A stretch of DNA of 64,000 nt. Source: Pseudomonas sp. ISL-84 (GTDB lineage Bacteria; Bacillota; Bacilli; Bacillales; Cytobacillaceae). Numbering within the stretch: position 1 is the stretch's first letter; each line of letters opens with the position of its first letter. Both the position numbers and the translations under genes were made by a program. The DNA lies in assembly GCA_018613035.1 (NCBI GenBank), contig JAGGRA010000014.1, forward strand, positions 25,613 to 89,612, written 5' to 3'. This document shows, piece by piece, positions 1-64,000 of the stretch. Under the pieces are notes generated by a model that did no database searches, had not been told where the DNA came from, and saw only the letters and a program-made list of their open reading frames with translations.

Positions 1-848
1 TCAGCCCTGGATGTTAGAACGATAGGCGCCTTAGCGCCGGCAATAACCGCGCCCACCTTTGCTTTTGCAAAATAGACGAGAGATTTATATAAAGCATTCC
101 CCACTTCTATTGTGGGAACTAATAAAATATCTGCCTGTCCGGCAACCTCACTCGTTATCCCCTTATGTTCGGCAGCCTCAAAAGAAATTGCATTATCTAG
201 AGCCAGAGGGCCATCCACAACACAATCTTTAATTTGTCCCCGCTTATTCATAAGAGTTAAAGCAGACGCATCCAGCGTGGCCTGCATAGCCGGATTAACA
301 GCCTCCACAGCAGCAATCGGTGCAACCAGCGGCTTCTCAATCCCGATGCTTCTTGCTATGTTAACTGCATTTTTCACTATTTGGGCTTTCTGATTAAGAT
401 CAGGTGCAATATTCATAGCTGCATCTGTAATAATTATAAATCGTTCAAATCCGGGAACCTCAAACACCGCAACATGCGATAAAGCATTTCCTGTCCTTAA
501 ACCGAAATCTTTATTCAAAACAGCCTTTAAGATTCCTGCAGTAGGAATATTCCCTTTCATCAAAACATTAGCTTTAAGTTCCTGTACAGCCCTCACAGCC
601 TGTTCCGCCGCCGAAGCTGCAGTATCTGCATGAATGATTTTAAGCTTAGGGCTTTCAAATAATCCCCTATACTTCTGATTTATTAACTCGTGAATCTTTT
701 CTTCATTCCCGAATAATAAAAAGCTTGCTAAGTTAAGCTTAATCGCTTCTGCGACAGCTTCCAGCACTTCTTCGTCCTCTGCTGCGGCTACGGCTACCGT
801 TTTTTCATCATATTGGGTTGCTCTTGCTATAAGCGAATCCAATTCCAT
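1..848 (-). CDS. ptb: Phosphate butyryltransferase, C-terminus cut by window edge
   Basis: Reading the minus strand from the ATG at 848 gives an uninterrupted frame of about 282 residues running off the window start, so roughly the last 20 residues are missing. It starts MELDSLIARATQYDEKTVAV and contains segments typical of the phosphate acetyl/butyryltransferase family (for example LMKGNIPTAG and FIIITDAAMNI). The enzyme interconverts butyryl- or branched acyl-CoA and acyl-phosphate. A GGGGG ribosome site lies about 10 bases upstream. With bkdR next door this is the first gene of a branched-chain 2-oxo acid (bkd) operon, the rest presumably beyond position 1. A sigma-54 promoter precedes it. 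Confidence is high from both sequence and context. Confidence 0.93.
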   Translation of the reverse strand, partial: MELDSLIARATQYDEKTVAVAAAEDEEVLEAVAEAIKLNLASFLLFGNEEKIHELINQKYRGLFESPKLKIIHADTAASAAEQAVRAVQELKANVLMKGNIPTAGILKAVLNKDFGLRTGNALSHVAVFEVPGFERFIIITDAAMNIAPDLNQKAQIVKNAVNIARSIGIEKPLVAPIAAVEAVNPAMQATLDASALTLMNKRGQIKDCVVDGPLALDNAISFEAAEHKGITSEVAGQADILLVPTIEVGNALYKSLVYFAKAKVGAVIAGAKAPIVLTSRA

Positions 849-942
849 CTGTTCAACCCCCTTACCAGAAAAAGCGCATGGCGCTAAGCCAAGCTTCTTC
901 ACTTTGCTTTCAAATCTTGATGCTGCATCCGATATTAATACT

Positions 943-958
943 TGCAAGAAGTGTGCCA
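943..958 (-). promoter_or_regulatory. Sigma-54 (-24/-12) promoter of ptb/bkd operon
   Basis: The minus strand reads TGGCAC, five bases, TTGCA, a full match to the -24/-12 consensus TGGCAC-N5-TTGCW. It lies about 95 bases upstream of the ptb start and next to the gene of a sigma-54 activator (BkdR), as in B. subtilis. Expected transcription start is near 932. Confidence 0.9.
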
Positions 959-972
959 ACTTACAAACCCTA

Positions 973-986
973 TGAAAGCGCTTTAA
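973..986. promoter_or_regulatory. cre-like CcpA site upstream of ptb
   Basis: TGAAAGCGCTTTAA differs by one base from the palindromic cre core TGAAAGCGCTTTCA. It sits just upstream of the sigma-54 promoter, where a bound CcpA could block enhancer contact. The function is inference. Confidence 0.5.
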
Positions 987-1012
987 TCACTACACTATAA
1001 CATGAAAAAAAC

Positions 1013-1041
1013 TGCATGCTATGAAAATTATTGCATGCTAT
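1013..1041. promoter_or_regulatory. Direct repeat, candidate BkdR enhancer site
   Basis: TGCATGCTAT occurs twice, at 1013-1022 and 1032-1041, with starts 19 bp apart; each copy contains the palindrome GCATGC. It lies 55-85 bp upstream of the -24 element and overlaps the bkdR stop, a usual place for upstream activator sites. That BkdR binds here is inferred. Confidence 0.45.
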
Positions 1042-3097
1042 TATTTGCAATATTATATTTCTCCAGCTTATAGTAAAGATTTCTTACAGACAAACCAAGC
1101 GTTTTTGCTGTCAGCGTTTTATTCCCCTCCAGCTTCCGAAGCGTCTGCCTGATCATTTTTTCCTCATATTGTTCTACTAATTGAGACAGCGTTTTATCCA
1201 TCGTTGCCTCGCTAATTTCCTGACTGGCTGCTGGGCTATTCGAACTGATGAGTTCCGGGATATGCCTTTCCTCTATTTCTGTTTCGTTGTAGCTCATAAA
1301 GATGATTGCTCTCCCGAGTATATTATCCAGTTCCCTTACATTCCCTGGCCAATCATAGGCCATCAGCTTTTTAATCGCTTTTTCCGTTACTCCCTCGACA
1401 TTTCGCCCATATTCCTGATTAATTTTTTGGATCAGCCTGCTGCTAAGCAGCGGGATATCCTCCTTCCTTCTTCTTAAAGGAGGAATATGTATCGGCATCC
1501 TATTAAGCCTATAGTATAAGTCTTCCCTGAAAGTGCCACTTGCAATTCCTTTTTCTAAATTGACATTTGTAGCAGCAATTACCCTAACATCAATATGAAT
1601 TGGCTTAGTTCCGCCAACCCGGGTAATTTCTTGCTCTTGCAAAACCCTGAGCAGCTTGGCTTGAGTATTGGCCGTCAACTCACCAATTTCATCCAGAAAG
1701 ATGCTCCCTTTATCGGCTTCTTCAAAAAGTCCTCGTTTTCCGCCTCTTTTCGCTCCGGAAAACGCACCCTCCTCATAACCGAACAGCTCGCTTTCCAATA
1801 GGGATTCAGATAAAGCAGCACAGTTTACCCTTATAAACTTGTTATATTTTCTGTCACTGGCATTATGGATTGCATGAGCAAATAGTTCCTTGCCTGTACC
1901 TGATTCACCCCGGAGCAAAACCGTTGCTGGTGTTTTAGCGCCGAGTTTTGCCTGCTCAATGGCAATGGTCATTTCTTCTGATGTTCCAATGATATCCTCA
2001 AATGAATATTTTGCCTCCAAAGTTCGGATAATCTGCCTAGCCCGATTCAATTCCTGATTGAGACTTTGAATTTCAGAGACATCATGAATGACGCCTACAC
2101 TTCCTTTTAATTTTCCATTAACGATAACAGGAGCGACATTAACCACAACATCCTTCCTTTTAGGTCCGACCCTCATGGCCACTCCCCTCATCGCTCTTCT
2201 TGTTTGGAGCACCTTCATATGTACACTTTCCCCTTCAGAGATATCTGTGGTCGCAGGCTGGCCGATCACTTCCTCCTCTTTAAGCCCTGTCAGACGTGAA
2301 TAAGCCGGATTTATCAATATCCCTTTTCCATTTTCGTCAACTACTGAAATAGCTTCTTCACTGGACTGGATAATCGCCTGAAGCATTGTCTGTATTTCCT
2401 TGAGATCTGTTATTTCCTCTGCAAGCGAAACTACCTCAGTAATATCTTTAAAGACCGCAAAGGCACCCATCAGCTCATTATTTTCTCCAACCATCGGTAT
2501 TCTCGTCGTAATAATTTTAAGGCCATTGCCTAAGATCATTTCCTGGTTGGCCTCTAACCTTCTTGTTTCCAATACTCTGGGAAGAAGGCTATCCGTTATA
2601 ACATCATTTACCTTTTGGCCAATGGCATCTTTTCTTTTAATTCCCGTCATTCTCTCTGCACTTCTATTAAAAACAGTAATCTCGGCATTATTGTTAATGA
2701 CTATCATGCCATCATCAGTAGAATTAAAAATCAAATCATGTTTATATGCTTCATTTCTAAATTTAGTAATCAGCTCTTCCTTTTCCTCAAGCAGCTTTGC
2801 AATTAAATAAGCAACACTTCCCGGGATTAAAACGGTGTCCTTGCTTCTTGCTTCTCTAATATCTACAAAAACCTGATCATTCCCTGTAACTTCAATAATA
2901 ATATCTATATGTTGATTCATGAATTCATGCCAATTGGCGCCAACTGGAATCCCGCTTTCTTTCGCAAGCTTCAGTCCAGGAGCATCGGAATTAATATCGA
3001 CCATAGCTTTAACATCCAAAACAGCTGTTTCTTTTATAATTTTTAATATGGCCGTTCCGCCTTTTCCTGCTCCTACTATCATTACTGTTTGCATCAT
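1028..3097 (-). CDS. bkdR: Sigma-54-dependent regulator of branched-chain amino acid/keto acid catabolism
   Basis: 689 residues, about the length of B. subtilis BkdR. In order: an N-terminal nucleotide-binding-like segment (VGAGKGG near residues 8-14), two PAS domains (about 116-220 and 235-345), an AAA+ sigma-54 activation domain with Walker A GESGTGKE (about 398), the GAFTGA loop as GAFSGA (about 460) and Walker B IFLDEIGE, and a C-terminal Fis-type helix-turn-helix (about 658-682). It should activate the sigma-54 promoter in front of ptb in response to branched-chain amino acids or keto acids, probably sensed by the N-terminal or PAS domains. It reads toward ptb with its stop inside the ptb control region. 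The start has a weak ribosome site; the second ATG one codon later is equally possible. Confidence 0.93.
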
Positions 3098-3250
3098 CTA
3101 ACCCGCTTTCATTGAAAATCCTTGCATACCCCTTCATATGATCCTGCAATATTCTTCACGGTTATATTTTAGCATAGTTGCTGGACTTGACAAATTTCTT
3201 TAATGATTTATTATTTCGATAGATGACTTCGATATGAAGGGAACTGTTAT

Positions 3251-3487
3251 ATGATCAGACTAATTGCATTATTGATCCTTTTGCTTCCAGGGGTATTAGC
3301 TGTTTATGGAATAAAATTAATGAGAGATATGGTCTTTGGCATCCTGCAGAGCCCATTTCCATATTTATGGCTGCAATTTACTGCAGGATTGCTGTTTTTA
3401 ATCATCGGGCTTGGCTTTATCGCAGGCTTTATCCTTTACCGCGATCGAAAAAAAAACAAGGTGCAAGCACGGTTTAAGATTAAATAA
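3251..3487 (+). CDS. yqzF: DUF2627 family small membrane protein
   Basis: 78 residues with two hydrophobic segments (about 4-22 and 36-60) and a basic tail ending RKKNKVQARFKIK. It matches the DUF2627 (YqzF) family that sits divergently beside bkdR in Bacillus genomes. No function is known. It has an AAGGGAAC ribosome site and shares a 153-bp upstream region with bkdR. The downstream gene starts 26 bases after its stop, so the two are probably co-transcribed and end at the hairpin near 3700. Confidence 0.75.
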   Translation: MIRLIALLILLLPGVLAVYGIKLMRDMVFGILQSPFPYLWLQFTAGLLFLIIGLGFIAGFILYRDRKKNKVQARFKIK

Positions 3488-3512
3488 ATTTAATGAAGCG
3501 AGGGGAAAATCC

Positions 3513-3650
3513 GTGAGACCAATGCAAATCTCGCCGGAAACTGCTATTAAACTGTCAGAGAAACTTAATCTTCCTTTGGAGCAAATTATGCATATGCCGC
3601 AGCATATATTGATACAGAAATTGATCGAGCTTGAAAAGGAAGAAAAGTAA
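3513..3650 (+). CDS. yycC: YycC-like small protein
   Basis: A GTG start at 3513 preceded by GAGGGG gives 45 residues, MRPMQISPETAIKLSEKLNL onward, ending IELEKEEK. This fits the short YycC family (uncharacterised). A longer frame opens at 3411 inside the preceding gene but has no ribosome site and no family resemblance in its extra part. It is the last gene before a strong terminator. Name by recall; function unknown. Confidence 0.7.
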   Translation: MRPMQISPETAIKLSEKLNLPLEQIMHMPQHILIQKLIELEKEEK

Positions 3651-3656
3651 AATTCA

Positions 3657-3705
3657 AAAAAAGAGGGTGTCCCAAAAGTTTAGTTTTTTGGGCACCCTCT
3701 TTTTC
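3657..3705 (+). terminator. Terminator after yycC
   Basis: A long stem (AAGAGGGTGTCCCAAAA with TTTTGGGCACCCTCTT, one bulge) is followed by TTTTT. It is symmetrical enough to work in both directions. Confidence 0.9.
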
Positions 3706-3729
3706 AAGACTTTAGCTCTATAACATCGG

Positions 3730-3923
3730 CCTGTTGATTTCCGCTCCAGGGACTTAGCGAACGCGGGCGGTCCAGGAGCCTCCTCGGTGCATTTGCATCT
3801 GCGGGGTCTCCCGTTGACTCGCTCTCCCGCAGGACGTTGATTATGCATCTACGAGTTAACACCGCACGAAGGAAATGCGAATGCATTTTCGAGGATCTCG
3901 CCCCTTCCACTCCAATCAACAGG
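3730..3923. repeat. Dispersed intergenic repeat, family A copy 1
   Basis: This 194-bp element is bounded by the inverted repeat CCTGTTGATT / AATCAACAGG. Inside are a GC-rich block (GGGCGGTCC, CTGCGGGGTCTCCC) and a conserved module (CACCGCACGAAGGAAATGCG, then TGCATTTTCGAGGAT). Other copies lie at 9197, 17923, 39543, 56705 and, inverted, 60142. It carries no gene. The left flank TTTAGCTCTATAACAT aligns with the outer terminal repeat of copy 5. Confidence 0.85.
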
Positions 3924-4093
3924 GTGCAAGAATCCATATAAGCATATACACATCTAAGTTAAAAAAATAATAAAGTCACAATAACTTGAAAAAGTGGGAT
4001 GAAGTTAGAAAAGGCAAAGTAAAAACAGCTTAAAGTTAGAGGGGTATCCCATTTTGAGCCAAATGACACGAAAATTAAGAAAAAAGATCCCAA

Positions 4094-4155
4094 AATAAAA
4101 GCTGACTCAAAAGAGCCGTCATTCAACGACATTTTGAGTCAGCCTCTTTTTTATT
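4094..4155. terminator. Terminator of spo0A (bidirectional hairpin)
   Basis: A 12-bp stem GCTGACTCAAAA / TTTTGAGTCAGC is followed by T-runs on both sides. No + strand gene ends here, so it most likely ends spo0A. A second small hairpin (ACGCCCC / GGAGCGT, 4165-4184) lies between it and the spo0A stop. 3924-4093 shows nothing else. Confidence 0.75.
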
Positions 4156-4235
4156 GCACTTAAAAACGCCCCTGTAAAGGAGCGTCGAAATAACTTGATG
4201 AAATTTATAAGTACGTTATTTTAGTCCTTACCCTT

Positions 4236-5024
4236 TCAAGAAGCCTTATGCTCCAAACGAAGCTTGTCAGCAACCATCGCGATGAATTCGGAGTTTGTTG
4301 GCTTTGCTTTTGTCATGCTGACTGTGTATCCAAACAGAGAAGAAATGGAATCAATATTCCCGCGGCTCCAGGCAACTTCAATTGCATGGCGGATCGCACG
4401 TTCCACACGGCTCGCAGTAGTGTTAAACTTCTTTGCAATATCAGGGTACAGCACTTTTGTAATGGAACCGAGAAGTTCAATGTCATTGTATACCATAGAG
4501 ATCGCTTCACGAAGATATAAATAGCCCTTAATATGGGCAGGAACACCAATTTCATGGATGATGCTTGTGATGCTTGCATCCAGGTTCTTTGGCTTTGCCT
4601 CTGCCTGTGGACGATATGCAGGAGATGGCTTCCGAAGTACAGCACTGGACTTTCCGCTGACCTGGCGGATATGGCTTGCCAAATTGTCCATATCAAATGG
4701 TTTCAGGATAAAATAGGATGCTCCCAAGTCAACTGCCTTCTTAGTAACATCTTCCTGGCCAAAAGCAGTCAGCATAATGACGTTAGGGAGAGTGTTTAAA
4801 TTTAATTCTCTCATCTTTTCAAGGACTGCAAGTCCATCTAAATGAGGCATGATTATATCTAATACAAGAACGTCTGGGTGAGTCTGCTCCAAAACATCCA
4901 AACATTCCTGTCCATTATGGGCTACCCCTGCCACTTCCATATCTTCCTGAGAAGATATATATTCTTCTAAAAGGCCGACTAGCTCCCTGTTGTCATCCAC
5001 AACACAAACTTTTATTTTCTTCAC
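4236..5024 (-). CDS. spo0A: Sporulation master response regulator Spo0A
   Basis: 262 residues. The receiver domain (1-125) has the acidic pair Asp10/Asp11, phosphoacceptor Asp56 ([10 protein letters not shown]) and the conserved Lys in ILKPFD. A linker leads to the Spo0A-specific DNA-binding domain (about 145-258) with the recognition-helix region [18 protein letters not shown]. Phosphorylated by the phosphorelay, it binds 0A boxes and controls entry into sporulation. It lies directly downstream of spoIVB on the same strand, the conserved Bacillus order. The upstream region holds a sigma-H promoter and 0A boxes, pointing to the usual sporulation-time switch and autoregulation. Confidence 0.98.
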
Positions 5025-5120
5025 TTACTTTCCTCCTCGGTCCAATTATGGTCTCTTTTGAAATATGTTCAAAAAAATCGAACACGCTCTTTTCGGTATC
5101 TATTTTCTATTCTAAATGAC

Positions 5121-5149
5121 AAATTCGACAATGCAACAAAAAATCCTTT
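5121..5149 (-). promoter_or_regulatory. Sigma-H promoter of spo0A
   Basis: On the minus strand AAAGGATTT (5149-5141), 11 bases, then GTCGAAT (5129-5123) matches the sigma-H consensus RnAGGAWWW-N11/12-RnnGAAT. Transcription would start near 5112, about 90 bases before the spo0A ATG. Confidence 0.85.
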
Positions 5150-5260
5150 AGTTTTTTGAAAATTTCTTAAAAAACCGGCGAAATCTTAATTTTTCTTTTG
5201 TTTTCTTCTCTTTTCGACTACTTTCGTCATTTACTTTAACTTCCAAAAGGTTTTGTCGAA
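5124..5260. promoter_or_regulatory. 0A boxes in the spo0A control region
   Basis: TGTCGAA occurs on the minus strand at 5130-5124, overlapping the sigma-H -10 element, and on the plus strand at 5254-5260. Near matches (TTTTCGAC) lie around 5211. This fits known autoregulation of spo0A by its product. The rest of 5025-5343 is AT-rich without other clear signals apart from the spoIVB terminator. Confidence 0.7.
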
Positions 5261-5293
5261 AAATCTTTATGTAATCTATTTTAACATAAATAT

Positions 5294-5323
5294 AAAAAAA
5301 GACGGGATTTTCCCGCCTTTTTC
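5294..5323 (-). terminator. Terminator of spoIVB
   Basis: The minus strand reads AAAAAGGCGGGAAAATCCCG followed by TCTTTTT, a compact stem with a T-run 20 bases after the spoIVB stop. Confidence 0.85.
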
Positions 5324-5343
5324 ATTTATCCATTTTTATTCTT

Positions 5344-6642
5344 TTACGATGCTTTTTCCTCTGTCTTTTCATATATATCGATACCGGCTTCATTTAACAT
5401 CCATTCTATATGGACACCATATCCGGAAGTCGGGTCATTTACAAAAACATGGGTTACAGCCCCAATAATTTTGCCATTCTGTATAATCGGGCTTCCACTC
5501 ATCCCCTGAACAATACCGCCTGTTTTATCCAATAGCTTTTGGTCTGTAACTTTTATAACCATACCTTTGGTTGCAGGGAATTTTTGCGGAATGGTGCTGA
5601 CTATTTCAATTTCAAAAAGCGAAACTTCATCATTATCGACCACAGTCAAGATTTGTGCCGGTCCTTCTTTTACTTGATGCGACAGTGCAATAGGCATGGG
5701 TTTGTCAAAAATCCCATTCTTCATATCACGGTTTAATTCGCCAAATATTCCGAAAGGGCTGTTTCTGACAATATTCCCGATGATTTCTTTATCAGAAGAG
5801 AATCGAGCCAATTTTTCACCTGGATTTCCGTTGCTTCCTTTTTCTATCGAAGTAACAGTGGATCTGACAATTTGACCGTCCTCCACCACAATCGGTTTCT
5901 TGGTATCCATATCAGAAATAACATGGCCCAAGGCCCCATATTTCTTTGATTCAGGGTGATAAAAAGTCATTGTTCCGATACCGGCTGCGGAGTCGCGAAT
6001 ATAAAGTCCAAGCTTATAGGTTTCCTCGCCTTTTTCTTTCAAAGGTGTAAGCTCGGTCTTTACTTTGCCGCTTTCACGGCTGACAACAATCTGGAGCGGA
6101 TTACCCGTCTTTCCTGCTTCCTGAACAAATGGAGCTACATCTGACATTTTCTCGATTTTCTTGCCATTAATTTCAGTAATGATATCTCCTATTTTTATGC
6201 CCGCAGTTTCCCCCGGTGAAGCTTTTCCTTCAAGAGTATTTACCTGGTGATGGCCTACAACCAAGACGCCTACAGTATTAAGCTTTACCCCAATACTTTG
6301 GCCGCCAGGGATAACTTTGAAATCCTTTAAAACGTTAACATCAACCTTTTTAATCGGAAAACCAGCCAACTCTAAAAACATTTCATTTTTTCCGTTCTCT
6401 CGTGCTTGAAGAGAAACTGAATGGTTATCTTCCTTCAGTGATATACTTGAATTATCTATGGACAAGCCAGCTGATACGGCTTCTGCTTTTACAAAATCAA
6501 GCTGTTGTCCTTCAAAAAGAGTTATATTTGCAGGTATTTGCAAATAATCTTGAACAGGCTTAGAAAAACCTAATGCAATTAATGAAACAAGGAGAATTCC
6601 ACCAATTATTTTACGCAGTACTTCATATGTCAAATTTTTCAC
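5344..6642 (-). CDS. spoIVB: SpoIVB serine peptidase
   Basis: 432 residues. An N-terminal membrane anchor (about 12-30), a PDZ domain (about 105-190) and the C-terminal SpoIVB (S55) peptidase domain with the active serine in [12 protein letters not shown] and candidate His in GALGHVISD. Made in the forespore and sent across the inner forespore membrane, it triggers SpoIVFB-dependent pro-sigma-K processing. The recN-spoIVB-spo0A order is conserved in Bacillus. A sporulation-type promoter lies just upstream, and a GAGGAGAG ribosome site precedes the ATG. Confidence 0.97.
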
Positions 6643-6683
6643 TCTCCTCGCTTCTAGTCCCCCACGTTAAATGGCTACATCTT

Positions 6684-6713
6684 TAATTTTGCCTGCATTG
6701 AAGGCATTTATAA
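6684..6713 (-). promoter_or_regulatory. Forespore (sigma-F/sigma-G) promoter of spoIVB
   Basis: Minus strand TTATA, 15 bases, GGCAAAATTA. The -10 part fits the sigma-F form GGnRAnAnTA fully and the spacing is right; the -35 differs from GTATA in one base. B. subtilis spoIVB is known to use sigma-F and sigma-G. Confidence 0.6.
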
Positions 6714-6725
6714 CAGCCATTGATA

Positions 6726-6757
6726 TAAAAAAAGCTATCCTTCTTTGGATAGCTTTT
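6726..6757 (-). terminator. Terminator of recN
   Basis: Minus strand AAGCTATCC, six-base loop, GGATAGCTT and then TTTTTT, about 75 bases after the recN stop. Confidence 0.85.
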
Positions 6758-6830
6758 CAAGGTATCAGCGCCCTGCCTGCCCATACTGCTTTTTGTATGA
6801 GAAAAGCATAGCCTTTTGGACATCTGGTAA

Positions 6831-8513
6831 TTATTTTAACTGATTCGCCAGCTGGAGCAACTCTTTGGCATGCTCTTTCGTCAAATCAGTGATTTCCACA
6901 CCGGAAATCATTCGCCCGATTTCTTTAATTTTTTCATCATCCGTTAATGGTTTGACAGTTGTTTTTGTTCGCCCATCTTTTGTGTTCTTGGCAATAAATA
7001 AATGTGTATCTGCCATTGCAGCAACCTGCGGAAGGTGAGAAATGCATAGCACTTGCGAATTTACGGAAACATGATGAATTTTTTCAGCAATTGCCTGTGC
7101 GACCCGACCGCTGACCCCTGTGTCTACCTCATCGAAAATGATACTGGTAACACCCTGATGCTTTGAAAAAATGCTTTTTAGAGCCAGCATAATTCTTGAC
7201 AGTTCCCCACCAGATGCAATCTTTGACAATGGTTTGACGGGCTCCCCAGGGTTGGTGGAAATATAAAATTCTGCCCTGTCAATCCCATTCTTTAAAAAGC
7301 TGTCATGTTCAGATGAGAATCTGACTTCAAAAACGGTCTTTTCCATATATAATTCCTTAAGTTCTTTATGGATTAACTTTGTTAATTGACGTGCCGCCTT
7401 TTTCCTTAGCTGGCTCAGCTCTTCCGCTTCAACCAGAAGATCTTTTTTCAGCGCTGAAACTTCCTTTTCGAGTTTATCTATGTGCGTCTCTTTATTTTGC
7501 AGAGTCTCGATTTCCTCTTCAATCTTTACTGCATACTCAAGAACTTCTTCCACCGTCTTCCCATACTTGCGTTTTAAACCGTTAATTTCGTTTAACCTGT
7601 CTTCTATTTCATTGAGCCGCTGAGGGTCATATTCCATAAAGTCCATTTCATTCCGGAGTGATCTTGCAGCGTCCTCAAGCAAATAAAAGCTGTTTGAAAC
7701 ATTCTCAGCTAATTCTTGATAGGCAGGGTCAAGCCCAGCTGCATCCTGCAGGTGCCCCATAACCATCCCTATCCAGTCAAGTCCCTTTTGGTCGCCTTGA
7801 AGTCCGTTATAACCTGATTGAAGGGAATCATAAATACGCTCAAAATTCGAAAGCTTTCTTCTTTCTTCAAATAACTCTTCATCTTCATTTATTTTTAACT
7901 GCGCCGACTGGATTTCATCCATCTGAAATTGTATTAAGTCCAGCCTGTGTGCCATTTGCTGTTCGTTTTCGCTTAAATTTTTGAGTTTTTTTAACGTACT
8001 TTCATACGACCTGTAAATCCCTTGATATTCTGCTAAAGCGTATGATAATTTATTCCCGCCAAATTGATCCAGAAGTGTTAAATGCAGTGTTTCATCCATT
8101 AGCTCCTGATGTTCATGCTGCCCGTGGATATCAATGAGGGTACTTCCAATTTCCCGTAAGGTTGAGATTGTAACTAGTTTCCCGTTAACCCTGCAGACAC
8201 TCTTCCCTGTCTTCGATATATCCCTCCGCAGTACTACCATGCCATCTTCGATATCTATGCCAAATTCAGATGCCTTTTTATAGCTGGGATGTTTGGGGTC
8301 ATACAGTTGAAATAACCCTTCAATTTCAGCCTTTTCCTCGCCATGGCGGACAAACTCGGCTGATCCCCTGCCCCCTACAAGCAAATGAATGGCATCAATG
8401 ATGATGGACTTCCCTGCCCCGGTTTCACCGGTTAAAACAGTTAAGCCCTTTTCAAATGAGACAGAAAGGGCTTCTATAATAGCAAAATTTCGTATTGATA
8501 TTTCATTTAACAT
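6831..8513 (-). CDS. recN: DNA repair protein RecN
   Basis: 560 residues, near the usual 570-576. An SMC-like ATPase: Walker A GETGAGKS at 29-36, long coiled-coil arms (about 150-370), a signature region PLSKIASGGELSR and Walker B SIIFDEVDTGVSG near the C-terminus. It acts early in double-strand break repair by tethering DNA ends. It lies between ahrC and spoIVB as in B. subtilis. The start MLNEISIRNFAIIE is the conserved family start. Confidence 0.97.
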   Translation of the reverse strand: MLNEISIRNFAIIEALSVSFEKGLTVLTGETGAGKSIIIDAIHLLVGGRGSAEFVRHGEEKAEIEGLFQLYDPKHPSYKKASEFGIDIEDGMVVLRRDISKTGKSVCRVNGKLVTISTLREIGSTLIDIHGQHEHQELMDETLHLTLLDQFGGNKLSYALAEYQGIYRSYESTLKKLKNLSENEQQMAHRLDLIQFQMDEIQSAQLKINEDEELFEERRKLSNFERIYDSLQSGYNGLQGDQKGLDWIGMVMGHLQDAAGLDPAYQELAENVSNSFYLLEDAARSLRNEMDFMEYDPQRLNEIEDRLNEINGLKRKYGKTVEEVLEYAVKIEEEIETLQNKETHIDKLEKEVSALKKDLLVEAEELSQLRKKAARQLTKLIHKELKELYMEKTVFEVRFSSEHDSFLKNGIDRAEFYISTNPGEPVKPLSKIASGGELSRIMLALKSIFSKHQGVTSIIFDEVDTGVSGRVAQAIAEKIHHVSVNSQVLCISHLPQVAAMADTHLFIAKNTKDGRTKTTVKPLTDDEKIKEIGRMISGVEITDLTKEHAKELLQLANQLK

Positions 8514-8531
8514 CTTATCACCTCATTAGAA

Positions 8532-8641
8532 AAGCAGAGGCGCCTCACTCATCCCAGACAAGACAGGCCTCACGGGAAGTTGTTCTCTACCCTTCTGGGA
8601 GGCTTGTCTTGTGACCTCGAGGGGTAGGCGCTGAAGCTAGA
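8532..8641. repeat. Dispersed intergenic repeat, family C
   Basis: This 110-bp imperfect palindrome runs from GCAGAGGCGCCTCACTCATC to GGGTAGGCGCTGAAGCTAGAC, with an inner inverted pair around GACAAGACAGGCC and GGCTTGTCTTGTG. It resembles a repeat I recall from Bacillaceae intergenic regions ending GGCGCTGAAGCTAGAC. A possible degraded relative lies at 17343-17405. No gene fits here. Confidence 0.65.
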
Positions 8642-8671
8642 CATGTATTGAAGTAAAACTCACTCATTAAT

Positions 8672-9121
8672 CTACAGCATTTCAAGAAAACGGTTTGAAA
8701 TCGCTTCTGTATCCTCTGGTGTTTTGCATATGATTAAACATGTATCATCGCCGCAAATGGTTCCCAAAATTTCATCCCAGTCCAAATTATCAATGAGAGC
8801 CCCAATGGCCATTGCATTCCCGGGAAGAGTCTTCATCACAAGCAGATGTCCTGCTGTATCCACTCTGACAAAAGCATCCATCAGATTTCTTTTCAGCTTT
8901 TGCAGTGGGTTAAAGCGCTGATCGGCAGGAAGGCTGTATTTATACCTTCCATCCATTAATGGAACCTTTACAAGATGAAGTTCTTTTATATCCCTCGAGA
9001 CTGTTGCTTGGGTTACATTAAATCCCGCATTCTTTAGTTCATCAACAAGGTCATCCTGAGTTTCAATATCGTTATTCGTTATAATTTCGCGAATTTTAAT
9101 GTGTCTTTGGCCTTTATTCAC
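8672..9121 (-). CDS. ahrC: Arginine repressor/activator ArgR (AhrC)
   Basis: 149 residues from a GTG start at 9121, the length of B. subtilis AhrC. The start is set by AGAGGTGAT seven bases upstream and by the family start [13 protein letters not shown]; an upstream GTG at 9130 lies inside the ribosome site. Winged-helix DNA-binding domain (about 1-70, with [18 protein letters not shown]) and hexamerisation/arginine-binding domain with [19 protein letters not shown]. It represses arginine synthesis and activates catabolism. Located between tlyA and recN as in relatives. Confidence 0.96.
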
Positions 9122-9196
9122 TTTTATCACCTCTATAATTAAACCGCTTACCGGCCTGCACGCTAAAAATTAAATTTATAAGCACATTTAATCTTG

Positions 9197-9378
9197 CCTG
9201 GTGATTTCCACTCAAGAAGCTTGGAAGCCTGTCCCTCGCCCTCGCATAAGACTTTTGCGGGAACTCGCCTTGACTCTTCTCCCGATGGATATTGAAGCAG
9301 CATCCTTGAATAAACACCGCACGAAGAAATGCGAATGCCATCTCAAGGATCCTGCGCCTTCCCCTCCAATAACTCAGT
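9197..9378. repeat. Family A repeat copy 2
   Basis: 182 bp from CCTGGTGATTTCCACTC to CCTCCAATAACTCAG, with the conserved module CACCGCACGAAGAAATGCG. The right flank CTTTAACAAAGCCAATTAAT (about 9400) resembles the outer terminal repeat of copy 5. The rest of 9122-9554 shows only AT-rich sequence and the tlyA terminator. Confidence 0.75.
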
Positions 9379-9529
9379 GCCAAAAATCAATTATTAGCTT
9401 TAACAAAGCCAATTAATAATTAAAGTATAATCTAATCATATGTTAGCCGATTTTCCCTATAAAGTACAATTTTTCCCCGTAATAATATACTAATTCGTTA
9501 AATATCGACAAAATCCTTTCTTGCTGAAA

Positions 9530-9562
9530 CAAATAAAGAGGAATAGGCTTCCGCCTACTCCT
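9530..9562 (-). terminator. Terminator overlapping the tlyA stop codon
   Basis: Minus strand GAGGAGTAGGC / GCCTATTCCTC stem followed by TTTATTTGTTT. The TAG stop of tlyA (9557-9555) lies inside the stem. Confidence 0.85.
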
Positions 9563-10400
9563 CCCCATTCCCATGCTTTGTCTTTAACTCGGCATGCGCT
9601 TCTTGTACTATCGCATATGGCTGAAGCTTTAAAAGATTTTCTCCTTCTACTTTGCTGCCAGTCCAATGCAAATGAAGTAAAAATTCTATATTTCCGTCTC
9701 CACCCGTAATTGGCGAGAAAGATGCATCTCTCACATCAAATCCAAGCCCAAGCGAAAATTCAATAATTTTATCAAGTACTGATTCATGGACTTTCGGATC
9801 TCTGACGATACCCTTTTTCCCTACCTGTTCACGACCTGCCTCGAACTGTGGCTTAACAAGAGCCACCACATTACTTCCGGGTACCAGAAGTGTTTTGAGG
9901 ACGGGCAGAATCAATTTTAGCGAGATGAAAGAAACATCTATGGAAGCAAAGTCAGGCATCCCTGCTGTTAGGTCGGCTGGCGTTACATAGCGGAAGTTTG
10001 TCCTTTCCATGACCACTACCCGTTCATCCTGTCTTAACTTCCAGGCAAGCTGATTATAGCCTACATCCAGAGCGTAAGACATCTTTGCACCGTTTTGCAG
10101 CGCACAATCTGTAAAGCCGCCTGTGGAGGCACCAATATCAAGCAATATTTTTCCTTCCACATTTAAATCAAATTCCTTCAGGGCCTTTTCAAGCTTTAAC
10201 CCGCCGCGGCTGACATAAGGCATCACTTTCCCTTTTAAGGTTAAGGGAATATCAACACTTACTTTCTCGCCGGGCTTATCCAGTCGGCTTTCATTACTGA
10301 ATACAAGGCCAGCCATTACAGCTCTTTTGGCTTTTTCCCTTGTCTCAGCAAGCCCTCTTTCAACTAACAAAACGTCTACTCGTTCTTTCTTTGTTTTCAT
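9555..10400 (-). CDS. tlyA: TlyA-family rRNA 2'-O-methyltransferase (YqxC)
   Basis: 281 residues. An S4 RNA-binding domain (about 5-65, RVDVLLVERGLAETREKAKR) followed by a FtsJ-like methyltransferase domain with the SAM motif LLDIGASTGGFTDCAL (about 86-101) and IDVSFISL. In relatives it methylates ribosomal RNA; some members have been called hemolysins. It starts four bases after the dxs stop, so it is co-transcribed with dxs. Confidence 0.93.
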   Translation of the reverse strand: MKTKKERVDVLLVERGLAETREKAKRAVMAGLVFSNESRLDKPGEKVSVDIPLTLKGKVMPYVSRGGLKLEKALKEFDLNVEGKILLDIGASTGGFTDCALQNGAKMSYALDVGYNQLAWKLRQDERVVVMERTNFRYVTPADLTAGMPDFASIDVSFISLKLILPVLKTLLVPGSNVVALVKPQFEAGREQVGKKGIVRDPKVHESVLDKIIEFSLGLGFDVRDASFSPITGGDGNIEFLLHLHWTGSKVEGENLLKLQPYAIVQEAHAELKTKHGNGEE

Positions 10401-10403
10401 TCT

Positions 10404-12299
10404 TTAAGCCCTTTTTTGTTTTTTTCTTGCTAGTTTACCCATTCTTTCAACGACATCGTCTACTGTCATGCCGATTTCCTCTAATAGCTCTTTTACGCTT
10501 CCATGCTCGATAAATTTATCAGGTATGCCCATCCTGTCAATTTCAGCATGATGAAAGCCTTTTTCATGTGCATATTCAAGTACCGCACTTCCAAAACCGC
10601 CCTGCAGGACAGCTTCCTCTATTGTCAGGATTGGCATATTTACCGCGAGCAGATCCTTCAGGATTTTCTCATCGAGCGGCTTAATAAACCTTGCATTAAC
10701 CACTTTAATGGAATATCCCTGCTTTTCCAATAGCGAGGCAGCTTTTAAAGCCATAGGAATAGTTGTGCCAAAGGTTAGAATGGCTGCGTCATTTCCTTCA
10801 CGCAGAACCTCCCAGGTACCGATTGAAATCGTTTTAAGCTCATCATCCATTGGCACCCCAATGCCATTTCCCCGCGGAAAACGCATTGCGATTGGACCAT
10901 CATTATATTCAATAGCCGTTTTAACCATGTGCTGGCCTTCATTTTCATCTTTCGGCATCATTAGAACCATGTTCGGCAAATGCCTTAAGAAAGCTATATC
11001 AAAGACTCCCTGGTGGGTTTCCCCATCGGCTCCAACAAGTCCTGCGCGATCAATCCCAATAAATACATTCAAATTTTGACGCGCGATATCATGAACGACC
11101 TGATCATAGGCACGCTGCAGGAAGGTGGAATAGATAGCAAGGAACGGCTTCATATCTTGCGTAGCCAGCCCAGCAGCAACAGTGGCTGCATGTTGTTCTG
11201 CAATTCCTACATCATACATGCGATCAGGGAACTCGCCAGCAAAGCCCTCCAGCTTTGATCCAACTGGCATCGCAGGGGTAATGGCTACGATTCTTTCATC
11301 ATTTCTTGCCAGCTTCCTGACTGTCTCACTGACAAGCTTGCTCCAGGCAGGGGGTGGTGCACTGGCAGGTTTTACAAAGTCCCCTGTTTCCATTTTATAT
11401 GGGCCAGTACCATGCCATGTTCCAATCCGATCGCTTTCGGCAGGCTGATAGCCCTTTCCTTTTTTCGTGATTACATGGAGAAGAACCGGTCCTTCAGTCT
11501 TCTTCGCATAAGCTAAATTCTCAAATAAATCATCGTAATTATGACCATCTACTGGCCCCAAATATGTAAAGCCTAATTCCTCGAAGAACATTCCCGAAAC
11601 AAATAAATATTTCAGACTATCCTTTAGCCTTTCAGCTGTAGAAGCTAATTTCCCCCCCACTGCAGGTACTTTCTTTAAAAAATATTCAAGTTCATCTTTT
11701 ACCCAATTATATTTGCCAGCTGTCCTAAGTCTTCCCAGGACATTGTGCAACGCTCCAACATTTGGGGCAATAGACATTTCATTATCATTTAAAATAACAA
11801 TCATATTCTTGTTTTCATGGCCAATATGGTTTAAAGCCTCTAAAGCCATTCCGCCCGTTAATGCTCCGTCTCCAATGACTGGAATTACGTAATTATTCTC
11901 TTTTTTCAAGTCTCTTGCGATGGCCATTCCCATTGCGGCAGATAAGGATGTGGAGCTATGCCCCGTTTCCCAAACATCATGCTCGCTTTCAATCATCTTA
12001 GGGAAGCCGCAAAGACCTCTGTATTGCCTTAATGTATCAAATTGGCATGCACGGCCCGTTAATATTTTATGGACATAGGATTGGTGTCCGACGTCCCATA
12101 TAATTTTATCCTGGGGGCTGTCAAAGCATTTATGAAGTGCTATAGTTAGTTCCACGACACCCAGATTGGGGCCGATATGCCCACCGGTACCCGAAAGCTT
12201 TTCAATGAGGAATTCCCGGATATCCTGGCTTAGATTTTCAAGTTCTTTATTAGAGAGCCCCTTTAAAAAGGAAGGGTCTTTAATTGATAACAGATCCAT
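10404..12299 (-). CDS. dxs: 1-deoxy-D-xylulose-5-phosphate synthase
   Basis: 631 residues from the ATG at 12299 ([15 protein letters not shown], the conserved start); a GTG four codons upstream touches the oapA stop and is less likely. Thiamine-diphosphate enzyme: [18 protein letters not shown] with the conserved ND in [16 protein letters not shown], a central domain with [15 protein letters not shown], and a C-terminal transketolase domain. It makes DXP from pyruvate and glyceraldehyde-3-phosphate, the first step of the MEP isoprenoid pathway; ispA upstream acts later in the same pathway. Transcription probably starts ahead of oapA. Confidence 0.97.
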
Positions 12300-12311
12300 T
12301 CTGCGGACCAC

Positions 12312-12929
12312 TCACTTTCGTCTCTTATTCGTCCGTTGTTTTAATTTCATTTTTTTCTTGTCTTTTATTATAACAATATGGAATTTATCCTCAAGGAAAT
12401 GCAGAACTTTTCCTACCTGGAAGATAATATCTTTAGAGTACCTTATTGCTAGCGATTTTCCAAATGCTTTTCCACCCACGGTCATCGCAGCAATAATGCT
12501 TGTTATGATAACCGAAGAAGCATATTCAAATAGGCTGCTGTCATTCATCTGAAATGAGACAGTTAGCTGCACAATAACAATTGCAGCCGCTGCACCGCTG
12601 ATAATGCCAGAAATATCACCAATTACATCATTGCAAAAACTGGCGAACCGGTCGGCATTTCTAACGATGCGAATCGAATGCCTGGCTCCAAAAACTTTAT
12701 TTGAGGCCATAGAATGAAAAGGCACTTCATCTGCAGCAGTGGCAGCAATTCCTATCATATCAAAAAAAATGCCGATTAAAACAATAAATCCAACAACAAT
12801 CAGCCCAGTTCCCCATGATACACCGTTCAATATGGAGTTTGAAATAATTGAAAAAAGAGCCGCTAGCACAAAAGTGATAACGGCAATACTGAAGCTCCAT
12901 TTAATCGAATTCCGCAGCAACTCTCTCAT
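12312..12929 (-). CDS. oapA: OLE RNA-associated membrane protein OapA
   Basis: 205 residues with four predicted membrane segments (about 10-32, 40-62, 104-125 and 137-155), a polar loop between the second and third (about 65-100) and a very basic tail (KDKKKMKLKQRTNKRRK). The position between dxs and a 650-nt gene-free structured region, downstream of ispA, is that of OapA, the partner that holds OLE RNA at the membrane in Bacillus halodurans. The basic tail and loop suit RNA contact (inference). The stop lies 12 bases before the dxs ATG. Identification rests on context, size and topology rather than a search. Confidence 0.87.
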   Translation of the reverse strand: MRELLRNSIKWSFSIAVITFVLAALFSIISNSILNGVSWGTGLIVVGFIVLIGIFFDMIGIAATAADEVPFHSMASNKVFGARHSIRIVRNADRFASFCNDVIGDISGIISGAAAAIVIVQLTVSFQMNDSSLFEYASSVIITSIIAAMTVGGKAFGKSLAIRYSKDIIFQVGKVLHFLEDKFHIVIIKDKKKMKLKQRTNKRRK

Positions 12930-12962
12930 TTCTGTAAAAACTTCCTTTTTAATCTAAGAATG

Positions 12963-13037
12963 AAAAGAGGCGGAGCTCGCCGGTTTTTCGGGAATTGAAT
13001 TCCGCTCGTTCAGCTTCAGCAAGTTCTTCGCCTCTTT
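12963..13037 (-). promoter_or_regulatory. Long hairpin in the oapA leader
   Basis: On the minus strand AAAGAGGCG and CGCCTCTTT close a stem around a 50-base interior that itself holds the near-palindrome CGGAATTCAATTCCCG; TTC follows. It lies 35 bases before the oapA start. It could be an attenuator, a processing site after OLE, or an inserted repeat. Confidence 0.45.
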
Positions 13038-13047
13038 ATTTGTGCTT

Positions 13048-13078
13048 ATTATGCTATAATCACTCGGCAACCTGTCAA
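13048..13078 (-). promoter_or_regulatory. Candidate promoter between OLE and oapA
   Basis: Minus strand TTGACA (13078-13073, perfect -35) followed by either TAGCAT at 16-bp spacing or CATAAT at 19 bp. It would serve oapA-dxs-tlyA independently of OLE transcription. Confidence 0.5.
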
Positions 13079-13079
13079 T

Positions 13080-13735
13080 AAAAACACATATATATGTACG
13101 AGAGGGGCAAACCCCTCAAAAACTCGAAAAGTGGATGGCCATACAAAGGGTTAAGATTGCGGCTTAGGTCCAGTAGGTTTTCCCAAGCGAATACCGGATG
13201 TCGCCATACCGGCGGTTTCCCTTTAAATCCGCCTTAGCCGTGTCGCCACCAGCTAGACTGGATTGCCACTTAGTCCGCACTATAATCCCCTTTATATGTC
13301 ATTGGAACAGTCTAGGAGATTTCCTCAGCAGCCCTTAAACCATTTCCCTAGCCTCTTTTGCAAAGAAGATTTCATACAGGCGAAAAAGCATATATCAATG
13401 GCCAACTGATGTATGCCCTTATAACTGTAATCCCCTCTATCTTCACTCAAGGCAGGCTACGCTGCTAGTGATCTCCCATGGGACCACATTGCAGGTTCAT
13501 AACCCGAGACCTTAGGCCGTAAGCTTTCGCTCTAGGCTGATCATCGGGGCCTCCGCGGTGAAAGGGTCAACGCCCACATGCCTTTGCAGATCGCCCTTAC
13601 ACCTTACTCCCTGAATCGACCCAAGGCTGGGCGCCTCAAGCCAAAACAAGGAACTTCATCGATGTGCCCTTTAGTGGATTTTTAGCCCCACCTTCAGGAA
13701 TGGTAGACCGACTAGAATACTGCACCATCCATATA
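13080..13735 (-). ncRNA. ole: OLE RNA (ornate, large, extremophilic)
   Basis: A gene-free stretch of about 650 bases between ispA and oapA, GC-richer than other spacers here and full of pairing blocks, transcribed on the minus strand with its neighbours. Size, strand and position (ispA, RNA, oapA, dxs) are those of OLE RNA in alkaliphilic bacilli, a highly structured RNA that binds OapA and sits at the membrane. An extended -10 promoter lies at its 5' end. At the 3' end the hairpin GAGGGG-TTTG-CCCCTC (13117-13102) and the palindrome ACATATATATGT followed by GTTTTTATT (to 13077) look like an ending. Exact ends are estimates; covariance-model scoring would confirm it. Confidence 0.87.
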
Positions 13736-13740
13736 TACCT

Positions 13741-13769
13741 ATTATACCATATTTGCGATTGTGCAACAA
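13741..13769 (-). promoter_or_regulatory. Promoter of OLE RNA
   Basis: Minus strand TTGTTG (13769-13764), 17 bases, then TGG-TATAAT (-10 at 13746-13741), an extended -10 sigma-A promoter lying within 50 bases of the ispA stop. Start site expected near 13735. Confidence 0.75.
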
Positions 13770-13788
13770 TCTGCCCATGCCCCGCCTC

Positions 13789-14682
13789 TTAATGATCCCT
13801 GCTGGCTACTAAATCGGTTATTGCCTCAAGCAGCTCCGTTTTTAATCCTGTTTCTTTCAATTTTTCCTTGGCAGATTTTATGTGACGATCGAGTGCTTCT
13901 TTGGCTCCCTCCATTGTAAGAAGGGAAGGGTAGGTACTTTTATTTTTTGACTCATCGCTGCCAATAGGCTTTCCAATCTTCTCTTCTGTTCCTTCAAGAT
14001 CGAGAATATCATCTCTGATTTGAAAAGCCAGTCCCAAATGGTAGGCAAAATTGGATAATGCTTGAATGGTTTTCTGATTGGCTTTTGCTAAAATGGCACC
14101 TGAAACAACACTGCACTTCAAGAGCTTGCCTGTTTTGTGCAAGTGGATGTATTCAAGATCTTCCAAAGACAATTGCTGCCCTTCACCATTAATATCTGCT
14201 ACCTGTCCTCCAACCATTCCCTCTGCTCCTGAAGCTTTGGACAGTTCCTTAATTAAAGAAAGTTTTATCTCAGCTGAAGCAAATTCGTCCGGCGTTTCGG
14301 CGACTAATTGGAAGCTATATGTCAGCAGGGCATCTCCAGCCAGAATAGCAAAGGCTTCTCCAAAAATTTTATGATTCGTTGGCTTGCCTCGCCTCAAATC
14401 ATCATCATCCATGCTCGGGAGGTCATCATGTATAAGCGAATATGTATGCACCATCTCAATTGCTGCTGCCGTCCACAAACCTTTAATAGTATCCTCCTCA
14501 AATGCAGCCAAGGATGCGAATAACAGCAATGGCCTAATGCGCTTGCCTCCTGCCTCAAGAGAATAAAGCATTGATTCTTTTACGGCAGAAGGAGCATTCA
14601 ATTTGTTGACGCTTTCCTTTAGCTGATTTTCCAGCATTTGTTTATGATGTTCAGAAAAAGAAACCAAGGATTGTTGCAGCAA
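13789..14682 (-). CDS. ispA: Farnesyl diphosphate synthase (geranyltranstransferase)
   Basis: 297 residues, all-alpha prenyl synthase. First aspartate-rich motif in SLIHDDLPSMDDDDLRRG (about 81-98) and second in FQIRDDILD (about 223-231). It condenses IPP with DMAPP/GPP to give farnesyl diphosphate. Two bases separate it from xseB, so xseA-xseB-ispA form one operon, ahead of OLE. The GAGGAAT ribosome site lies in the end of xseB. Confidence 0.96.
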   Translation of the reverse strand: MLQQSLVSFSEHHKQMLENQLKESVNKLNAPSAVKESMLYSLEAGGKRIRPLLLFASLAAFEEDTIKGLWTAAAIEMVHTYSLIHDDLPSMDDDDLRRGKPTNHKIFGEAFAILAGDALLTYSFQLVAETPDEFASAEIKLSLIKELSKASGAEGMVGGQVADINGEGQQLSLEDLEYIHLHKTGKLLKCSVVSGAILAKANQKTIQALSNFAYHLGLAFQIRDDILDLEGTEEKIGKPIGSDESKNKSTYPSLLTMEGAKEALDRHIKSAKEKLKETGLKTELLEAITDLVASRDH

Positions 14683-14684
14683 TG

Positions 14685-14918
14685 TTATTCCTCCTCAGGA
14701 ATGGCGAAGTTTTCTTTACGGCCATCCTCCGTCAGTATTTCTGTAAGCTGTGTTTCAACATTCTTCAATTTGTCATGGCATAGTTTTGAAAGCTCCATGC
14801 CCTGCTTGTAAATATTAATTGCTTCTTCAAGGGGGACATCTCCTTCTTCAAGCTTTTCGACAATAACCTCAAGCTGGTCCATTGCCTCTTCAAATGTAAG
14901 CTTTTTTTCATCCGCCAT
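14685..14918 (-). CDS. xseB: Exodeoxyribonuclease VII small subunit
   Basis: 77 residues from the ATG at 14918 ([16 protein letters not shown]), chosen because GAGGAG at the end of xseA lies eight bases upstream; a GTG three codons earlier overlaps that site. Short helical hairpin protein with the family pattern [19 protein letters not shown]. It forms the stalk of exonuclease VII with XseA. The start sits six bases after the xseA stop. Confidence 0.95.
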
Positions 14919-14923
14919 TCCAT

Positions 14924-16264
14924 TCACTCCTCAATATCCGTTACCCGGCAATTAATCGATCCATCTGAAACTTTAACCTTTATTTGGTCATTCACATTAA
15001 TTTGAGTTACGGTCTTTATTAACTTTTCTTTCTCTGTATAGGCAAGGCTGTAGCCTCTATCCATAATTTTAAGAGGACTCAGGGCTTCCAATGTAGACAG
15101 AGCCCTCGCAAAGTCCTTTTCCTTGGCTGTCACAATATTGCCCATAGCTCTATTTAGAAGCTTATACAGCCTGTCATGCTTCTCCTTGGCCTGCTCCTTC
15201 AACTGTCCAGGATGGCTTCGGTGCAATCGTTTCTGTAAAAGGTCTGCTTGCTCAAGTTTAAAATCATGCAACCTTTTAGAACCCCTGACAAGCTGTTCTG
15301 TCAGTTTATCAAGCTGCTCCAATTTCTGTTCATACAGCTTTTGAGGATACCGGAACGCATAAGACTTCTGTACCCTTATAAGCCTTTCATTCTGCAGGGC
15401 AACTTGTTCTTTCATTGCTCTTATTAAACGCGATTGCCTATTGAATAGCCTCTCTGTTAAATCGTCAATATGAGGGACCGCCATTTCGGCTGCTCCCGTT
15501 GGTGTAGGTGCCCTTAAGTCGGCCACAAAGTCGGCAATCGTAAAGTCTGTTTCATGTCCAACGGCTGATATAATTGGAATTTCAGATTGAAAGATTGCCC
15601 TTGCCACACGCTCTTCATTAAAAGCCCAAAGCTCTTCAATGGAGCCGCCTCCCCGTCCAATAAGTAAGACATCGGCCTCTCCCGAAGCATTTGCCATTTG
15701 GATCGCTCTCACAATGGATGGCGCAGCCTGGTTTCCTTGAACAAGTGCAGGATAGATAAGTATATTTGCAATTGGATAGCGCCTTTTAATAGTCGTTAGG
15801 ATATCCCTTATAGCTGCTCCTGTTGGGGAGGTAACAACTGCTACAGTTTTTGGATAACGGGGGATTGCCTTTTTATCGCTTCGTGAAAACAGTCCTTCTT
15901 TTTCAAGCTTTTCTTTCAGCTGTTCGTAGGCAAGATAAAGTTCCCCAATCCCATCCGGCTGCATTTCTTTTATATAAATTTGATATTGCCCGCTTGGTTC
16001 GTAGACAGAAATTTCACCCCGGACCAAGACTTTCATGCCATTCTCTGGCCTGAATTTCATTGTTCGGGCATTCCCTGCAAACATCACCGCCAGAATTCGG
16101 GCTTTATCATCTTTCAATGTAAAATACATATGGCCGCTGGAATGCTGTTTGAAGTTTGATATTTCTCCCTTGACCATTATATTTTGCAAATGAGGATCAG
16201 CTTCAAATTTTCTTTTTATGTACTTAGTTAAAGCGTTGACTGTTAGATACTGCTGTTCCTTCAT
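14924..16264 (-). CDS. xseA: Exodeoxyribonuclease VII large subunit
   Basis: 446 residues. N-terminal OB-fold (about 1-100, [20 protein letters not shown]), the catalytic domain with [19 protein letters not shown] and [18 protein letters not shown], then a long coiled coil (about 260-400). Degrades single-stranded DNA in both directions together with XseB. AAAGGAGATTGTT precedes the ATG. The 206 bp to folD hold only an imperfect inverted repeat (16358-16409). Confidence 0.97.
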
Positions 16265-16470
16265 AACAATCTCCTTTTTTGCCGTAGACGCGAATTAGGC
16301 ATCCAAAGCAAGAACTATTAACCGCATAGACAGCAAAAAACTGCCCTTCCACTTATTATTAAGGCTTTAGGCCTGCGTGCATTCGCACACAAAACCAAAG
16401 TCCTTAATATAGCATAATGGAAATGGACAGATTTTGCACCTGTATAGGAAGTTGCCAAAAATAGATACGA

Positions 16471-17328
16471 TTAGCGTTTGCTTTGGACTGACCTTGCTGC
16501 TTTTAAAGTGTTATACATGAGCATAGTGATCGTCATCGGGCCTACTCCGCCTGGGACCGGTGTTATATACCCAGCTTTCTCTTTAACGCCGTCGAAATCA
16601 ACATCACCGCAAAGCTTTCCTTCACGATTTCGATTCATGCCAACATCTATGATAATTGCACCTTTTTTCACATGGTCTTCCGTAATTAACCCGGCCTTTC
16701 CCACAGCCGCCACTAAAATATCTGCTCTTCTCGTATGCTCCTTTAAATCAGCTGTTTTGGAATGGCAGTAGGTAACCGTAGCATTTTTATTTAAAAACAA
16801 CTGCCCTGAAGGCTTTCCAACTATATTGCTTCGGCCGACAACTACCACATGTTTGCCAGCAATATCAGATCCGATATAATCCAGCATCTCCATAATCCCA
16901 AAGGGAGTACAAGGGACTAAGGCATCTTGGCCGGTCATCATTCTGCCAATATTTATTGGATGGAAGCCATCCACATCCTTATCAGGCGTAATTGTTTCAA
17001 TAATGACCTTTTCATCAATATGCCCAGGAAGCGGCAATTGGACAAGTATTCCATGTATATCCGGATCTTCATTTAACTCTTTGATTTTCCTTATAAGCTC
17101 CCCTTCTCTGACTTCTTTTGGAAGTTCAATCAGCAAGGAATACATCCCCAGTTTATTGCATGTTTTCTGTTTATTGGACACATAGGTTTTTGAAGCCGGA
17201 TTATCTCCCACTAAAATAACTGCAAGGCCTGGCGTAATTCCTTCTGCCTTCAGCTTTTGAACTTCATCGCCTATGGAATCCTGTTTTACCCTTGCAATCT
17301 CTTTGCCGTCAATTATTTTTGCAGCCAT
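16471..17328 (-). CDS. folD: Methylenetetrahydrofolate dehydrogenase/cyclohydrolase
   Basis: 285 residues. Substrate motif [15 protein letters not shown] with the catalytic Lys, and NADP domain [19 protein letters not shown] and [15 protein letters not shown]. Interconverts 5,10-methylene- and 10-formyl-tetrahydrofolate in one-carbon metabolism, linking to the glycine cleavage genes in this window. In the conserved nusB-folD-xseA order. Confidence 0.97.
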
Positions 17329-17342
17329 TATTTATCCCCCTA

Positions 17343-17405
17343 TTAGGACAGCGGAAGCGCCTAATGATAAGGAACGCCGGCATGCTTTCAATATGGCGCC
17401 GGCGC
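17343..17405. repeat. Possible family C remnant between nusB and folD
   Basis: GGACAGCGGAAGCGCCTAAT followed by an inverted pair around CGCCGGC / GGCGCCGGCGCC. It resembles the outer part of the 8532 repeat but is short and degraded. Confidence 0.35.
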
Positions 17406-17439
17406 CAGCACATCCTGTGCAAGTCCGAACTAAATATTA

Positions 17440-17829
17440 TTAAAGCTCTTCTTTCACCTTGGAGAGTACACCATTTATAAACTTGCTTGACTGTTCGTCG
17501 CCGTATAATTTTGCAATTTCAATTGCCTCATCCAGCACTACATTTGCTGGAACATCCTCACTAAGATACAGGAGTTCAAACACTGATAATCGCAAAAGGT
17601 TGCGGTCCACTGTAGCCAGCCTTTCCAAAGTCCATTTTTCAAGATGTTTTTTTATCTCTGCATCAATTGTTTCCTTATATTGCGAAACACCTGATACAAG
17701 TTTGCTTAAATACTCATCATTTGGTGCGCCTTCTAAAACATGTTCAATGGCAGACTCCGGTTCCGCCTGGCTTACATCAATTTGAAATAAAGCCTGCAAT
17801 GCTTTCTCTCTGGCTGTTCTTCTCTTCAT
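17440..17829 (-). CDS. nusB: Transcription antitermination factor NusB
   Basis: 129 residues, RRTAREKALQALFQIDVSQ at the N-terminus and NVVLDEAIEIAKLYGDEQS with FINGVLSK at the end, as in the NusB family. Binds BoxA RNA with NusE in rRNA antitermination. Follows the yqhY-accBC group across a 543-bp spacer that holds a family A repeat. Confidence 0.96.
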   Translation of the reverse strand: MKRRTAREKALQALFQIDVSQAEPESAIEHVLEGAPNDEYLSKLVSGVSQYKETIDAEIKKHLEKWTLERLATVDRNLLRLSVFELLYLSEDVPANVVLDEAIEIAKLYGDEQSSKFINGVLSKVKEEL

Positions 17830-17875
17830 CTTTATCTTTAACTCCTTTATGGCTAGCTTGATGGGGTTTCATTTT

Positions 17876-17899
17876 GGCTATTTTCGCAAACTTTGTTGC
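17876..17899. repeat. Family B short repeat copy
   Basis: GGCTA followed by TTTTCGCAAACTTTGTTGC, directly left of family A copy 3. Related sequences lie at 36573, 39901 (inverted) and 60097, each beside or inside a family A element. Confidence 0.7.
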
Positions 17900-17922
17900 T
17901 TTTTAATCAAGTAGAGAGGGAT

Positions 17923-18054
17923 GGTTGATTTCCGCTTCAGGATGCTCAGCGAACCGCGGGGCGGGCGGTGAGCCTCCTCGGCGCTCAGCGCCTGTGGGGT
18001 CTCACCTGTCCCACTCCTCCCGCTGGAGTCTCGCACCTTACGCTCCAATCAACC
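17923..18054. repeat. Family A repeat copy 3 (short form)
   Basis: 132 bp bounded by GGTTGATT / AATCAACC with the GC-rich blocks CGGGGCGGGCGGTGAGCCTC and TGTGGGGTCTCACC. It lacks the CACCGCACGAAGG module of the long copies. The rest of the spacer (18055-18324) shows no gene. Confidence 0.75.
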
Positions 18055-18324
18055 AACCTTATTTTTTTCAAAGTTCCTATTCAACAACAACAATCTTATA
18101 GAAAATAGCCTTCATTTTTGAGCATATACACGTCCAAAAATAACATAACAAGATAATAGCACAAGTAAGGGATATTCGCACTAAACAATAACAATAAGGA
18201 CCATTTCATGTCCTTATTTTACTTACAGGGCTACTCCGTTTAAAAAAGCCTTTGCTATATATAAGTTATTTTCCCATTAAAAAATTTCTTTATAACAGTC
18301 TTGTGATGAAGAGAATAATAAACC

Positions 18325-18362
18325 AGAAAAGCCAAAGACTTCGTCAGATGTCTTTGGCTTGG
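18325..18362 (-). terminator. Terminator of yqhY
   Basis: Stem GCCAAAGAC / GTCTTTGGC with a 10-base loop; the minus strand continues TTTTCTGG. It lies 11 bases after the yqhY stop. Confidence 0.8.
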
Positions 18363-18372
18363 TGAAAGTTTA

Positions 18373-18780
18373 TTACATTTCCTGTTCGTATTCAACCTCA
18401 TGCTTTTGGTTTTCAAACATGATCCCCACTACATGGATATTTACTTCCTGTACATCTAGGGCTGTCATATTCAAAAGTGCCTGGCGGATATTGTCCTGAA
18501 TTTTTTGCGCAACACTAGGAATAGATACGCCAAACTTCATCAGACAATATACATCAACCTTGATTCCTTCTTCAGTTAATTCAACTTTAACCCCTTTTCC
18601 ATGGTTCTTTTTGCCGAGCCTCTCAACTACACCCGTAGCGAAATTGCCGCGCATCTGCGCAACTCCTTCCACTTCAGAAGCAGCAATGCCGGCTATAACC
18701 TCAATTACTTCCGGGGCAATTTCAACCTTGCCAAGGCCGGAGTTTTCATTGCTCATTTCAAGAATGTTATTTTCACTCAT
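18373..18780 (-). CDS. yqhY: Asp23/Gls24 family protein YqhY
   Basis: 135 residues, Asp23 domain (GKVEIAPEVIEVIAGIAASEV, VERLGKKNHGKGVKVEL, then VSIPSVAQKIQDNIRQAL). In B. subtilis YqhY is encoded with accBC and affects acetyl-CoA carboxylase activity. It lies 19 bases after accC here, supporting one accB-accC-yqhY operon. Confidence 0.93.
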   Translation of the reverse strand: MSENNILEMSNENSGLGKVEIAPEVIEVIAGIAASEVEGVAQMRGNFATGVVERLGKKNHGKGVKVELTEEGIKVDVYCLMKFGVSIPSVAQKIQDNIRQALLNMTALDVQEVNIHVVGIMFENQKHEVEYEQEM

Positions 18781-18799
18781 AATGGCACCTCCATCAATC

Positions 18800-20152
18800 T
18801 TAAGAATTCATTACATCATGCAATTCCAGGAATTTCGTGTTAAACTGCCCTTCCACAAATTTGTCATGGCTGAGAAGCTTTAGATGAAATGGTATTGTCG
18901 TATGTACACCTTCAACAACAAACTCACTTAAAGCTCTCTTCATTCGGGAAATGGCTTCTTCTCTAGTATTGCCGTACGTAATCACTTTTGCAATCATGGA
19001 ATCGTAATATGGTGGAATCATATAGCCAGGATATGCAGCAGAATCGACACGGACACCCAATCCGCCCGGCGGAAGATACATATTGATTTTGCCGGCAGAA
19101 GGCATAAAGTTCTTTTCAGGATTTTCTGCATTAATGCGGCATTCTATCGACCAGCCGTTAAATGTAACATCTTTCTGGGTGAAATTAAGCTTTTCACCTG
19201 ACGCAACCTTAATCTGCTCTTTAATCAAATCGACCCCAGTAACCATTTCGGTAACAGGATGCTCCACCTGGATACGTGTATTCATTTCCATAAAGTAGAA
19301 TCTGCGTTTTTGGTAATCGTAGATAAATTCTATCGTACCAGCGCCTGTATAATTAACTGCTTTGGCCGCTTTTACAGCAGCATTGCCCATCTCTTCCCGG
19401 GTTTCCCCATCAAGGGCAGGTGAAGGCGTTTCCTCCAAAAGCTTTTGCAAACGCCTCTGTATGGAACAATCCCTTTCTCCCAGATGAATGGTGTTACCGT
19501 AATTATCTGCTAGCACCTGGATCTCAACATGGCGGAAGTCCTCTATATATTTTTCAATATATACGCCAGGGTTTCCGAATGCCGTTAAGGCCTCCTGCTG
19601 AGTAATGGTGATTCCCTTAATCAGCTCCTGCTCAGTGCGCGCAACACGAATTCCTTTGCCGCCCCCCCCGGCAGTAGCTTTAATTATTACAGGATATTCA
19701 ATCTTCTCAGCAAGCTGAATGGCATCTTCCACATCTTTAATAATTCCGTTTGAACCGGGAACAATCGGAACTCCCGCTTCTTTCATCGTTTCCCTCGCAA
19801 TATCCTTCGTACCCATTTTGTTAATGGCTTCAGGTGTCGGACCGACAAAAATGATATTGCATTCCCTGCACAGATCGGCAAAGTCAGCATTTTCTGCCAG
19901 GAATCCGTACCCTGGATGGATTGCGTCACAGCCCGTAAGCTTTGCAACACTGATGATATTGGTAAAATTCAAATAGCTGTCCTTTGATGCAGTCGGGCCA
20001 ATGCAATAAGCCTCATCCGCAAGCTGAACATGCAGTGCTTCTCTGTCAGCCTCTGAAAAAACGGCTACAGATTCTATTCCCATTTCACGCGCTGCGCGGA
20101 TGATGCGAACAGCTATCTCTCCTCTGTTAGCAATCAAGAGTTTTTTTATCAT
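18800..20152 (-). CDS. accC: Acetyl-CoA carboxylase, biotin carboxylase subunit
   Basis: 450 residues. ATP-grasp enzyme: [19 protein letters not shown] at the N-terminus, glycine-rich ATP loop [14 protein letters not shown] (about 159-172), [17 protein letters not shown] and the catalytic [15 protein letters not shown]. Carboxylates biotin on AccB in the first step of fatty acid synthesis. Follows accB by 14 bases. Confidence 0.98.
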
Positions 20153-20166
20153 TCGGTAACCGCTCC

Positions 20167-20676
20167 TTATTCAGGCTTTACTAAAAATAGAGGCTGACCA
20201 TACTCTACTAACTGGCCGTCCTTAACAAGCACTTCTACAATTTCCCCATTGACTTCAGCTTCAATTTCATTGAACAGTTTCATTGCTTCCACTATGCAGA
20301 CAATAGAGTCTTTTGCAACTTTAGAACCTGCTTTAACATATGCATCCGCGTCAGGGGAAGAAGACTGATAGAAAGTCCCAACCATCGGGGATACAATTTT
20401 ATGTAGGTCTGCATCATCCGCTGCTTTAGCCTGAGGTGCAGGCTCCTTTGCAGGTGCTTCAGATCTAGGCTCTTCCACAGTTACAGCTGCAGCCTGAACA
20501 GGCTGCGGAGCAGGTGCAGGAGGAACTGCAGCTGGCTGAACTTGCTGCACAACAGCTGCTTCATTAACCTTTTTCTTCATTTTAATTTTTGAGCCTTCAT
20601 GCTCGTAAACGAATTCATCAATATTTGAATCATTAACAAGTTTGATTAATTCTCGTATTTCCTGTACTTTCAACAT
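20167..20676 (-). CDS. accB: Acetyl-CoA carboxylase, biotin carboxyl carrier protein
   Basis: 169 residues from the ATG at 20676 ([16 protein letters not shown]), which has AAGGGGTG five bases upstream and the family start; a longer frame to 20724 has no support. Ala/Pro-rich linker (about 45-85) and C-terminal biotinyl domain with [10 protein letters not shown], the Lys being the biotin site. First gene of accB-accC-yqhY. Confidence 0.96.
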
Positions 20677-20802
20677 TTTGGCACCCCTTGTTTTCTCACT
20701 GCTTTCCATTCCCTCTTTCTCCAATTAAAAACTGGCCTTGGAAGAATAGAGAAAGAAAGAATAGGAATGTTCCGCATGATTTAATTATGACTAGATACTA
20801 AT

Positions 20803-20832
20803 ATCATACGATAAGACCTTATCAAAGTTCAA
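20803..20832 (-). promoter_or_regulatory. Candidate promoter of accB-accC
   Basis: Minus strand TTGAAC, 18 bases, TATGAT, a plausible sigma-A promoter about 130 bases before accB. The rest of the 314-bp divergent spacer (20677-20990) shows no operator I recognise and no sigma-D site for the chemoreceptor. Confidence 0.45.
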
Positions 20833-20990
20833 CATCGTATTGTGTACTGTATAACTTTTTCTCTATTCCGCCTCTAAAACCATTTTAATATTTCTAGAAA
20901 TTTTTGTGAAATGTTACGAAGGATTTTGGCGAAAAATCACGAAATACTGATCATTAAGGGGACTATAGTACCAGAGAGGATTGTATAAAT

Positions 20991-22469
20991 ATGAAAACAA
21001 TAGATGAAATAAAGAAAGAAGATCTTATAAGCAAAAATTCGCTTGTAGTAAAGGCTGCTTTAATAAGCGTTATATTGGCAGCCCTCGTAGATATAGCCTT
21101 GAAAAAAGATATGGCTGTTATCCTATCTATTATTATTGCCGGTGGAATTGGTGTAGGAATAGTGGCTGCACTCCATTTTTCCAAAAAATTTATGTCTGCC
21201 ATCCCTTTTTTGGCCATATTTTTGGTTGCTAGTGTGCTATTCATTATCATGGAAAATAGCGTTTCGCCGACTGCATATTTTTTAGTCTATTTTATTCTTG
21301 CAACAGCGGCAATTTATATGGACGGGAAGATTTTATGGCTTTCATCGGCAATTGGCCTTATTGTTATTTCCATTTTTACATACCTCCATCATAGTCAGCT
21401 GCCGCTGGAAGCAAAAAATTATGCCACCATTTATTTGCTTTTTATGCTGGTCACTATTATGCTCTCTTTTCAGCTTTCCATCTCGAAAAAACTATCAGAA
21501 AATATTGTATCTTCTCAGAAGGAAACTGAAAATCTGCTGCAGCAGAACCTTAAAATTAAAAAGACAATCGAGAATAGTACTGCAAGCGTTTCATTCATGA
21601 TTGAAGAAGTAAAAAAAATGAGCCAGGAGAATTACCATTCCGCAAGGGAAATGAGTTATACAATCGGGGAGATTTCTGCAGGAATACAAACCCAATCAGA
21701 TACCATCCTGGATATCACCAGTTCTTTGGATAGATCGAATAAAGTGGTTAGCAGTACGAATGAATTAGTTGGAAAATTGCATAATGATGCTGTGAAAGCA
21801 GAGAAAATTACCCAGAGCGGAAATGCAATTGTAAATAAACTCATAAATGATATGTCACTTTCATTTAATGAAATGCAGAAGGTTCATGAACATATATCTT
21901 CACTATCGGAAACAGTGAAAGAAACCTCCCATTTTGCTGATAAGATACAAGAAATTTCAGAGCAGACCAACCTGCTTGCCCTTAATGCCTCCATTGAAGC
22001 TGCGCGTGCTGGAGAAAGCGGTAAAGGCTTTGCTGTTGTAGCGGAAGAAGTAAGAAAATTAGCAGATATTACAAGAAAAACAGCAAATCAAATATCAGAG
22101 AACCTTTGCAATGTGATACAAGAAACGGAGCAATCCAAAGCCAATGTAAACTCCACTGGCGATAAATTAACGGCAAATCTTGATCTGGCCTCACAAACTG
22201 AGAGTGCTTTTGAAAACATCCATGAAACCTTTTTAAAGCTCAAAAAAGATATATCAAATTACAAGTCTTTAAGCAATCAAATTCATCAGTCCTCTTCTTC
22301 TATAGGAATATCAATCGGGGAGTTTAGTTCAGTTGTAGAGGAGGCAGGCGCTTCCCTCCAGGAAATCTCCTCCTCTGTTGCATTCCAGACAAAGCAATAT
22401 GAGCATCTTGTGGAATCGATTAATAAAGCCCATTTTTCGATGGAACACCTGGTTAATCTTCAAAAATAG
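20991..22469 (+). CDS. Methyl-accepting chemotaxis protein with six membrane segments
   Basis: 492 residues. The N-terminal third is a block of six hydrophobic segments (about 19-38, 42-64, 69-89, 94-111, 114-132, 143-162) with only short loops, so no large extracellular sensor domain. The cytoplasmic part is a coiled-coil MCP domain with the conserved tip [20 protein letters not shown] followed by [20 protein letters not shown]. No HAMP domain is evident. It probably senses through the membrane or an internal state such as redox or membrane energy (inference). It is the only + strand gene in an 18-kb minus block and is not part of the B. subtilis order here. The ribosome site is AGAGAGGATT. 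Confidence 0.9.
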
Positions 22470-22490
22470 CCTAATAACATTTATAAAAAC

Positions 22491-22528
22491 TAAAAGGTGC
22501 CCGCAAGTTATTCTACGGGCACCCTTTT
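22491..22528. terminator. Bidirectional terminator between MCP and spoIIIAH
   Basis: Stem AAAGGTGCCCG / CGGGCACCCTTT with T-run on the plus strand and A-run before it, serving both convergent genes. Confidence 0.9.
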
Positions 22529-22537
22529 TGGTTCTGA

Positions 22538-23077
22538 TTACTTGGCAATTTGGAATTCAACCGCAACTGCTTCAAGCTGTCCAATTTCATTTCTTACTTC
22601 CTGAATGATATTGTTTGCAGCAGAAGGCGAATGATCTTTAGCTTTTACTGTAATTTGAACTTTTTTTCCATCAGCGCGAACGAGGACATCTTCGTAATCC
22701 ATTGCTCTGATTAACGTTTCAAGCATTGCTTCTTTTTGGGCTATTTCATTTAATTCATCGATTTGATCCTTTGCTTTCATTCTTTCTTCAGCAGGAAGAT
22801 CTGTCTGTCCCAACACTGTTGTAAGTTCTTCTTTCATGCGGCTGCGCTCGTCATCAAGCTGAAGGCGAAGCGTTTCAAACATTTCATCGCTGGCTGTGTT
22901 TGTAATAATGGCATTGCCATCTTCACTCTCAACTGCTTCCATTTCGCCATTTGCCTTCTCCTCCATTGCAGCTAAATCATTTCCTTTTTGCTCAGGAGAT
23001 GTAACATAATACACGGATAACACAACCACCAAACTTAGCATTGTTAATAACCAGACCGTTTGTTTCTTTAAAAGCAT
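22538..23077 (-). CDS. spoIIIAH: Stage III sporulation protein SpoIIIAH
   Basis: 179 residues. One N-terminal membrane segment (about 8-26, VWLLTMLSLVVVLSVYYV), an acidic linker, and a C-terminal YscJ-like ring-building domain. The extracellular domain binds forespore SpoIIQ to form the channel between mother cell and forespore. Last gene of the spoIIIA operon, three bases after spoIIIAG. Confidence 0.95.
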   Translation of the reverse strand: MLLKKQTVWLLTMLSLVVVLSVYYVTSPEQKGNDLAAMEEKANGEMEAVESEDGNAIITNTASDEMFETLRLQLDDERSRMKEELTTVLGQTDLPAEERMKAKDQIDELNEIAQKEAMLETLIRAMDYEDVLVRADGKKVQITVKAKDHSPSAANNIIQEVRNEIGQLEAVAVEFQIAK

Positions 23078-23080
23078 CTA

Positions 23081-23749
23081 TTATTCCCCCTTAGTTTTTT
23101 TAGGCATTACAGAAACTCTGTGGCTTGGTACATCAAGCGCTCTTGTAACTGCCTCAATAATCCATTTTTTCACTTGTATATTTTCAGCTCCCTTTGCAAC
23201 CACCAGTACACCCCTGATTTCAGGTTTCTTGGTTTCTATTACAATCGGAACCTCTTTCTCGCCATTTCGGACAATCACAAGCTGTTCCTCCTGTGACTGG
23301 TCCTCTACCTTTCTTTTGCCGCCTTCCCGATCTATTTCATCGGTTGTTTGTTTTTGGGTCGTTTTGTTTTTTTCAAGGACTTTCTTCTCTGTTGCATCCA
23401 CATTGACGACAACCGTGGCATCATCAACACCGACAATTGCATCAAGGGCCTCTTTTATTTGTGCTTCATATGCCTTTTCATAATTGGCAATTTCGTCATT
23501 TCCCCCGGATTGTTTCTGGCCAAATACAGGCACCTCTTCCTCTTGCTTCGCCTCATCCCCGTTTTTAAAAACGGACATGTCTTCAGTGGAAGCATTCTCT
23601 TTAAACAGCGTGTTGCTGATCAGCATGATAGCTGCGCCAAAGAGGAGAACAAGAAGCAAGTATTGGTATTTTCCAGCTTTTTTATCGGGCTGCCCGTCTT
23701 TGGAGAATAATTTTCTTAACCATGTGAAAGGACCTTTTTCATTATCCAT
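23081..23749 (-). CDS. spoIIIAG: Stage III sporulation protein SpoIIIAG
   Basis: 222 residues, one membrane segment (about 29-46, YQYLLLVLLFGAAIMLI) and an extracellular ring domain with DAIVGVDDATVVVNVDATEKK and RGVLVVAKGAE. Forms the large ring of the SpoIIIA-SpoIIQ channel. Overlaps spoIIIAF by eight bases, indicating coupled translation. Confidence 0.95.
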   Translation of the reverse strand: MDNEKGPFTWLRKLFSKDGQPDKKAGKYQYLLLVLLFGAAIMLISNTLFKENASTEDMSVFKNGDEAKQEEEVPVFGQKQSGGNDEIANYEKAYEAQIKEALDAIVGVDDATVVVNVDATEKKVLEKNKTTQKQTTDEIDREGGKRKVEDQSQEEQLVIVRNGEKEVPIVIETKKPEIRGVLVVAKGAENIQVKKWIIEAVTRALDVPSHRVSVMPKKTKGE

Positions 23750-24377
23750 CCCTATCCATATTCCCCCCTTCTACCAGTACTTCGATTGATTTTGCGTCTA
23801 CATTCCATTTTTGTGCGAGAAGAGAAGCGACTCTTTTTGCCTCATCATCATGTTCAGCCCTGCTGGATGGAAGAGGTTCCCCGGTATTGATTTCCACTTT
23901 TTTGACCACTTCTACAGCTTCAGCTTCTGCATCCTTTGCTTTTAATTGGATCATGACCTTTTGCAGGTTATCCGGGAAGGCTTGATTACTGCTTTCATCT
24001 ACTAAAATATCAATGTTAGCAATTTCCAGACCGTACTGTTCCATCAACTCCTCTTCTGCGTCCTGTTTCATGTGGACAGCCATTTGTTCTAAAATATATG
24101 CATCACTTGAGGCTTGTATTTCTTTTTTCTTCATTTCTATTAAATTTTCCATATTTTTTTCACCGGACGCCTCAAAAACAGGCACTGATACAAAAGCTTC
24201 TTCAAAGTCACTTGATATAAGTTTTAAAATTGGAGTAAGAATAATTGCGATGAGCAGGAGCCCTGTCACCATTTTTGTATATTTCTGCAGCTTTGAGCTC
24301 GGAAGGAGCATATCGATGACAGTGGCCAGCAGAACAAATAATATAATATTTGTTATCCATTCCTTTATAAAATCCAC
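23742..24377 (-). CDS. spoIIIAF: Stage III sporulation protein SpoIIIAF
   Basis: 211 residues, two N-terminal membrane segments (about 8-25 and 34-52) and a soluble domain with a ring-building fold. MDFIKEWITNIILFVLLATVI is a typical start. Part of the mother-cell channel; 11 bases after spoIIIAE. Confidence 0.94.
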   Translation of the reverse strand: MDFIKEWITNIILFVLLATVIDMLLPSSKLQKYTKMVTGLLLIAIILTPILKLISSDFEEAFVSVPVFEASGEKNMENLIEMKKKEIQASSDAYILEQMAVHMKQDAEEELMEQYGLEIANIDILVDESSNQAFPDNLQKVMIQLKAKDAEAEAVEVVKKVEINTGEPLPSSRAEHDDEAKRVASLLAQKWNVDAKSIEVLVEGGNMDRDG

Positions 24378-24388
24378 TTCATCCCCCC

Positions 24389-25588
24389 CTATCTGACCAT
24401 CATGGTCAAATTCCCGGCAGCAATAATGACAGTAATACTAAGGAAAAACATCAAGGATACAATGGCCAAAGCGGCAAAAACGTATATAACACTTTTGCTG
24501 ATAATATCCAGGCAGGATATTATCGGGCCTCCTCCCAACGGCTGCAAAATGGCAGCTGCAAATTTATATATAAACGCAATCATTAGTATTTTGATTGCCG
24601 GAAAAGCTGCTATGATCAGGAGGATCGCTACACCTGCTATACCTACTGTATTTTTTAAAAGAACCGAAGCGCTGATTACAGTATCTGTAGCATCGGTAAA
24701 CATCCTTCCGATAACCGGAATAAAATTGCCTGTGATAAACTTTGCTGTACGAATTGTAATTCCATCGGTAACTGCAGCGGAGGCTCCCTGTACTGAGATG
24801 ACTCCCAAAAACACTGTCAGGAACATGCCGAGAAGCCCTATACTCCAGTTTCGGAGCAGATTGGCAAGCTGGGTCACCTTGTAATGCTCGGAAAGGGTGC
24901 TGACAATACTTAGCAATGCTGATAAAAATAGGAGCGGAAGGATGACATATTGAATAAATAAGCCGCTGACATTCATTAAGAATAAAATCACGGGGTGAAA
25001 AAAAGCAGCTGATACCACTCCTCCGGACGAAGCAATTAGAGCTAGCAGCAGTGGAATTAGGGCCATTATGAAGGAAACCATCGTTGAAATTGTTTCTTGT
25101 GTGTAGTCAATCGCTACATGAAAGCTATTAAGGGCAATAATGATTAAAACCATAAACACAATTGCATACGCCGCTTTGCTGACTGTGCTTTTTTCAAACG
25201 AATTTTGCAGAGACTGCAGAAACATGCTGAACACCGTCAGCAAAATTAATGTGCCGAGCAATTTTCCGTTTACAATAAACTCATGAAATATAAACTTCAT
25301 TGCGCCGGTACCCCATTCTTTAAGTGAGAATTCCTTATCCCCCTTGATGAATTCATAGAGGCTCCCTTTTTGGCTTTCCGGCAAAAAACCGCCATACTCT
25401 GTCGTAATTTCTTCCCAAAACCCTTTTAGTTCATCCAGATCAAGGGAATCCACCTGCGACTCCACTAAATCCTGGGGGGAAATCGTATCATCTACTTCGC
25501 CGGTCTTTGGTGAGGCTTGTACAAATGGTGCGAGTAAAAAAAATAGGATTATATTGGACAATAAAATTTTCTGCATCCTTTGCTTCAT
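24389..25588 (-). CDS. spoIIIAE: Stage III sporulation protein SpoIIIAE
   Basis: 399 residues with a signal peptide (about 1-25, ending FVQAS), an extracellular N-terminal part, and about eight membrane segments. A transporter-like multi-pass component of the feeding-tube channel. About 100 bases of non-coding DNA separate it from spoIIIAD. Confidence 0.95.
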   Translation of the reverse strand: MKQRMQKILLSNIILFFLLAPFVQASPKTGEVDDTISPQDLVESQVDSLDLDELKGFWEEITTEYGGFLPESQKGSLYEFIKGDKEFSLKEWGTGAMKFIFHEFIVNGKLLGTLILLTVFSMFLQSLQNSFEKSTVSKAAYAIVFMVLIIIALNSFHVAIDYTQETISTMVSFIMALIPLLLALIASSGGVVSAAFFHPVILFLMNVSGLFIQYVILPLLFLSALLSIVSTLSEHYKVTQLANLLRNWSIGLLGMFLTVFLGVISVQGASAAVTDGITIRTAKFITGNFIPVIGRMFTDATDTVISASVLLKNTVGIAGVAILLIIAAFPAIKILMIAFIYKFAAAILQPLGGGPIISCLDIISKSVIYVFAALAIVSLMFFLSITVIIAAGNLTMMVR

Positions 25589-25691
25589 TTTTTCACCTCT
25601 TTTATAAGACCCTATCTTGCAGCTTTACCAGCATAAGGGGGCTTGTCTTGCATAACAGGCCTGCTAAGGTTGATTGTCCGGCCAGCTCCAT

Positions 25692-26081
25692 TTAACTTGG
25701 AATCATCTGGATGATTGTTTCAATCAATACAGTCAGAATTGGGATGGCCATTGCCAGGATCAGGATTTTTCCGCCCATTTCGATTTTTGCCGCAATAGCC
25801 CCCTGTCCTGCATCTTTCGTAATTTGAGCAGCAAATTCAGCAATATAAGCAATCCCAATTATTTTTAAAATCGTTTCTACATATACAATGTTGACCTTTG
25901 CATTTATAGCAATCTTTTCAATCATGTGAATAATAGCGTAGATCTGGTCGACCAGAAACAGGAAAATGGCACAGCCTACAAAAACAATCAGTAAAAAGGC
26001 AAAATTAGGTTTTTGTTCTTTCACAATCAGTGCAAGGAACGTTGCAACCAGAGAGAATCCGGCTATTTGAAGAATTTCAAT
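25692..26081 (-). CDS. spoIIIAD: Stage III sporulation protein SpoIIIAD, apparent ATT start
   Basis: In-frame ATG, GTG or TTG codons are absent upstream of a GTG at 26024 that would cut off the conserved N-terminus. Extending to ATT at 26081 gives 129 residues, (I/M)EILQIAGFSLVATFLALI onward, which lines up with family members that start MEIIQI. The strong site AAAGGGGGG lies seven bases before this ATT, right after the spoIIIAC stop. The protein has three to four membrane segments and the conserved YVETILKIIGIAYIAEF. The ATT start is inferred. Confidence 0.85.
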   Translation of the reverse strand: MEILQIAGFSLVATFLALIVKEQKPNFAFLLIVFVGCAIFLFLVDQIYAIIHMIEKIAINAKVNIVYVETILKIIGIAYIAEFAAQITKDAGQGAIAAKIEMGGKILILAMAIPILTVLIETIIQMIPS

Positions 26082-26095
26082 GGCTAAGCCCCCCT

Positions 26096-26302
26096 TTAGC
26101 TCTGAAATAAGAACACTGATTTTATTTTTTGGAATAGGTTATCTACAATAGATGCAACCATGAATAAAATATAAATAAAGCCGAAAAGCGTAACCCACTG
26201 TGCATATTCCTTTTTTCCGACCTGATCCAAAATCGTATGCAAAAAGGCTACTACGATCCCAACACCCGCAATTTTGAATATGATATCAACCTCTAACCCC
26301 AT
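26096..26302 (-). CDS. spoIIIAC: Stage III sporulation protein SpoIIIAC
   Basis: 68 residues with two membrane segments (about 7-25 and 38-57). GVGIVVAFLHTILDQVGKKE fits the family. GGAGGAGAGATGG precedes the ATG. It forms a pair with spoIIIAD, 14 bases downstream. Confidence 0.93.
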   Translation of the reverse strand: MGLEVDIIFKIAGVGIVVAFLHTILDQVGKKEYAQWVTLFGFIYILFMVASIVDNLFQKIKSVFLFQS

Positions 26303-26362
26303 CCATCTCTCCTCCTAAGCTCTGTCCAGAATCCGGCAGCCCATAGCTGCTGCCCGCAAAAA

Positions 26363-26878
26363 CTACATTAATAAAATGATTAAAAGCAGTCCCGATAAAA
26401 ATCCGAGGCTTTTGACCATTCTTTCGTATTTCACTTGCTTATCATGCGCATCTGCTTCTTCCCGTTCGAGATGTGAAAGGGTAAGCATAATCTGCTTTTG
26501 CTGCGAGATCCGGTCATGCCGCCCAAGTGTTTCCCCAAATTGCTTCATAATCTCGAATTCACCTTGTTTAAAAGCGGTCAATTTCCATATTTCTTTTAAG
26601 CTTTGTTCCCAGGCATCCTTAACAGTTGTCTCAGAGTCAGTCAATTTTTTAGCAAAGGATTCGAAAAACCATGATAAAGGCTTAGGCAACTGGGCAGAAA
26701 GCCTTCTGGCTGCTTCATGAAGCGGTGTATGGCCGTACATTATTTCAGCCTCCAGGGACTGCAGGGCCGATTTCAGCTGCCGCAGCTGACGTGGCCGTTC
26801 AGTCAGATGTCTCGAGGCTTCAAATCCAGCCCAAGTTGTAGCGATTATAATAAATACAGCTCCAATTAGCTTCATCAT
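26363..26878 (-). CDS. spoIIIAB: Stage III sporulation protein SpoIIIAB
   Basis: 171 residues, N-terminal and C-terminal membrane segments (about 3-20 and 155-171) around a helical domain, resembling GspF-type secretion proteins in part. RHLTERPRQLRQLKSALQSL and LEAEIMYGHTPLHEA are the recognisable region. The start abuts the spoIIIAA stop directly. Confidence 0.93.
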   Translation of the reverse strand: MMKLIGAVFIIIATTWAGFEASRHLTERPRQLRQLKSALQSLEAEIMYGHTPLHEAARRLSAQLPKPLSWFFESFAKKLTDSETTVKDAWEQSLKEIWKLTAFKQGEFEIMKQFGETLGRHDRISQQKQIMLTLSHLEREEADAHDKQVKYERMVKSLGFLSGLLLIILLM

Positions 26879-27802
26879 TTAGGTCACTCTCACTTCTTGC
26901 AGGAGCTCCTTGCCTGAAGCATCCTTAATACAAGTAATGCTGCCTGGTCCGTCCCTCCTGCTGAGTTCAATAAACCGCTGAAAAATTCCCATATCCAAAA
27001 CTGCTTTTAAAGTGGGCCGTTTCTTAATTTCTTCCAGGGAGTTACCATGCGTGGTCATAATCAGTTTGATTCCGGCATTTACTGCCTCCATTATGGCTTC
27101 CGCATCTTCCTGCCTCCCAATTTCATCGACAACTAACACCTCCGGGCTCATTGAACGGATCATCATCATCATCCCCTCTGCTTTCGGGCACGCATCAAGG
27201 ACATCAATTCTGTGTCCAAATGACATTTGTGGAATTCCATTTACACAGCCTGCGATTTCCGAACGTTCATCAATAACACCCACCTTGCTCGCCTGAAATG
27301 TCCCATCCGGGTCCCCGGATGATATAATTCTCGCTATATCTCTCAGCAATGTGGTTTTACCTGTTTGCGGCGGTCCGATGATCATTGTGTGCTGCCAGCC
27401 TTCATTGTAGATGCGCCGAATCAGCTTTTGGGCAATCCCGATTTTTTCTCTGGCAATTCTTATGTTAAAAGAAGAAATATTTCTGATTGCCTTTACTTTT
27501 CCTTCTTCAAGAATCACTTTCCCGGCGAGTCCAACACGATGGCCCCCTTCAATCGTGATATAGCCCCTTTTCAATTCTTCTTCGAGTGTATAAATGGAAA
27601 AATGGCTTATCTTATTCAACAAGTGGACCGCATCCTCCGAATCAACAATGTAAGGAAGGAAATGAGGCATACCCTTCGTAGTCAATTCGAGCGGCCTGTT
27701 AATACGGACTCTTATTTCTTCCAGATCCTTCAAAAAATGTGGAGGGATTTGCTTCAGCTTCTCAGAAATTTTTTTCGGCAAAAAGGCTAAAATCGTTTCC
27801 AT
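26879..27802 (-). CDS. spoIIIAA: Stage III sporulation protein SpoIIIAA, ATPase
   Basis: 307 residues from the ATG at 27802, with GGAGG seven bases upstream; this is the B. subtilis length, while a longer frame to 27907 covers the promoter. Secretion-type ATPase with Walker A IGPPQTGKTTLLRDIAR and Walker B EVLVVDEIGRQEDAEA. Powers or assembles the SpoIIIA channel. First gene of the operon, preceded by a sigma-E promoter. Confidence 0.96.
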   Translation of the reverse strand: METILAFLPKKISEKLKQIPPHFLKDLEEIRVRINRPLELTTKGMPHFLPYIVDSEDAVHLLNKISHFSIYTLEEELKRGYITIEGGHRVGLAGKVILEEGKVKAIRNISSFNIRIAREKIGIAQKLIRRIYNEGWQHTMIIGPPQTGKTTLLRDIARIISSGDPDGTFQASKVGVIDERSEIAGCVNGIPQMSFGHRIDVLDACPKAEGMMMMIRSMSPEVLVVDEIGRQEDAEAIMEAVNAGIKLIMTTHGNSLEEIKKRPTLKAVLDMGIFQRFIELSRRDGPGSITCIKDASGKELLQEVRVT

Positions 27803-27856
27803 GTTCGGTCCTCCATTTTTAAATATTTCGTTTCGGACTAGCTTCTCATTATTTAA

Positions 27857-27884
27857 AATGTATGCCTGCAACAAAACATTATGA
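27857..27884 (-). promoter_or_regulatory. Sigma-E promoter of the spoIIIA operon
   Basis: Minus strand TCATAAT, 13 bases, CATACATT, close to the sigma-E consensus (ATA-type -35 and CATACAnT -10), about 50 bases before spoIIIAA. Expected for mother-cell expression. Confidence 0.75.
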
Positions 27885-28036
27885 CTTTGATTTGCTGGCT
27901 CTCCCATTTTCTTTGGGACGAGTTTACTTTTCTAATTTAGATAACTAAAAGCAAATTTTAAATTCCAATCGGAGTAAAAAATTTGCTTTTCCAAAAAATA
28001 AGCCTATGCAAAATTAAAAAAGGCTGGTGTTAATAT

Positions 28037-29419
28037 ATGAAAGCCACATGGATATGCCTTATGATAATCATTCAAATCACGGTGTTTGCTTGTTACCCTG
28101 CTCAGGGGCTCGCTCGGCCTGCAAATCTGGAAGAACCTCGAAATGTCATTCTGATGATTGGAGATGGCATGGGAGTCGGGCAAATTGAGATTGCGAGGGA
28201 AATGGAGTACGGGAAAAAAGGCCGGCTGTTCCTCGAGACCCTTCCTCACACTGCACTTGTGCATACCTTTTCTGCCAATAACCTGGTAACCGATTCCGCT
28301 GCAGGCGGAACGGCGTTGGCGATTGGCAAAAAAACCAATAATGAAATGATTGGAGTCACTCCGGATGGAGCTGAATCAGACAGCATATTGGATTTATTTA
28401 AAAAGAACGGAAAGAAAGCAGGAGTTATTTCTACAAATACGGTTACAGATGCAACCCCTGCTGCATTTACCGCAAGTGTCCCCAACAGGTGGTCAGGACA
28501 GGAGGAAATAGCCCGTCAGCAGCTGAACAATGAAGTGGATGTACTCATGGGGGGAGGAAGATCCTATTATAGTCCGGAAAAACAGAATGGAAAAGATTTA
28601 ATTAAGGAAGCCATTCAAATGGGTTATACCTATGCAAGCAATCGGGATGAACTGATGCAAGCAAAGGGAAATAAGCTGCTCGGGTTGTTCAATAATAGTT
28701 ATATGAATTTTAAGCTGGATCGGCTTCTAATTGGGAGCAAAGAACCAAGTTTAAAAGAAATGACGGAAAAAGCAATCGGTGTTTTGTCAAATGGGAAAAA
28801 TGGTTTTTTCCTAATGGCAGAAGGAGCGAGGATTGACCATGCTTCACACGCAGGCGATATTACAAGCATATGGAAAGAAACAATCGAGTTTGATAAAGCT
28901 GTAAAATATGCGGTTGAATGGGCTAAAAATGACGGAGAGACACTCGTACTTGTCGTGGCTGACCATGAAACAATGGGAATTTCTGCCACAGAGCCGCTGG
29001 ATATACAGCATCTGAAAAAAATTAAAGCTACCCCTCAATATATGGTCAGCCAATTTGTGAAGGATCAAAATTCTAGATCTTACAGGGCTTACAGCATCAA
29101 AGAGGTTCTGAAGAAATACGCCAAAATTGAACTAACTGATAAGGAAATTGCAGCTTTTAATGACCATTTGCTAAACTCCGACAATAAAGTATATCCTCAA
29201 TACTTGGCAGCCTGGGAGATTGGAAGCCTGATTGCGGAAAGAAACAACGGGGGAATCATTGCAAACAAAGTTAGATCTTTAAGCTCAACTGGAGGGCATA
29301 CAGGCAATATGATTCCTTTATTTGCTTATGGCAAAGGAAGTGAGGTTTTTTCAGGCGTCCTTGATAACACCGATATTCCTAAAAAAATTGCATCATTGAT
29401 GAGATACAAATGGGAATAA
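28037..29419 (+). CDS. Secreted alkaline phosphatase
   Basis: 460 residues, signal peptide about 1-26 (hydrophobic IIIQITVFACYPAQG; the Cys could make a weak lipobox). Alkaline phosphatase fold: ILMIGDGMGVGQ (metal), TDSAAGGTAL with the phosphoserine, DHASHAGD and VVADHETMG (metals) and GGHTG near the end. Releases phosphate outside the membrane. It opens a + strand group not present at this point in B. subtilis. No Pho box was recognised in the 130-bp upstream region. Confidence 0.93.
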   Translation: MKATWICLMIIIQITVFACYPAQGLARPANLEEPRNVILMIGDGMGVGQIEIAREMEYGKKGRLFLETLPHTALVHTFSANNLVTDSAAGGTALAIGKKTNNEMIGVTPDGAESDSILDLFKKNGKKAGVISTNTVTDATPAAFTASVPNRWSGQEEIARQQLNNEVDVLMGGGRSYYSPEKQNGKDLIKEAIQMGYTYASNRDELMQAKGNKLLGLFNNSYMNFKLDRLLIGSKEPSLKEMTEKAIGVLSNGKNGFFLMAEGARIDHASHAGDITSIWKETIEFDKAVKYAVEWAKNDGETLVLVVADHETMGISATEPLDIQHLKKIKATPQYMVSQFVKDQNSRSYRAYSIKEVLKKYAKIELTDKEIAAFNDHLLNSDNKVYPQYLAAWEIGSLIAERNNGGIIANKVRSLSSTGGHTGNMIPLFAYGKGSEVFSGVLDNTDIPKKIASLMRYKWE

Positions 29420-29510
29420 TGCCTGGCTGGTAATTTAATGCGTATTTTATCCCCTTATCCGCCGTACATTCTAGAGAGATATTAAATTTTGAAAGCGGGG
29501 AGAGCATTTC

Positions 29511-30197
29511 ATGTATTATCAGCAGCCATTCGTCCGCCATTCAACCCATTCTGTCAGCCAGGCCAGATCCAAACCCAATATCATGAGAGTTTCAGGCGAA
29601 GGGAAAATAGCAGTCCAGCCAAGCCAGTCCATAGTAACACTCGGAGTTTCAACCGAAGACCAAGTGCTGCAGAAAGCACAGGAGAATAATGCACAGGCAA
29701 TTGCTAACATTAAAAATGCTTTAAATAACATTGGAATATTGGATCAACAAATTCGCACAGCCGATTTTTCGATTTTTCCGCAATATGATTTTGTAGATGG
29801 GAAACAGGTTTTTCGCGGTTATAAAGTGGAGCATGTGCTTGGCATTACTGTAGATGATATAGAAAATACCGGCCTAGTTGTCGATACGGCAGTGGACAGC
29901 GGTGCCAATCTTGTCAGGGGGATTACTTTTGAAATGGAAAGCCAAAGTTTTTATTATCAGCAGGCATTGACCCTGGCTGTTGCGGATGCTTATAAGAAGG
30001 CCGAAACAATTGCGGCTGCCTTAAGAGTCCAATTAGTCGGGACACCTTTATCAGTAACTGAGGGTGCTTTTGACTTTGAAAGGCCTGTTCCCTACCAGCC
30101 TGCAGCTTTTGTTAAAAGTGAAGTGAGTACACCCATCCAACCGGGAACGATTGATATAACGAGCCGGGTGTCTGCAGAATTTATGTATTACAGCTAG
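29511..30197 (+). CDS. SIMPL domain (DUF541) protein
   Basis: 228 residues. SIMPL domain from MRVSGEGKIAVQPSQSIVTL to the end, with KVEHVLGITVDDIENTGLVVD and ALTLAVADAYKKAETIAAAL. Unlike many family members there is no signal peptide; the first 25 residues are polar and His/Gln-rich (YYQQPFVRHSTHSVSQ). Family function is unclear. A GCGGGGAG ribosome site precedes the ATG; 90 bp after the phosphatase. Confidence 0.88.
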   Translation: MYYQQPFVRHSTHSVSQARSKPNIMRVSGEGKIAVQPSQSIVTLGVSTEDQVLQKAQENNAQAIANIKNALNNIGILDQQIRTADFSIFPQYDFVDGKQVFRGYKVEHVLGITVDDIENTGLVVDTAVDSGANLVRGITFEMESQSFYYQQALTLAVADAYKKAETIAAALRVQLVGTPLSVTEGAFDFERPVPYQPAAFVKSEVSTPIQPGTIDITSRVSAEFMYYS

Positions 30198-30279
30198 GAT
30201 GAATTTGACTTATAATTCTCTTCAATATGAAGATAATAAGAGTCTGAACGACAATACGTAACAAGAGAGGTCCTTTAAT

Positions 30280-30447
30280 ATGAATGAAGAATTGGGAGAA
30301 TTTTTAAAAAACCAGAAAAAAGGGGACAGGGCCTATCTCGGCGGAACACGAGATAACCAAAAAGCGCCTACTTCCGACCCTGATTATAATAACCGCAATG
30401 ACACCGATATATCACCTGGAGCGGAAGGCAGAAAGTATAAAGGATAA
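30280..30447 (+). CDS. Small hydrophilic protein, unknown
   Basis: 55 residues, MNEELGEFLKNQKKGDRAYL to SPGAEGRKYKG, preceded by AGAGAGG eight bases upstream and followed by a terminator. Charged and Gly/Asn/Asp-rich with no hydrophobic core, so probably disordered. No family recognised; spacing suggests it ends the phosphatase-SIMPL group or has its own promoter. Confidence 0.7.
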   Translation: MNEELGEFLKNQKKGDRAYLGGTRDNQKAPTSDPDYNNRNDTDISPGAEGRKYKG

Positions 30448-30450
30448 CAC

Positions 30451-30481
30451 AAAAAATCCCGAGAAACTCGGGATTTTTTTC
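30451..30481. terminator. Bidirectional terminator before efp
   Basis: Stem ATCCCGAG / CTCGGGAT, three-base loop, with A-run and T-run on either side; ends both the 55-residue gene and efp. Confidence 0.92.
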
Positions 30482-30487
30482 TAATTA

Positions 30488-31045
30488 TTATGCACGTGAC
30501 ACATAAGAACCGTCAGTTGTATTGATGATAAGCTTGTCTCCTTCATTAATAAAGAAAGGAACTTGTACAGTAAGACCTGTTTCAAGAGTAGCAGGCTTTG
30601 TTCCGCCTGAAGCTGTATCCCCTTTAATGCCCGGCTCCGTTTCAGTTACTGTCAGCTCAACAGAGTTCGGAAGCTCAATTCCTAGAGATTCTCCATGGTA
30701 AAGCATGATTGCAACTTCCATATTTTCCTTTAAAAACTTCAATTCGTATTCAATTGAAGCAGCAGGCAATTCAATTTGCTCATAAGATTCATTGTCCATG
30801 AACACGTGCTGATCCCCATTTGCATATAGATATTGCATTTTGCGGTTGTCAATTTGCGCTTTGGCAACTTTTTCACCGGCACGGAATGTTTTTTCCTGAA
30901 TGGCACCTGTGCGAAGGTTACGTAACTTGGAGCGGACAAATGCCGCACCTTTTCCTGGCTTAACATGCTGGAAATCCATTACGCGCCAAATGCCGTTATC
31001 AACTTCAATTGTTAATCCCGTACGAAAATCGTTTACTGAAATCAT
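30488..31045 (-). CDS. efp: Translation elongation factor P
   Basis: 185 residues, three beta-barrel domains. The modified lysine is Lys32 in [10 protein letters not shown], where B. subtilis carries 5-aminopentanol. Rescues ribosomes at polyproline. Follows the aminopeptidase gene by 23 bases. Confidence 0.98.
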
Positions 31046-31068
31046 GAATATGTCCTCCTAAAATTCAA

Positions 31069-32130
31069 TTAAAGAATAATCAATTCTTTGGTAGAATGAG
31101 TAAGCGTTTCATTATGATCCTTTGTAATTAATGTATCATCCTCAATGCGGACTCCGCCAAGACCCGGTATGTAAATGCCCGGCTCAACTGTTACAACCAT
31201 GCCAGGTTCAAGAATGACATCGGATTTAAACGACAACCCTGGTCCTTCGTGCACTTCCAATCCAATGCCATGGCCAGTGGAGTGGCCAAAATATTCTCCA
31301 AAGCCTTTTTCGGAAATATAGTCCCGAGTTATAGCATCTGCTTCTTTTCCGCTCATACCCGGTTTGATGCCTTCCATTCCCCGCTCCTGGGCTTCAAGCA
31401 CAATATCATAAATTTCTTTCAGCTTATCTTCAGGCTTCCCTACTGCTACTGTACGGGTAATATCTGAAACATAGCCATTATAGTAAGCGCCGAAATCCAG
31501 AGTGACGAAATCTCCTTTTTCGATCACCTTATCGCTTGCCACTCCATGCGGAAGGGCAGAGCGGTGTCCGGATGCTACGATAATATCAAACGAAGATGAA
31601 ACTGCACCCGCTTTTCTCATAAAAAATTCTAATTCATTCGATACTTCCAGCTCGGTAATTCCTGGACGAATGACATCTAGAATATGTTTAAATGCAGCAT
31701 CTGCTATGTCAGCTGCCACCTTTATTATCTTAATCTCTGATTCGGTCTTAATCAAGCGTAACTTTTCAATTGTCCCGGAAACAGGAACAAGTTCGGCTGC
31801 AACCGCTTTTTCATAGGTTTTAAAAGCGGAAAAAGTTAAATGGTCCTCTTCAAATCCCAGCTTCTTAATCCCAAGTTGTTTCACCTGTTCTGCCACTTCT
31901 TCAGGAATGGCTCCTGTATGCTTAACAATCTCATAGCCTTCGCATTGTTTTGCAGCCTGCTCAGTATAGCGGAAGTCTGTAATGAATAACGCTTTCTCTT
32001 CACTGATTAAAACTGCACCTGCTGACCCGGTAAAACCTGTCATGTAACGGCGGTTATAACTGCTTGTAATCAACATTCCATCTATACCTGATTGCTCGAA
32101 GCTTGAGCGCAGTTTCTTTATTTTATCCAT
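31069..32130 (-). CDS. yqhT: M24 family Xaa-Pro aminopeptidase (YqhT)
   Basis: 353 residues. N-terminal creatinase-like domain (about 1-125) and pita-bread metallopeptidase domain with metal ligands in [30 protein letters not shown] and [17 protein letters not shown]. Cleaves X-Pro dipeptides or N-terminal residues. The start overlaps aroQ by eight bases, so they are translationally coupled. Confidence 0.95.
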
Positions 32131-32578
32131 GATTATCCTCTCCCTTTAAAAGATCCATTAAGGCATAAAAAGCCAGTTCATAGCCCTTAAATCCCAGTCC
32201 GACAATTTGTCCATGTGCCACAGGGGCAATCACAGATGTATGGCGGAATTCTTCACGGGCATGAACATTCGATATATGTACTTCGATCACAGGAACCCGG
32301 ATTCCTGCTATGGCATCCCTTATTGCATAACTGTAGTGGGTAAATGCTCCAGGATTAAATATAATACCTTTTGTTCCATCTTCATTGGCAAGATGAAGCC
32401 TGTCTATTAATTCGCCTTCATGGTTGGACTGAAAACAAGACACTTCTGTCTGGTGTGCACCGCCCAATGATTTGATGTTTTCTTCCAGATGCTCAAGAGT
32501 TTCATTACCATAAACGCCTGGTTCCCGCTTCCCAAGCAAATTTAAATTTGGCCCATTTAACAGGAGTATCTTCCTCAT
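32123..32578 (-). CDS. aroQ: 3-dehydroquinate dehydratase, type II
   Basis: 151 residues from ATG 32578 ([20 protein letters not shown]) with GAGGGGG six bases upstream; a TTG two codons earlier is less likely. Conserved [21 protein letters not shown] with catalytic Tyr, [19 protein letters not shown] and [16 protein letters not shown]. Third step of the shikimate pathway; aroK of the same pathway lies at 48.6 kb. Confidence 0.97.
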
Positions 32579-32592
32579 AATCAACCCCCTCT

Positions 32593-32891
32593 TACTTAGT
32601 TGCTAATGGGCTTCTTTTTTGGAAAACAGTATGAATGAAATCGTCTTCCTTGCATCCCGAATCCAAGTTTAAAAAGAATGTCCATTAAGAACATTCTAAC
32701 ATAATGTGGAACTTCATACAGTTAAGATGTTTTTACTAAAAGAGGGAAGGCCGCATAAGATAAGGCATTCCCTGTTTGGCATTTGGCTGGTATGATACAA
32801 ATCGGGAAACAGCTTTAAAAAGTGCTTTCTAACACTGAAAATTAAATATGGAGCTGCTTTATGAGGGCTATTTCCCATTCTCCACAATTGC
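32593..32891. other. Spacer between aroQ and yqhR
   Basis: About 300 bases without a gene, terminator or repeat that I can support. Some mixed-frame coding potential overlaps the end of yqhR but lacks a ribosome site. In B. subtilis yqhR adjoins yqhS (aroQ) closely. Confidence 0.4.
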
Positions 32892-33422
32892 TTACGGAAA
32901 CTCCGGATCAGTCCGGGCCTTCTTCTCATCCTCGCTTTTCCCGCGAAGTTCATGGGCTTCATATGAAATGGAATACCCCACAAACACTCCAAATAAAAGA
33001 TAAAAACATATGGATGTGATAATCGTATTTCGCTCCAATTCCCAGAATGGGCTGATGCCAGGGAATATCGGATTTAATACAAAAAATACAATTAAGAAAA
33101 GGGCAATTCCATAGGCGGCCCCAACAAAGATGCTTTCAAACTTCCGCAGCGCTGCATAATAAATAAGTGCGGCAACAATTGAAATGCCTCCGATCAGGAG
33201 AATCGAAATCACTGTTCCCAACCACCCCTCTTTCCACGCCCCTATCGTCCAGGGTTCGAGAATGACATTAGGGCGTATTTCTGTAAAATTGAATACATAA
33301 GCCAAATAGGCCAGTCCGCTCCACAGAATGCCTCCGATCAAACCAGTAATCACGACCATAGCCATAAAAGACATCGGTTTTTCTCTCTGATTTTGTTCCA
33401 ATTGCTCTTTTTCTTCTGCCAT
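32892..33422 (-). CDS. yqhR: YqhR-like membrane protein
   Basis: 176 residues, polar N-terminus and four membrane segments (about 18-44, 65-88, 97-117, 132-152), ending in a charged tail (KSEDEKKARTDPEFP). Matches uncharacterised YqhR by topology and place next to aroQ. Function unknown. Confidence 0.82.
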   Translation of the reverse strand: MAEEKEQLEQNQREKPMSFMAMVVITGLIGGILWSGLAYLAYVFNFTEIRPNVILEPWTIGAWKEGWLGTVISILLIGGISIVAALIYYAALRKFESIFVGAAYGIALFLIVFFVLNPIFPGISPFWELERNTIITSICFYLLFGVFVGYSISYEAHELRGKSEDEKKARTDPEFP

Positions 33423-33910
33423 TTATGCCACCTCCATTTCCTATTATGTCCACCCGCATTTATTCCTTTGCATCAGATTGTAAATTATATTTAAATCGAT
33501 TGTTGGCGGAAAAAAAAAAGAGATTTTTTTTATGATATTTCCCTTTGGATAGAGGTTTTATCAGTTTTTAAGTAGAATAAAATAAGTATACGAATATAAA
33601 TTTCAATTGCTTCCTACCCAATTCAACCCATTTCTCTAAAAGGGGTTCCGGGACTGCAGAATCGTGCATAAATTTAAGTAAGAATACGGGTTGCCTTGGA
33701 AATGTGCAAGCCTATCTTGATTTAGATCTGCCTGGTAGAAAAAAATGCCAGGTAAATACGATAAACATGACATTCATTCGTTTAAAATGTAAAGAAATAG
33801 GAAAAGAAAAAACTGAGGACAACTTTTAATGAAGAAATTACTTAAATCTTTGTATATATAGTTTAAAAGCTTAGAAATTTGCTCATCATGCTTTTAGGGA
33901 GGTGGCTTTC
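33423..33910. other. Spacer upstream of yqhP
   Basis: 480 AT-rich bases. Contains a short stem CCTGG / CCAGG with an A-rich loop (33731-33752) and a TATATA-rich stretch near 33853 that may belong to the yqhP promoter. No gene is visible; yqhQ, found in this interval in B. subtilis, is absent. Confidence 0.4.
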
Positions 33911-34288
33911 TTGAAAAATCGGATTTCATTTTATATTGTCTCCGGGCTTATAATTCTTGCTGCCCTTGGAGTTACCGTCAGCCTGATCTCAGATCCTGCC
34001 GGTTTTTTGCAGAGAATAGCTGTCATTGTCATCATCGGTGCTGTCATATACTTTCTTTTTCAGCGCATTAACAGAGCTAACCCCTCTAAGCGTGAGCAGC
34101 GGGCTTTTATAAGGGCAGCCAAAAAATCTAAAAAACGCTTTAATTATAAAGAAGCAGGTTCAGCCAACGGCAAAAAGGCGTCCCTTGGTTCCCTTACTTC
34201 AATAAAAAAATCTAAGAAAAAGTCTTCTCCACATTTGACTGTCATAGAAGGCAAAAAAGGCAAAAAGAAAAATCGAGCATCCCTTTAA
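33911..34288 (+). CDS. yqhP: YqhP-like protein (SA1362 family)
   Basis: 125 residues from a TTG at 33911, since GGGAGGTGG ends about six bases upstream and the in-frame GTG at 33902 lies inside that site. Two membrane segments (about 7-26 and 34-52) then a very basic cytoplasmic tail (many KKSKKK runs). Same position, beside the patatin gene, as B. subtilis yqhP. Function unknown. Confidence 0.8.
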   Translation: MKNRISFYIVSGLIILAALGVTVSLISDPAGFLQRIAVIVIIGAVIYFLFQRINRANPSKREQRAFIRAAKKSKKRFNYKEAGSANGKKASLGSLTSIKKSKKKSSPHLTVIEGKKGKKKNRASL

Positions 34289-34312
34289 TAAAGGGCTCGA
34301 TTTTTTGTTTTT
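34268..34312. terminator. Terminator between yqhP and yqhO
   Basis: Stem AAATCGAGC ... GCTCGATTT extended by CCCTTT / AAAGG around AATA, then TTTTTTG. It overlaps the last codons of yqhP and can serve both convergent genes. Confidence 0.88.
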
Positions 34313-34319
34313 TTAATCT

Positions 34320-35213
34320 TTAGTAGCTCCATCTTGAGAAAAATCGCTCCGCACATTGCCTTCCATGCTCAAGCAAATCCCTTTTCTTTTGGTCAGTTAG
34401 CTCAAATTCGGCGGTCAGCACCCCATCAGTTGGGATAAATATTATATTTTGCGCGTGTTTTCTTGAAATGTATCGTGCATCATGCGCATCCTTCATGGTT
34501 TCGAAAAGGGCTTCATACATCTGTATCGCATTCGCAATCTTATTCGGCGGCCGTTCACTTAGGTTATGGCTTAGTTTAACCCCCAATACAGGCCTGATTT
34601 TTTTCACATTTTCCCTATCAAATAACCACATCGGAAAATTGCTCAAAACTCCTCCATCAACGATTACACTTGTGCTGCTGTATGCCTGCATTTTTACTGG
34701 CTCAAAAAAATAAGGAAGACTGCAGCTCATACGGATTGCCCTGGCCACCGGGAAAGAGCCCGGATCGATTCCATATTGAACAAGATCATCGGGCAAAACA
34801 ACAAGCCGGCCATTAGTCAGGTCGGAGGCTATTACTCTTAATGACTGTGGCGGCAGGTCTGCAAATGTTCTTATACCTCTTGCAGCCAGCTTTTCAGCCA
34901 TCCAATTCTCCAGTTCCACACCTTTGTAAAGTCCTAATCGCCAATAGAGGAGAAGCCATTTAGTGACAGAGAAGGGTATGAATGTCTTTCTTTCATCAAG
35001 AAACTTTTTTACATCAAGTTCATCCACAAGCTGATAAATTTCGTCACTTGTATATCTGGCAGCGATTAATGCTGCAACGATGGAGCCTGCACTCGTTCCG
35101 GCTACCCGTTTGAATTGGAACCCCCGTTTTTGGACTGCGTCATATGCACCGATTAAAGCAAAACCCTTAATTCCTCCTCCTGAAAAAACACCGTCTATAT
35201 ACATGTAAGCCAC
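34320..35213 (-). CDS. yqhO: Patatin-like phospholipase (YqhO)
   Basis: 297 residues. Oxyanion hole GGGIKG (about 11-16), nucleophile GTSAGS (about 39-44) and catalytic Asp in VDGGVLSNFP (about 192). A lipid acyl hydrolase fold without a signal peptide, so probably cytoplasmic. Convergent with yqhP as in B. subtilis. Natural substrate unknown. Confidence 0.92.
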   Translation of the reverse strand: MAYMYIDGVFSGGGIKGFALIGAYDAVQKRGFQFKRVAGTSAGSIVAALIAARYTSDEIYQLVDELDVKKFLDERKTFIPFSVTKWLLLYWRLGLYKGVELENWMAEKLAARGIRTFADLPPQSLRVIASDLTNGRLVVLPDDLVQYGIDPGSFPVARAIRMSCSLPYFFEPVKMQAYSSTSVIVDGGVLSNFPMWLFDRENVKKIRPVLGVKLSHNLSERPPNKIANAIQMYEALFETMKDAHDARYISRKHAQNIIFIPTDGVLTAEFELTDQKKRDLLEHGRQCAERFFSRWSY

Positions 35214-35387
35214 TCCTGTCGATGTACTTACTAATAGAGGAACTCTTACTTATACATCTTTAATCAGGAGCTTTTTAAAATAGTACGGCTGACAAGCAGA
35301 ATTTCCTGCCGATTAGGAATTTGTAAAATAGGAGGTTATTATAGCGTAAAAACTCCACTGCATCCTGTTTCATTTTCGCATTTATGT

Positions 35388-36413
35388 TTAGGTGAAATAT
35401 TGGACTTCTGCTTCCGGAAAGAAGGAATGGACATATTCCCTGATCGTGTTCTCCAGTTCTTTAGCTTCTTCCGTTGGATATACATATTTACCGATTCCAT
35501 ATCTTCCCCATTTATACTTGCGCTTTTCTTCATCCATCTCAAGCTTGGATTTAGGATAGCGCTTTTCAATTACCTTTTTGGCTGGTTTGGTAAATCTATG
35601 CTGAATCAATTCGAAGGTCAACCCTTGAAGATTGATGCCTTCAAGCGATTTGCTTAATCTTTGAAAAAGTTCAAGATAGCCTTCACGCCAATCTTCATGC
35701 ATATAAATAGGCGCAACGATAAAACCCAGCGGATACCCTGCGTTTGCCACTTTTCGGGCAGCTTCAAGCCTGTCATCAAAAGAAGAAGTACCCGGCTCAA
35801 AATTTTTGATTACGTAACGTGAATTGACGCTAAAACGAAAGCGGGTTTTTCCATTATGGTTAGCATCAAGCAGGTGGTCTACATGATGGTACTTCGTCAC
35901 AAAGCGAAGCTGGCCAAATTCTGTTTGGCCAATAAATTCAATTGTTTTTTTCAAAGAATGTGTCAAATGATCAATCCCGACGATATCGGATGTACACGCT
36001 GCTTCAAAACGTGTTAACTCAGGTTTTCTTTCCTCCATATATTTCGTCGCCTGGTCAAATATTTCTTCCAGGTTCACATACGTACGTATATAAGGCTTGC
36101 TGCCAAGTGTCGTTTGCAAATAGCAGTAATGGCAATGGCCCATGCAGCCGGTAGCGAGCGGAATGGCGTATTCGGCTGAAGGCTTTGAGGTATCAAATTT
36201 CAGGGTTCTTCTTATACCCACAACTAATGTGGATTTTGCATTGCGGTATTTCTGCAATTCATTGTCGCCGGGAATATTTCTTACCTGGTTGTGGGAAGTC
36301 GTCTCCCTAATTTCGATATTCATTTTTTCAAACTTCTCCTTCAGCTCTCTGCCTAAAGGATATTCCAATGCCTGGGGTTCAATATAAACAAGCTGCGGGA
36401 TAAAAGGATTCAT
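35388..36413 (-). CDS. splB: Spore photoproduct lyase
   Basis: 341 residues from ATG 36413, the family start (MNPFIPQLVYIEPQALEYPL); a GTG four codons earlier lies in the ribosome site. Radical-SAM cluster CMGHCHYC and the further conserved Cys in AACTSDIVG, the hydrogen donor in this family. Repairs the thymine spore photoproduct during germination. No splA lies upstream. In B. subtilis splB is elsewhere; here it takes part of the yqhO-lipM interval where mntR would be. Confidence 0.97.
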   Translation of the reverse strand: MNPFIPQLVYIEPQALEYPLGRELKEKFEKMNIEIRETTSHNQVRNIPGDNELQKYRNAKSTLVVGIRRTLKFDTSKPSAEYAIPLATGCMGHCHYCYLQTTLGSKPYIRTYVNLEEIFDQATKYMEERKPELTRFEAACTSDIVGIDHLTHSLKKTIEFIGQTEFGQLRFVTKYHHVDHLLDANHNGKTRFRFSVNSRYVIKNFEPGTSSFDDRLEAARKVANAGYPLGFIVAPIYMHEDWREGYLELFQRLSKSLEGINLQGLTFELIQHRFTKPAKKVIEKRYPKSKLEMDEEKRKYKWGRYGIGKYVYPTEEAKELENTIREYVHSFFPEAEVQYFT

Positions 36414-36516
36414 GGGTAACCTCACTTCTTATGTTAGTCGATTTGTTCAACGAACCTTTACTTCTTAATGGTTGACTGAACCTGATAACACTAGTATGAG
36501 CAAAATCCCCAAGCAG

Positions 36517-36553
36517 CAAAAAAAGAAGATGGAACAATTATTTCCATCTCCTT
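36517..36553 (-). terminator. Terminator of nrdJ
   Basis: Minus strand GATGGAA, seven-base loop, TTCCATC followed by TTCTTTTTTTGC, about 80 bases after nrdJ. Confidence 0.8.
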
Positions 36554-36572
36554 TGGTAATTCTTTTTTATTT

Positions 36573-36625
36573 GGCTGTTATCGCAAACTTAGTTGCTTTT
36601 TATACCTTACGCTCCATCAACTTTA
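36573..36625. repeat. Internally deleted family A/B repeat
   Basis: GGCTGTTATCGCAAACTTAG, TTGCTTTTTA and then TACCTTACGCTCCATCAAC. The first half matches the left flank and the second half the right end of the element at 17876-18054, with the middle missing. Confidence 0.65.
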
Positions 36626-36630
36626 CCTAA

Positions 36631-39192
36631 TTATAACCCGCATTTCAGCTGGGCATTACAGTTCGTACACGTATTGCATCCACCTATTTCTTTTACCTTT
36701 CCTTTTCGGCATACCGGACAAGTATTGCCTACTTCTGAACCGATTGTTACATCAGTTGAACGAAGGTCGCTGATGGTATCAACTAAGACAACATGCTGCT
36801 TTGTTTTCTCTTTCTTAACTGTTTCTGTATCATCAAAGCTGTTTTCTTCTGCTTTCAGTGTCAGGACCTGAGAATCGCGTGATCCGTCAACATAGACCGT
36901 TCCACCCTTGGCACCGCCACGGTACAGGCGCTCATACACTTTTTCAACCTGCTCAACACTATAGCCCTTCGGCGCATTTACTGTTTTGCTTATTGAACTG
37001 TCAATCCAGCGCTGGATTACACATTGTACATCAGCATGTGCTTCAGGAGCCAAATCCATCGCTGCAATAAACCATTCAGGCAGATTATCCGGATCTGCAT
37101 CGGGGTTGTGGTCCAAATATTCCTGAACGATATCTGCCTTCACTTCGATAAACTTGCCTAAACGGCCACTTCTGAAATAAGAGAAGGAGAAGTATGGTTC
37201 AAGGCCAGTAGAAACTCCAACCATTGTTCCAGTAGATCCAGTCGGAGCAACAGTTAATAGATGCGAATTACGAATTCCATTTTCCAGGATAGACTGACGG
37301 ACATCTTCAGGCATTTTCTTCATAAAGCCTGTTTGTGTGAATGCTTGGCGCAAGCGGTTTGTATCCTCTGCATTCTCGCCTGTTAGGAATGGGAAGCTTC
37401 CCTTTTCCTTTGCAAGCTCCACAGAAGCTCTGTACGCTGTCGTTGCAATTGTTTCAAAGACTTTGTCTATCAGCTCATTTCCTTCTTCCGAGCCATATTC
37501 AGTTTCGCAGTAGATGAGCAAATCATGAAGTCCCATAACACCAAGGCCAACACGGCGCTCACCAAGTGCCTGCTTTTGGTTCTCTTCAAGGAAGTATGGG
37601 GTTGCATCTATTACATTATCCTGCATACGTACACCCACTTTGACAGTACGCTTCAGCTTTTCAAAGTTTACTGTTTTGTTTTCCTTATCTGCCATTTCTG
37701 CCAGGTTCACTGCTGCAAGATTGCAGACAGAATATGGTGCGAGAGGCTGTTCCCCACACGGGTTTGTTGCTACAACCTTTTGTCCATATGCCTGTGCATT
37801 TGTCATGTCGTTGGCATTATCGATAAAAAAGATTCCTGGTTCTGCAGAGTATGTTGCACAAATATTAATCAAGTTCCAAAGCTCTTTCGCTTTAATTTTG
37901 CGGTAAACACGAACCTTGTAGCCCAGCTTTTCCCATTCTCTTACGTCACCGACTTTATGCCATTCTTCATTATAGATTTTCATGGTCTCGGCATCGTAGG
38001 ATTCCACATCCGGGAAGCGAAGATTGTATTCTGCGTCATTCTCGACTGCATCCATGAATTCTTTTGTCAGGCAGACTGATATATTTGCACCTGTCAGGAA
38101 TTCAGAATTATGGACACTGTAAGTACCGCCAGTTGACAGCTTTTCTTCTGCATCTTTGATAATCTTCTCGCTGAATCCGCCATATCCAGGAATAGTCTTG
38201 TAATTAACAATTCCCTGATACATATCAATTTCCTGTTCGGTGAAAGGGGTAAATTTCAATTTTTCTTTAGCGTATTTTTTAATGGTTTCATCATTTGTAT
38301 TTTCAAGAAGGAATCGTAAAATCCTTGGATTTTGCATTTTAGAGATTATGAATTCAATAATGTCCGGATGCCAGTCCGACAGCATAATCATCTGAGCCCC
38401 TCTGCGGGAGCCTCCCTGTTCAACAAGGTGAGTCAGTTTCGCAATGTCATCCAGCCAGGAGACTGAACCGGAGGATTTACCGTTGACACCTTTTGCCAGT
38501 GTATTGCGAGGTCTTAGGGTAGAACCGTTTGTTCCTACTCCGCCGCCGCGGCTCATGATTTCCATAACCTGCTTGCGGTGCTCTGAAATGCCTTCTCGGG
38601 AATCCTGTACAAAAGGCATTACGTAACAGTTGAAATACGTTACATCCGTGTCAGCACCTGCTCCGTAAAGAACACGGCCGGCCGGGATGAAGTTTAAGTT
38701 CTTTAGTTCCCGGTAGAAATTTTCAAACCATTCTTTTCTTTTTTCTTCTGTCTTCTCTACCGATGCAAGGCCTGTTGCGTTACGTTTAGCAATTTGTTCG
38801 TAGTAGATTTCAAGCGGTTTTTCAATTACATCCAGCGGCTTCGTGATAATGCCTGTACGTGCTTCCTCCGGATCATCGAGCACGCTTCTGTAATCTTCTT
38901 CGACTAAAACTTTGGCTGTCTTGTTTTCCCAGTCAATATCCAGGATAAAACCTAGGCCGCGGGCTGGAAATTTCGGATCTTCTTTGATAGTTAGGACAAC
39001 AAAGTCACCGTTTGTCAGAGTCACTTTCTCAGTATCTTTGAATGTGTATCTGTCCAGCATGACTAAACGGGAAACACCTTTGTGGGTCATTTTCATATCC
39101 GGGGTTACAGGGTGAACCTGAGGGAATAAACGGATGTCCTTGTTTAAACGATCAATGTTCAATTTCATTTTTTGTCCTAGCGCAACAGACAT
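36631..39192 (-). CDS. nrdJ: Adenosylcobalamin-dependent (class II) ribonucleotide reductase
   Basis: 853 residues. An N-terminal extension of about 150 residues, the barrel with conserved radical-site segment NPCGEQPLAPYSVCN, GGGVGTNGSTLRPRN, and a C-terminal zinc-ribbon-like CPVCRKGK...CNTCTNCNAQLKCGL tail that supplies redox cysteines. Makes deoxyribonucleotides with vitamin B12 and without oxygen dependence, complementing any class I enzyme elsewhere. Not in this place in B. subtilis. Two NrdR boxes lie upstream. Confidence 0.95.
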   Translation of the reverse strand: MSVALGQKMKLNIDRLNKDIRLFPQVHPVTPDMKMTHKGVSRLVMLDRYTFKDTEKVTLTNGDFVVLTIKEDPKFPARGLGFILDIDWENKTAKVLVEEDYRSVLDDPEEARTGIITKPLDVIEKPLEIYYEQIAKRNATGLASVEKTEEKRKEWFENFYRELKNLNFIPAGRVLYGAGADTDVTYFNCYVMPFVQDSREGISEHRKQVMEIMSRGGGVGTNGSTLRPRNTLAKGVNGKSSGSVSWLDDIAKLTHLVEQGGSRRGAQMIMLSDWHPDIIEFIISKMQNPRILRFLLENTNDETIKKYAKEKLKFTPFTEQEIDMYQGIVNYKTIPGYGGFSEKIIKDAEEKLSTGGTYSVHNSEFLTGANISVCLTKEFMDAVENDAEYNLRFPDVESYDAETMKIYNEEWHKVGDVREWEKLGYKVRVYRKIKAKELWNLINICATYSAEPGIFFIDNANDMTNAQAYGQKVVATNPCGEQPLAPYSVCNLAAVNLAEMADKENKTVNFEKLKRTVKVGVRMQDNVIDATPYFLEENQKQALGERRVGLGVMGLHDLLIYCETEYGSEEGNELIDKVFETIATTAYRASVELAKEKGSFPFLTGENAEDTNRLRQAFTQTGFMKKMPEDVRQSILENGIRNSHLLTVAPTGSTGTMVGVSTGLEPYFSFSYFRSGRLGKFIEVKADIVQEYLDHNPDADPDNLPEWFIAAMDLAPEAHADVQCVIQRWIDSSISKTVNAPKGYSVEQVEKVYERLYRGGAKGGTVYVDGSRDSQVLTLKAEENSFDDTETVKKEKTKQHVVLVDTISDLRSTDVTIGSEVGNTCPVCRKGKVKEIGGCNTCTNCNAQLKCGL

Positions 39193-39316
39193 TGTTACAA
39201 CTCCTTCGATATAAATTCATGCCATTTTTCTGTATGTTGTGTAAACATTTTCATAGATAGAACGACTCTAGCTGTGTTAGAAGAGTACCCTAAAGTTACC
39301 ATACCTCAAACCTCAA

Positions 39317-39332
39317 AATCAATATATAGTGT
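39317..39332. promoter_or_regulatory. NrdR box 1 upstream of nrdJ
   Basis: Minus strand ACACTATATATTGATT matches the NrdR box ACACWATATNTTGTGT at 14 of 16 positions. With box 2 it lies 33 bp away, three helical turns. Confidence 0.75.
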
Positions 39333-39349
39333 TTAAAATATTTTCGACA

Positions 39350-39365
39350 CTACTATATGTTGTGT
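39350..39365. promoter_or_regulatory. NrdR box 2 upstream of nrdJ
   Basis: CTACTATATGTTGTGT matches the NrdR consensus at 14 of 16 positions. The pair implies repression by NrdR when dATP is plentiful. Confidence 0.75.
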
Positions 39366-39542
39366 TAGATTCAGGCTTAACCGATTTTGTCAAACTTAAA
39401 AAATACTAGATTTTGAAGAAAACAAGAGTTAATGACAGATTTACGACAAATAACGATAAATTTTCATAAATTTCGAGGTTTGCACTTTTTATTTATATAA
39501 ATTGGTAAAATATTCAAAAAATAAACTCTGTTTCACATACTT

Positions 39543-39732
39543 CTTGATTTCCGCTGCAGGCACCCGCTTTCTGCGTGTTTCCATAAGTATTCCAACGCGT
39601 TCCATGCCTGCTGGATTTCCTTTCGTACGCTTTCCGCCAGTTAATGAGAATATTCATACCTGTTAAAAAATCCCACGAAGAAAATGCGAAGGCATTTTGA
39701 GGGGTTCAGCCATCTGATCCAAATCAACACAG
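39543..39732. repeat. Family A repeat copy 4 (degenerate)
   Basis: From CTTGATTTCCGCTGCAGGC to CCAAATCAACACAG, with the module CCCACGAAGAAAATGCGAAGG and GCATTTTGAGGGG. The GC-rich middle differs from other copies. Sits in the 728-bp spacer between nrdJ and lipM; 39366-39542 shows nothing else. Confidence 0.7.
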
Positions 39733-39793
39733 TGCTATAGTCAAAATAAGCTTAGCCAAAAAGAAAAAAGCGACAGGGCCGCTTTTTATCTTT

Positions 39794-39921
39794 GGCTGTT
39801 TTCTAAAGGATCGTTGTTTTTGAATAGACTTGTGAACCCGAGGTTTGCTAAGGCATCCTGAAGCAGAAACAAGCCTCTGCTCTATACTGTTTAAAAAGTA
39901 GCAAAGTTTGCGAAAACAGCC
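39794..39921. repeat. Family B repeats in inverted pair
   Basis: GGCTGTTTTC at 39794 and its complement within GCAAAGTTTGCGAAAACAGCC at 39901-39921 form an inverted pair spanning 128 bp. The right copy touches the lipM stop codon and could fold as part of the lipM 3' end. Confidence 0.6.
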
Positions 39922-40757
39922 TACCTTTTATAGCTCCACTCATCATTTTCATAGCGCTCTTTTGCAATTTTTTGCACGTAAGTCATTTCTTCAGCAGTCA
40001 GCTCGTATGGTTCCAGCTCTATATTCAGGCCTTCCTCAAAGCCTTGTTTAAAAGCCCGTTTGGCCTGATCCAGAGTAATTTTTTCGTCCGTCAGCTGGTT
40101 CATGGCAACAGCTTTATTTTTAAAAGCTTTCTGCATTCTCTCTTTTACTCTTTCATTTGGATACTTGAATAAGCTAAACAGTTTATCTTCATCCAAGTCA
40201 AGCAGAATGGAGCCATGCTGCAGGATTACCCCTTTTTGCCTTGTTTGGGCACTGCCGGCCACTTTGCGTCCTTCTACCACAAGCTCATACCAGCTTGGAG
40301 CATCGAAACAAACAGCGGACCTGGGATTCTTTAAAGAATCCCTTTCCTCAGCAGTCTTCGGCACAGCAAAGTAGGCCTCCATCCCAAGTGCGTGAAACCC
40401 TTTTAATATTCCTTCAGAAATGACTCTGTAAGCTTCAGTCACAGTCTTTGGCATATCAGGATGCTCTTCCGGAACAATTACACTGTATGTAAGCTCATGT
40501 TCATGAAGCACGCCCCTGCCACCTGTCGGCCTGCGTACAAAACCCAACCCATGCTGTTTAACGGCCTCCATATCGATTTCTTTTTCAACCTTTTGGAAGT
40601 ACCCGATGGAAAGCGTCGCTGGATTCCATCCATAGAAACGAATAACCGGAGGCATCTTCCCCGAACTGTTCCAATCAAGCAGGGCCTCATCCAAAGCCAT
40701 ATTAAAAGAAGGGGATCCCTCTCCTGAATCAATAAAACGCCAAACTTCTTTTGTCAT
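39921..40757 (-). CDS. lipM: Octanoyltransferase LipM
   Basis: 278 residues, same length as B. subtilis LipM. Conserved [20 protein letters not shown], the active Cys in [17 protein letters not shown] (about 150) and Lys in [11 protein letters not shown]. Transfers octanoyl from ACP to GcvH (lipoate synthesis), which connects with the glycine cleavage genes nearby. Divergent from yqhL. Confidence 0.96.
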
Positions 40758-40939
40758 ATGTAACCCTCATTTGCAGATTCTTTAACCAGTCATTTGCGGT
40801 TTATAGTCTACCAAAATTCCTACGAAAATTAAAGCAAGTTGATTTTCCATAATAAATTTAACAGATTCCCTTTACTCGCATAAGGAAAGGCTTATATAAT
40901 ATAAGTTGGCTTAGCTAAGTGTGAAAGGAGAAAGACACA

Positions 40940-41323
40940 TTGGATACACTTTATTTCATTCTTATCATTTTAGGTGCAATTATTACCTACTCCGTCGTTA
41001 CTTGGTTATATCAGCGCAGGATTGTTAAAACGCTTAATGAAGACCAGTTTCGCGAAGGTTATAGAAAAGCCCAATTAATTGATGTCCGCGAACCAAACGA
41101 ATTTGAGAATGGTCATATTTTGGGTGCCCGCAATATTCCGCTTTCACAAATGAAAACGCGAATGAAGGAATTGCGTCCGGACAAGCCTGTCTACCTCTAT
41201 TGCCAAAGCGGCATGAGAAGCGCGAGAGCTGCCCAGTTTTTACATCGTAAAGGCTATAAAGACCTTTCACACCTTCAGGGCGGATTCAAAAAATGGTCCG
41301 GCAAAGTTAAAGCGAAAAAATAA
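40940..41323 (+). CDS. yqhL: Membrane-anchored rhodanese (YqhL)
   Basis: 127 residues from a TTG start with AAAGGAGAAAG eight bases upstream. One membrane segment (about 4-24) and a rhodanese domain with LIDVREPNEFENGHI and active Cys in YLYCQSGMRSARAA. Sulfur carrier or sulfurtransferase on the cytoplasmic face. Same place as in B. subtilis. Confidence 0.94.
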   Translation: MDTLYFILIILGAIITYSVVTWLYQRRIVKTLNEDQFREGYRKAQLIDVREPNEFENGHILGARNIPLSQMKTRMKELRPDKPVYLYCQSGMRSARAAQFLHRKGYKDLSHLQGGFKKWSGKVKAKK

Positions 41324-41340
41324 TAGTAATAGACTAAAGG

Positions 41341-41368
41341 CCCCAGCCATTTTCGGCTGGGGTTTTTT
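41341..41368 (+). terminator. Terminator of yqhL
   Basis: CCCCAGCC-ATTTTC-GGCTGGGG-TTTTTT, 18 bases after the stop. Confidence 0.93.
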
Positions 41369-41402
41369 GATCGTTTCCTTCGTTTCCTGCTTTCTCTCAA
41401 TT

Positions 41403-41447
41403 AAAAATAAAAGGATGCCCCTATTCCGGGACATCCTTTTATTTTTT
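41403..41447 (-). terminator. Terminator of the gcv operon
   Basis: Minus strand AAAAGGATGTCCCGG, four-base loop, GGGGCATCCTTTTATTTTT directly after gcvPB; symmetrical stem. Confidence 0.9.
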
Positions 41448-42907
41448 TATTGCTTTTGATAGCGAAGAACAGGTTTGCGGGCAGCCATTGTTTCATCTAG
41501 GCGTCCGATAACCGTTGTATGAGGCGCTTCCTGAACGATCTCAGGGTTTCCCTCTGCTTCTTTGGCAATTTGGATCATAGCATCAACGAATGAATCCAGT
41601 GTTTCTTTTGATTCTGTTTCTGTCGGTTCGATCATAATGCACTCTTCCACATTAAGCGGGAAGTAAATAGTTGGCGGATGGTAGCCAAAATCCAGAAGAC
41701 GCTTAGCTATATCCAATGTGCGGACTCCCAGCTTTTTCTGGCGCTTTCCACTCAATACAAATTCATGTTTGCAGTGCCTGTCAAAAGGAAGATCAAAGAA
41801 TGGTGCCAGCCTTCTCATCATATAATTTGCATTTAATACCGCATATTCTGTTACAGCCTTTAATCCATCCGGTCCCATTGTACGGATATATGTGTAAGCA
41901 CGCACATTGATGCCGAAGTTTCCATAATAAGGCTTTACTCGGCCGATTGATTGCGGCCTGTCATAATCAAATTCATACTTGCCATCTTTCTTAACTAATA
42001 TAGGCTTTGGAAGGTATGGAATTAGATCTGCTTTTACACCGACAGGACCTGATCCCGGTCCGCCGCCGCCGTGCGGCCCAGTAAAGGTTTTATGAAGATT
42101 AAGGTGAACAACGTCAAATCCCATATCGCCTGGGCGGGCTTTGGAAAGAACGGCATTCAGATTGGCTCCATCATAATAAAGCTTTCCGCCTGCACCGTGC
42201 ACAATTTCAGCCATCTCCAGGATATTTTCTTCGAAAAGGCCCAAAGTGTTAGGGTTTGTCAGCATTAGGGCAGCTGTATCTTCGCCAACCACTCTTCTTA
42301 GGTCCTCTAAATCGACCAAACCGTTTTCGTTGGATTTAACGGTAATTGTTTCAAATCCTGCTACTGTTGCAGAAGCCGGGTTTGTACCGTGGGCAGAGTC
42401 AGGAACAATAACCTTGGTACGCTTTGTATCGCCATTGGCTTCATGGTATGCACGGATCATCATTAGTCCCGTCCATTCCCCGTGCGCCCCGGCAGCCGGC
42501 TGAAGCGTTACTTCATCCATTCCTGTAATTTCAATCAGGTGCTCCTGCAAATCATACATAAGTTCCAAGGCACCTTGAACAGAGCTTTCATCCTGAAGGG
42601 GATGCAAATGGGCAAACCCGTTAAAGCGGGCAACATTTTCATTGATTTTAGGATTATATTTCATTGTACATGATCCCAATGGATAGAATCCTGAATCAAC
42701 TCCATGGTTACGTTTGGAGAGAGCCGTATAATGGCGCATAATATCAAGCTCGGATACTTCCGGCAGTTCAGGCTCTTCTATCCTTAAATAACCTTCAGGG
42801 AGAAGTTCGCTTAAATCCGTTTCCGGAACATCCATTTCAGGGAGGCTGTAACCGATACGCCCTGCTGTACTTAGTTCAAAGATGAGTGGCTGATCTTCCT
42901 TATGCAT
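41447..42907 (-). CDS. gcvPB: Glycine dehydrogenase (decarboxylating), subunit 2
   Basis: 486 residues from ATG 42907 ([16 protein letters not shown], the conserved start), overlapping gcvPA by eight bases. PLP-binding Lys in [20 protein letters not shown]; substrate region [17 protein letters not shown]-protein half of the glycine cleavage complex. Confidence 0.97.
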
Positions 42908-44246
42908 GGTAATCCCCCATTTCTTTAACAAATGTATCAATTTCTTCTTTCGTTCTTAATTCTGTGACTGCAACGAGCATATGGTTTTTCAAGTCTGCAA
43001 AATCTCGGCCCAGATCAAAGCCGCCAATAATGCCCTTTTCCAAAAGCTGTTTGTTTACTTCTTTGACCGGCTTGTTCAGTTTAATGACAAATTCATTAAA
43101 GAAAGGGCCTTCAAATGCTATTTCGAAACCATTTTCCTTAAACTTCGTTTTGGCATAATGGGCTTTTTGCATGTTGGAAACAGCCATTTCCTTAACGCCC
43201 TTCTTTCCTAGAGCAGTCATTGCTACCGATGCAGCAAGAGCGTTTAATGCCTGATTGGAACAGATGTTGGACGTTGCTTTATCGCGGCGGATATGCTGCT
43301 CACGTGCCTGAAGCGTCAGAACAAAGCCACGGCGCCCTTGATCATCAACAGTCTGGCCTACAAGGCGTCCCGGAACTTTTCTCATCAGCTTGGATGTAAC
43401 GGCAAAATATCCGCAGTGGGGCCCGCCGAAAGCTGTAGGAATCCCAAAAGGCTGTGCATCCCCGGCCACGATATCTGCTCCGAATTTTCCTGGAGGCGTT
43501 AATGCTCCTAGAGAAAGCGGGTTGCTTGAAACAACAAACATTGATTTATGGGCATGGATAATTTCTTCAAGCTCTTTTAGTGGCTCTACTCTTCCGAAGA
43601 AGTTTGGATACTGGACGATTACTGCCGCAATATCCTCGCCAATCATATCATTTAACGCGTCAAGATCTGTTACACCATCTTTGTGAGGAATTTCAATTAC
43701 CTCAATATATTGACCCTTCGCATAAGATTTGACAACTTCCTTTGACTCAGGATGAACACTGCTTGAGATCAGCACTTTTTTGCGGCGTGTATTTCCCGCA
43801 CTCAGCATCGCAGCTTCAGCAAGAGCAGTTCCACCATCATACATGGAGGAGTTCGCGACATCCATTCCAGTCAATTCGCAGATCATCGTCTGGAATTCAA
43901 AAATTGCCTGAAGCTCACCTTGGGATATTTCCGGCTGGTAAGGAGTGTAAGCAGTATAAAATTCTGAACGCGATAATACATGGTCAACGATAACCGGCAT
44001 GTAATGATCGTATACACCTGCTCCAAGGAAAGAGGTGTTTGTGCGAAGATCAGCATTTTTCTGTGCCATTAAAGTTAGCTCTTTCATAAGTGCTGTTTCA
44101 GATTTTGCAGGTTTTATTTTATATTCACCTTTAAATCTTACGCTTTCAGGAATGTCACTGAAGAGTTCTTCCACAGCTTTAACGCCGATCGTTTCGAGCA
44201 TTGCTTTCTGATCAGACTCTGTCATCGGTAAATAGCGATGTTTCAT
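42900..44246 (-). CDS. gcvPA: Glycine dehydrogenase (decarboxylating), subunit 1
   Basis: 448 residues from ATG 44246 ([17 protein letters not shown]), with GGGGGGAGA seven bases upstream; identical in length to B. subtilis. Contains [16 protein letters not shown] and [20 protein letters not shown]. Works with GcvPB, taking glycine to CO2 and an aminomethyl group on GcvH. Sixteen bases follow gcvT. Confidence 0.97.
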
Positions 44247-44262
44247 CGTTTTCTCCCCCCGG

Positions 44263-45369
44263 TTAGTTCTTTTCTCTTTTATAGAAAGGTGTAGATGCAA
44301 TTTTTGCTTTTAAACGTTTGCCGCGAATTTCTACTTCCACTTCTGTTCCTAGCTCAGTATGTTCTTTTTTAATTAGTGCAAGGCCAATATTCTTCTTTAA
44401 GGTTGGAGATTGGGTACCTGTTGTCACTTCCCCGATAATCTCTTCTCCCTTATAAACAGGATAGCCATGGCGCGGAATTCCGCGGTCAATCATTTCAATC
44501 CCAGCCAGCTTGCGGGGAACTCCATTTTCTTTTTGCTGCTTCAGCACTTCCTTGCCGATAAAATCAGCTTCCTTGTTCACTTTTACAGCAAAGCCAATTC
44601 CTGCTTCAAGCGGTGTGATATCAGGTGAAAGTTCCTGGCCATATAGTGCAAGATTAGCCTCAAAACGCAGTGTATCCCGTGCGCCAAGACCGCATGGAAG
44701 CACGCCATCTTCTTTGCCTGCTTCAAGTATTTCATTCCACAATGCTACAGCATCCCTCGCATCGCAGTACACTTCAAAACCATCTTCTCCAGTATAACCA
44801 GTTCTTGAAACAAGGGCTTTCTTTCCATTCAGATCAACATCCTGCTGAAATTTGAAAAAGCCAATTTCCGCCAAGCTTGTATTTCCTGCAAGCTTTTGCA
44901 TTACCTTCTCAGCAAGCGGTCCTTGGAGTGCAAGCTGTGCCATATCTTCCGAAAGGTTTTTCAATTCCACATTGCCTTCAACATGGTCTTGCAGCCATTG
45001 GTAATCCTTTTCAATATTTGATGCATTTACAACTAGCAGATAGTGGTCATCGCCAATTTTATAGACAAGTAAATCATCAACAGTTCCGCCATTCTCATAA
45101 CACATCGCCGTATATTGAGCACCAGCGGTTTTTAATTTTGAAACATCATTTGTCATCATTTTTTGAAGATAAGCAAGGCTGTCAATGCCTTTCACTTCGA
45201 TCTCACCCATATGGGATACATCGAAAAGGCCAGCCTTGTTACGGACTGCTTCATGTTCTTCTTTAATGCTTGAAAACTGTACAGGAAGGTCCCAGCCCCC
45301 AAAATCGATGGTTTTTGCTCCATAGTCTTTGTACACCTCATATAAAGGTGTGCGTTTTAACTGTGACAT
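44263..45369 (-). CDS. gcvT: Aminomethyltransferase (glycine cleavage T protein)
   Basis: 368 residues with [32 protein letters not shown] and [36 protein letters not shown]. Passes the methylene group to tetrahydrofolate. First gene of the operon, 45 bases below the riboswitch terminator. Confidence 0.97.
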
Positions 45370-45414
45370 TTACTCGTCCCCCTCATAATCTTTTTAAAAC
45401 GGTGTAGGAAACAT

Positions 45415-45462
45415 AAAAAAGGACAGAGTATCCCCTCGTTATTGAGAAGATCTCTGTCCTTG
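45415..45462 (-). terminator. Riboswitch-controlled terminator before gcvT
   Basis: AAGGACAGAGA / TCTCTGTCCTT type stem followed by TTTTTT on the minus strand, at the end of the second glycine aptamer. Glycine binding should prevent its formation. Confidence 0.9.
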
Positions 45463-45612
45463 CACCTGAAAGTTTACCGAAATCGGCTTTCCCCTTGGGT
45501 GGCTCCTCTATAGAAGCACTCTCCAGAGCTGCGTCAAACAAGAGTTCTTTTGCCTGAGAGATTCACAGGATTTGCTTGCTCCTTCGGCGCTACAAACGTA
45601 GTCTCTCCCCTT
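45461..45612 (-). ncRNA. Tandem glycine riboswitch
   Basis: Two adjacent aptamers on the minus strand. The first begins GGGGAGAGACTACG and includes GCGCCGAAGGAGCAAGC and AATCTCTCAGGCAAAAG; the second has CTCTGGAGAGTG, GAGCCACCCAAGGGG and ends AACTTTCAGGTGCAAGGAC. These are the glycine (gcvT) motif cores. It switches on gcvT-gcvPA-gcvPB when glycine is high. Confidence 0.97.
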
Positions 45613-45799
45613 GTTATCATTCGCATTTATAAAATTTTCCAAGTTGGTCATACTTATACCAAACAGAAAAATAATGACTCCATTATTTCGATAAACTAAA
45701 TTTAATGTGTTAACTTTCAAAACTTTCAAAGCTATTATCATCCTACCACCTAAACCAGGTTTGGGCAATATGTTTATATAGATTAAAGGAGCTGTTTTT

Positions 45800-47488
45800 A
45801 TGACGGTGCAAATTGGCGTTGATTCTTCCTGGCAGGATGAATTTTTAAAGAGAATAGAAGATGATGGTCCTTGGGGAAATTGGGAACTGTATAAGCTGGC
45901 TGTAGAGGTTGAAAACCATACGGTCATACCTGAATTCGAAGGACTTCAGGCTCCAAAGCACCTGCCTAATCTGACACCGCTTCCCCATCAGCTGGAAGTA
46001 GCAAAGCAGGTTGTTGAAAGCATGAACGGAAAAGCCATCCTTGCTGATGAGGTTGGTCTTGGAAAGACGATTGAGGCTGGTCTTATTTTAAAAGAATATA
46101 TGATAAGGGGTTTGGTAAAAAAAGTGTTGATTCTCGTTCCGGCGTCCCTCGTATCTCAATGGGCAATGGAGCTGAACAGCAAGTTTTTCATCCCTGCGGT
46201 TGCCCAGCGGAAAAGCTATGTATGGGAGCAATGCGATGTTGTCGTTTCTTCCATAGACACCGCCAAGAGGAATCCCCACCGGGACATCATTTACAGCCTG
46301 GACTATGATTTGATCATAATCGATGAAGCTCACAAGCTTAAAAATAATAAAACAAAAAACTATGAGTTTGTGCAGAATTTAAAGAAGAAATTTTGCCTTC
46401 TGTTAACCGCAACTCCGATCCAAAACCGGATCGGTGAAATATTTAATTTGGTATCCCTGCTAAAACCCGGCCACCTCGGCAATGAGTCCGCCTTTTATGA
46501 GAGCTATAAAAAAGATTCACGTTCGTTAAATGATGATGAACATTTAAAAGAGCTAGTGAATAAAGTTATGATTCGGAACCGCAGGGCGGACACAGGGATC
46601 GAATGGACCAAGAGACATGTTGAAACCATTCCGATTGAATTCTCCCAGGCAGAGAGAGAGCTATATGATGCTGTAACCGAATTGCGGAGAGAAGGTGATT
46701 GGGTGAGTTCCAGCCAATTTTCTGTCATGACTCTGCAAAGGGAAGCATGCAGCAGCAGGGAGGCTGTTTATTTCACTTTACAGAATATGCTCAAAAAACA
46801 AGAAGAGCCTACTAAAGCTTTCCAGGAGCAAATTCAATACCTTGTTTCCAAGGTTGAAGCTGTCCAGCAAAATTCAAAAGCCCAAAAGGCTCTTGAATTA
46901 ATCCAAAAAATAAATGATAAAGTCATTATTTTTACAGAATACCGTGCGACCCAAATGTATTTGCAATGGTTTCTGAAACAATACGGCATTACCTCAGTCC
47001 CTTTTAGGGGAGGGTTCAAACGGGGCAAAAAGGATTGGATGAGAGAACTTTTTCAAAAGAATGCGCAGGTTCTCATTGCAACAGAAGCAGGTGGAGAAGG
47101 AATAAACCTTCAATTTTGCAATCATATCATTAATTTCGACCTTCCATGGAATCCGATGCGCCTTGAACAGAGGATTGGCCGTATCCATCGTTTAGGCCAG
47201 GAGAAGGATGTTTTGATTTATAACTTTGCCACTAAGGATACAGTTGAAGAGCATGTTCTAAAACTGTTATATGAGAAAATCAACCTGTTTGAAAAAGTTA
47301 TTGGAGATTTGGATGATATTTTAACAAAGCTTGAATTTGGCAACATTGATGATCACCTTATTGATATTTTTGGAAAGTCATCTTCAGAGGGTGAGATGAG
47401 AATTAAAATGGAGAACTTAACTAGCATGATTCAATTTGCAGAGGATATGAAAGAAGGTGAACTGAATGCAGCAACAGGAAATTCATAA
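45800..47488 (+). CDS. yqhH: SNF2-family DNA helicase/ATPase (YqhH)
   Basis: 562 residues. Walker A LADEVGLGKTIEAGLILKE (about 78-96), DEAH box in LIIIDEAHKLKNNKT, TATPIQNR (motif III) and C-terminal helicase motifs EAGGEGINLQFCN and RIGRIHRLGQ. RapA/HepA-like without obvious extra domains. Divergent from gcvT; the following gene overlaps it by 23 bases. Role in B. subtilis not established. Confidence 0.94.
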   Translation: MTVQIGVDSSWQDEFLKRIEDDGPWGNWELYKLAVEVENHTVIPEFEGLQAPKHLPNLTPLPHQLEVAKQVVESMNGKAILADEVGLGKTIEAGLILKEYMIRGLVKKVLILVPASLVSQWAMELNSKFFIPAVAQRKSYVWEQCDVVVSSIDTAKRNPHRDIIYSLDYDLIIIDEAHKLKNNKTKNYEFVQNLKKKFCLLLTATPIQNRIGEIFNLVSLLKPGHLGNESAFYESYKKDSRSLNDDEHLKELVNKVMIRNRRADTGIEWTKRHVETIPIEFSQAERELYDAVTELRREGDWVSSSQFSVMTLQREACSSREAVYFTLQNMLKKQEEPTKAFQEQIQYLVSKVEAVQQNSKAQKALELIQKINDKVIIFTEYRATQMYLQWFLKQYGITSVPFRGGFKRGKKDWMRELFQKNAQVLIATEAGGEGINLQFCNHIINFDLPWNPMRLEQRIGRIHRLGQEKDVLIYNFATKDTVEEHVLKLLYEKINLFEKVIGDLDDILTKLEFGNIDDHLIDIFGKSSSEGEMRIKMENLTSMIQFAEDMKEGELNAATGNS

Positions 47489-48260
47489 ATTTCTTGAGAG
47501 ATATTTTCACGCAAATGGATGTGAGATTGTCAATAAAGGCCCAGGTTATATGACAGTTCAGCTGACCATCGAACTTGATAAGGAACTCATGAACCGTCCG
47601 TTCTATTGGCATTACCTCGAGAAAACAGGCGGTATCCCAAATCCCATGCAGCTGACTCTTATTACAAACCAGCAGCTGGCTCCTGATCATTTAAAGGGAG
47701 AGGTCATTCATTTTGGATCCCCCCGACTCCACCAAATATTTGAGTCTGCCCGAAACCTTGCAGGCTATATCAGGCTATATGAAAATCATCATCATGCTCC
47801 CGGCCAGCAAACTCCATTACGGCCCTGGCTGGGTATGAACGTTCGAATATCCTATCAATGTGACCGGAAGAGAGACGTTTTCAAATCGATTGGTCTCCAA
47901 TTAATAAATGGGCAAATGGTGGAGGACTTCCATGACAAGCTGCTTGAAATGAATTTAACACCCAAGATCCCCGATTATTCTTTTACTCTTTCTCCACTCA
48001 TTATGCCGAAAAGCGGTGTATCAAGGGTAGCAAATTTTTTAAAGATGGGGATTGAGCAGGAAGAGCATAGCTGGGCAGATGATGCCCGGATGCGCTGGAA
48101 AAAGGATCTCGATTTGCTGGAGCATTTTTATGAGGATGCTGAGGAAAAAGGCGAAAGCTACGAAACGGAAAAGATTGCCCTGAAAGAGCAATATGAGCCA
48201 AAAATAAATATTTCCATCATTAACGGAGGGCTCTTTTATCTGACAGACAGCGCTGTCTGA
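47466..48260 (+). CDS. yqhG: YqhG family protein
   Basis: 264 residues, no signal peptide or membrane segment. Recognisable as YqhG by MQQQEIHKFLERYFHANGCE and place after yqhH; the 3' end of yqhH overlaps its start, implying joint translation and a shared task. The C-terminal third (about 200-250) is charged and likely helical. Function unknown. Confidence 0.88.
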   Translation: MQQQEIHKFLERYFHANGCEIVNKGPGYMTVQLTIELDKELMNRPFYWHYLEKTGGIPNPMQLTLITNQQLAPDHLKGEVIHFGSPRLHQIFESARNLAGYIRLYENHHHAPGQQTPLRPWLGMNVRISYQCDRKRDVFKSIGLQLINGQMVEDFHDKLLEMNLTPKIPDYSFTLSPLIMPKSGVSRVANFLKMGIEQEEHSWADDARMRWKKDLDLLEHFYEDAEEKGESYETEKIALKEQYEPKINISIINGGLFYLTDSAV

Positions 48261-48275
48261 ACAAAGCATAAAAAA

Positions 48276-48310
48276 CAAAAACCGGCAATTGCTGCCGGTT
48301 TCCTTTTTTG
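48276..48310 (+). terminator. Terminator of yqhHG
   Basis: ACCGGCA / TGCCGGT stem followed by TTCCTTTTTT. Confidence 0.88.
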
Positions 48311-48313
48311 GTG

Positions 48314-48499
48314 CTATTTATGTTTTTTCTTATTTAGGGCAAGGTAGAATATATAAGGAAGCACGCCAAACCACCTGAATAAAAAGGGCTCTTTCATATC
48401 CTTTTTCTCCATCCTGTGCTTTTTTCGTTCATCCTTGGGCTGGTCAATATATTTAACTACAGTCTGTGTGATATATTTTACGTACTCGTTTGATTTCAT
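48314..48499 (-). CDS. yqzE: YqzE-like small protein
   Basis: 61 residues from ATG 48499 (MKSNEYVKYITQTVVKYIDQ), the family start with AGGTGTG upstream; the earlier ATG at 48532 is poorly supported. Ends with a basic tail after a short hydrophobic stretch FRWFGVLPYIFYLAL. Next to the comG operon as in B. subtilis. Function unknown. Confidence 0.85.
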   Translation of the reverse strand: MKSNEYVKYITQTVVKYIDQPKDERKKHRMEKKDMKEPFLFRWFGVLPYIFYLALNKKKHK

Positions 48500-48607
48500 T
48501 TGACACACCTGCCTTTTCCGCTCATTGTTCAACCAACTAACTGTGAAGGAAACTGCACATTATAGAAGTTTCACATTGTCGTCATTAACAAGTATGTCCA
48601 GGCAGAA

Positions 48608-49105
48608 TTATTCTAAACGGCTTATAATCTCTTTAATAATAAAGCCACTCTCTTTATGGGTTGTGTCAATAATCACATTCGCTGCATCTTTGTATAAAGG
48701 CATTCTTTCTTCATACAACTCGTGGATTTGTTTTATTTTATCCCCTTTAAGCAAGGGTCTGGATTGATCATTTTCAAGACGCTTAAATATTTCCTCCGGT
48801 GTAGCATAAAGAAAAAAAACATTCCCTTTCCCTTTTAAAGCTTCCCTGTTTTCAGGCCTAACTACTATTCCGCCGCCTGTTGTGATAACAGCATCCCGGT
48901 TATTCAACTCCTGCAGCATTTTAGTTTCAAGCAATCTGAAATATAGTTCACCTTGTTCTGTAAAAATGTCATTTATGCTTTTTTTCTCACGTTTAACAAT
49001 CTCTTCATCAGTATCAATTACTTCTTTATTCAAACAAGCCGCTAGTTCTTTACCAATGGTGGTCTTGCCTGCACCCATGAATCCTATTAAGTAAATTGAT
49101 TTCAT
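48608..49105 (-). CDS. aroK: Shikimate kinase
   Basis: 165 residues from ATG 49105 (MKSIYLIGFMGAGKTTIGK), with GGGGA upstream. Walker A GFMGAGKTT, the shikimate-binding DTDEEIVKR and TTGGGIVVRPENR and lid RPLLKGDK. Shikimate pathway step five. Thirteen bases after comGG, so perhaps read through from the comG operon. Confidence 0.96.
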   Translation of the reverse strand: MKSIYLIGFMGAGKTTIGKELAACLNKEVIDTDEEIVKREKKSINDIFTEQGELYFRLLETKMLQELNNRDAVITTGGGIVVRPENREALKGKGNVFFLYATPEEIFKRLENDQSRPLLKGDKIKQIHELYEERMPLYKDAANVIIDTTHKESGFIIKEIISRLE

Positions 49106-49118
49106 CCTTTTTCCCCAA

Positions 49119-49502
49119 TCAGTTTTTTTCACTCCATTTTATCACTTTTTCCAAATCGATGTCATAATAAGCGTACGTTGTGAATTCCGAATCAGAGCCT
49201 ATTTTTGTTCTGAATGTGATTTGGTACAAGCTCGAGGCTAGGGGTGCCATACTGTATGAAACATGTCCATTTGCAAAGTAATAATAACCTGATAAATCAT
49301 ATTCCTGTTTCTCTTTCAGCAATCTTTCTGTGCTCTTGAGAGCATTTAATAAATAATACTCTTGCTTTAAAACTGTTTTCGCCTCTTCCATGAGTCTTTT
49401 TTCCGATAGATATTGTTCCAATTGAATCGTTAGCAAAAGAAAAGCAGCAAGAATAATTGTAAATGTAAGAGGATAAACAAATCCCTTCTCGTTACGGCAC
49501 AT
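49119..49502 (-). CDS. comGG: Competence pseudopilus protein ComGG
   Basis: 127 residues, hydrophobic N-terminus (about 8-28) after EKGFVYPLTF, which looks like a degenerate prepilin site. Poorly conserved family, assigned mainly by last position in comG. Overlaps comGF by 11 bases. Confidence 0.85.
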   Translation of the reverse strand: MCRNEKGFVYPLTFTIILAAFLLLTIQLEQYLSEKRLMEEAKTVLKQEYYLLNALKSTERLLKEKQEYDLSGYYYFANGHVSYSMAPLASSLYQITFRTKIGSDSEFTTYAYYDIDLEKVIKWSEKN

Positions 49503-49971
49503 TAAAACCAGCCCAATCTATGTAGTAATAAAGGGAAGCAGAATATACCTGGGCAAATGTATCTTTTACTTTCATTTCCAATCCTCCGTTAATGCTAGTA
49601 AATGAAATGGAATCAACCTGCTGCAGAACAACTTCATGGCCTTTCAAGTCCACTCTCCTTCGCAGGCTTGAACCGTATTTTTCATATACTACGTTTTGCC
49701 CGGCTACCTTTAGAACAATTCTGTCATTTGAGACATCTGCATAATCTGCAAGCCTGACTTCCTTTTTCAACTGATTGATAAATACCAGCCATTCTAGCCG
49801 TTGTGTCCTTGCATCAAATTTCCAGTCGTGAAAGAGAAAGTTAAAGCTAAGCGGCAAAAAGGAAACAAGCATCAAGAATATTGAAAAAGCAAAAAGCATC
49901 TCCAGCATGGTAAAGCCTTCGCTATTTATATACCTCACATTTCTCATTGGCTTTCTTAAATATATCCTCAT
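49492..49971 (-). CDS. comGF: Competence pseudopilin-like ComGF
   Basis: 159 residues on the longest reading; the ATG at 49947 is also possible and would leave an unprocessed leader ending SEGFTMLEML, a type IV prepilin cleavage site. Followed by a hydrophobic helix AFSIFLMLVSFLPLSF. Minor pseudopilin of the transformation apparatus. The start region lies within comGE. Confidence 0.88.
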   Translation of the reverse strand: MRIYLRKPMRNVRYINSEGFTMLEMLFAFSIFLMLVSFLPLSFNFLFHDWKFDARTQRLEWLVFINQLKKEVRLADYADVSNDRIVLKVAGQNVVYEKYGSSLRRRVDLKGHEVVLQQVDSISFTSINGGLEMKVKDTFAQVYSASLYYYIDWAGFNVP

Positions 49972-50251
49972 ACTTTACACAAACCTCCGTTAATTCTGAG
50001 CCTTCCTTCAAAAATATTTCATATACAATTTGGCCCCTCTTAATGGATTCACTGGAAGGCGAGTACCCCTCAACCACAGATTGCTGCAGTTTTTCATAAA
50101 GGAGCTGCGTGCTTTCAAAATCCTGTTTCATTTCAACAGAGTGTTCAACCGCCTTGATTATGAGAGGGAAAAATACTCCCGCCACAATTACCCAGGCTGA
50201 TAAAGAGAGCAGCAGCTCAGCCATGAGGAAGCCATCATTCTTTCGCCACAT
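49922..50251 (-). CDS. comGE: Competence pseudopilin-like ComGE
   Basis: 109 residues, N-terminus NDGFLMAELLLSLSAWVIV with a prepilin-like motif and membrane helix. Overlaps comGD by 17 bases and comGF by 50. Minor pseudopilin by position and N-terminus. Confidence 0.87.
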   Translation of the reverse strand: MWRKNDGFLMAELLLSLSAWVIVAGVFFPLIIKAVEHSVEMKQDFESTQLLYEKLQQSVVEGYSPSSESIKRGQIVYEIFLKEGSELTEVCVKYEDIFKKANEKCEVYK

Positions 50252-50672
50252 AAAACCTCCCTCTCCCTATTAAGAATGTAATCAAGTACCTTTCCTCGCC
50301 CATATTAATATAGAAGCTGCCAAATTTATTCGTGTTCCCGCTAGGTCCATACTGAAAATACAAAGGCATGGTCCCCTTCCTTATCTCAAACAAAGCAGAA
50401 TATTCCCGGCTAATAATGATATCCGAACCTAACTTCACCTGTGCGGTATAAAGATGCTTGTCTGGTACAAATTGCACGACCACATCTGTATGATGGGTTA
50501 TTGCATACTGCTGGGCATACATCAAATCAGATTTTAATTGTGAAAAAAACATTTGTTTTTCAAAATAGAGGAAATGTGGTTTAACTAAAACAGCCGTAAT
50601 CGAGGCAATAATGATGAATATGCTGAGGACGAAAAGGGATTCAATAAGAGTGAATCCTTGTTGATTTTTCAT
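50235..50672 (-). CDS. comGD: Competence pseudopilin ComGD
   Basis: 145 residues, prepilin site QQGFTLIESLFVLSIF at the N-terminus and a C-terminal beta domain. Processed by ComC; starts at the comGC stop codon. Confidence 0.93.
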   Translation of the reverse strand: MKNQQGFTLIESLFVLSIFIIIASITAVLVKPHFLYFEKQMFFSQLKSDLMYAQQYAITHHTDVVVQFVPDKHLYTAQVKLGSDIIISREYSALFEIRKGTMPLYFQYGPSGNTNKFGSFYINMGEERYLITFLIGRGRFYVAKE

Positions 50673-51031
50673 TATGTTCCTGATGGATCTGTCTCTGGAG
50701 AAGAAGCAGGAGGGGTTGCGAGTTCAACCTTTCCATCAGCGGAAATTTTAATCTCATCTCCATTCGGACATGATCTTGTTTTATCAGTAAGATACTCTTC
50801 ATCTACTAATTCTTGGATAGTAGATGGTGGTGCTTTTTTATCTATCTCATACGCCTGAACCTGAGCTTGAACCATTTGAATAAAAGCCTCACAACCTTTG
50901 CTGTTAATTTTTGAATTATGTTTAGTCACATTCGGTATGGTGATGATTAACAGCACAGAAATAACCAGCAAAACAATCATCATCTCAATCAGTGTGAATC
51001 CCTTTTCGTTTTCGATTTTCTGTAATTTCAT
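50672..51031 (-). CDS. comGC: Major competence pseudopilin ComGC
   Basis: 119 residues, prepilin site EKGFTLIEMMIVLLVISVL, then helix and TKHNSKINSKGCEAFIQMV, with Cys for the intramolecular disulfide (also Cys in TRSCPNGDE). The tail ATPPASSPETDPSGT is longer than I expect. Main subunit of the transformation pseudopilus. Its start lies on the comGB stop. Confidence 0.96.
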   Translation of the reverse strand: MKLQKIENEKGFTLIEMMIVLLVISVLLIITIPNVTKHNSKINSKGCEAFIQMVQAQVQAYEIDKKAPPSTIQELVDEEYLTDKTRSCPNGDEIKISADGKVELATPPASSPETDPSGT

Positions 51032-52068
51032 TAAAATCCCTCCAATAAATGAAACATTGGCAGTAAAACCGCCAGGTACATAGATACAATTAAGAAGCCG
51101 ATAAACAGGTACAAAAGCGGCTGAATCAGTTTGAGCAGCTTTTCTGTTTTTTCCTCAAGCAGATCTAAGCAGTGCCTGCTAAAGAATATTAATTCCTGAT
51201 CCAATCTTCCATTTTTCTGCCCGTGCCTTACAATGTTTGATAACTCCTTTTCAAAGAAAGGGAAGCTTATTAAAATATCCTCCAGCTTCTCACCCTTACG
51301 CAAATTTATTTTCACAACCTCGCCTATCTCCCTGTAAAATGACTGTTTATCATTTCTCTCAAATAAACTTAAAGCTTCAAACACAGAAAGGCCTCCTGCT
51401 AATAGATAACTAAGCTGCACAGCAAAGAAGTGAGTATAGTACAGACGAAGAAAAGGGCCTGCGACAGGAACTCTCACAATTTTCCGCTTTTGATCAAGTG
51501 AAGATTGCTTTCGAAATCTTAAAAAATAGTAGCCAAGCAGAACAATCATACTGAAAAGACTTAGGATCAATAACACAGGGAGAAGCTCGCCAAAAAGGTA
51601 GACAACTTTTGTGAAGAAATTAGGCTGAAGTTTCATCGAAACAAACAATGAAGAAAAACGGGGCAATAATATATTTTCTACGAAAACAAAGAGAAATGAG
51701 GTTATTAGGATTAAAAAAAGAGGATATGCGATTAGTTTCTTTAACTTATCAACCTCCTTTCTTCTTTTCAAAATCATTTCACTGCCATCAAGAAACGCTG
51801 CTGCCAGGCCTCCATGCTGTTCAGCAAAAAACACGTATCCAATCAAGCTTTTATTAAAGTCCATGTTGGAAAGGATTTGATAAAAGGGGTATCCTTCTTT
51901 CAACTCAGAGATGCACTGGCTTATCTCCTGTTTTCTTTTGCTTGGGAGCTGGTATATTAGTGATTCTAATGCTTCAGATAATGGATATCCCCTGGACAAA
52001 AGATCACCTGTATTTTTTAGAAAATATCCTTGTTCATTAATTGTCCATTTATGTTGCTTCATTGTCAT
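51031..52068 (-). CDS. comGB: Competence membrane protein ComGB
   Basis: 345 residues, GspF-type inner membrane protein with about three membrane segments (near 115-140, 160-185, and 320-342). The start is ATG 52068 or 52062, both within reach of AGGTGGGTG; a longer frame to 52107 lies inside comGA. Overlaps comGA by 20 bases. Confidence 0.93.
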   Translation of the reverse strand: MTMKQHKWTINEQGYFLKNTGDLLSRGYPLSEALESLIYQLPSKRKQEISQCISELKEGYPFYQILSNMDFNKSLIGYVFFAEQHGGLAAAFLDGSEMILKRRKEVDKLKKLIAYPLFLILITSFLFVFVENILLPRFSSLFVSMKLQPNFFTKVVYLFGELLPVLLILSLFSMIVLLGYYFLRFRKQSSLDQKRKIVRVPVAGPFLRLYYTHFFAVQLSYLLAGGLSVFEALSLFERNDKQSFYREIGEVVKINLRKGEKLEDILISFPFFEKELSNIVRHGQKNGRLDQELIFFSRHCLDLLEEKTEKLLKLIQPLLYLFIGFLIVSMYLAVLLPMFHLLEGF

Positions 52069-53119
52069 GCACCCACCTGCTGTATTCCGATTCCTTAATA
52101 TAGCCAAGGGCTATCCCCTTTGTAATTACCTCCTTTAACGTCCGATATTTCACATCATTTCCCTCCCCTCTAGCCTCTTTTATGGAAGCATTCAGCGCTC
52201 TGCCCGCCAGGAGTTCAAATACACTCGCCCTCTTCCATCTGCCATACCCATAACAATACGGCGAACATTCACCCTCGCAATATGGGCAAGTAAGTTCTAC
52301 AAGCCGCTGTGCCGTCACTGCCACAAGAGTCTGTTCAATTTCAAGCATATTTACGCCAAATTCAGCTAGACGATGTACAGCCCCTTTTGCATCCCTTGTA
52401 TGCATTGTGCTCAAAACTAAATGACCAGTCAGTGCTGCCCTTACTGCTATTTTGGCTGTTTCTGCATCCCGGATCTCTCCAACCATAATGATGTCTGGGT
52501 CATGGCGAAGAATAGCCTTTAAACCAGCAGCATAGGAAACGCCCGCTTTTTCATTTACTTGAACCTGGAGAACCATATCATTTACTTTTTCAATTGGATC
52601 TTCCAGAGTTATGACATTTCTGTGGAACATATGGGAGGTCTCATTTAATAAGGAATACAATGTTGTGGTTTTGCCGCTTCCAGTTGGACCGGTAAAAATT
52701 ATTAGGCCGTGGGCATGCTTCAGCAGTGCCAGCATTTTTCTTGTCATATTCGGGAAAAGGCTGATTTGAAAGAAAGGAATTTGTTCCTGCTGGGGAAGAA
52801 TTCTGATTACGAGACTTTCATTGTAGCTGGAAGGAAGAGTAGAAAAACGGAGTCCAATCATTTGTCCATCGACTTCTAGTGAATAAGCTCCGCTTTGCGG
52901 CCGCCTCTTTTCACCAATATCCATTGAAGCAGTAAACTTAAAATGTGAAATCAGTCTGTCGCATTCTTCCCTGGGGAGATAAAGCCTTGGGGTCAGTTTG
53001 TTTCCAAATCTTAACTGGATAAGTGTATCTTTTCTGCGGGGAATAATATGAATGTCTGAGGCATGGCTCCTGACGGCATCTTTAATAATTCGTTCAGCCA
53101 TTCTTTCGATTGTGCTCAA
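52049..53119 (-). CDS. comGA: Competence ATPase ComGA
   Basis: 356 residues from a TTG start with AAGGTGGTG 11 bases upstream; length and start align with B. subtilis ComGA. Secretion ATPase: Walker A GPTGSGKTTTLYS, GEIRDAETA (Asp/Walker B region), HTRDAKGA and Cys motif CPYCEGECSPYC. Drives pseudopilus assembly. First gene of comG; I see no clear ComK box (AAAA-N5-TTTT) in the 160 bp to the tRNA gene. Confidence 0.96.
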   Translation of the reverse strand: MSTIERMAERIIKDAVRSHASDIHIIPRRKDTLIQLRFGNKLTPRLYLPREECDRLISHFKFTASMDIGEKRRPQSGAYSLEVDGQMIGLRFSTLPSSYNESLVIRILPQQEQIPFFQISLFPNMTRKMLALLKHAHGLIIFTGPTGSGKTTTLYSLLNETSHMFHRNVITLEDPIEKVNDMVLQVQVNEKAGVSYAAGLKAILRHDPDIIMVGEIRDAETAKIAVRAALTGHLVLSTMHTRDAKGAVHRLAEFGVNMLEIEQTLVAVTAQRLVELTCPYCEGECSPYCYGYGRWKRASVFELLAGRALNASIKEARGEGNDVKYRTLKEVITKGIALGYIKESEYSRWVHDNEAT

Positions 53120-53276
53120 TTGATTTTAACACCACCTTTTTTAATGTAATGAATATATTCGGCTTATTCCGAGCAATTCCTTTCATTACCGACATAACTT
53201 TTTGACGAATTTGTGAATAAAAAAATGGGAGATATCTAAAAATATTATCGTAGCAAGCCGAGAGGCATTTAATCGA

Positions 53277-53348
53277 TGGGCTATAGCCAAGCGGTAAGGC
53301 AACGGACTTTGACTCCGTCATGCGTAGGTTCGAATCCTGCTAGCCCAG
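53277..53348 (+). tRNA. trnQ: tRNA-Gln (anticodon TTG)
   Basis: 72 nt cloverleaf. Acceptor TGGGCTA / TAGCCCA with discriminator G, D-arm GCCAAGCGGTAAGGC, anticodon stem ACGGA-CTTTGAC-TCCGT with TTG, and T-arm GTAGGTTCGAATCCTGC. No encoded CCA. It stands alone, divergent from comGA. Confidence 0.97.
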
Positions 53349-53355
53349 TTTTTTA

Positions 53356-53392
53356 GCGGAAGGGAGCTGATTATGCTCCCTTCTGTTTTTTT
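53356..53392 (+). terminator. Terminator of tRNA-Gln
   Basis: GAAGGGAGC-TGATTAT-GCTCCCTTC then TGTTTTTTT, eight bases after the tRNA. Confidence 0.93.
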
Positions 53393-53495
53393 CGCTTCTA
53401 TTCGCTTTTAATTATCTGCTCATACTTAGGAGTTATCAGCACTCTATACCTATCCAAAAGTAGAAAGCCATGATCAGCATTCTTCCTCCCAAAAT

Positions 53496-53849
53496 TCACT
53501 TTGCCATATTTTTAAATGCATCCGGGTTGTAACCGATTACGATCTTTTCTCCGTTTGTGAGAATAGGCCTCCGCAGAAGCTTGGGATCTTTTATGACCAT
53601 TTGTACTACTTCAGATAATGACAGTTCATCAAGATTCAGTTCTAGGTTTTTAAAGGTTTGGCTTCTCGTTGCAAGCAGTTCGTCCAGGCCGTGCGTTGTT
53701 AAGGAAAGGATTTTCAATATTTCTCTTGGAGAGGGCGTATCCTTGAAGAGATGCCTTTCTACAAATTCAATTGAATGGGCAGTCAGCCATTTTTTTGTTT
53801 TTCTGCAGGACGTACAGCTGGGATACGTAAAAAAAGTCAGCTGGCTCAT
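53496..53849 (-). CDS. mgsR: Spx/MgsR-family regulator
   Basis: 117 residues, ArsC-like fold. Redox motif CTSC in FTYPSCTSCRKTKKWL (residues about 8-23) and KLLRRPILTNGEKIVIGYN at the C-terminus. Spx paralogues bind the RNA polymerase alpha CTD. The place beside comGA and the length fit MgsR (YqgZ), a stress regulator in B. subtilis; distinguishing it from Spx itself needs an alignment. Confidence 0.85.
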   Translation of the reverse strand: MSQLTFFTYPSCTSCRKTKKWLTAHSIEFVERHLFKDTPSPREILKILSLTTHGLDELLATRSQTFKNLELNLDELSLSEVVQMVIKDPKLLRRPILTNGEKIVIGYNPDAFKNMAK

Positions 53850-53983
53850 TTCTCTTCACCTCACATTTATCTATTTTCTTATCTATTAACAGTATTGTAT
53901 ATCATTTGTACAATATTTGTACAGTTTATTACATTCGATTAGATATTAATTGTGAACATTTTCTAAACTTATAGTGATTACAG

Positions 53984-54011
53984 TGTTAACCTGCTGCGCC
54001 TGTATTATAAT
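53984..54011 (+). promoter_or_regulatory. Promoter of the Cys-rich regulator gene
   Basis: TGTTAA, 16 bases, TATAAT (54006-54011). Start expected near 54018, giving a 140-nt leader. Confidence 0.65.
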
Positions 54012-54052
54012 GGGAGAAAGCAACGCAGCTGAATTTAGAAACCAGGCTTTTA

Positions 54053-54118
54053 GCGGGCAGTTTTTCGCCATAGCCCACTTTCATGGCCCGGCTTTCTTCG
54101 GGGAAAAGCAGCTGCCCG
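54053..54118 (+). promoter_or_regulatory. Structured leader RNA, three-way junction
   Basis: Outer stem CGGGCAG (54054-54060) with CTGCCCG (54112-54118), extended by TTTTC / GAAAA. It encloses two hairpins, GCCAT/ATGGC (54067-54087) and CCCG/CGGG (54087-54102). A short GGG/CCC hairpin (54124-54139) lies just before the ribosome site. No known riboswitch was recognised; it may control the regulator gene after it. Confidence 0.5.
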
Positions 54119-54157
54119 TACAACGGGATAAAATAACCCTTTTGAGGTGACAATAAA

Positions 54158-54856
54158 ATGGAACAGACATTAAAAATTACAAATGTTTTATCCGATCCAA
54201 CCCGCTATTATATTTATCAATACATTACCAAAAGGCATAAAGATGTTACCGTTCAGGAGATTGCTGATAACTTCAGTATCCACCCTAATGTGGCAAGATT
54301 GCATTTATCCAAGCTGGAAGATGTAAATATGCTTGTTTCAGAAACGAAGAAGACAGGCAAAGGCGGTAGGCCAAGCCGGTTATATCGCTTGTCTGATGAT
54401 GTAATCCAGCTGCATTTTCCATACAGGGACTACCAGCTTCTTGCAAAAATCGCAATGGAAACCATGCTTGAATTAGGCGAAGAAGGCAGAAAAGCCTTAT
54501 ATGCTACAGGTAAGAGGTTCGGCAAAGAGTTAATTAATCAGGAGCTTAAACGCTTTTCAAGCTCTGAAGAACTTACCTTTGACCAAAAATTAAATATTTT
54601 AAAACATGCAGCCAATCTTTCAGGATTCCATCCTGAATTTGATAGTAATGAAGAAAAGACTAAAGTATATTTCCAAATTTATAACTGCCCTTTCAAAGAG
54701 GTCGCTGCTAAACATGCAGAGCCTGTTTGCAATATGCACTTTGAATTTTTGCAGGGAATGTTTGAAAGTTTGTTTGATTCCATACAATTGGTGGAAAAAG
54801 GAAATATGCTGACTGGCTGCGATACTTGCACCTATCAGGCCATTGTGGGTAATTAA
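54158..54856 (+). CDS. ArsR-like winged-helix regulator with C-terminal Cys motif (COG2345 type)
   Basis: 232 residues. N-terminal winged helix (about 1-75) with TRYYIYQYITKRHKDVTVQEI and a wing GKGGRPSRLYRL. C-terminal half carries Cys residues in NCPF, PVCNMH and TGCDTC, a pattern as in SufR-like regulators that bind an iron-sulfur cluster or another metal. It is preceded by TTTTGAGGTG and a structured leader. No target gene is adjacent except DUF2626. Function inferred only. Confidence 0.8.
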   Translation: MEQTLKITNVLSDPTRYYIYQYITKRHKDVTVQEIADNFSIHPNVARLHLSKLEDVNMLVSETKKTGKGGRPSRLYRLSDDVIQLHFPYRDYQLLAKIAMETMLELGEEGRKALYATGKRFGKELINQELKRFSSSEELTFDQKLNILKHAANLSGFHPEFDSNEEKTKVYFQIYNCPFKEVAAKHAEPVCNMHFEFLQGMFESLFDSIQLVEKGNMLTGCDTCTYQAIVGN

Positions 54857-55096
54857 AAGAAATGTTGTTCAAAAAGTTTGGGGAAAATAGCAGTCGAATC
54901 TTTGCGTAAGCTTTCTTTTCCTGCGTGCGATGAAGTATCAACAACATATGCTTTGCTTAAAGGAGCGCACCTCTGATCTTCTCGGCTCTTTTTCTCCTCT
55001 TTTTGAACACTATTTAGAAACATTATTTACTTTTAATAAGCATTTACTTTATAATATTGTAGTGATGGACTTGTAAGGGTAAAAGGAGGGATACAT

Positions 55097-55342
55097 ATGG
55101 ATCGTATGTACAGAGTATTAGGATTCTGGACGGGAATTTTCGCCGTTATGTTTTACTTGGGCGACATGTATACAACGTCCTTGATTTTCTTCGGCCAAAC
55201 AGGATTTTTCCTGCTATTAAGCTACTTAAGGCTTTCCGAACGTATGTATATTTATGTTTTTGGAGCGTACTTAACAGTTTTCTTCGTAGGCTTCACTTAC
55301 TGGTCAACTTTTATGATGACTCCAGGCGCGGGCGGCCACTAA
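55097..55342 (+). CDS. yqgY: DUF2626 membrane protein (YqgY)
   Basis: 81 residues with three hydrophobic segments (about 8-24, 28-46, 50-74), MDRMYRVLGFWTGIFAVMFY and end MTPGAGGH. Conserved in Bacillus next to mgsR. Function unknown. AAAGGAGGGAT precedes the start. 54857-55096 shows no gene. Confidence 0.88.
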   Translation: MDRMYRVLGFWTGIFAVMFYLGDMYTTSLIFFGQTGFFLLLSYLRLSERMYIYVFGAYLTVFFVGFTYWSTFMMTPGAGGH

Positions 55343-55374
55343 TAGCCCACGTGCATTAATAGCATTTATACCAA

Positions 55375-55411
55375 ATAAAAAAGCGGTGAATTTTCATCGC
55401 TTTTTTATTTG
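55375..55411. terminator. Bidirectional terminator between yqgY and MidA-like gene
   Basis: AAATAAAAAAGCGGTGAA / TTCATCGCTTTTTTATTT, overlapping the stop codon of the methyltransferase gene. Confidence 0.9.
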
Positions 55412-56475
55412 GCTTCTATTCCTTTTTGCTGAAGGATAACATGAAATGCCGAACTCATTCCGGAAGGCATAATCAGACTCCTGATAGCCCGGTTTCTTTT
55501 GCTGACCTCTGAAAAGGGGTTAGGGTCATAGTGGTCTTCAAGCTCATGCAAGATACCTGTGGATAGCAAGAATTCATCCTGCCTCAGCTTTTGAATAAAT
55601 TTCAAACCATGCTGATCTCCAATTCGGATCAGCGAGTCAAAGTGGATATGACTTGTAATGTCCATTTCACCGGGATTCTTAAGAATATTATTAATTTGCG
55701 AGTGCTTATAATATCCCCGCAAGCTCCCCTTTCTTCTAGCAGGCTCCTTCCACTCTTCATTTGAATAGCCATAATCTACTGTTAACACCATTCCGTGCTC
55801 CAATGAATCAGCTATGCTTTTGATCATATGTTCCATTTGCAGAGGAATTTCAATCCTTTGTCCAATATTCAGCTTTAATCCGCTATCCTCAAGGAAGGAG
55901 AGAATTTCTTCATTGCTTAATGGAACAGCCATTTCCGCCAGCTGCTCATCTTTAACTGTCACCATTATTTCAAATAGCCCTTCGTTTTTCTTTTCAATAA
56001 CATGAACAGGAAACGCATCAAATAATTCATTTGAAAAGATCAGGCCTTTAAATGGCGATATTTCTTCCAGGCTTTCTATTTGCCTAATATGATTTGAAAA
56101 TGAGATTTGCTCCTGCTGCAGCTGGCGATGGTAAGGGCTAGTTTCCAAAATATAATATTGAAGCTGACCGTCTGCAAGCAAATTCCACTCATCAATAAAT
56201 GCCTTGGCAAAGCGCCCATTTCCACCCCCGATTTCACAAACATGAAAAGGGAGATGATTTTTACAGGCCTCCTTATAAAACCACTTGGCTAATTTCCGGC
56301 CATAGATATCAGATATATTGCTGGTTGTTATAAAATCGCCATTAGGACCGATTTTAGCTTTACTATTCATATAATAACCGTATTCAGGATGGTAAAGTGC
56401 CTGCTGGATATACTCTGCATAGCTAATCATTTTTATTGGGGAATTCTTAATATAATTCTTTAAATAATTCAGCAT
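55405..56475 (-). CDS. MidA/NDUFAF7-family SAM-dependent methyltransferase
   Basis: 356 residues. SAM motif VCEIGGGNGRFAKAFIDEW (about 98-116), IFSNELFDAFPVHVIEKK, and HGMVLTVDYGYSNEEW, signature of COG1565. Eukaryotic members methylate a complex I subunit; bacterial substrate unknown. No neighbour of related function. A weak ribosome site AAAAGGAG precedes the ATG. Confidence 0.88.
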   Translation of the reverse strand: MLNYLKNYIKNSPIKMISYAEYIQQALYHPEYGYYMNSKAKIGPNGDFITTSNISDIYGRKLAKWFYKEACKNHLPFHVCEIGGGNGRFAKAFIDEWNLLADGQLQYYILETSPYHRQLQQEQISFSNHIRQIESLEEISPFKGLIFSNELFDAFPVHVIEKKNEGLFEIMVTVKDEQLAEMAVPLSNEEILSFLEDSGLKLNIGQRIEIPLQMEHMIKSIADSLEHGMVLTVDYGYSNEEWKEPARRKGSLRGYYKHSQINNILKNPGEMDITSHIHFDSLIRIGDQHGLKFIQKLRQDEFLLSTGILHELEDHYDPNPFSEVSKRNRAIRSLIMPSGMSSAFHVILQQKGIEAK

Positions 56476-56563
56476 ATTAACTCCTTTTTTCTGAGTGGAA
56501 TTCGCATAAAAACGCGTTGTTGATAACCGCCAATTATATTGTTTTATTTATCTATTTTCACTA

Positions 56564-56688
56564 TTGACATAGTGTTTTCTGTGTTATATTGTTAAGGTAG
56601 TAGCTTAACTATATCCCCTCCCATTATATGAATAAAACATCCCCCAGAAAAGCCCTTCTCATTTGGAGAAGGGCTTTTCTATTTTTTT
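56564..56688 (+). ncRNA. Candidate small RNA with promoter and terminator
   Basis: TTGACA (56564-56569), 17 bases, TATTGT (56587-56592) form a good sigma-A promoter on the plus strand. From about 56599 a transcript would run about 90 nt to a 15-bp terminator hairpin AGAAAAGCCCTTCTC / GAGAAGGGCTTTTCT followed by ATTTTTTT. Its middle has CCCCTCCC (56615-56622) between complementary ATATs, like the C-rich anti-ribosome-site loops of FsrA- and RsaE-type RNAs. No reading frame fits. It is a proposal from sequence only. Confidence 0.55.
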
Positions 56689-56932
56689 GGCTCTGTTAAA
56701 TTTGCCTGTTGATTTCATCACGAGGCACTCCCTTTCCGCGGGCGGTCCGACGCTCCTCGTCGCTTTGCTCCTGCGGGGTCTCCCTTTGATCCGCACTCCC
56801 GCAGGACTTTGAGTAAGCTTCCTTGTATAAACACCGCACGAAGGAAATGCGAATGCATTTTCGAGGAGCTCATGCCTTCCGCTCCAATCAACAGGGTGCT
56901 CAAAAATAACAATAAGCTTTAACAGAGCCAAT
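56689..56932. repeat. Family A repeat copy 5 with outer terminal inverted repeats
   Basis: Core 56705-56895 (CCTGTTGATT / AATCAACAGG) lies inside perfect 14-bp outer inverted repeats TTGGCTCTGTTAAA (left) and TTTAACAGAGCCAA (right). Gives a MITE-like element of about 244 bp with no gene. It is the best-preserved copy in the window. Confidence 0.85.
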
Positions 56933-56934
56933 TT

Positions 56935-57570
56935 TTAGAATCCATTCAGAAACGGATTTGAATCCATTTCCTGTCCAACCGTCGTAGCGGGCCCATGTCC
57001 AGGCAATACTTCCGTTTCTTCAGGCAAGGTCAGGAGTTTGGCATGGATACTGTCCAGCAGCTGCTGATGGTTGCCGCCCGGAAGGTCTGTACGGCCAATG
57101 CTGCCATTGAATAGAGCATCACCGGCAACTACGAGCTCTGCTTCCTTAAAATAGAAGGAAATGCTGCCAGGGGAATGACCTGGTGTCTCAAAAATTTCAA
57201 ACGTAAATTCCCCTATGCTTAATTCTTTCTCTCCCGTTATAATATGATCTGCGGGCTTGGCTTTAATAAGCTTGCCAACTTTGAAAAGATGCGACCCGTT
57301 TAAGGCTGGATCGAGCAGCCAATCTGCCTCTTTTTCGTGTATGTATACAGGGATGGTGAATTCTTCTCTTATATCGTCTACTGCCCCAATATGATCAAAA
57401 TGAGCATGGGTAAGAACAATGGCTAGAGGCTTTAGCCCTTTTTGCTTAATGAAGCTGCTTAGCTTTCCGCTTTCTTCACCCGGATCAAAAATTAAGCATG
57501 CTTTGTTTTTATTAGATAGTACATAACAGTTTGTTTGCAATGGGCCAAGCGGAATCTGATTCCATTCCAT
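56935..57570 (-). CDS. yqgX: Metallo-beta-lactamase fold hydrolase (YqgX)
   Basis: 211 residues from ATG 57570 (MEWNQIPLGPLQTNCYVLSN) with GGAGGTG upstream; a GTG three codons earlier lies in that site. Metal motif THAHFDHIGA, later TPGHSPGS and GHGPATT. Glyoxalase II-like family; substrate unknown (possibly thioester hydrolysis). Only three bases separate its stop from the repeat. Confidence 0.93.
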   Translation of the reverse strand: MEWNQIPLGPLQTNCYVLSNKNKACLIFDPGEESGKLSSFIKQKGLKPLAIVLTHAHFDHIGAVDDIREEFTIPVYIHEKEADWLLDPALNGSHLFKVGKLIKAKPADHIITGEKELSIGEFTFEIFETPGHSPGSISFYFKEAELVVAGDALFNGSIGRTDLPGGNHQQLLDSIHAKLLTLPEETEVLPGHGPATTVGQEMDSNPFLNGF

Positions 57571-57670
57571 CGCCGACACCTCCGATTGATGTATGAATTA
57601 CTTTTAATTCTACACTATAATAGCTGCATAATTAAATGGGATGTCTAAATATTGGATGAAGGAGACTAAG

Positions 57671-58150
57671 ATGAAATTTCTTTATGGAGTTGAAGCAAAC
57701 TATATTGTTGAAGATGTTCCCGAATTTATGGATTTCATTAAAAAGGAAACAGAATTATTTGATTTTCAGAGAAGCATTTTTTTATTTGAAAATGATAGTG
57801 ACGCGGAGCTGGCAAAAAACTTGCTGATAGAGTCTAATCTAATTGAAGGTTCTTCACTATTGTATTACATAACGAATGGCGAAAAAGGAGAAAGTTTTGA
57901 TGACTTTGGGCTAGAATCGGCCAAAGGATTTTATTTATACCCAGAGATGCTTTGCGCTTTCTTCATAACGAGAGGCGATGCTGAAGACATTCAAATGGCT
58001 AAATATCAGTTCCATGAACATTTGGTTTTCACCGCAAAGGATGATGATATTGGCCTGATTTATTTTTCTGAGCTGCACTTAAAGGATTTAATAAACGGAA
58101 TTGCTGAAGCCTATGACATAGAAGTGTCATTTTTAGACCTCGACAAATAG
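57671..58150 (+). CDS. Hypothetical cytoplasmic protein
   Basis: 159 residues from ATG 57671, chosen because AAGGAGA lies six bases upstream; an ATG at 57641 has no ribosome site. Acidic, soluble, MKFLYGVEANYIVEDVPEFM to VSFLDLDK, without signal or membrane segments. Not recognised. Followed by yqgW after a 124-bp spacer. Confidence 0.75.
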   Translation: MKFLYGVEANYIVEDVPEFMDFIKKETELFDFQRSIFLFENDSDAELAKNLLIESNLIEGSSLLYYITNGEKGESFDDFGLESAKGFYLYPEMLCAFFITRGDAEDIQMAKYQFHEHLVFTAKDDDIGLIYFSELHLKDLINGIAEAYDIEVSFLDLDK

Positions 58151-58274
58151 AGAAAAAAAATATAAAATAAATTACGAATGTATACTTAGGCTTTACATAC
58201 AGGGTATATTACCTGAAAAGGGATTTTTAACATGGCTATCGCCTGCTGATTACGAAATAAAGGGGGCTATTTTA

Positions 58275-58448
58275 ATGGGACTACCTATTATCTTTGCATT
58301 AGTCGCAGTTCTTGCAGCTTTTGGTGCCATCAGTGCACTTAAAAACAAGAATTTCCTTGGATTGTTTTTTGCTGCCGGAACGCTTGCCGTTTTCGGATGG
58401 TTTGCTGTAATGACATTAATTAACAGCGGATACCCAGCGGTTCACTAA
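58275..58448 (+). CDS. yqgW: DUF2759 small membrane protein (YqgW)
   Basis: 57 residues, MGLPIIFALVAVLAAFGAIS and LFFAAGTLAVFGWFAVMTLI, two membrane segments, end NSGYPAVH. Matches the short DUF2759 family next to yqgV. AAGGGGGC precedes the ATG and a terminator follows. Confidence 0.85.
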   Translation: MGLPIIFALVAVLAAFGAISALKNKNFLGLFFAAGTLAVFGWFAVMTLINSGYPAVH

Positions 58449-58450
58449 AA

Positions 58451-58486
58451 TAAAAGGGCTGCCCTATTCGGGCAGCCCTTTTATTT
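58451..58486. terminator. Bidirectional terminator between yqgW and yqgV
   Basis: AAAAGGGCTGCCC / GGGCAGCCCTTTT, four-base loop, with T-rich flanks; overlaps the yqgV stop. Confidence 0.93.
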
Positions 58487-58800
58487 TAACTTTCTAATTG
58501 GCTTTCGACTCTGTGGACTTTTTCTTCCATTTTTCTTACAACATCCCGCCTATCATCAATACGGATATTTGTCGCTACCCTCATTAGCCCTTTTTCAAAT
58601 GGAACTTCATGCATTGCTTGAATAACCTCAAACAACACAGAAAGCTCGCCTTCTATGATGGTGTTCATTGGCGTTAATTGAAAACGAATTTTCCCGTTTT
58701 CTTCATATTTTTTCAATACACGCTGTATATCAGCTACATAACTGCTGACGCTTGGCGTTTCCGTTCCAATTGGAATTACTGTAACATCTACGATTGCCAT
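58486..58800 (-). CDS. yqgV: Thiamine-binding-like protein (DUF77, YqgV)
   Basis: 104 residues of the MTH1187/YkoF-like family: AIVDVTVIPIGTETPSVSSY and RFQLTPMNTIIEGELSVLFE. Ferredoxin-like fold, some members bind thiamine. 25 bases separate it from yqgU. Confidence 0.9.
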   Translation of the reverse strand: MAIVDVTVIPIGTETPSVSSYVADIQRVLKKYEENGKIRFQLTPMNTIIEGELSVLFEVIQAMHEVPFEKGLMRVATNIRIDDRRDVVRKMEEKVHRVESQLES

Positions 58801-58825
58801 AATCAGACTCCTTTTTTACTTCTAT

Positions 58826-59980
58826 TCAAATTTCTTTATTTTCCAAAATCGGAACTTTCTCCTTACTATCAAGCATAATTAATTCTTCAAGGTAATAACC
58901 AGCCAAGCAAGCTAAACCATCTGGTGAGCAGCTAAGTGGCGTATTTTCCATTCCTTCCATTAAAACCTCTTTAACACCTGTTTTACTATCAAAAGCAACA
59001 AGCTGAAAACCTCCGGTATACGTATCACTTTCAGCACTGTATAAAGGCTGGAAGGTTATGAGATTATCTTTTGACCAGTCATAATAAGGAACCAGCCAGT
59101 CGGAAAATCTTGTTAAATGCGGAACAGTATAGGATGACAATTTACGGAAATTATTATCCATAAACGTATAAACAGCTTGTTCAGATTTTTCTGAAGGCAC
59201 CGTAATAGCCATAACCCTGTTTTTGGAAGCATCAAAATGAAAAATGTTTTCCATTACCTTCGTTTCATTATCTCCATTGATTGTTTGCATTATTAATGGA
59301 GCAAATAAAGATGGGCTCTCACTGTCCCAGCCAAGAAATAATATCTGGTCGTTCTTCAGCCATTTCGCAAATGGTTCCCTAATTTTGATTTCTTCTAGGG
59401 TGTCAGCCTTGATATCCATGTGCCAGGAAGAAAAATCCCAATCTTCTGTAAACGAGGAAACTAGAAGAGACTCTTCATTATAAGGGTTCCACTCCACAGC
59501 AAGATCAAATGATGAAAGACTCTCATTCATCAGAATTTCTCCATTCCCTTTTACAACTGTCAAAGTACTTTCATATGTGCCCGGAGACGACCGAATCAGT
59601 ACGTATTTTCCGTTTGGGCTAATCGTAACCGCAGCAATAGGCACCGAACTTTCGAAAAGGAGATTTTGTTCTCCGGTAAATAGGTTATAAGCGTAAACAC
59701 TTGATGCAGTTCCATTATTTACAGTGTAAACAATTGTTTCATTGCTAAGCCAGCCGTTTGCTCCCTGGAATTCTCCTGCTATAGGTTTGATAGGCGCTAT
59801 GCTATCTTTCTTATTATCAGCCGGAGGTACGGAGTCTTCAGAAATTTGATTTTGTTTTGACTTTGGCTGAATCTCCGTCACTTCTGTATTTTCACAGCCT
59901 ACTATGAAAATCAAGTGATATAGGAGAAAAAGAAATAAAAAAAGAAACCTATAACTATATGTAATTTGAATGTTTTTCAA
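58826..59980 (-). CDS. yqgU: Lipoprotein YqgU, beta-propeller-like
   Basis: 384 residues from a TTG at 59980 with GGAGGTG five bases upstream; the ATG at 60022 has no ribosome site. Lipoprotein signal with lipobox IFIVGC (Cys about 29), a polar linker with PPADNK, then beta-rich sequence resembling a propeller (ISPNGKYVLIRS, PDGLACLAGYY). Anchored outside the membrane; function unknown. Confidence 0.85.
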   Translation of the reverse strand: MKNIQITYSYRFLFLFLFLLYHLIFIVGCENTEVTEIQPKSKQNQISEDSVPPADNKKDSIAPIKPIAGEFQGANGWLSNETIVYTVNNGTASSVYAYNLFTGEQNLLFESSVPIAAVTISPNGKYVLIRSSPGTYESTLTVVKGNGEILMNESLSSFDLAVEWNPYNEESLLVSSFTEDWDFSSWHMDIKADTLEEIKIREPFAKWLKNDQILFLGWDSESPSLFAPLIMQTINGDNETKVMENIFHFDASKNRVMAITVPSEKSEQAVYTFMDNNFRKLSSYTVPHLTRFSDWLVPYYDWSKDNLITFQPLYSAESDTYTGGFQLVAFDSKTGVKEVLMEGMENTPLSCSPDGLACLAGYYLEELIMLDSKEKVPILENKEI

Positions 59981-60096
59981 ATCCGCACCTCCTTTTCTCC
60001 CTATATATGAGTACGTAAACACTGTAAAAATGTTTCAATTATAATAGAAAAAAATATTTAAAAAGGAGAAAGTCGACTTTCCGGCTTTTAATGGAA

Positions 60097-60120
60097 CGCT
60101 GTTGTCGCAAAGTTTGTTGC
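60097..60120. repeat. Family B short repeat copy
   Basis: CGCTGTTGTCGCAAAGTTTG followed by TTGC, immediately left of copy 6 as family B precedes copy 3. Confidence 0.6.
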
Positions 60121-60141
60121 TTTCGGACCAATTTTTATCAC

Positions 60142-60334
60142 TGAGTTGATTGGAGCGGAAGGCGCTAATCCCGCGAAAATGCTATCGCATTTTCTTCGTG
60201 CCGTCCATTCGAGGAAGCTTATTCAACGTCCTACGGGAGTAGCATTCCAAGGGAGACCCCGCAGACTCGGGAGCGTTGAGGAGGCTCCCGGCAGCCCCGT
60301 GGTTCGCTAAGTGCCTCGTGCTGAAATCAACGGG
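60142..60334. repeat. Family A repeat copy 6, inverted
   Basis: Runs TGAGTTGATTGGAGCGGAAG, then TATCGCATTTTCTTCGTGCC and CGGAGACC-type GC block (GGGAGACCCCGCAGACTCG) to TGAAATCAACGGGCAG. Same family as copies 1-5 but in the opposite orientation. Flanked by AAACGAAAAGAGCC (about 60361). The rest of 59981-60493 shows no gene. Confidence 0.8.
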
Positions 60335-60493
60335 CAGAGTTCTTAAGCAAAAACAACAAGCTAAACGAAAAGAGCCTAATGGAAAAGCGGCTAAATCTTA
60401 TGTCGCTGTTAGCTGTAATTATGATGATAGTTTATTTTAATCTCTGGCCAATTAAAAAACAATACAGAAACATGCGGCCTAAAAAATATTTTT

Positions 60494-61681
60494 TTACATA
60501 TATAGAGATGCAAGGAAAATACCAAGAACCTCTTCGTATATTTCATCATACTGCGATAAAGGCAAAGGATTGATTCCACTTCCAAGCTCGATTGTGAATC
60601 CCGGCCTGCGAAACTCCTGAATAAACCAATCCTTATAACCGGCAAAGCTGTCAATAAATTGGACAGCTCTATAGCCGCTGACACGTTCAAATTCAGCAGC
60701 GATCACTTTTGACTCCGGAGGCTCCATTCCCTCATATCCCCAATAAAACTCTGATCCCTGGGTATGGAAAGCAAGCATTCTATTAAATTGGTTGTTCCTT
60801 GCCAGGTCAGCCATGGCTATTGCTTCCGGCTCTGTTAAAGGTGCTTCCCCCAGGTAGTCTCTTGGAGCAGGGGCATCTTGTTCTGATCTTTCTTTTTCAA
60901 ATTCCCATTTGGCAGGGAATTGATTATTTAAATCCACCCCTCTAATATTCGCCTTCCAGCCGGAAAAATCAGTACTTCCTCTGTTTATCTCAATTACCTG
61001 GTCCCTTACTTCAGGAGGGGGACCGTTTAAAACAAGATTAACTCCATCCGGGTTAACCATCGGCACGATGGAAAGATCCACTGTATTATATAAAGGCATT
61101 GTAGATAAGCCCCTTATTGGCCTTACATTGGTTAAAGATAAAAGGAAATTGTTTAGCAATGCCATTAAAATCGGTGTTGTAATCCATTCGTTCGCATGGA
61201 AGGAAGCATTTATTTGCACTTTTTTATTTCCTTTTCCAAAGCGGACTTCCTGAATGGGCTTTCCGAGAACACTATTTCCAATTGTATTTATCTTAATAAA
61301 TGGATATATGGCAGCCAATGTCGATATGTCAGCCGTTAAAGCCTGATAATCATATTGTCTCCTGCCTTCCACAATTGGTGAAATGACTCGTTTAGGCAGT
61401 TTTATGACCGCTCCTATGGTCAGGCTATTTGGATTAAGGGTTTGATTTATCAGCAGAAGAGCATCTACGGACAGATTTCTAGATGAGCTTAATTTCCAAA
61501 AGGTATCACCCTTTTTTACAGTATAGTTTTGTAAGGTAAAACCGGGAATGTTTATCTCCTGTCCAATCGTTAAAGAAGCCGGATTTACGCTAGGATTTGA
61601 ATCAATAATAAGATTTATTGGCATCATGAAGAGCTGGCTGTAATACCATAATGAATCTCCGGACCGTACTATGACTTTCAT
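60494..61681 (-). CDS. yqgT: LysM/M14 gamma-D-glutamyl-diamino acid peptidase (YqgT)
   Basis: 395 residues from ATG 61681 (MKVIVRSGDSLWYYSQLFMM), GGGGGA upstream. Two LysM domains (about 1-46 and 53-98), then a M14 zinc carboxypeptidase domain with HxxE in ASFHANEWIT and a catalytic Glu near FTIELGSGINPLP. Cuts peptide links in cell-wall stems. No signal peptide is seen. Order yqgS-yqgT-yqgU is conserved. Confidence 0.94.
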   Translation of the reverse strand: MKVIVRSGDSLWYYSQLFMMPINLIIDSNPSVNPASLTIGQEINIPGFTLQNYTVKKGDTFWKLSSSRNLSVDALLLINQTLNPNSLTIGAVIKLPKRVISPIVEGRRQYDYQALTADISTLAAIYPFIKINTIGNSVLGKPIQEVRFGKGNKKVQINASFHANEWITTPILMALLNNFLLSLTNVRPIRGLSTMPLYNTVDLSIVPMVNPDGVNLVLNGPPPEVRDQVIEINRGSTDFSGWKANIRGVDLNNQFPAKWEFEKERSEQDAPAPRDYLGEAPLTEPEAIAMADLARNNQFNRMLAFHTQGSEFYWGYEGMEPPESKVIAAEFERVSGYRAVQFIDSFAGYKDWFIQEFRRPGFTIELGSGINPLPLSQYDEIYEEVLGIFLASLYM

Positions 61682-61743
61682 CTTTCTCCCCCTTTCCATC
61701 ATTTCAATCTTATGATTAAAAAGAAAAAAGATGACCTTTCCGC

Positions 61744-61776
61744 AGAAAAAAAAGCCAGCGAAAACGCAGGCTTTAG
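61744..61776 (-). terminator. Terminator of yqgS
   Basis: Minus strand AAAGCCTGCG-TTTT-CGCTGGCTTT then TTTTTC, 30 bases after yqgS. Confidence 0.85.
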
Positions 61777-61803
61777 GTTGTTCAGTGGCACTTATATTTA
61801 TAT

Positions 61804-63663
61804 TTACTCCTGGTCTGCATCTTCATAGAAACGCAGCAAGTCTCCATAAATAATCTTATCCGAATATTGGAGTTCATTTTTTGCTTTAGACATATATGGC
61901 TCACAAGCGGTTTTGTCGATCGGCTGTTCCGTTTCCTTGTCATAGCAGATATCCCGGGTATATACATACCTTTTAGTTACAAAGCTGCCGTCCCGCAATA
62001 CGGCAAAGTCCACTTTATCTTTTGCAAATAAATCAGCACCAAATTCAATGGACCCTTTCGTATCAATGCCCAGCATATGAAGAATAGTTGGTTTAAGATC
62101 AATCTGACCGGAAACCTTGGAAATCGTCTTTCCTTCCTGTCCCGGTATATGAATGATTAACGGAACTTTCTGCAGCTGTGTGCTCACAAAAGGTGTAACT
62201 TCTTTTCCGAGGAATTGACCCATTGCTTCATTGTGATTTTCGGAAATTCCATAGTGATCTCCGTAGAGAATAATGATTGAGTCTTCATATAGGCCTTCTT
62301 CCTTTAATCGCTGGATGAAATTTTTGAGCGCTTCATCCTGATACCGAACAGTCGGAAAATAATTATTTACCGTTTTATCTGCAGAATTAAAGGGCTGGAT
62401 GAATTGGTCTTCTTCCTCGAGTTCAAATGGGAAATGATTCGTGAGTGTTATAAATTTTGCATAAAAAGGCTCTGGCATTTCTTTCAAGTGCTGAACAGAT
62501 TGTTCAAAGAAATCAATGTCTTTTAAACCCCAGCCGACTGAATTTTCATTGGTGACATGATAATCAGGCAAAGAATAAAAACGTTCATATCCAAAAGACT
62601 GGTACATGATATCCCGGTTCCAAAAGCTTTTGTTATTTGCATGCAGAGCTGCTGTAAAATATCCTATATTTTTTAAAATATTAGGAGTTGCGTTATACTC
62701 GTTTCCGGAGTGAGTAAAGAAGACTGCTCCACGGCTAAGCGGATATAGGGAGTTATCCACCAGGAACTCAGAATCTGAAGTCTTTCCCTGGGCTGTCTGA
62801 TGATAGAAATTTTCAAAATAATAGCTTTCCTTAATAAAATCATTCAGAAAAGGCGTTATTTCCTGTCCATTTACTTTTTCATTGATAACAAAATTCTGGG
62901 TAGACTCCATTGAAATAAGGATTACGTTTTTGTCTTTTGCAATCCCTAACATCTCTTCATTCGGCTTTTTATAATTCGCTGTTACGTAGTTTTTTATATC
63001 TGCCATTTCACTACCGTCTGCAAGTGCTCTTTGGGCAGATGATTTTGACTGAAGAAAGATATCATAGATATGATAGTTGTAGGTCCCGATATTTTTTACT
63101 AGCATCTCTCTGTCAAAGGTACGGGTCAAAAGCTGTGGCCGTTCAGTCTCTGCTAATGCAAGATTAAAAAATGCAATTGCAGCAGCAGCTAAAAAGTAAG
63201 CCCTCCGATACATTTTTGAGGCGGGGCGATAGGCTGCAAGGCCAGGTTTCATGGAAACAATGAGGGCAAGCAATGCAAAGTCAGTAAAATACAGGATGTC
63301 ACTTACATTTAAAAGTTCATTCACACTGCTTCCAAGATCGCTCATATTACTTGTTTGAAAAAGCACAGGAATCGTTAAAAAATCGTTAAAAAACCTGTAG
63401 AACACAACATTAGCGAATAAAATAGCGGAAATGGCAAAGCTGGAAATCATAATATAGCGTTTTTGCTTTTTTTCCCTCAAAAATAAACCGAGCCCAAATA
63501 CGAACAGAAGGAAGCTTAGAGGATTGAGAAACAAGATAATTTCCTGTTTCCAGTTTTCTATTTTAATTTCAAAGCTGGTTTTATAGACAATGTATGTCTT
63601 GAGCCAAAGCAAGACCGTCGCAAGGGCAATCAGCGAGAACTTTGACCATTGGATTTTCTTCAT
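61804..63663 (-). CDS. yqgS: LtaS-type lipoteichoic acid synthase family protein (YqgS)
   Basis: 619 residues. Five N-terminal membrane segments (about 10-170), then an extracellular sulfatase-like domain with the catalytic Thr in [13 protein letters not shown] (about 280), metal sites in [12 protein letters not shown] and GRDI-type region [13 protein letters not shown]. Glycerol-phosphate polymerase paralogue of LtaS. Its 5' region (63664-64000) holds no gene. Confidence 0.95.
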
Positions 63664-64000
63664 GATCTTCTTCTACCTCCTAGAAGTTTTGGAAGCAAAC
63701 AAGCTCTTTTCAAGATAAGGAATATATATTTTTGTCATTTACAACTTAATACTTTTTTTACACAAAACTATTTCAGAATTCAAATTCAACTTGTAAAATT
63801 ATAGAATGACTGCTATTGTGTTTACCCCAATTATTAGACGTTTAAAACATTAATTAGTTTCGCAATTATCAGAATTCAGAATTATTAGATTTTATATGAT
63901 CCTTTGTTAAACTTGCTGTTAATATCCGCTCCGTATAAAGAGTGCTTACAAACATTGAGCTTTAATACAGCCAATAATAAAAGGAGGCTGGGACATAACT
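63664..64000. other. Spacer upstream of yqgS, cut by window edge
   Basis: 337 AT-rich bases. The last part, AAAAGGAGGCTGGGACATAACT, looks like the start of a widespread intergenic hairpin/repeat sequence that continues outside the window. Nothing else is supported. Confidence 0.4.

Follow-up and report, generated by a model that had tools for sequence, protein, structure and literature searches.

Where does a polymerase stop after transcribing an OLE RNA gene that is followed, on the same strand, by oapA and then by dxs? The question is raised by a locus in the window, i.e. the whole stretch of 64,000 nucleotides that was analysed from a contig of Pseudomonas sp. ISL-84 (placed among the Cytobacillaceae in GTDB and, going by its named relatives, a member of Cytobacillus), whose minus strand over 14682-10404 carries ispA, OLE, oapA and dxs, as the first-pass annotation had described. 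The upstream neighbour ispA encodes farnesyl diphosphate synthase (13789..14682, minus strand; NF045485, 442.7 bits), and the downstream neighbour is dxs (10404..12311, minus strand; TIGR00204, 957.2 bits). Sequence comparison points, with a probability of about 0.8, to a locus consisting of a full-length OLE gene and its likely partner oapA, in which oapA codons 16-27 double as a conserved hairpin and T tract, a predicted intrinsic terminator for the polymerase leaving ole.

The OLE gene occupies 13744..13119 on the minus strand and matches the Rfam covariance model RF01071 over its complete length (model positions 1-616) with 503.4 bits and an E-value of 1.1e-144, well above the gathering score of 50 bits. 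An OLE RNA between ispA and oapA had been proposed in the first-pass annotation, together with this covariance score as a means of checking it, and the full-length match bears the proposal out. The extent given there held in part: OLE lies in the region, its matched 626 nt end at about 13119, and the outer end at 13769 takes in the promoter. That promoter, predicted at 13741..13769 (minus strand), had been read as TTGTTG-N17-TATAAT with an extended -10, and the sequence is indeed present, with TTGTTG at 13769-13764, a 17-nt spacer, TATAAT at 13746-13741 and TGG as the extended -10; it is a consensus match with a predicted start, its -10 box overlaps the very beginning of the RF01071 match, and TTGTTG is visible in 5/5 OLE-bearing Cytobacillus genomes.

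One OLE copy was found genome-wide, and none in the control genomes (0/14). The OLE of the window is 95–98% identical to four other Cytobacillus OLEs, compared with 72–79% identity for the flanking intergenic windows in the distant pairs G000-G023 and G000-G031, which indicates strong purifying selection on OLE. Its P9 loop contains, by sequence position, TTGGCCA at 13399..13405 (minus strand), and the GGCC palindrome inside it forms the dimer kissing loop (bridge B3) of OLE according to the accessible part of PMC12286853. The gene is thus a further, full-length example of an already known RNA class. Two L7Ae-family proteins are encoded in the genome, and OapC (L7Ae-type, YbxF) would be among such proteins. 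Elsewhere in the window, a glycine riboswitch aptamer (45620-45532, minus strand; 75 bits) and a lone tRNA-Gln with a TTG anticodon (53277-53348, plus strand) were observed.

The reading frame at 12312..12929 (minus strand) encodes a membrane protein of 205 amino acids that was assigned as OapA from its hydropathy, its charge, a weak CNNM match and its co-occurrence with OLE. Hydrophobic segments at residues 12–30, 43–61, 102–120 and 133–151, and a basic tail with 13 K/R versus 3 D/E among the C-terminal 35 residues, agree at the level of hydropathy and charge with the earlier description of a four-segment basic membrane protein. Membership of another family, which had been named as the finding that would speak against OapA, is not indicated: Pfam returned the CNNM domain alone (PF01595, 20.9 bits, below the cut-off of 28.4), NCBIfam returned no family, and a distant sub-threshold CNNM similarity is what has been published for OapA (PMC11332333, accessible part). 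Furthermore, OLE and OapA were found in the same 5/36 congeners. The protein is therefore likely to be OapA, the membrane partner of OLE, whose binding to the RNA has been published for Halalkalibacterium halodurans (PMC12265935, in the text available).

The genes ole and oapA lie 189 nt apart in the window. Inside oapA, in the codons of the first membrane helix (16–27), sits a hairpin followed by a T tract, together having the shape of an intrinsic terminator, an element that the first-pass annotation had not mentioned. The hairpin, GCCGTTATCAC-TTTT-GTGCTAGCGGC, was defined by folding and comparison and covers codons 16–24 (12859..12884, minus strand); the T tract TCTTTTTT, seen in the sequence and in the folding, follows directly 3' within codons 24–27 (12851..12858, minus strand). 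The hairpin with its tail has a folding energy of -14.3 kcal/mol (z -6.0), and 0/200 shuffles were as stable. It was the comparison of decayed with intact oapA that first pointed to codons 16–27; a generic terminator scan of the region did not list the hairpin, because a one-base central mismatch splits its stem.

The same element recurs in a collection of oapA genes from 69 genera and from named loci. The first helix is spelled GCC GTT ATC (or ACC) ACN YTN GTG YTR GCG GCN NTT TTT in 109/115 rows; five of the other six rows lack this spelling and one (L208) is misaligned. As RNA, the hairpin reads GCCGTTATCAC-NYTN-GTGYTAGCGGC, followed by the T tract. The in-ORF segment passed a terminator scan in 101/110 loci, versus 5/110 for a control segment of oapA.

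A conventional short-loop terminator was sought in 103 loci in the stretch from the end of OLE to the in-ORF hairpin, which starts at a median of 87 nt (59–160) 3' of OLE; twelve rows, including five of Cytobacillus with the window among them, stood outside this survey. A terminator-like hairpin was found only in the ORF in 98 loci and only in the intergenic region in five, with no locus having both and none having neither. The stretches scanned differed in length, so the survey was repeated in equal windows (-25 to +59 relative to the OLE end), where a short-loop terminator was present in 0/98 hairpin-bearing and 5/5 hairpin-less loci. The corresponding Fisher probability of 1e-8 is overstated, since the loci are related (L211 and L277 represent one genus). 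The intergenic hairpin of the latter two has a poor T tract.

Nineteen OLE-bearing genomes missed a looser form of the hairpin pattern; three were already covered, and the remaining 16, two of which were already among the 103 loci, were followed up. A variant in-ORF hairpin only was found in nine and an intergenic stop only in five, with one genome having neither (G518) and one being unscorable (G494). The stop lies outside oapA in genera g48, g51, g129 and g137 and in Anoxynatronum buryatiense (L122), which we take to belong to the Clostridia. The OLE-bearing G494 (L333, genus g140) has an OapA of only 42% identity whose first helix misfits the alignment, and blastn did not find an OLE end beside its oapA.

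These positions bear on the possibility that selection favoured the terminator as a barrier shielding dxs from the operon upstream rather than as the end of OLE, OLE being excised from a long polycistronic RNA. Indeed, dxs lies 3' of oapA in 89/94 OLE loci, the hairpin persists between ispA and dxs in species lacking OLE, and the accessible text of PMC9723947 places OLE in a large operon that is 'presumably posttranscriptionally processed'. Lineages without the in-ORF hairpin, however, place a terminator-like hairpin in front of oapA, directly after OLE, and dxs is still downstream in L211, L277, L261 and L266 at least, so that the constant feature is a stop after OLE. Insulation of dxs as the selected role is accordingly regarded as possible, though on the unlikely side; ending OLE and insulating dxs are mutually compatible roles and do not exclude each other.

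The Cytobacillus group is probably an exception to the single-stop pattern, having both stops. No short-loop terminator was found after OLE in equal windows of the five OLE-bearing genomes. The gap between ole and oapA holds instead, from folding and comparison, a long-loop hairpin at 12964..13037 (minus strand) with a 9-bp basal stem AAAGAGGCG/CGCCTCTTT followed by TCATTCTT. The region 12955-13050 folds with -28.2 kcal/mol (z -3.3), and sequence resembling the hairpin is present in all five genomes. Modelled in this way, it is a possible additional terminator and, because it sits between OLE and oapA, the window probably carries two stop signals in tandem. A long-loop scan found such an upstream hairpin in 1/104 loci (L218) and in the window.

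The in-ORF hairpin is not confined to OLE loci. In a sample of the order, OLE was found in 225/397 genomes and 87/135 genera under stricter filters, and the exact pattern GCCGTTATCACN{3,6}GTGYTRGCGGC was present in 254/397 genomes, i.e. in 204/225 with and 50/172 without OLE (reversed control, 0). The OLE-negative status rests on these stricter filters, by which weak matches are lost, and some of the 50, being in OLE-rich genera, may represent missed OLEs. In the class, the strict pattern occurred in 18/38 genomes of the order and in 4/360 genomes elsewhere (reversed control, 0). The loose pattern (284/397 genomes) was dropped as a measure in favour of the exact one, its reversed control matching in 110 genomes.

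Among 20 OLE-less matches to the loose pattern, picked for matching arms, 19 lay between ispA and dxs and one directly 5' of dxs at a contig edge; no oapA was found within the 3 kb searched near each. The hairpin was also present in 11/14 named OLE-less loci (Neobacillus, Bacillus, Robertmurraya, Fredinandcohnia) and absent from 3/14 (Cytobacillus citreus, Mesobacillus maritimus, Jeotgalibacillus soli). Across 33 OLE-less junctions the match to oapA consisted mostly of the hairpin and T tract, some matches reaching a few dozen bases upstream; when the hairpin was masked, J. soli (L096, E 7e-9) was the only junction still matching, with Robertmurraya (L081, E 0.075) as a doubtful second. The best reading of these junctions is that the predicted terminator outlives oapA between ispA and dxs.

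The same data could be read in the opposite direction, the terminator predating oapA here, with ole-oapA inserted upstream of an ispA/dxs terminator and the ORF extended over the hairpin. Many OLE-less genera have the hairpin as a stand-alone copy, and nearly all of those examined are without oapA homology outside the hairpin, as such a history would have it. Against it, the helix whose codons include the hairpin aligns with OapA of A. buryatiense, itself hairpin-less, and other remnants of oapA are seen at OLE-less junctions in Cytobacillus and in J. soli; an older terminator is thus considered unlikely. Less likely still is a hairpin that serves in the oapA mRNA not as a terminator but as an autoregulatory binding site for OapA, OLE or another partner. 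OapA reportedly binds palindromes within OLE (PMC12265935, in the text available), but the hairpin is kept in 31 examined loci where OLE and oapA were not found, each time with a T-rich tail (weakest in L296/L305).

The argument for a terminator overprinted on oapA depends further on how its codons are conserved. Synonymous information was calculated for 88 oapA genes, obtained by thinning 110 rows to <90% nucleotide identity. It reached 2.35, 2.19, 2.02, 1.95 and 1.40 bits at stem codons 21, 16, 23, 18 and 17, compared with 0.02 and 0.14 bits at loop codons 19 and 20 and a median of 0.06 for an oapA codon. Some scores are inflated by the two codon boxes of Ser, and Ser columns were therefore set aside in a retest; the top five of 178 codons were then exactly the stem codons 16, 17, 18, 21 and 23. 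In the dxs control from 73 of the same loci, the best of 256 codons had 0.49 bits. In a comparison of G000, G015, G016, G023 and G031, the synonymous divergence (dS) of distant pairs is roughly twofold lower in oapA than in its neighbours (0.48 versus 1.2–1.5 for G000-G031), and in G015-G016 the two are equal; the hairpin can account for only part of this low value.

Pairing was counted in 119 hairpin-bearing rows, with hairpin-less rows set aside. Ten of the 11 stem positions are paired in 118–119 rows, and base changes that keep the pairs comprise C-G to U-G, U-G to C-G, U-A to U-G and A-U to G-U. Position 8/19 is paired in 0/119 rows and its mismatch varies, as do three of the four loop positions (12, 13 and 15). 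Among 38 distinct hairpins, comprising intact, stand-alone and fossil ones, 96.3% of cells pair versus 93.9% in shuffles; changes on both sides occur at one pair only and are confined to the decayed Cytobacillus clade, in which two other pairs fail in six rows. Strict covariation is thin because the stem hardly varies, and the structure is backed more by selective freezing of its sequence than by covariation.

Residues 17 and 21 of OapA are V in 118 and 119, respectively, of the 119 hairpin-bearing rows, whereas in five hairpin-less rows residue 17 is F or I and residue 21 is I or F. The RNA element may therefore even dictate amino acids. It is hardly credible that wobble conservation reflects codon bias or the protein constraint of a membrane helix only: the amino acids are conserved too, but the conserved T19 and F/L20 codons vary freely at the wobble base, GTG, GCC and GCG are nearly fixed despite four codons per amino acid, the dxs control stays far below the stem codons, and residues 17 and 21 differ in the five hairpin-less rows, although L318, hairpin-less, retains V17.

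The fate of the predicted terminator after loss of OLE can be followed within Cytobacillus. The locus of the window is found again in two records of Cytobacillus oceanisediminis and in Bacillus sp. J33, and OLE is present in 5/36 genomes of the genus and 6/193 of the family. Stretches of 15 kb around ispA were compared across the 36 congeners. The gap between ispA and dxs measures 1480–1483 nt in the five OLE-bearing genomes, 315–593 nt in 15 genomes and 99–261 nt in 16. A search with a nucleotide model built from the five intact copies of oapA recovered a decayed oapA in 15/15 mid-gap genomes (E 7e-18 to 1e-9) and weaker scraps of its 3' end in ten of the 16 short-gap genomes (E 5e-7 to 0.009); a separate search with the oapA model of 620 shuffled junctions gave nothing with E <2.4. 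In a larger search of 31 whole stretches E-values rise and five of the 16 short-gap genomes stay below 0.01, all matches with E <0.5 falling in the ispA-dxs junction. No OLE remnants were found in the junctions of OLE-less congeners with a nucleotide model of the OLE part.

In a tree built from eight genes flanking the locus and rooted among the 16 short-gap genomes, the five OLE-bearing genomes form one clade (99) that is sister to the 15 fossil species (support 100; G017, G032, G028, G020, G018, G021, G009, G034, G027, G026, G005, G007, G025, G006 and G008; L046-L060). The series of gaps, the remnants and the tree together make it most likely that OLE was present in the ancestor of at least this joint clade and was lost toward the 15 fossil species. 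Among the OLE-bearing genomes OapA is 94–99% identical, versus 81–92% for IspA, which had suggested horizontal transfer of an ole-oapA cassette. This was rejected, since the intergenic DNA of the cassette has diverged as far as its surroundings (72–79% in distant pairs) and the single OLE-bearing clade with its fossil sister also opposes it. A gain of MpfA compensating for the loss of OLE found no support in this genus, above-cut-off matches to the CNNM domain alone numbering 3–4 in the 15 fossil genomes and 3–4 in the five with OLE.

Substitution in the fossil junction amounts to 0.76 changes per site, versus 1.62 for four-fold sites, and is slow in two blocks, one at the hairpin and one at the oapA-derived GAAAAGCATTTGGAAAATC; the T tract of the fossil hairpin is largely gone. 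A frame-shifted micro-ORF of about 29 codons was seen by eye to run through the GAAAAGCATTTGGAAAATC block.

The 3' end of oapA contains a promoter-like TTGAGG-N16-TATAAT with TG at 12367..12394 (minus strand), a consensus match that may, on weak grounds, be a dxs promoter. The site is equalled by 2–3/20 shuffles, and its support comes from retention in OLE-less congeners, the matching stretch of oapA being the remnant kept by some deeper OLE-less Cytobacillus. Across 10300-14800, seven promoter-like sites were counted versus 8.5 in shuffles. The idea that oapA genes in general carry a dxs promoter near their 3' end was rejected as weakly supported (score ≥10 in 25/88 genes versus 12.6% of synonymous shuffles). 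In J. soli (L096), TTGAGG-N16-TATAAT was observed 5' of dxs.

A terminator within oapA would work as follows. The ole promoter would fire and most polymerases would halt at the T tract in oapA, the frequent halt leaving an excess of OLE over OapA; the RNA 3' of OLE would then be trimmed off to give mature OLE. The read-through fraction would provide OapA mRNA, possibly running on into dxs. A full-length oapA mRNA would need such read-through, because a promoter 3' of the hairpin cannot yield a complete ORF. After loss of OLE the hairpin would be retained because it would still shield dxs from transcription of ispA. Coupled ribosomes in E. coli keep hairpins of this kind from acting (PMC5021804, accessible part), and by analogy ribosomes translating oapA could block this one. 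In B. subtilis and others where the polymerase outruns ribosomes, a terminator inside a translated gene could work, to judge from the available portion of PMC13323073, which concerns Rho.

A wider proposal is put forward tentatively, as possible but less likely than not: that oapA attenuates itself, the terminator written over its first membrane helix across the Bacillus order setting the OLE:OapA ratio and coupling both to dxs. One read-through decision, sensitive to how transcription and translation are running (in cold, alcohol or poor carbon), might then govern OLE, OapA and entry into isoprenoid synthesis, and after loss of OLE the gene would erode to its regulatory core.

No description of a terminator within oapA was found in the OLE, terminator and dxs literature searched, which consisted largely of papers outside subscription, and within that literature the element appears not to have been described before; OLE itself is known. 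The prediction lends itself to direct and cheap testing by synonymous codons. Deletions of oapA or of ole-oapA are among the main genetic tools used to study OLE; they would also take out the predicted terminator, with possible effects on dxs transcription, and some ole/oapA knockout phenotypes may therefore need a control for dxs. Furthermore, successive stages can be compared within the single genus Cytobacillus, from five species with OLE and OapA, through their 15 sister species, in which OLE is absent and oapA is dead, to deeper species of which at least five hold a credible 3' scrap of oapA.

The locus is similar to the OLE-OapA system of H. halodurans in having a full-length RNA with oapA directly 3' and dxs adjoining, a predicted promoter of its own and GGCC in the P9 loop. 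It differs in the 189 nt between ole and oapA and in the extra hairpin that this gap holds; the in-ORF hairpin starts as little as 67–147 nt after OLE in ten named loci from other genera, and no H. halodurans record was recognised among the loci. A further difference from published OLE systems is that OLE-bearing Cytobacillus have 3–4 full CNNM-domain (MpfA-type) proteins, contrary to the tendency of OLE carriers toward none or one MpfA, an anticorrelation reported in the accessible part of PMC11332333. With intrinsic (Rho-independent) terminators the in-oapA hairpin shares a GC-rich stem, a 4-nt loop and a T tract on the coding strand, but it lies within the coding sequence of a conserved gene, whose codons there are nearly fixed. 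Unlike leader transcription attenuators, for which a leader peptide or ligand sensor would be expected and none was identified here, the predicted terminator lies within a structural gene; it is similar to them in being placed between a promoter and most of the coding sequence, with an output that would depend on read-through.
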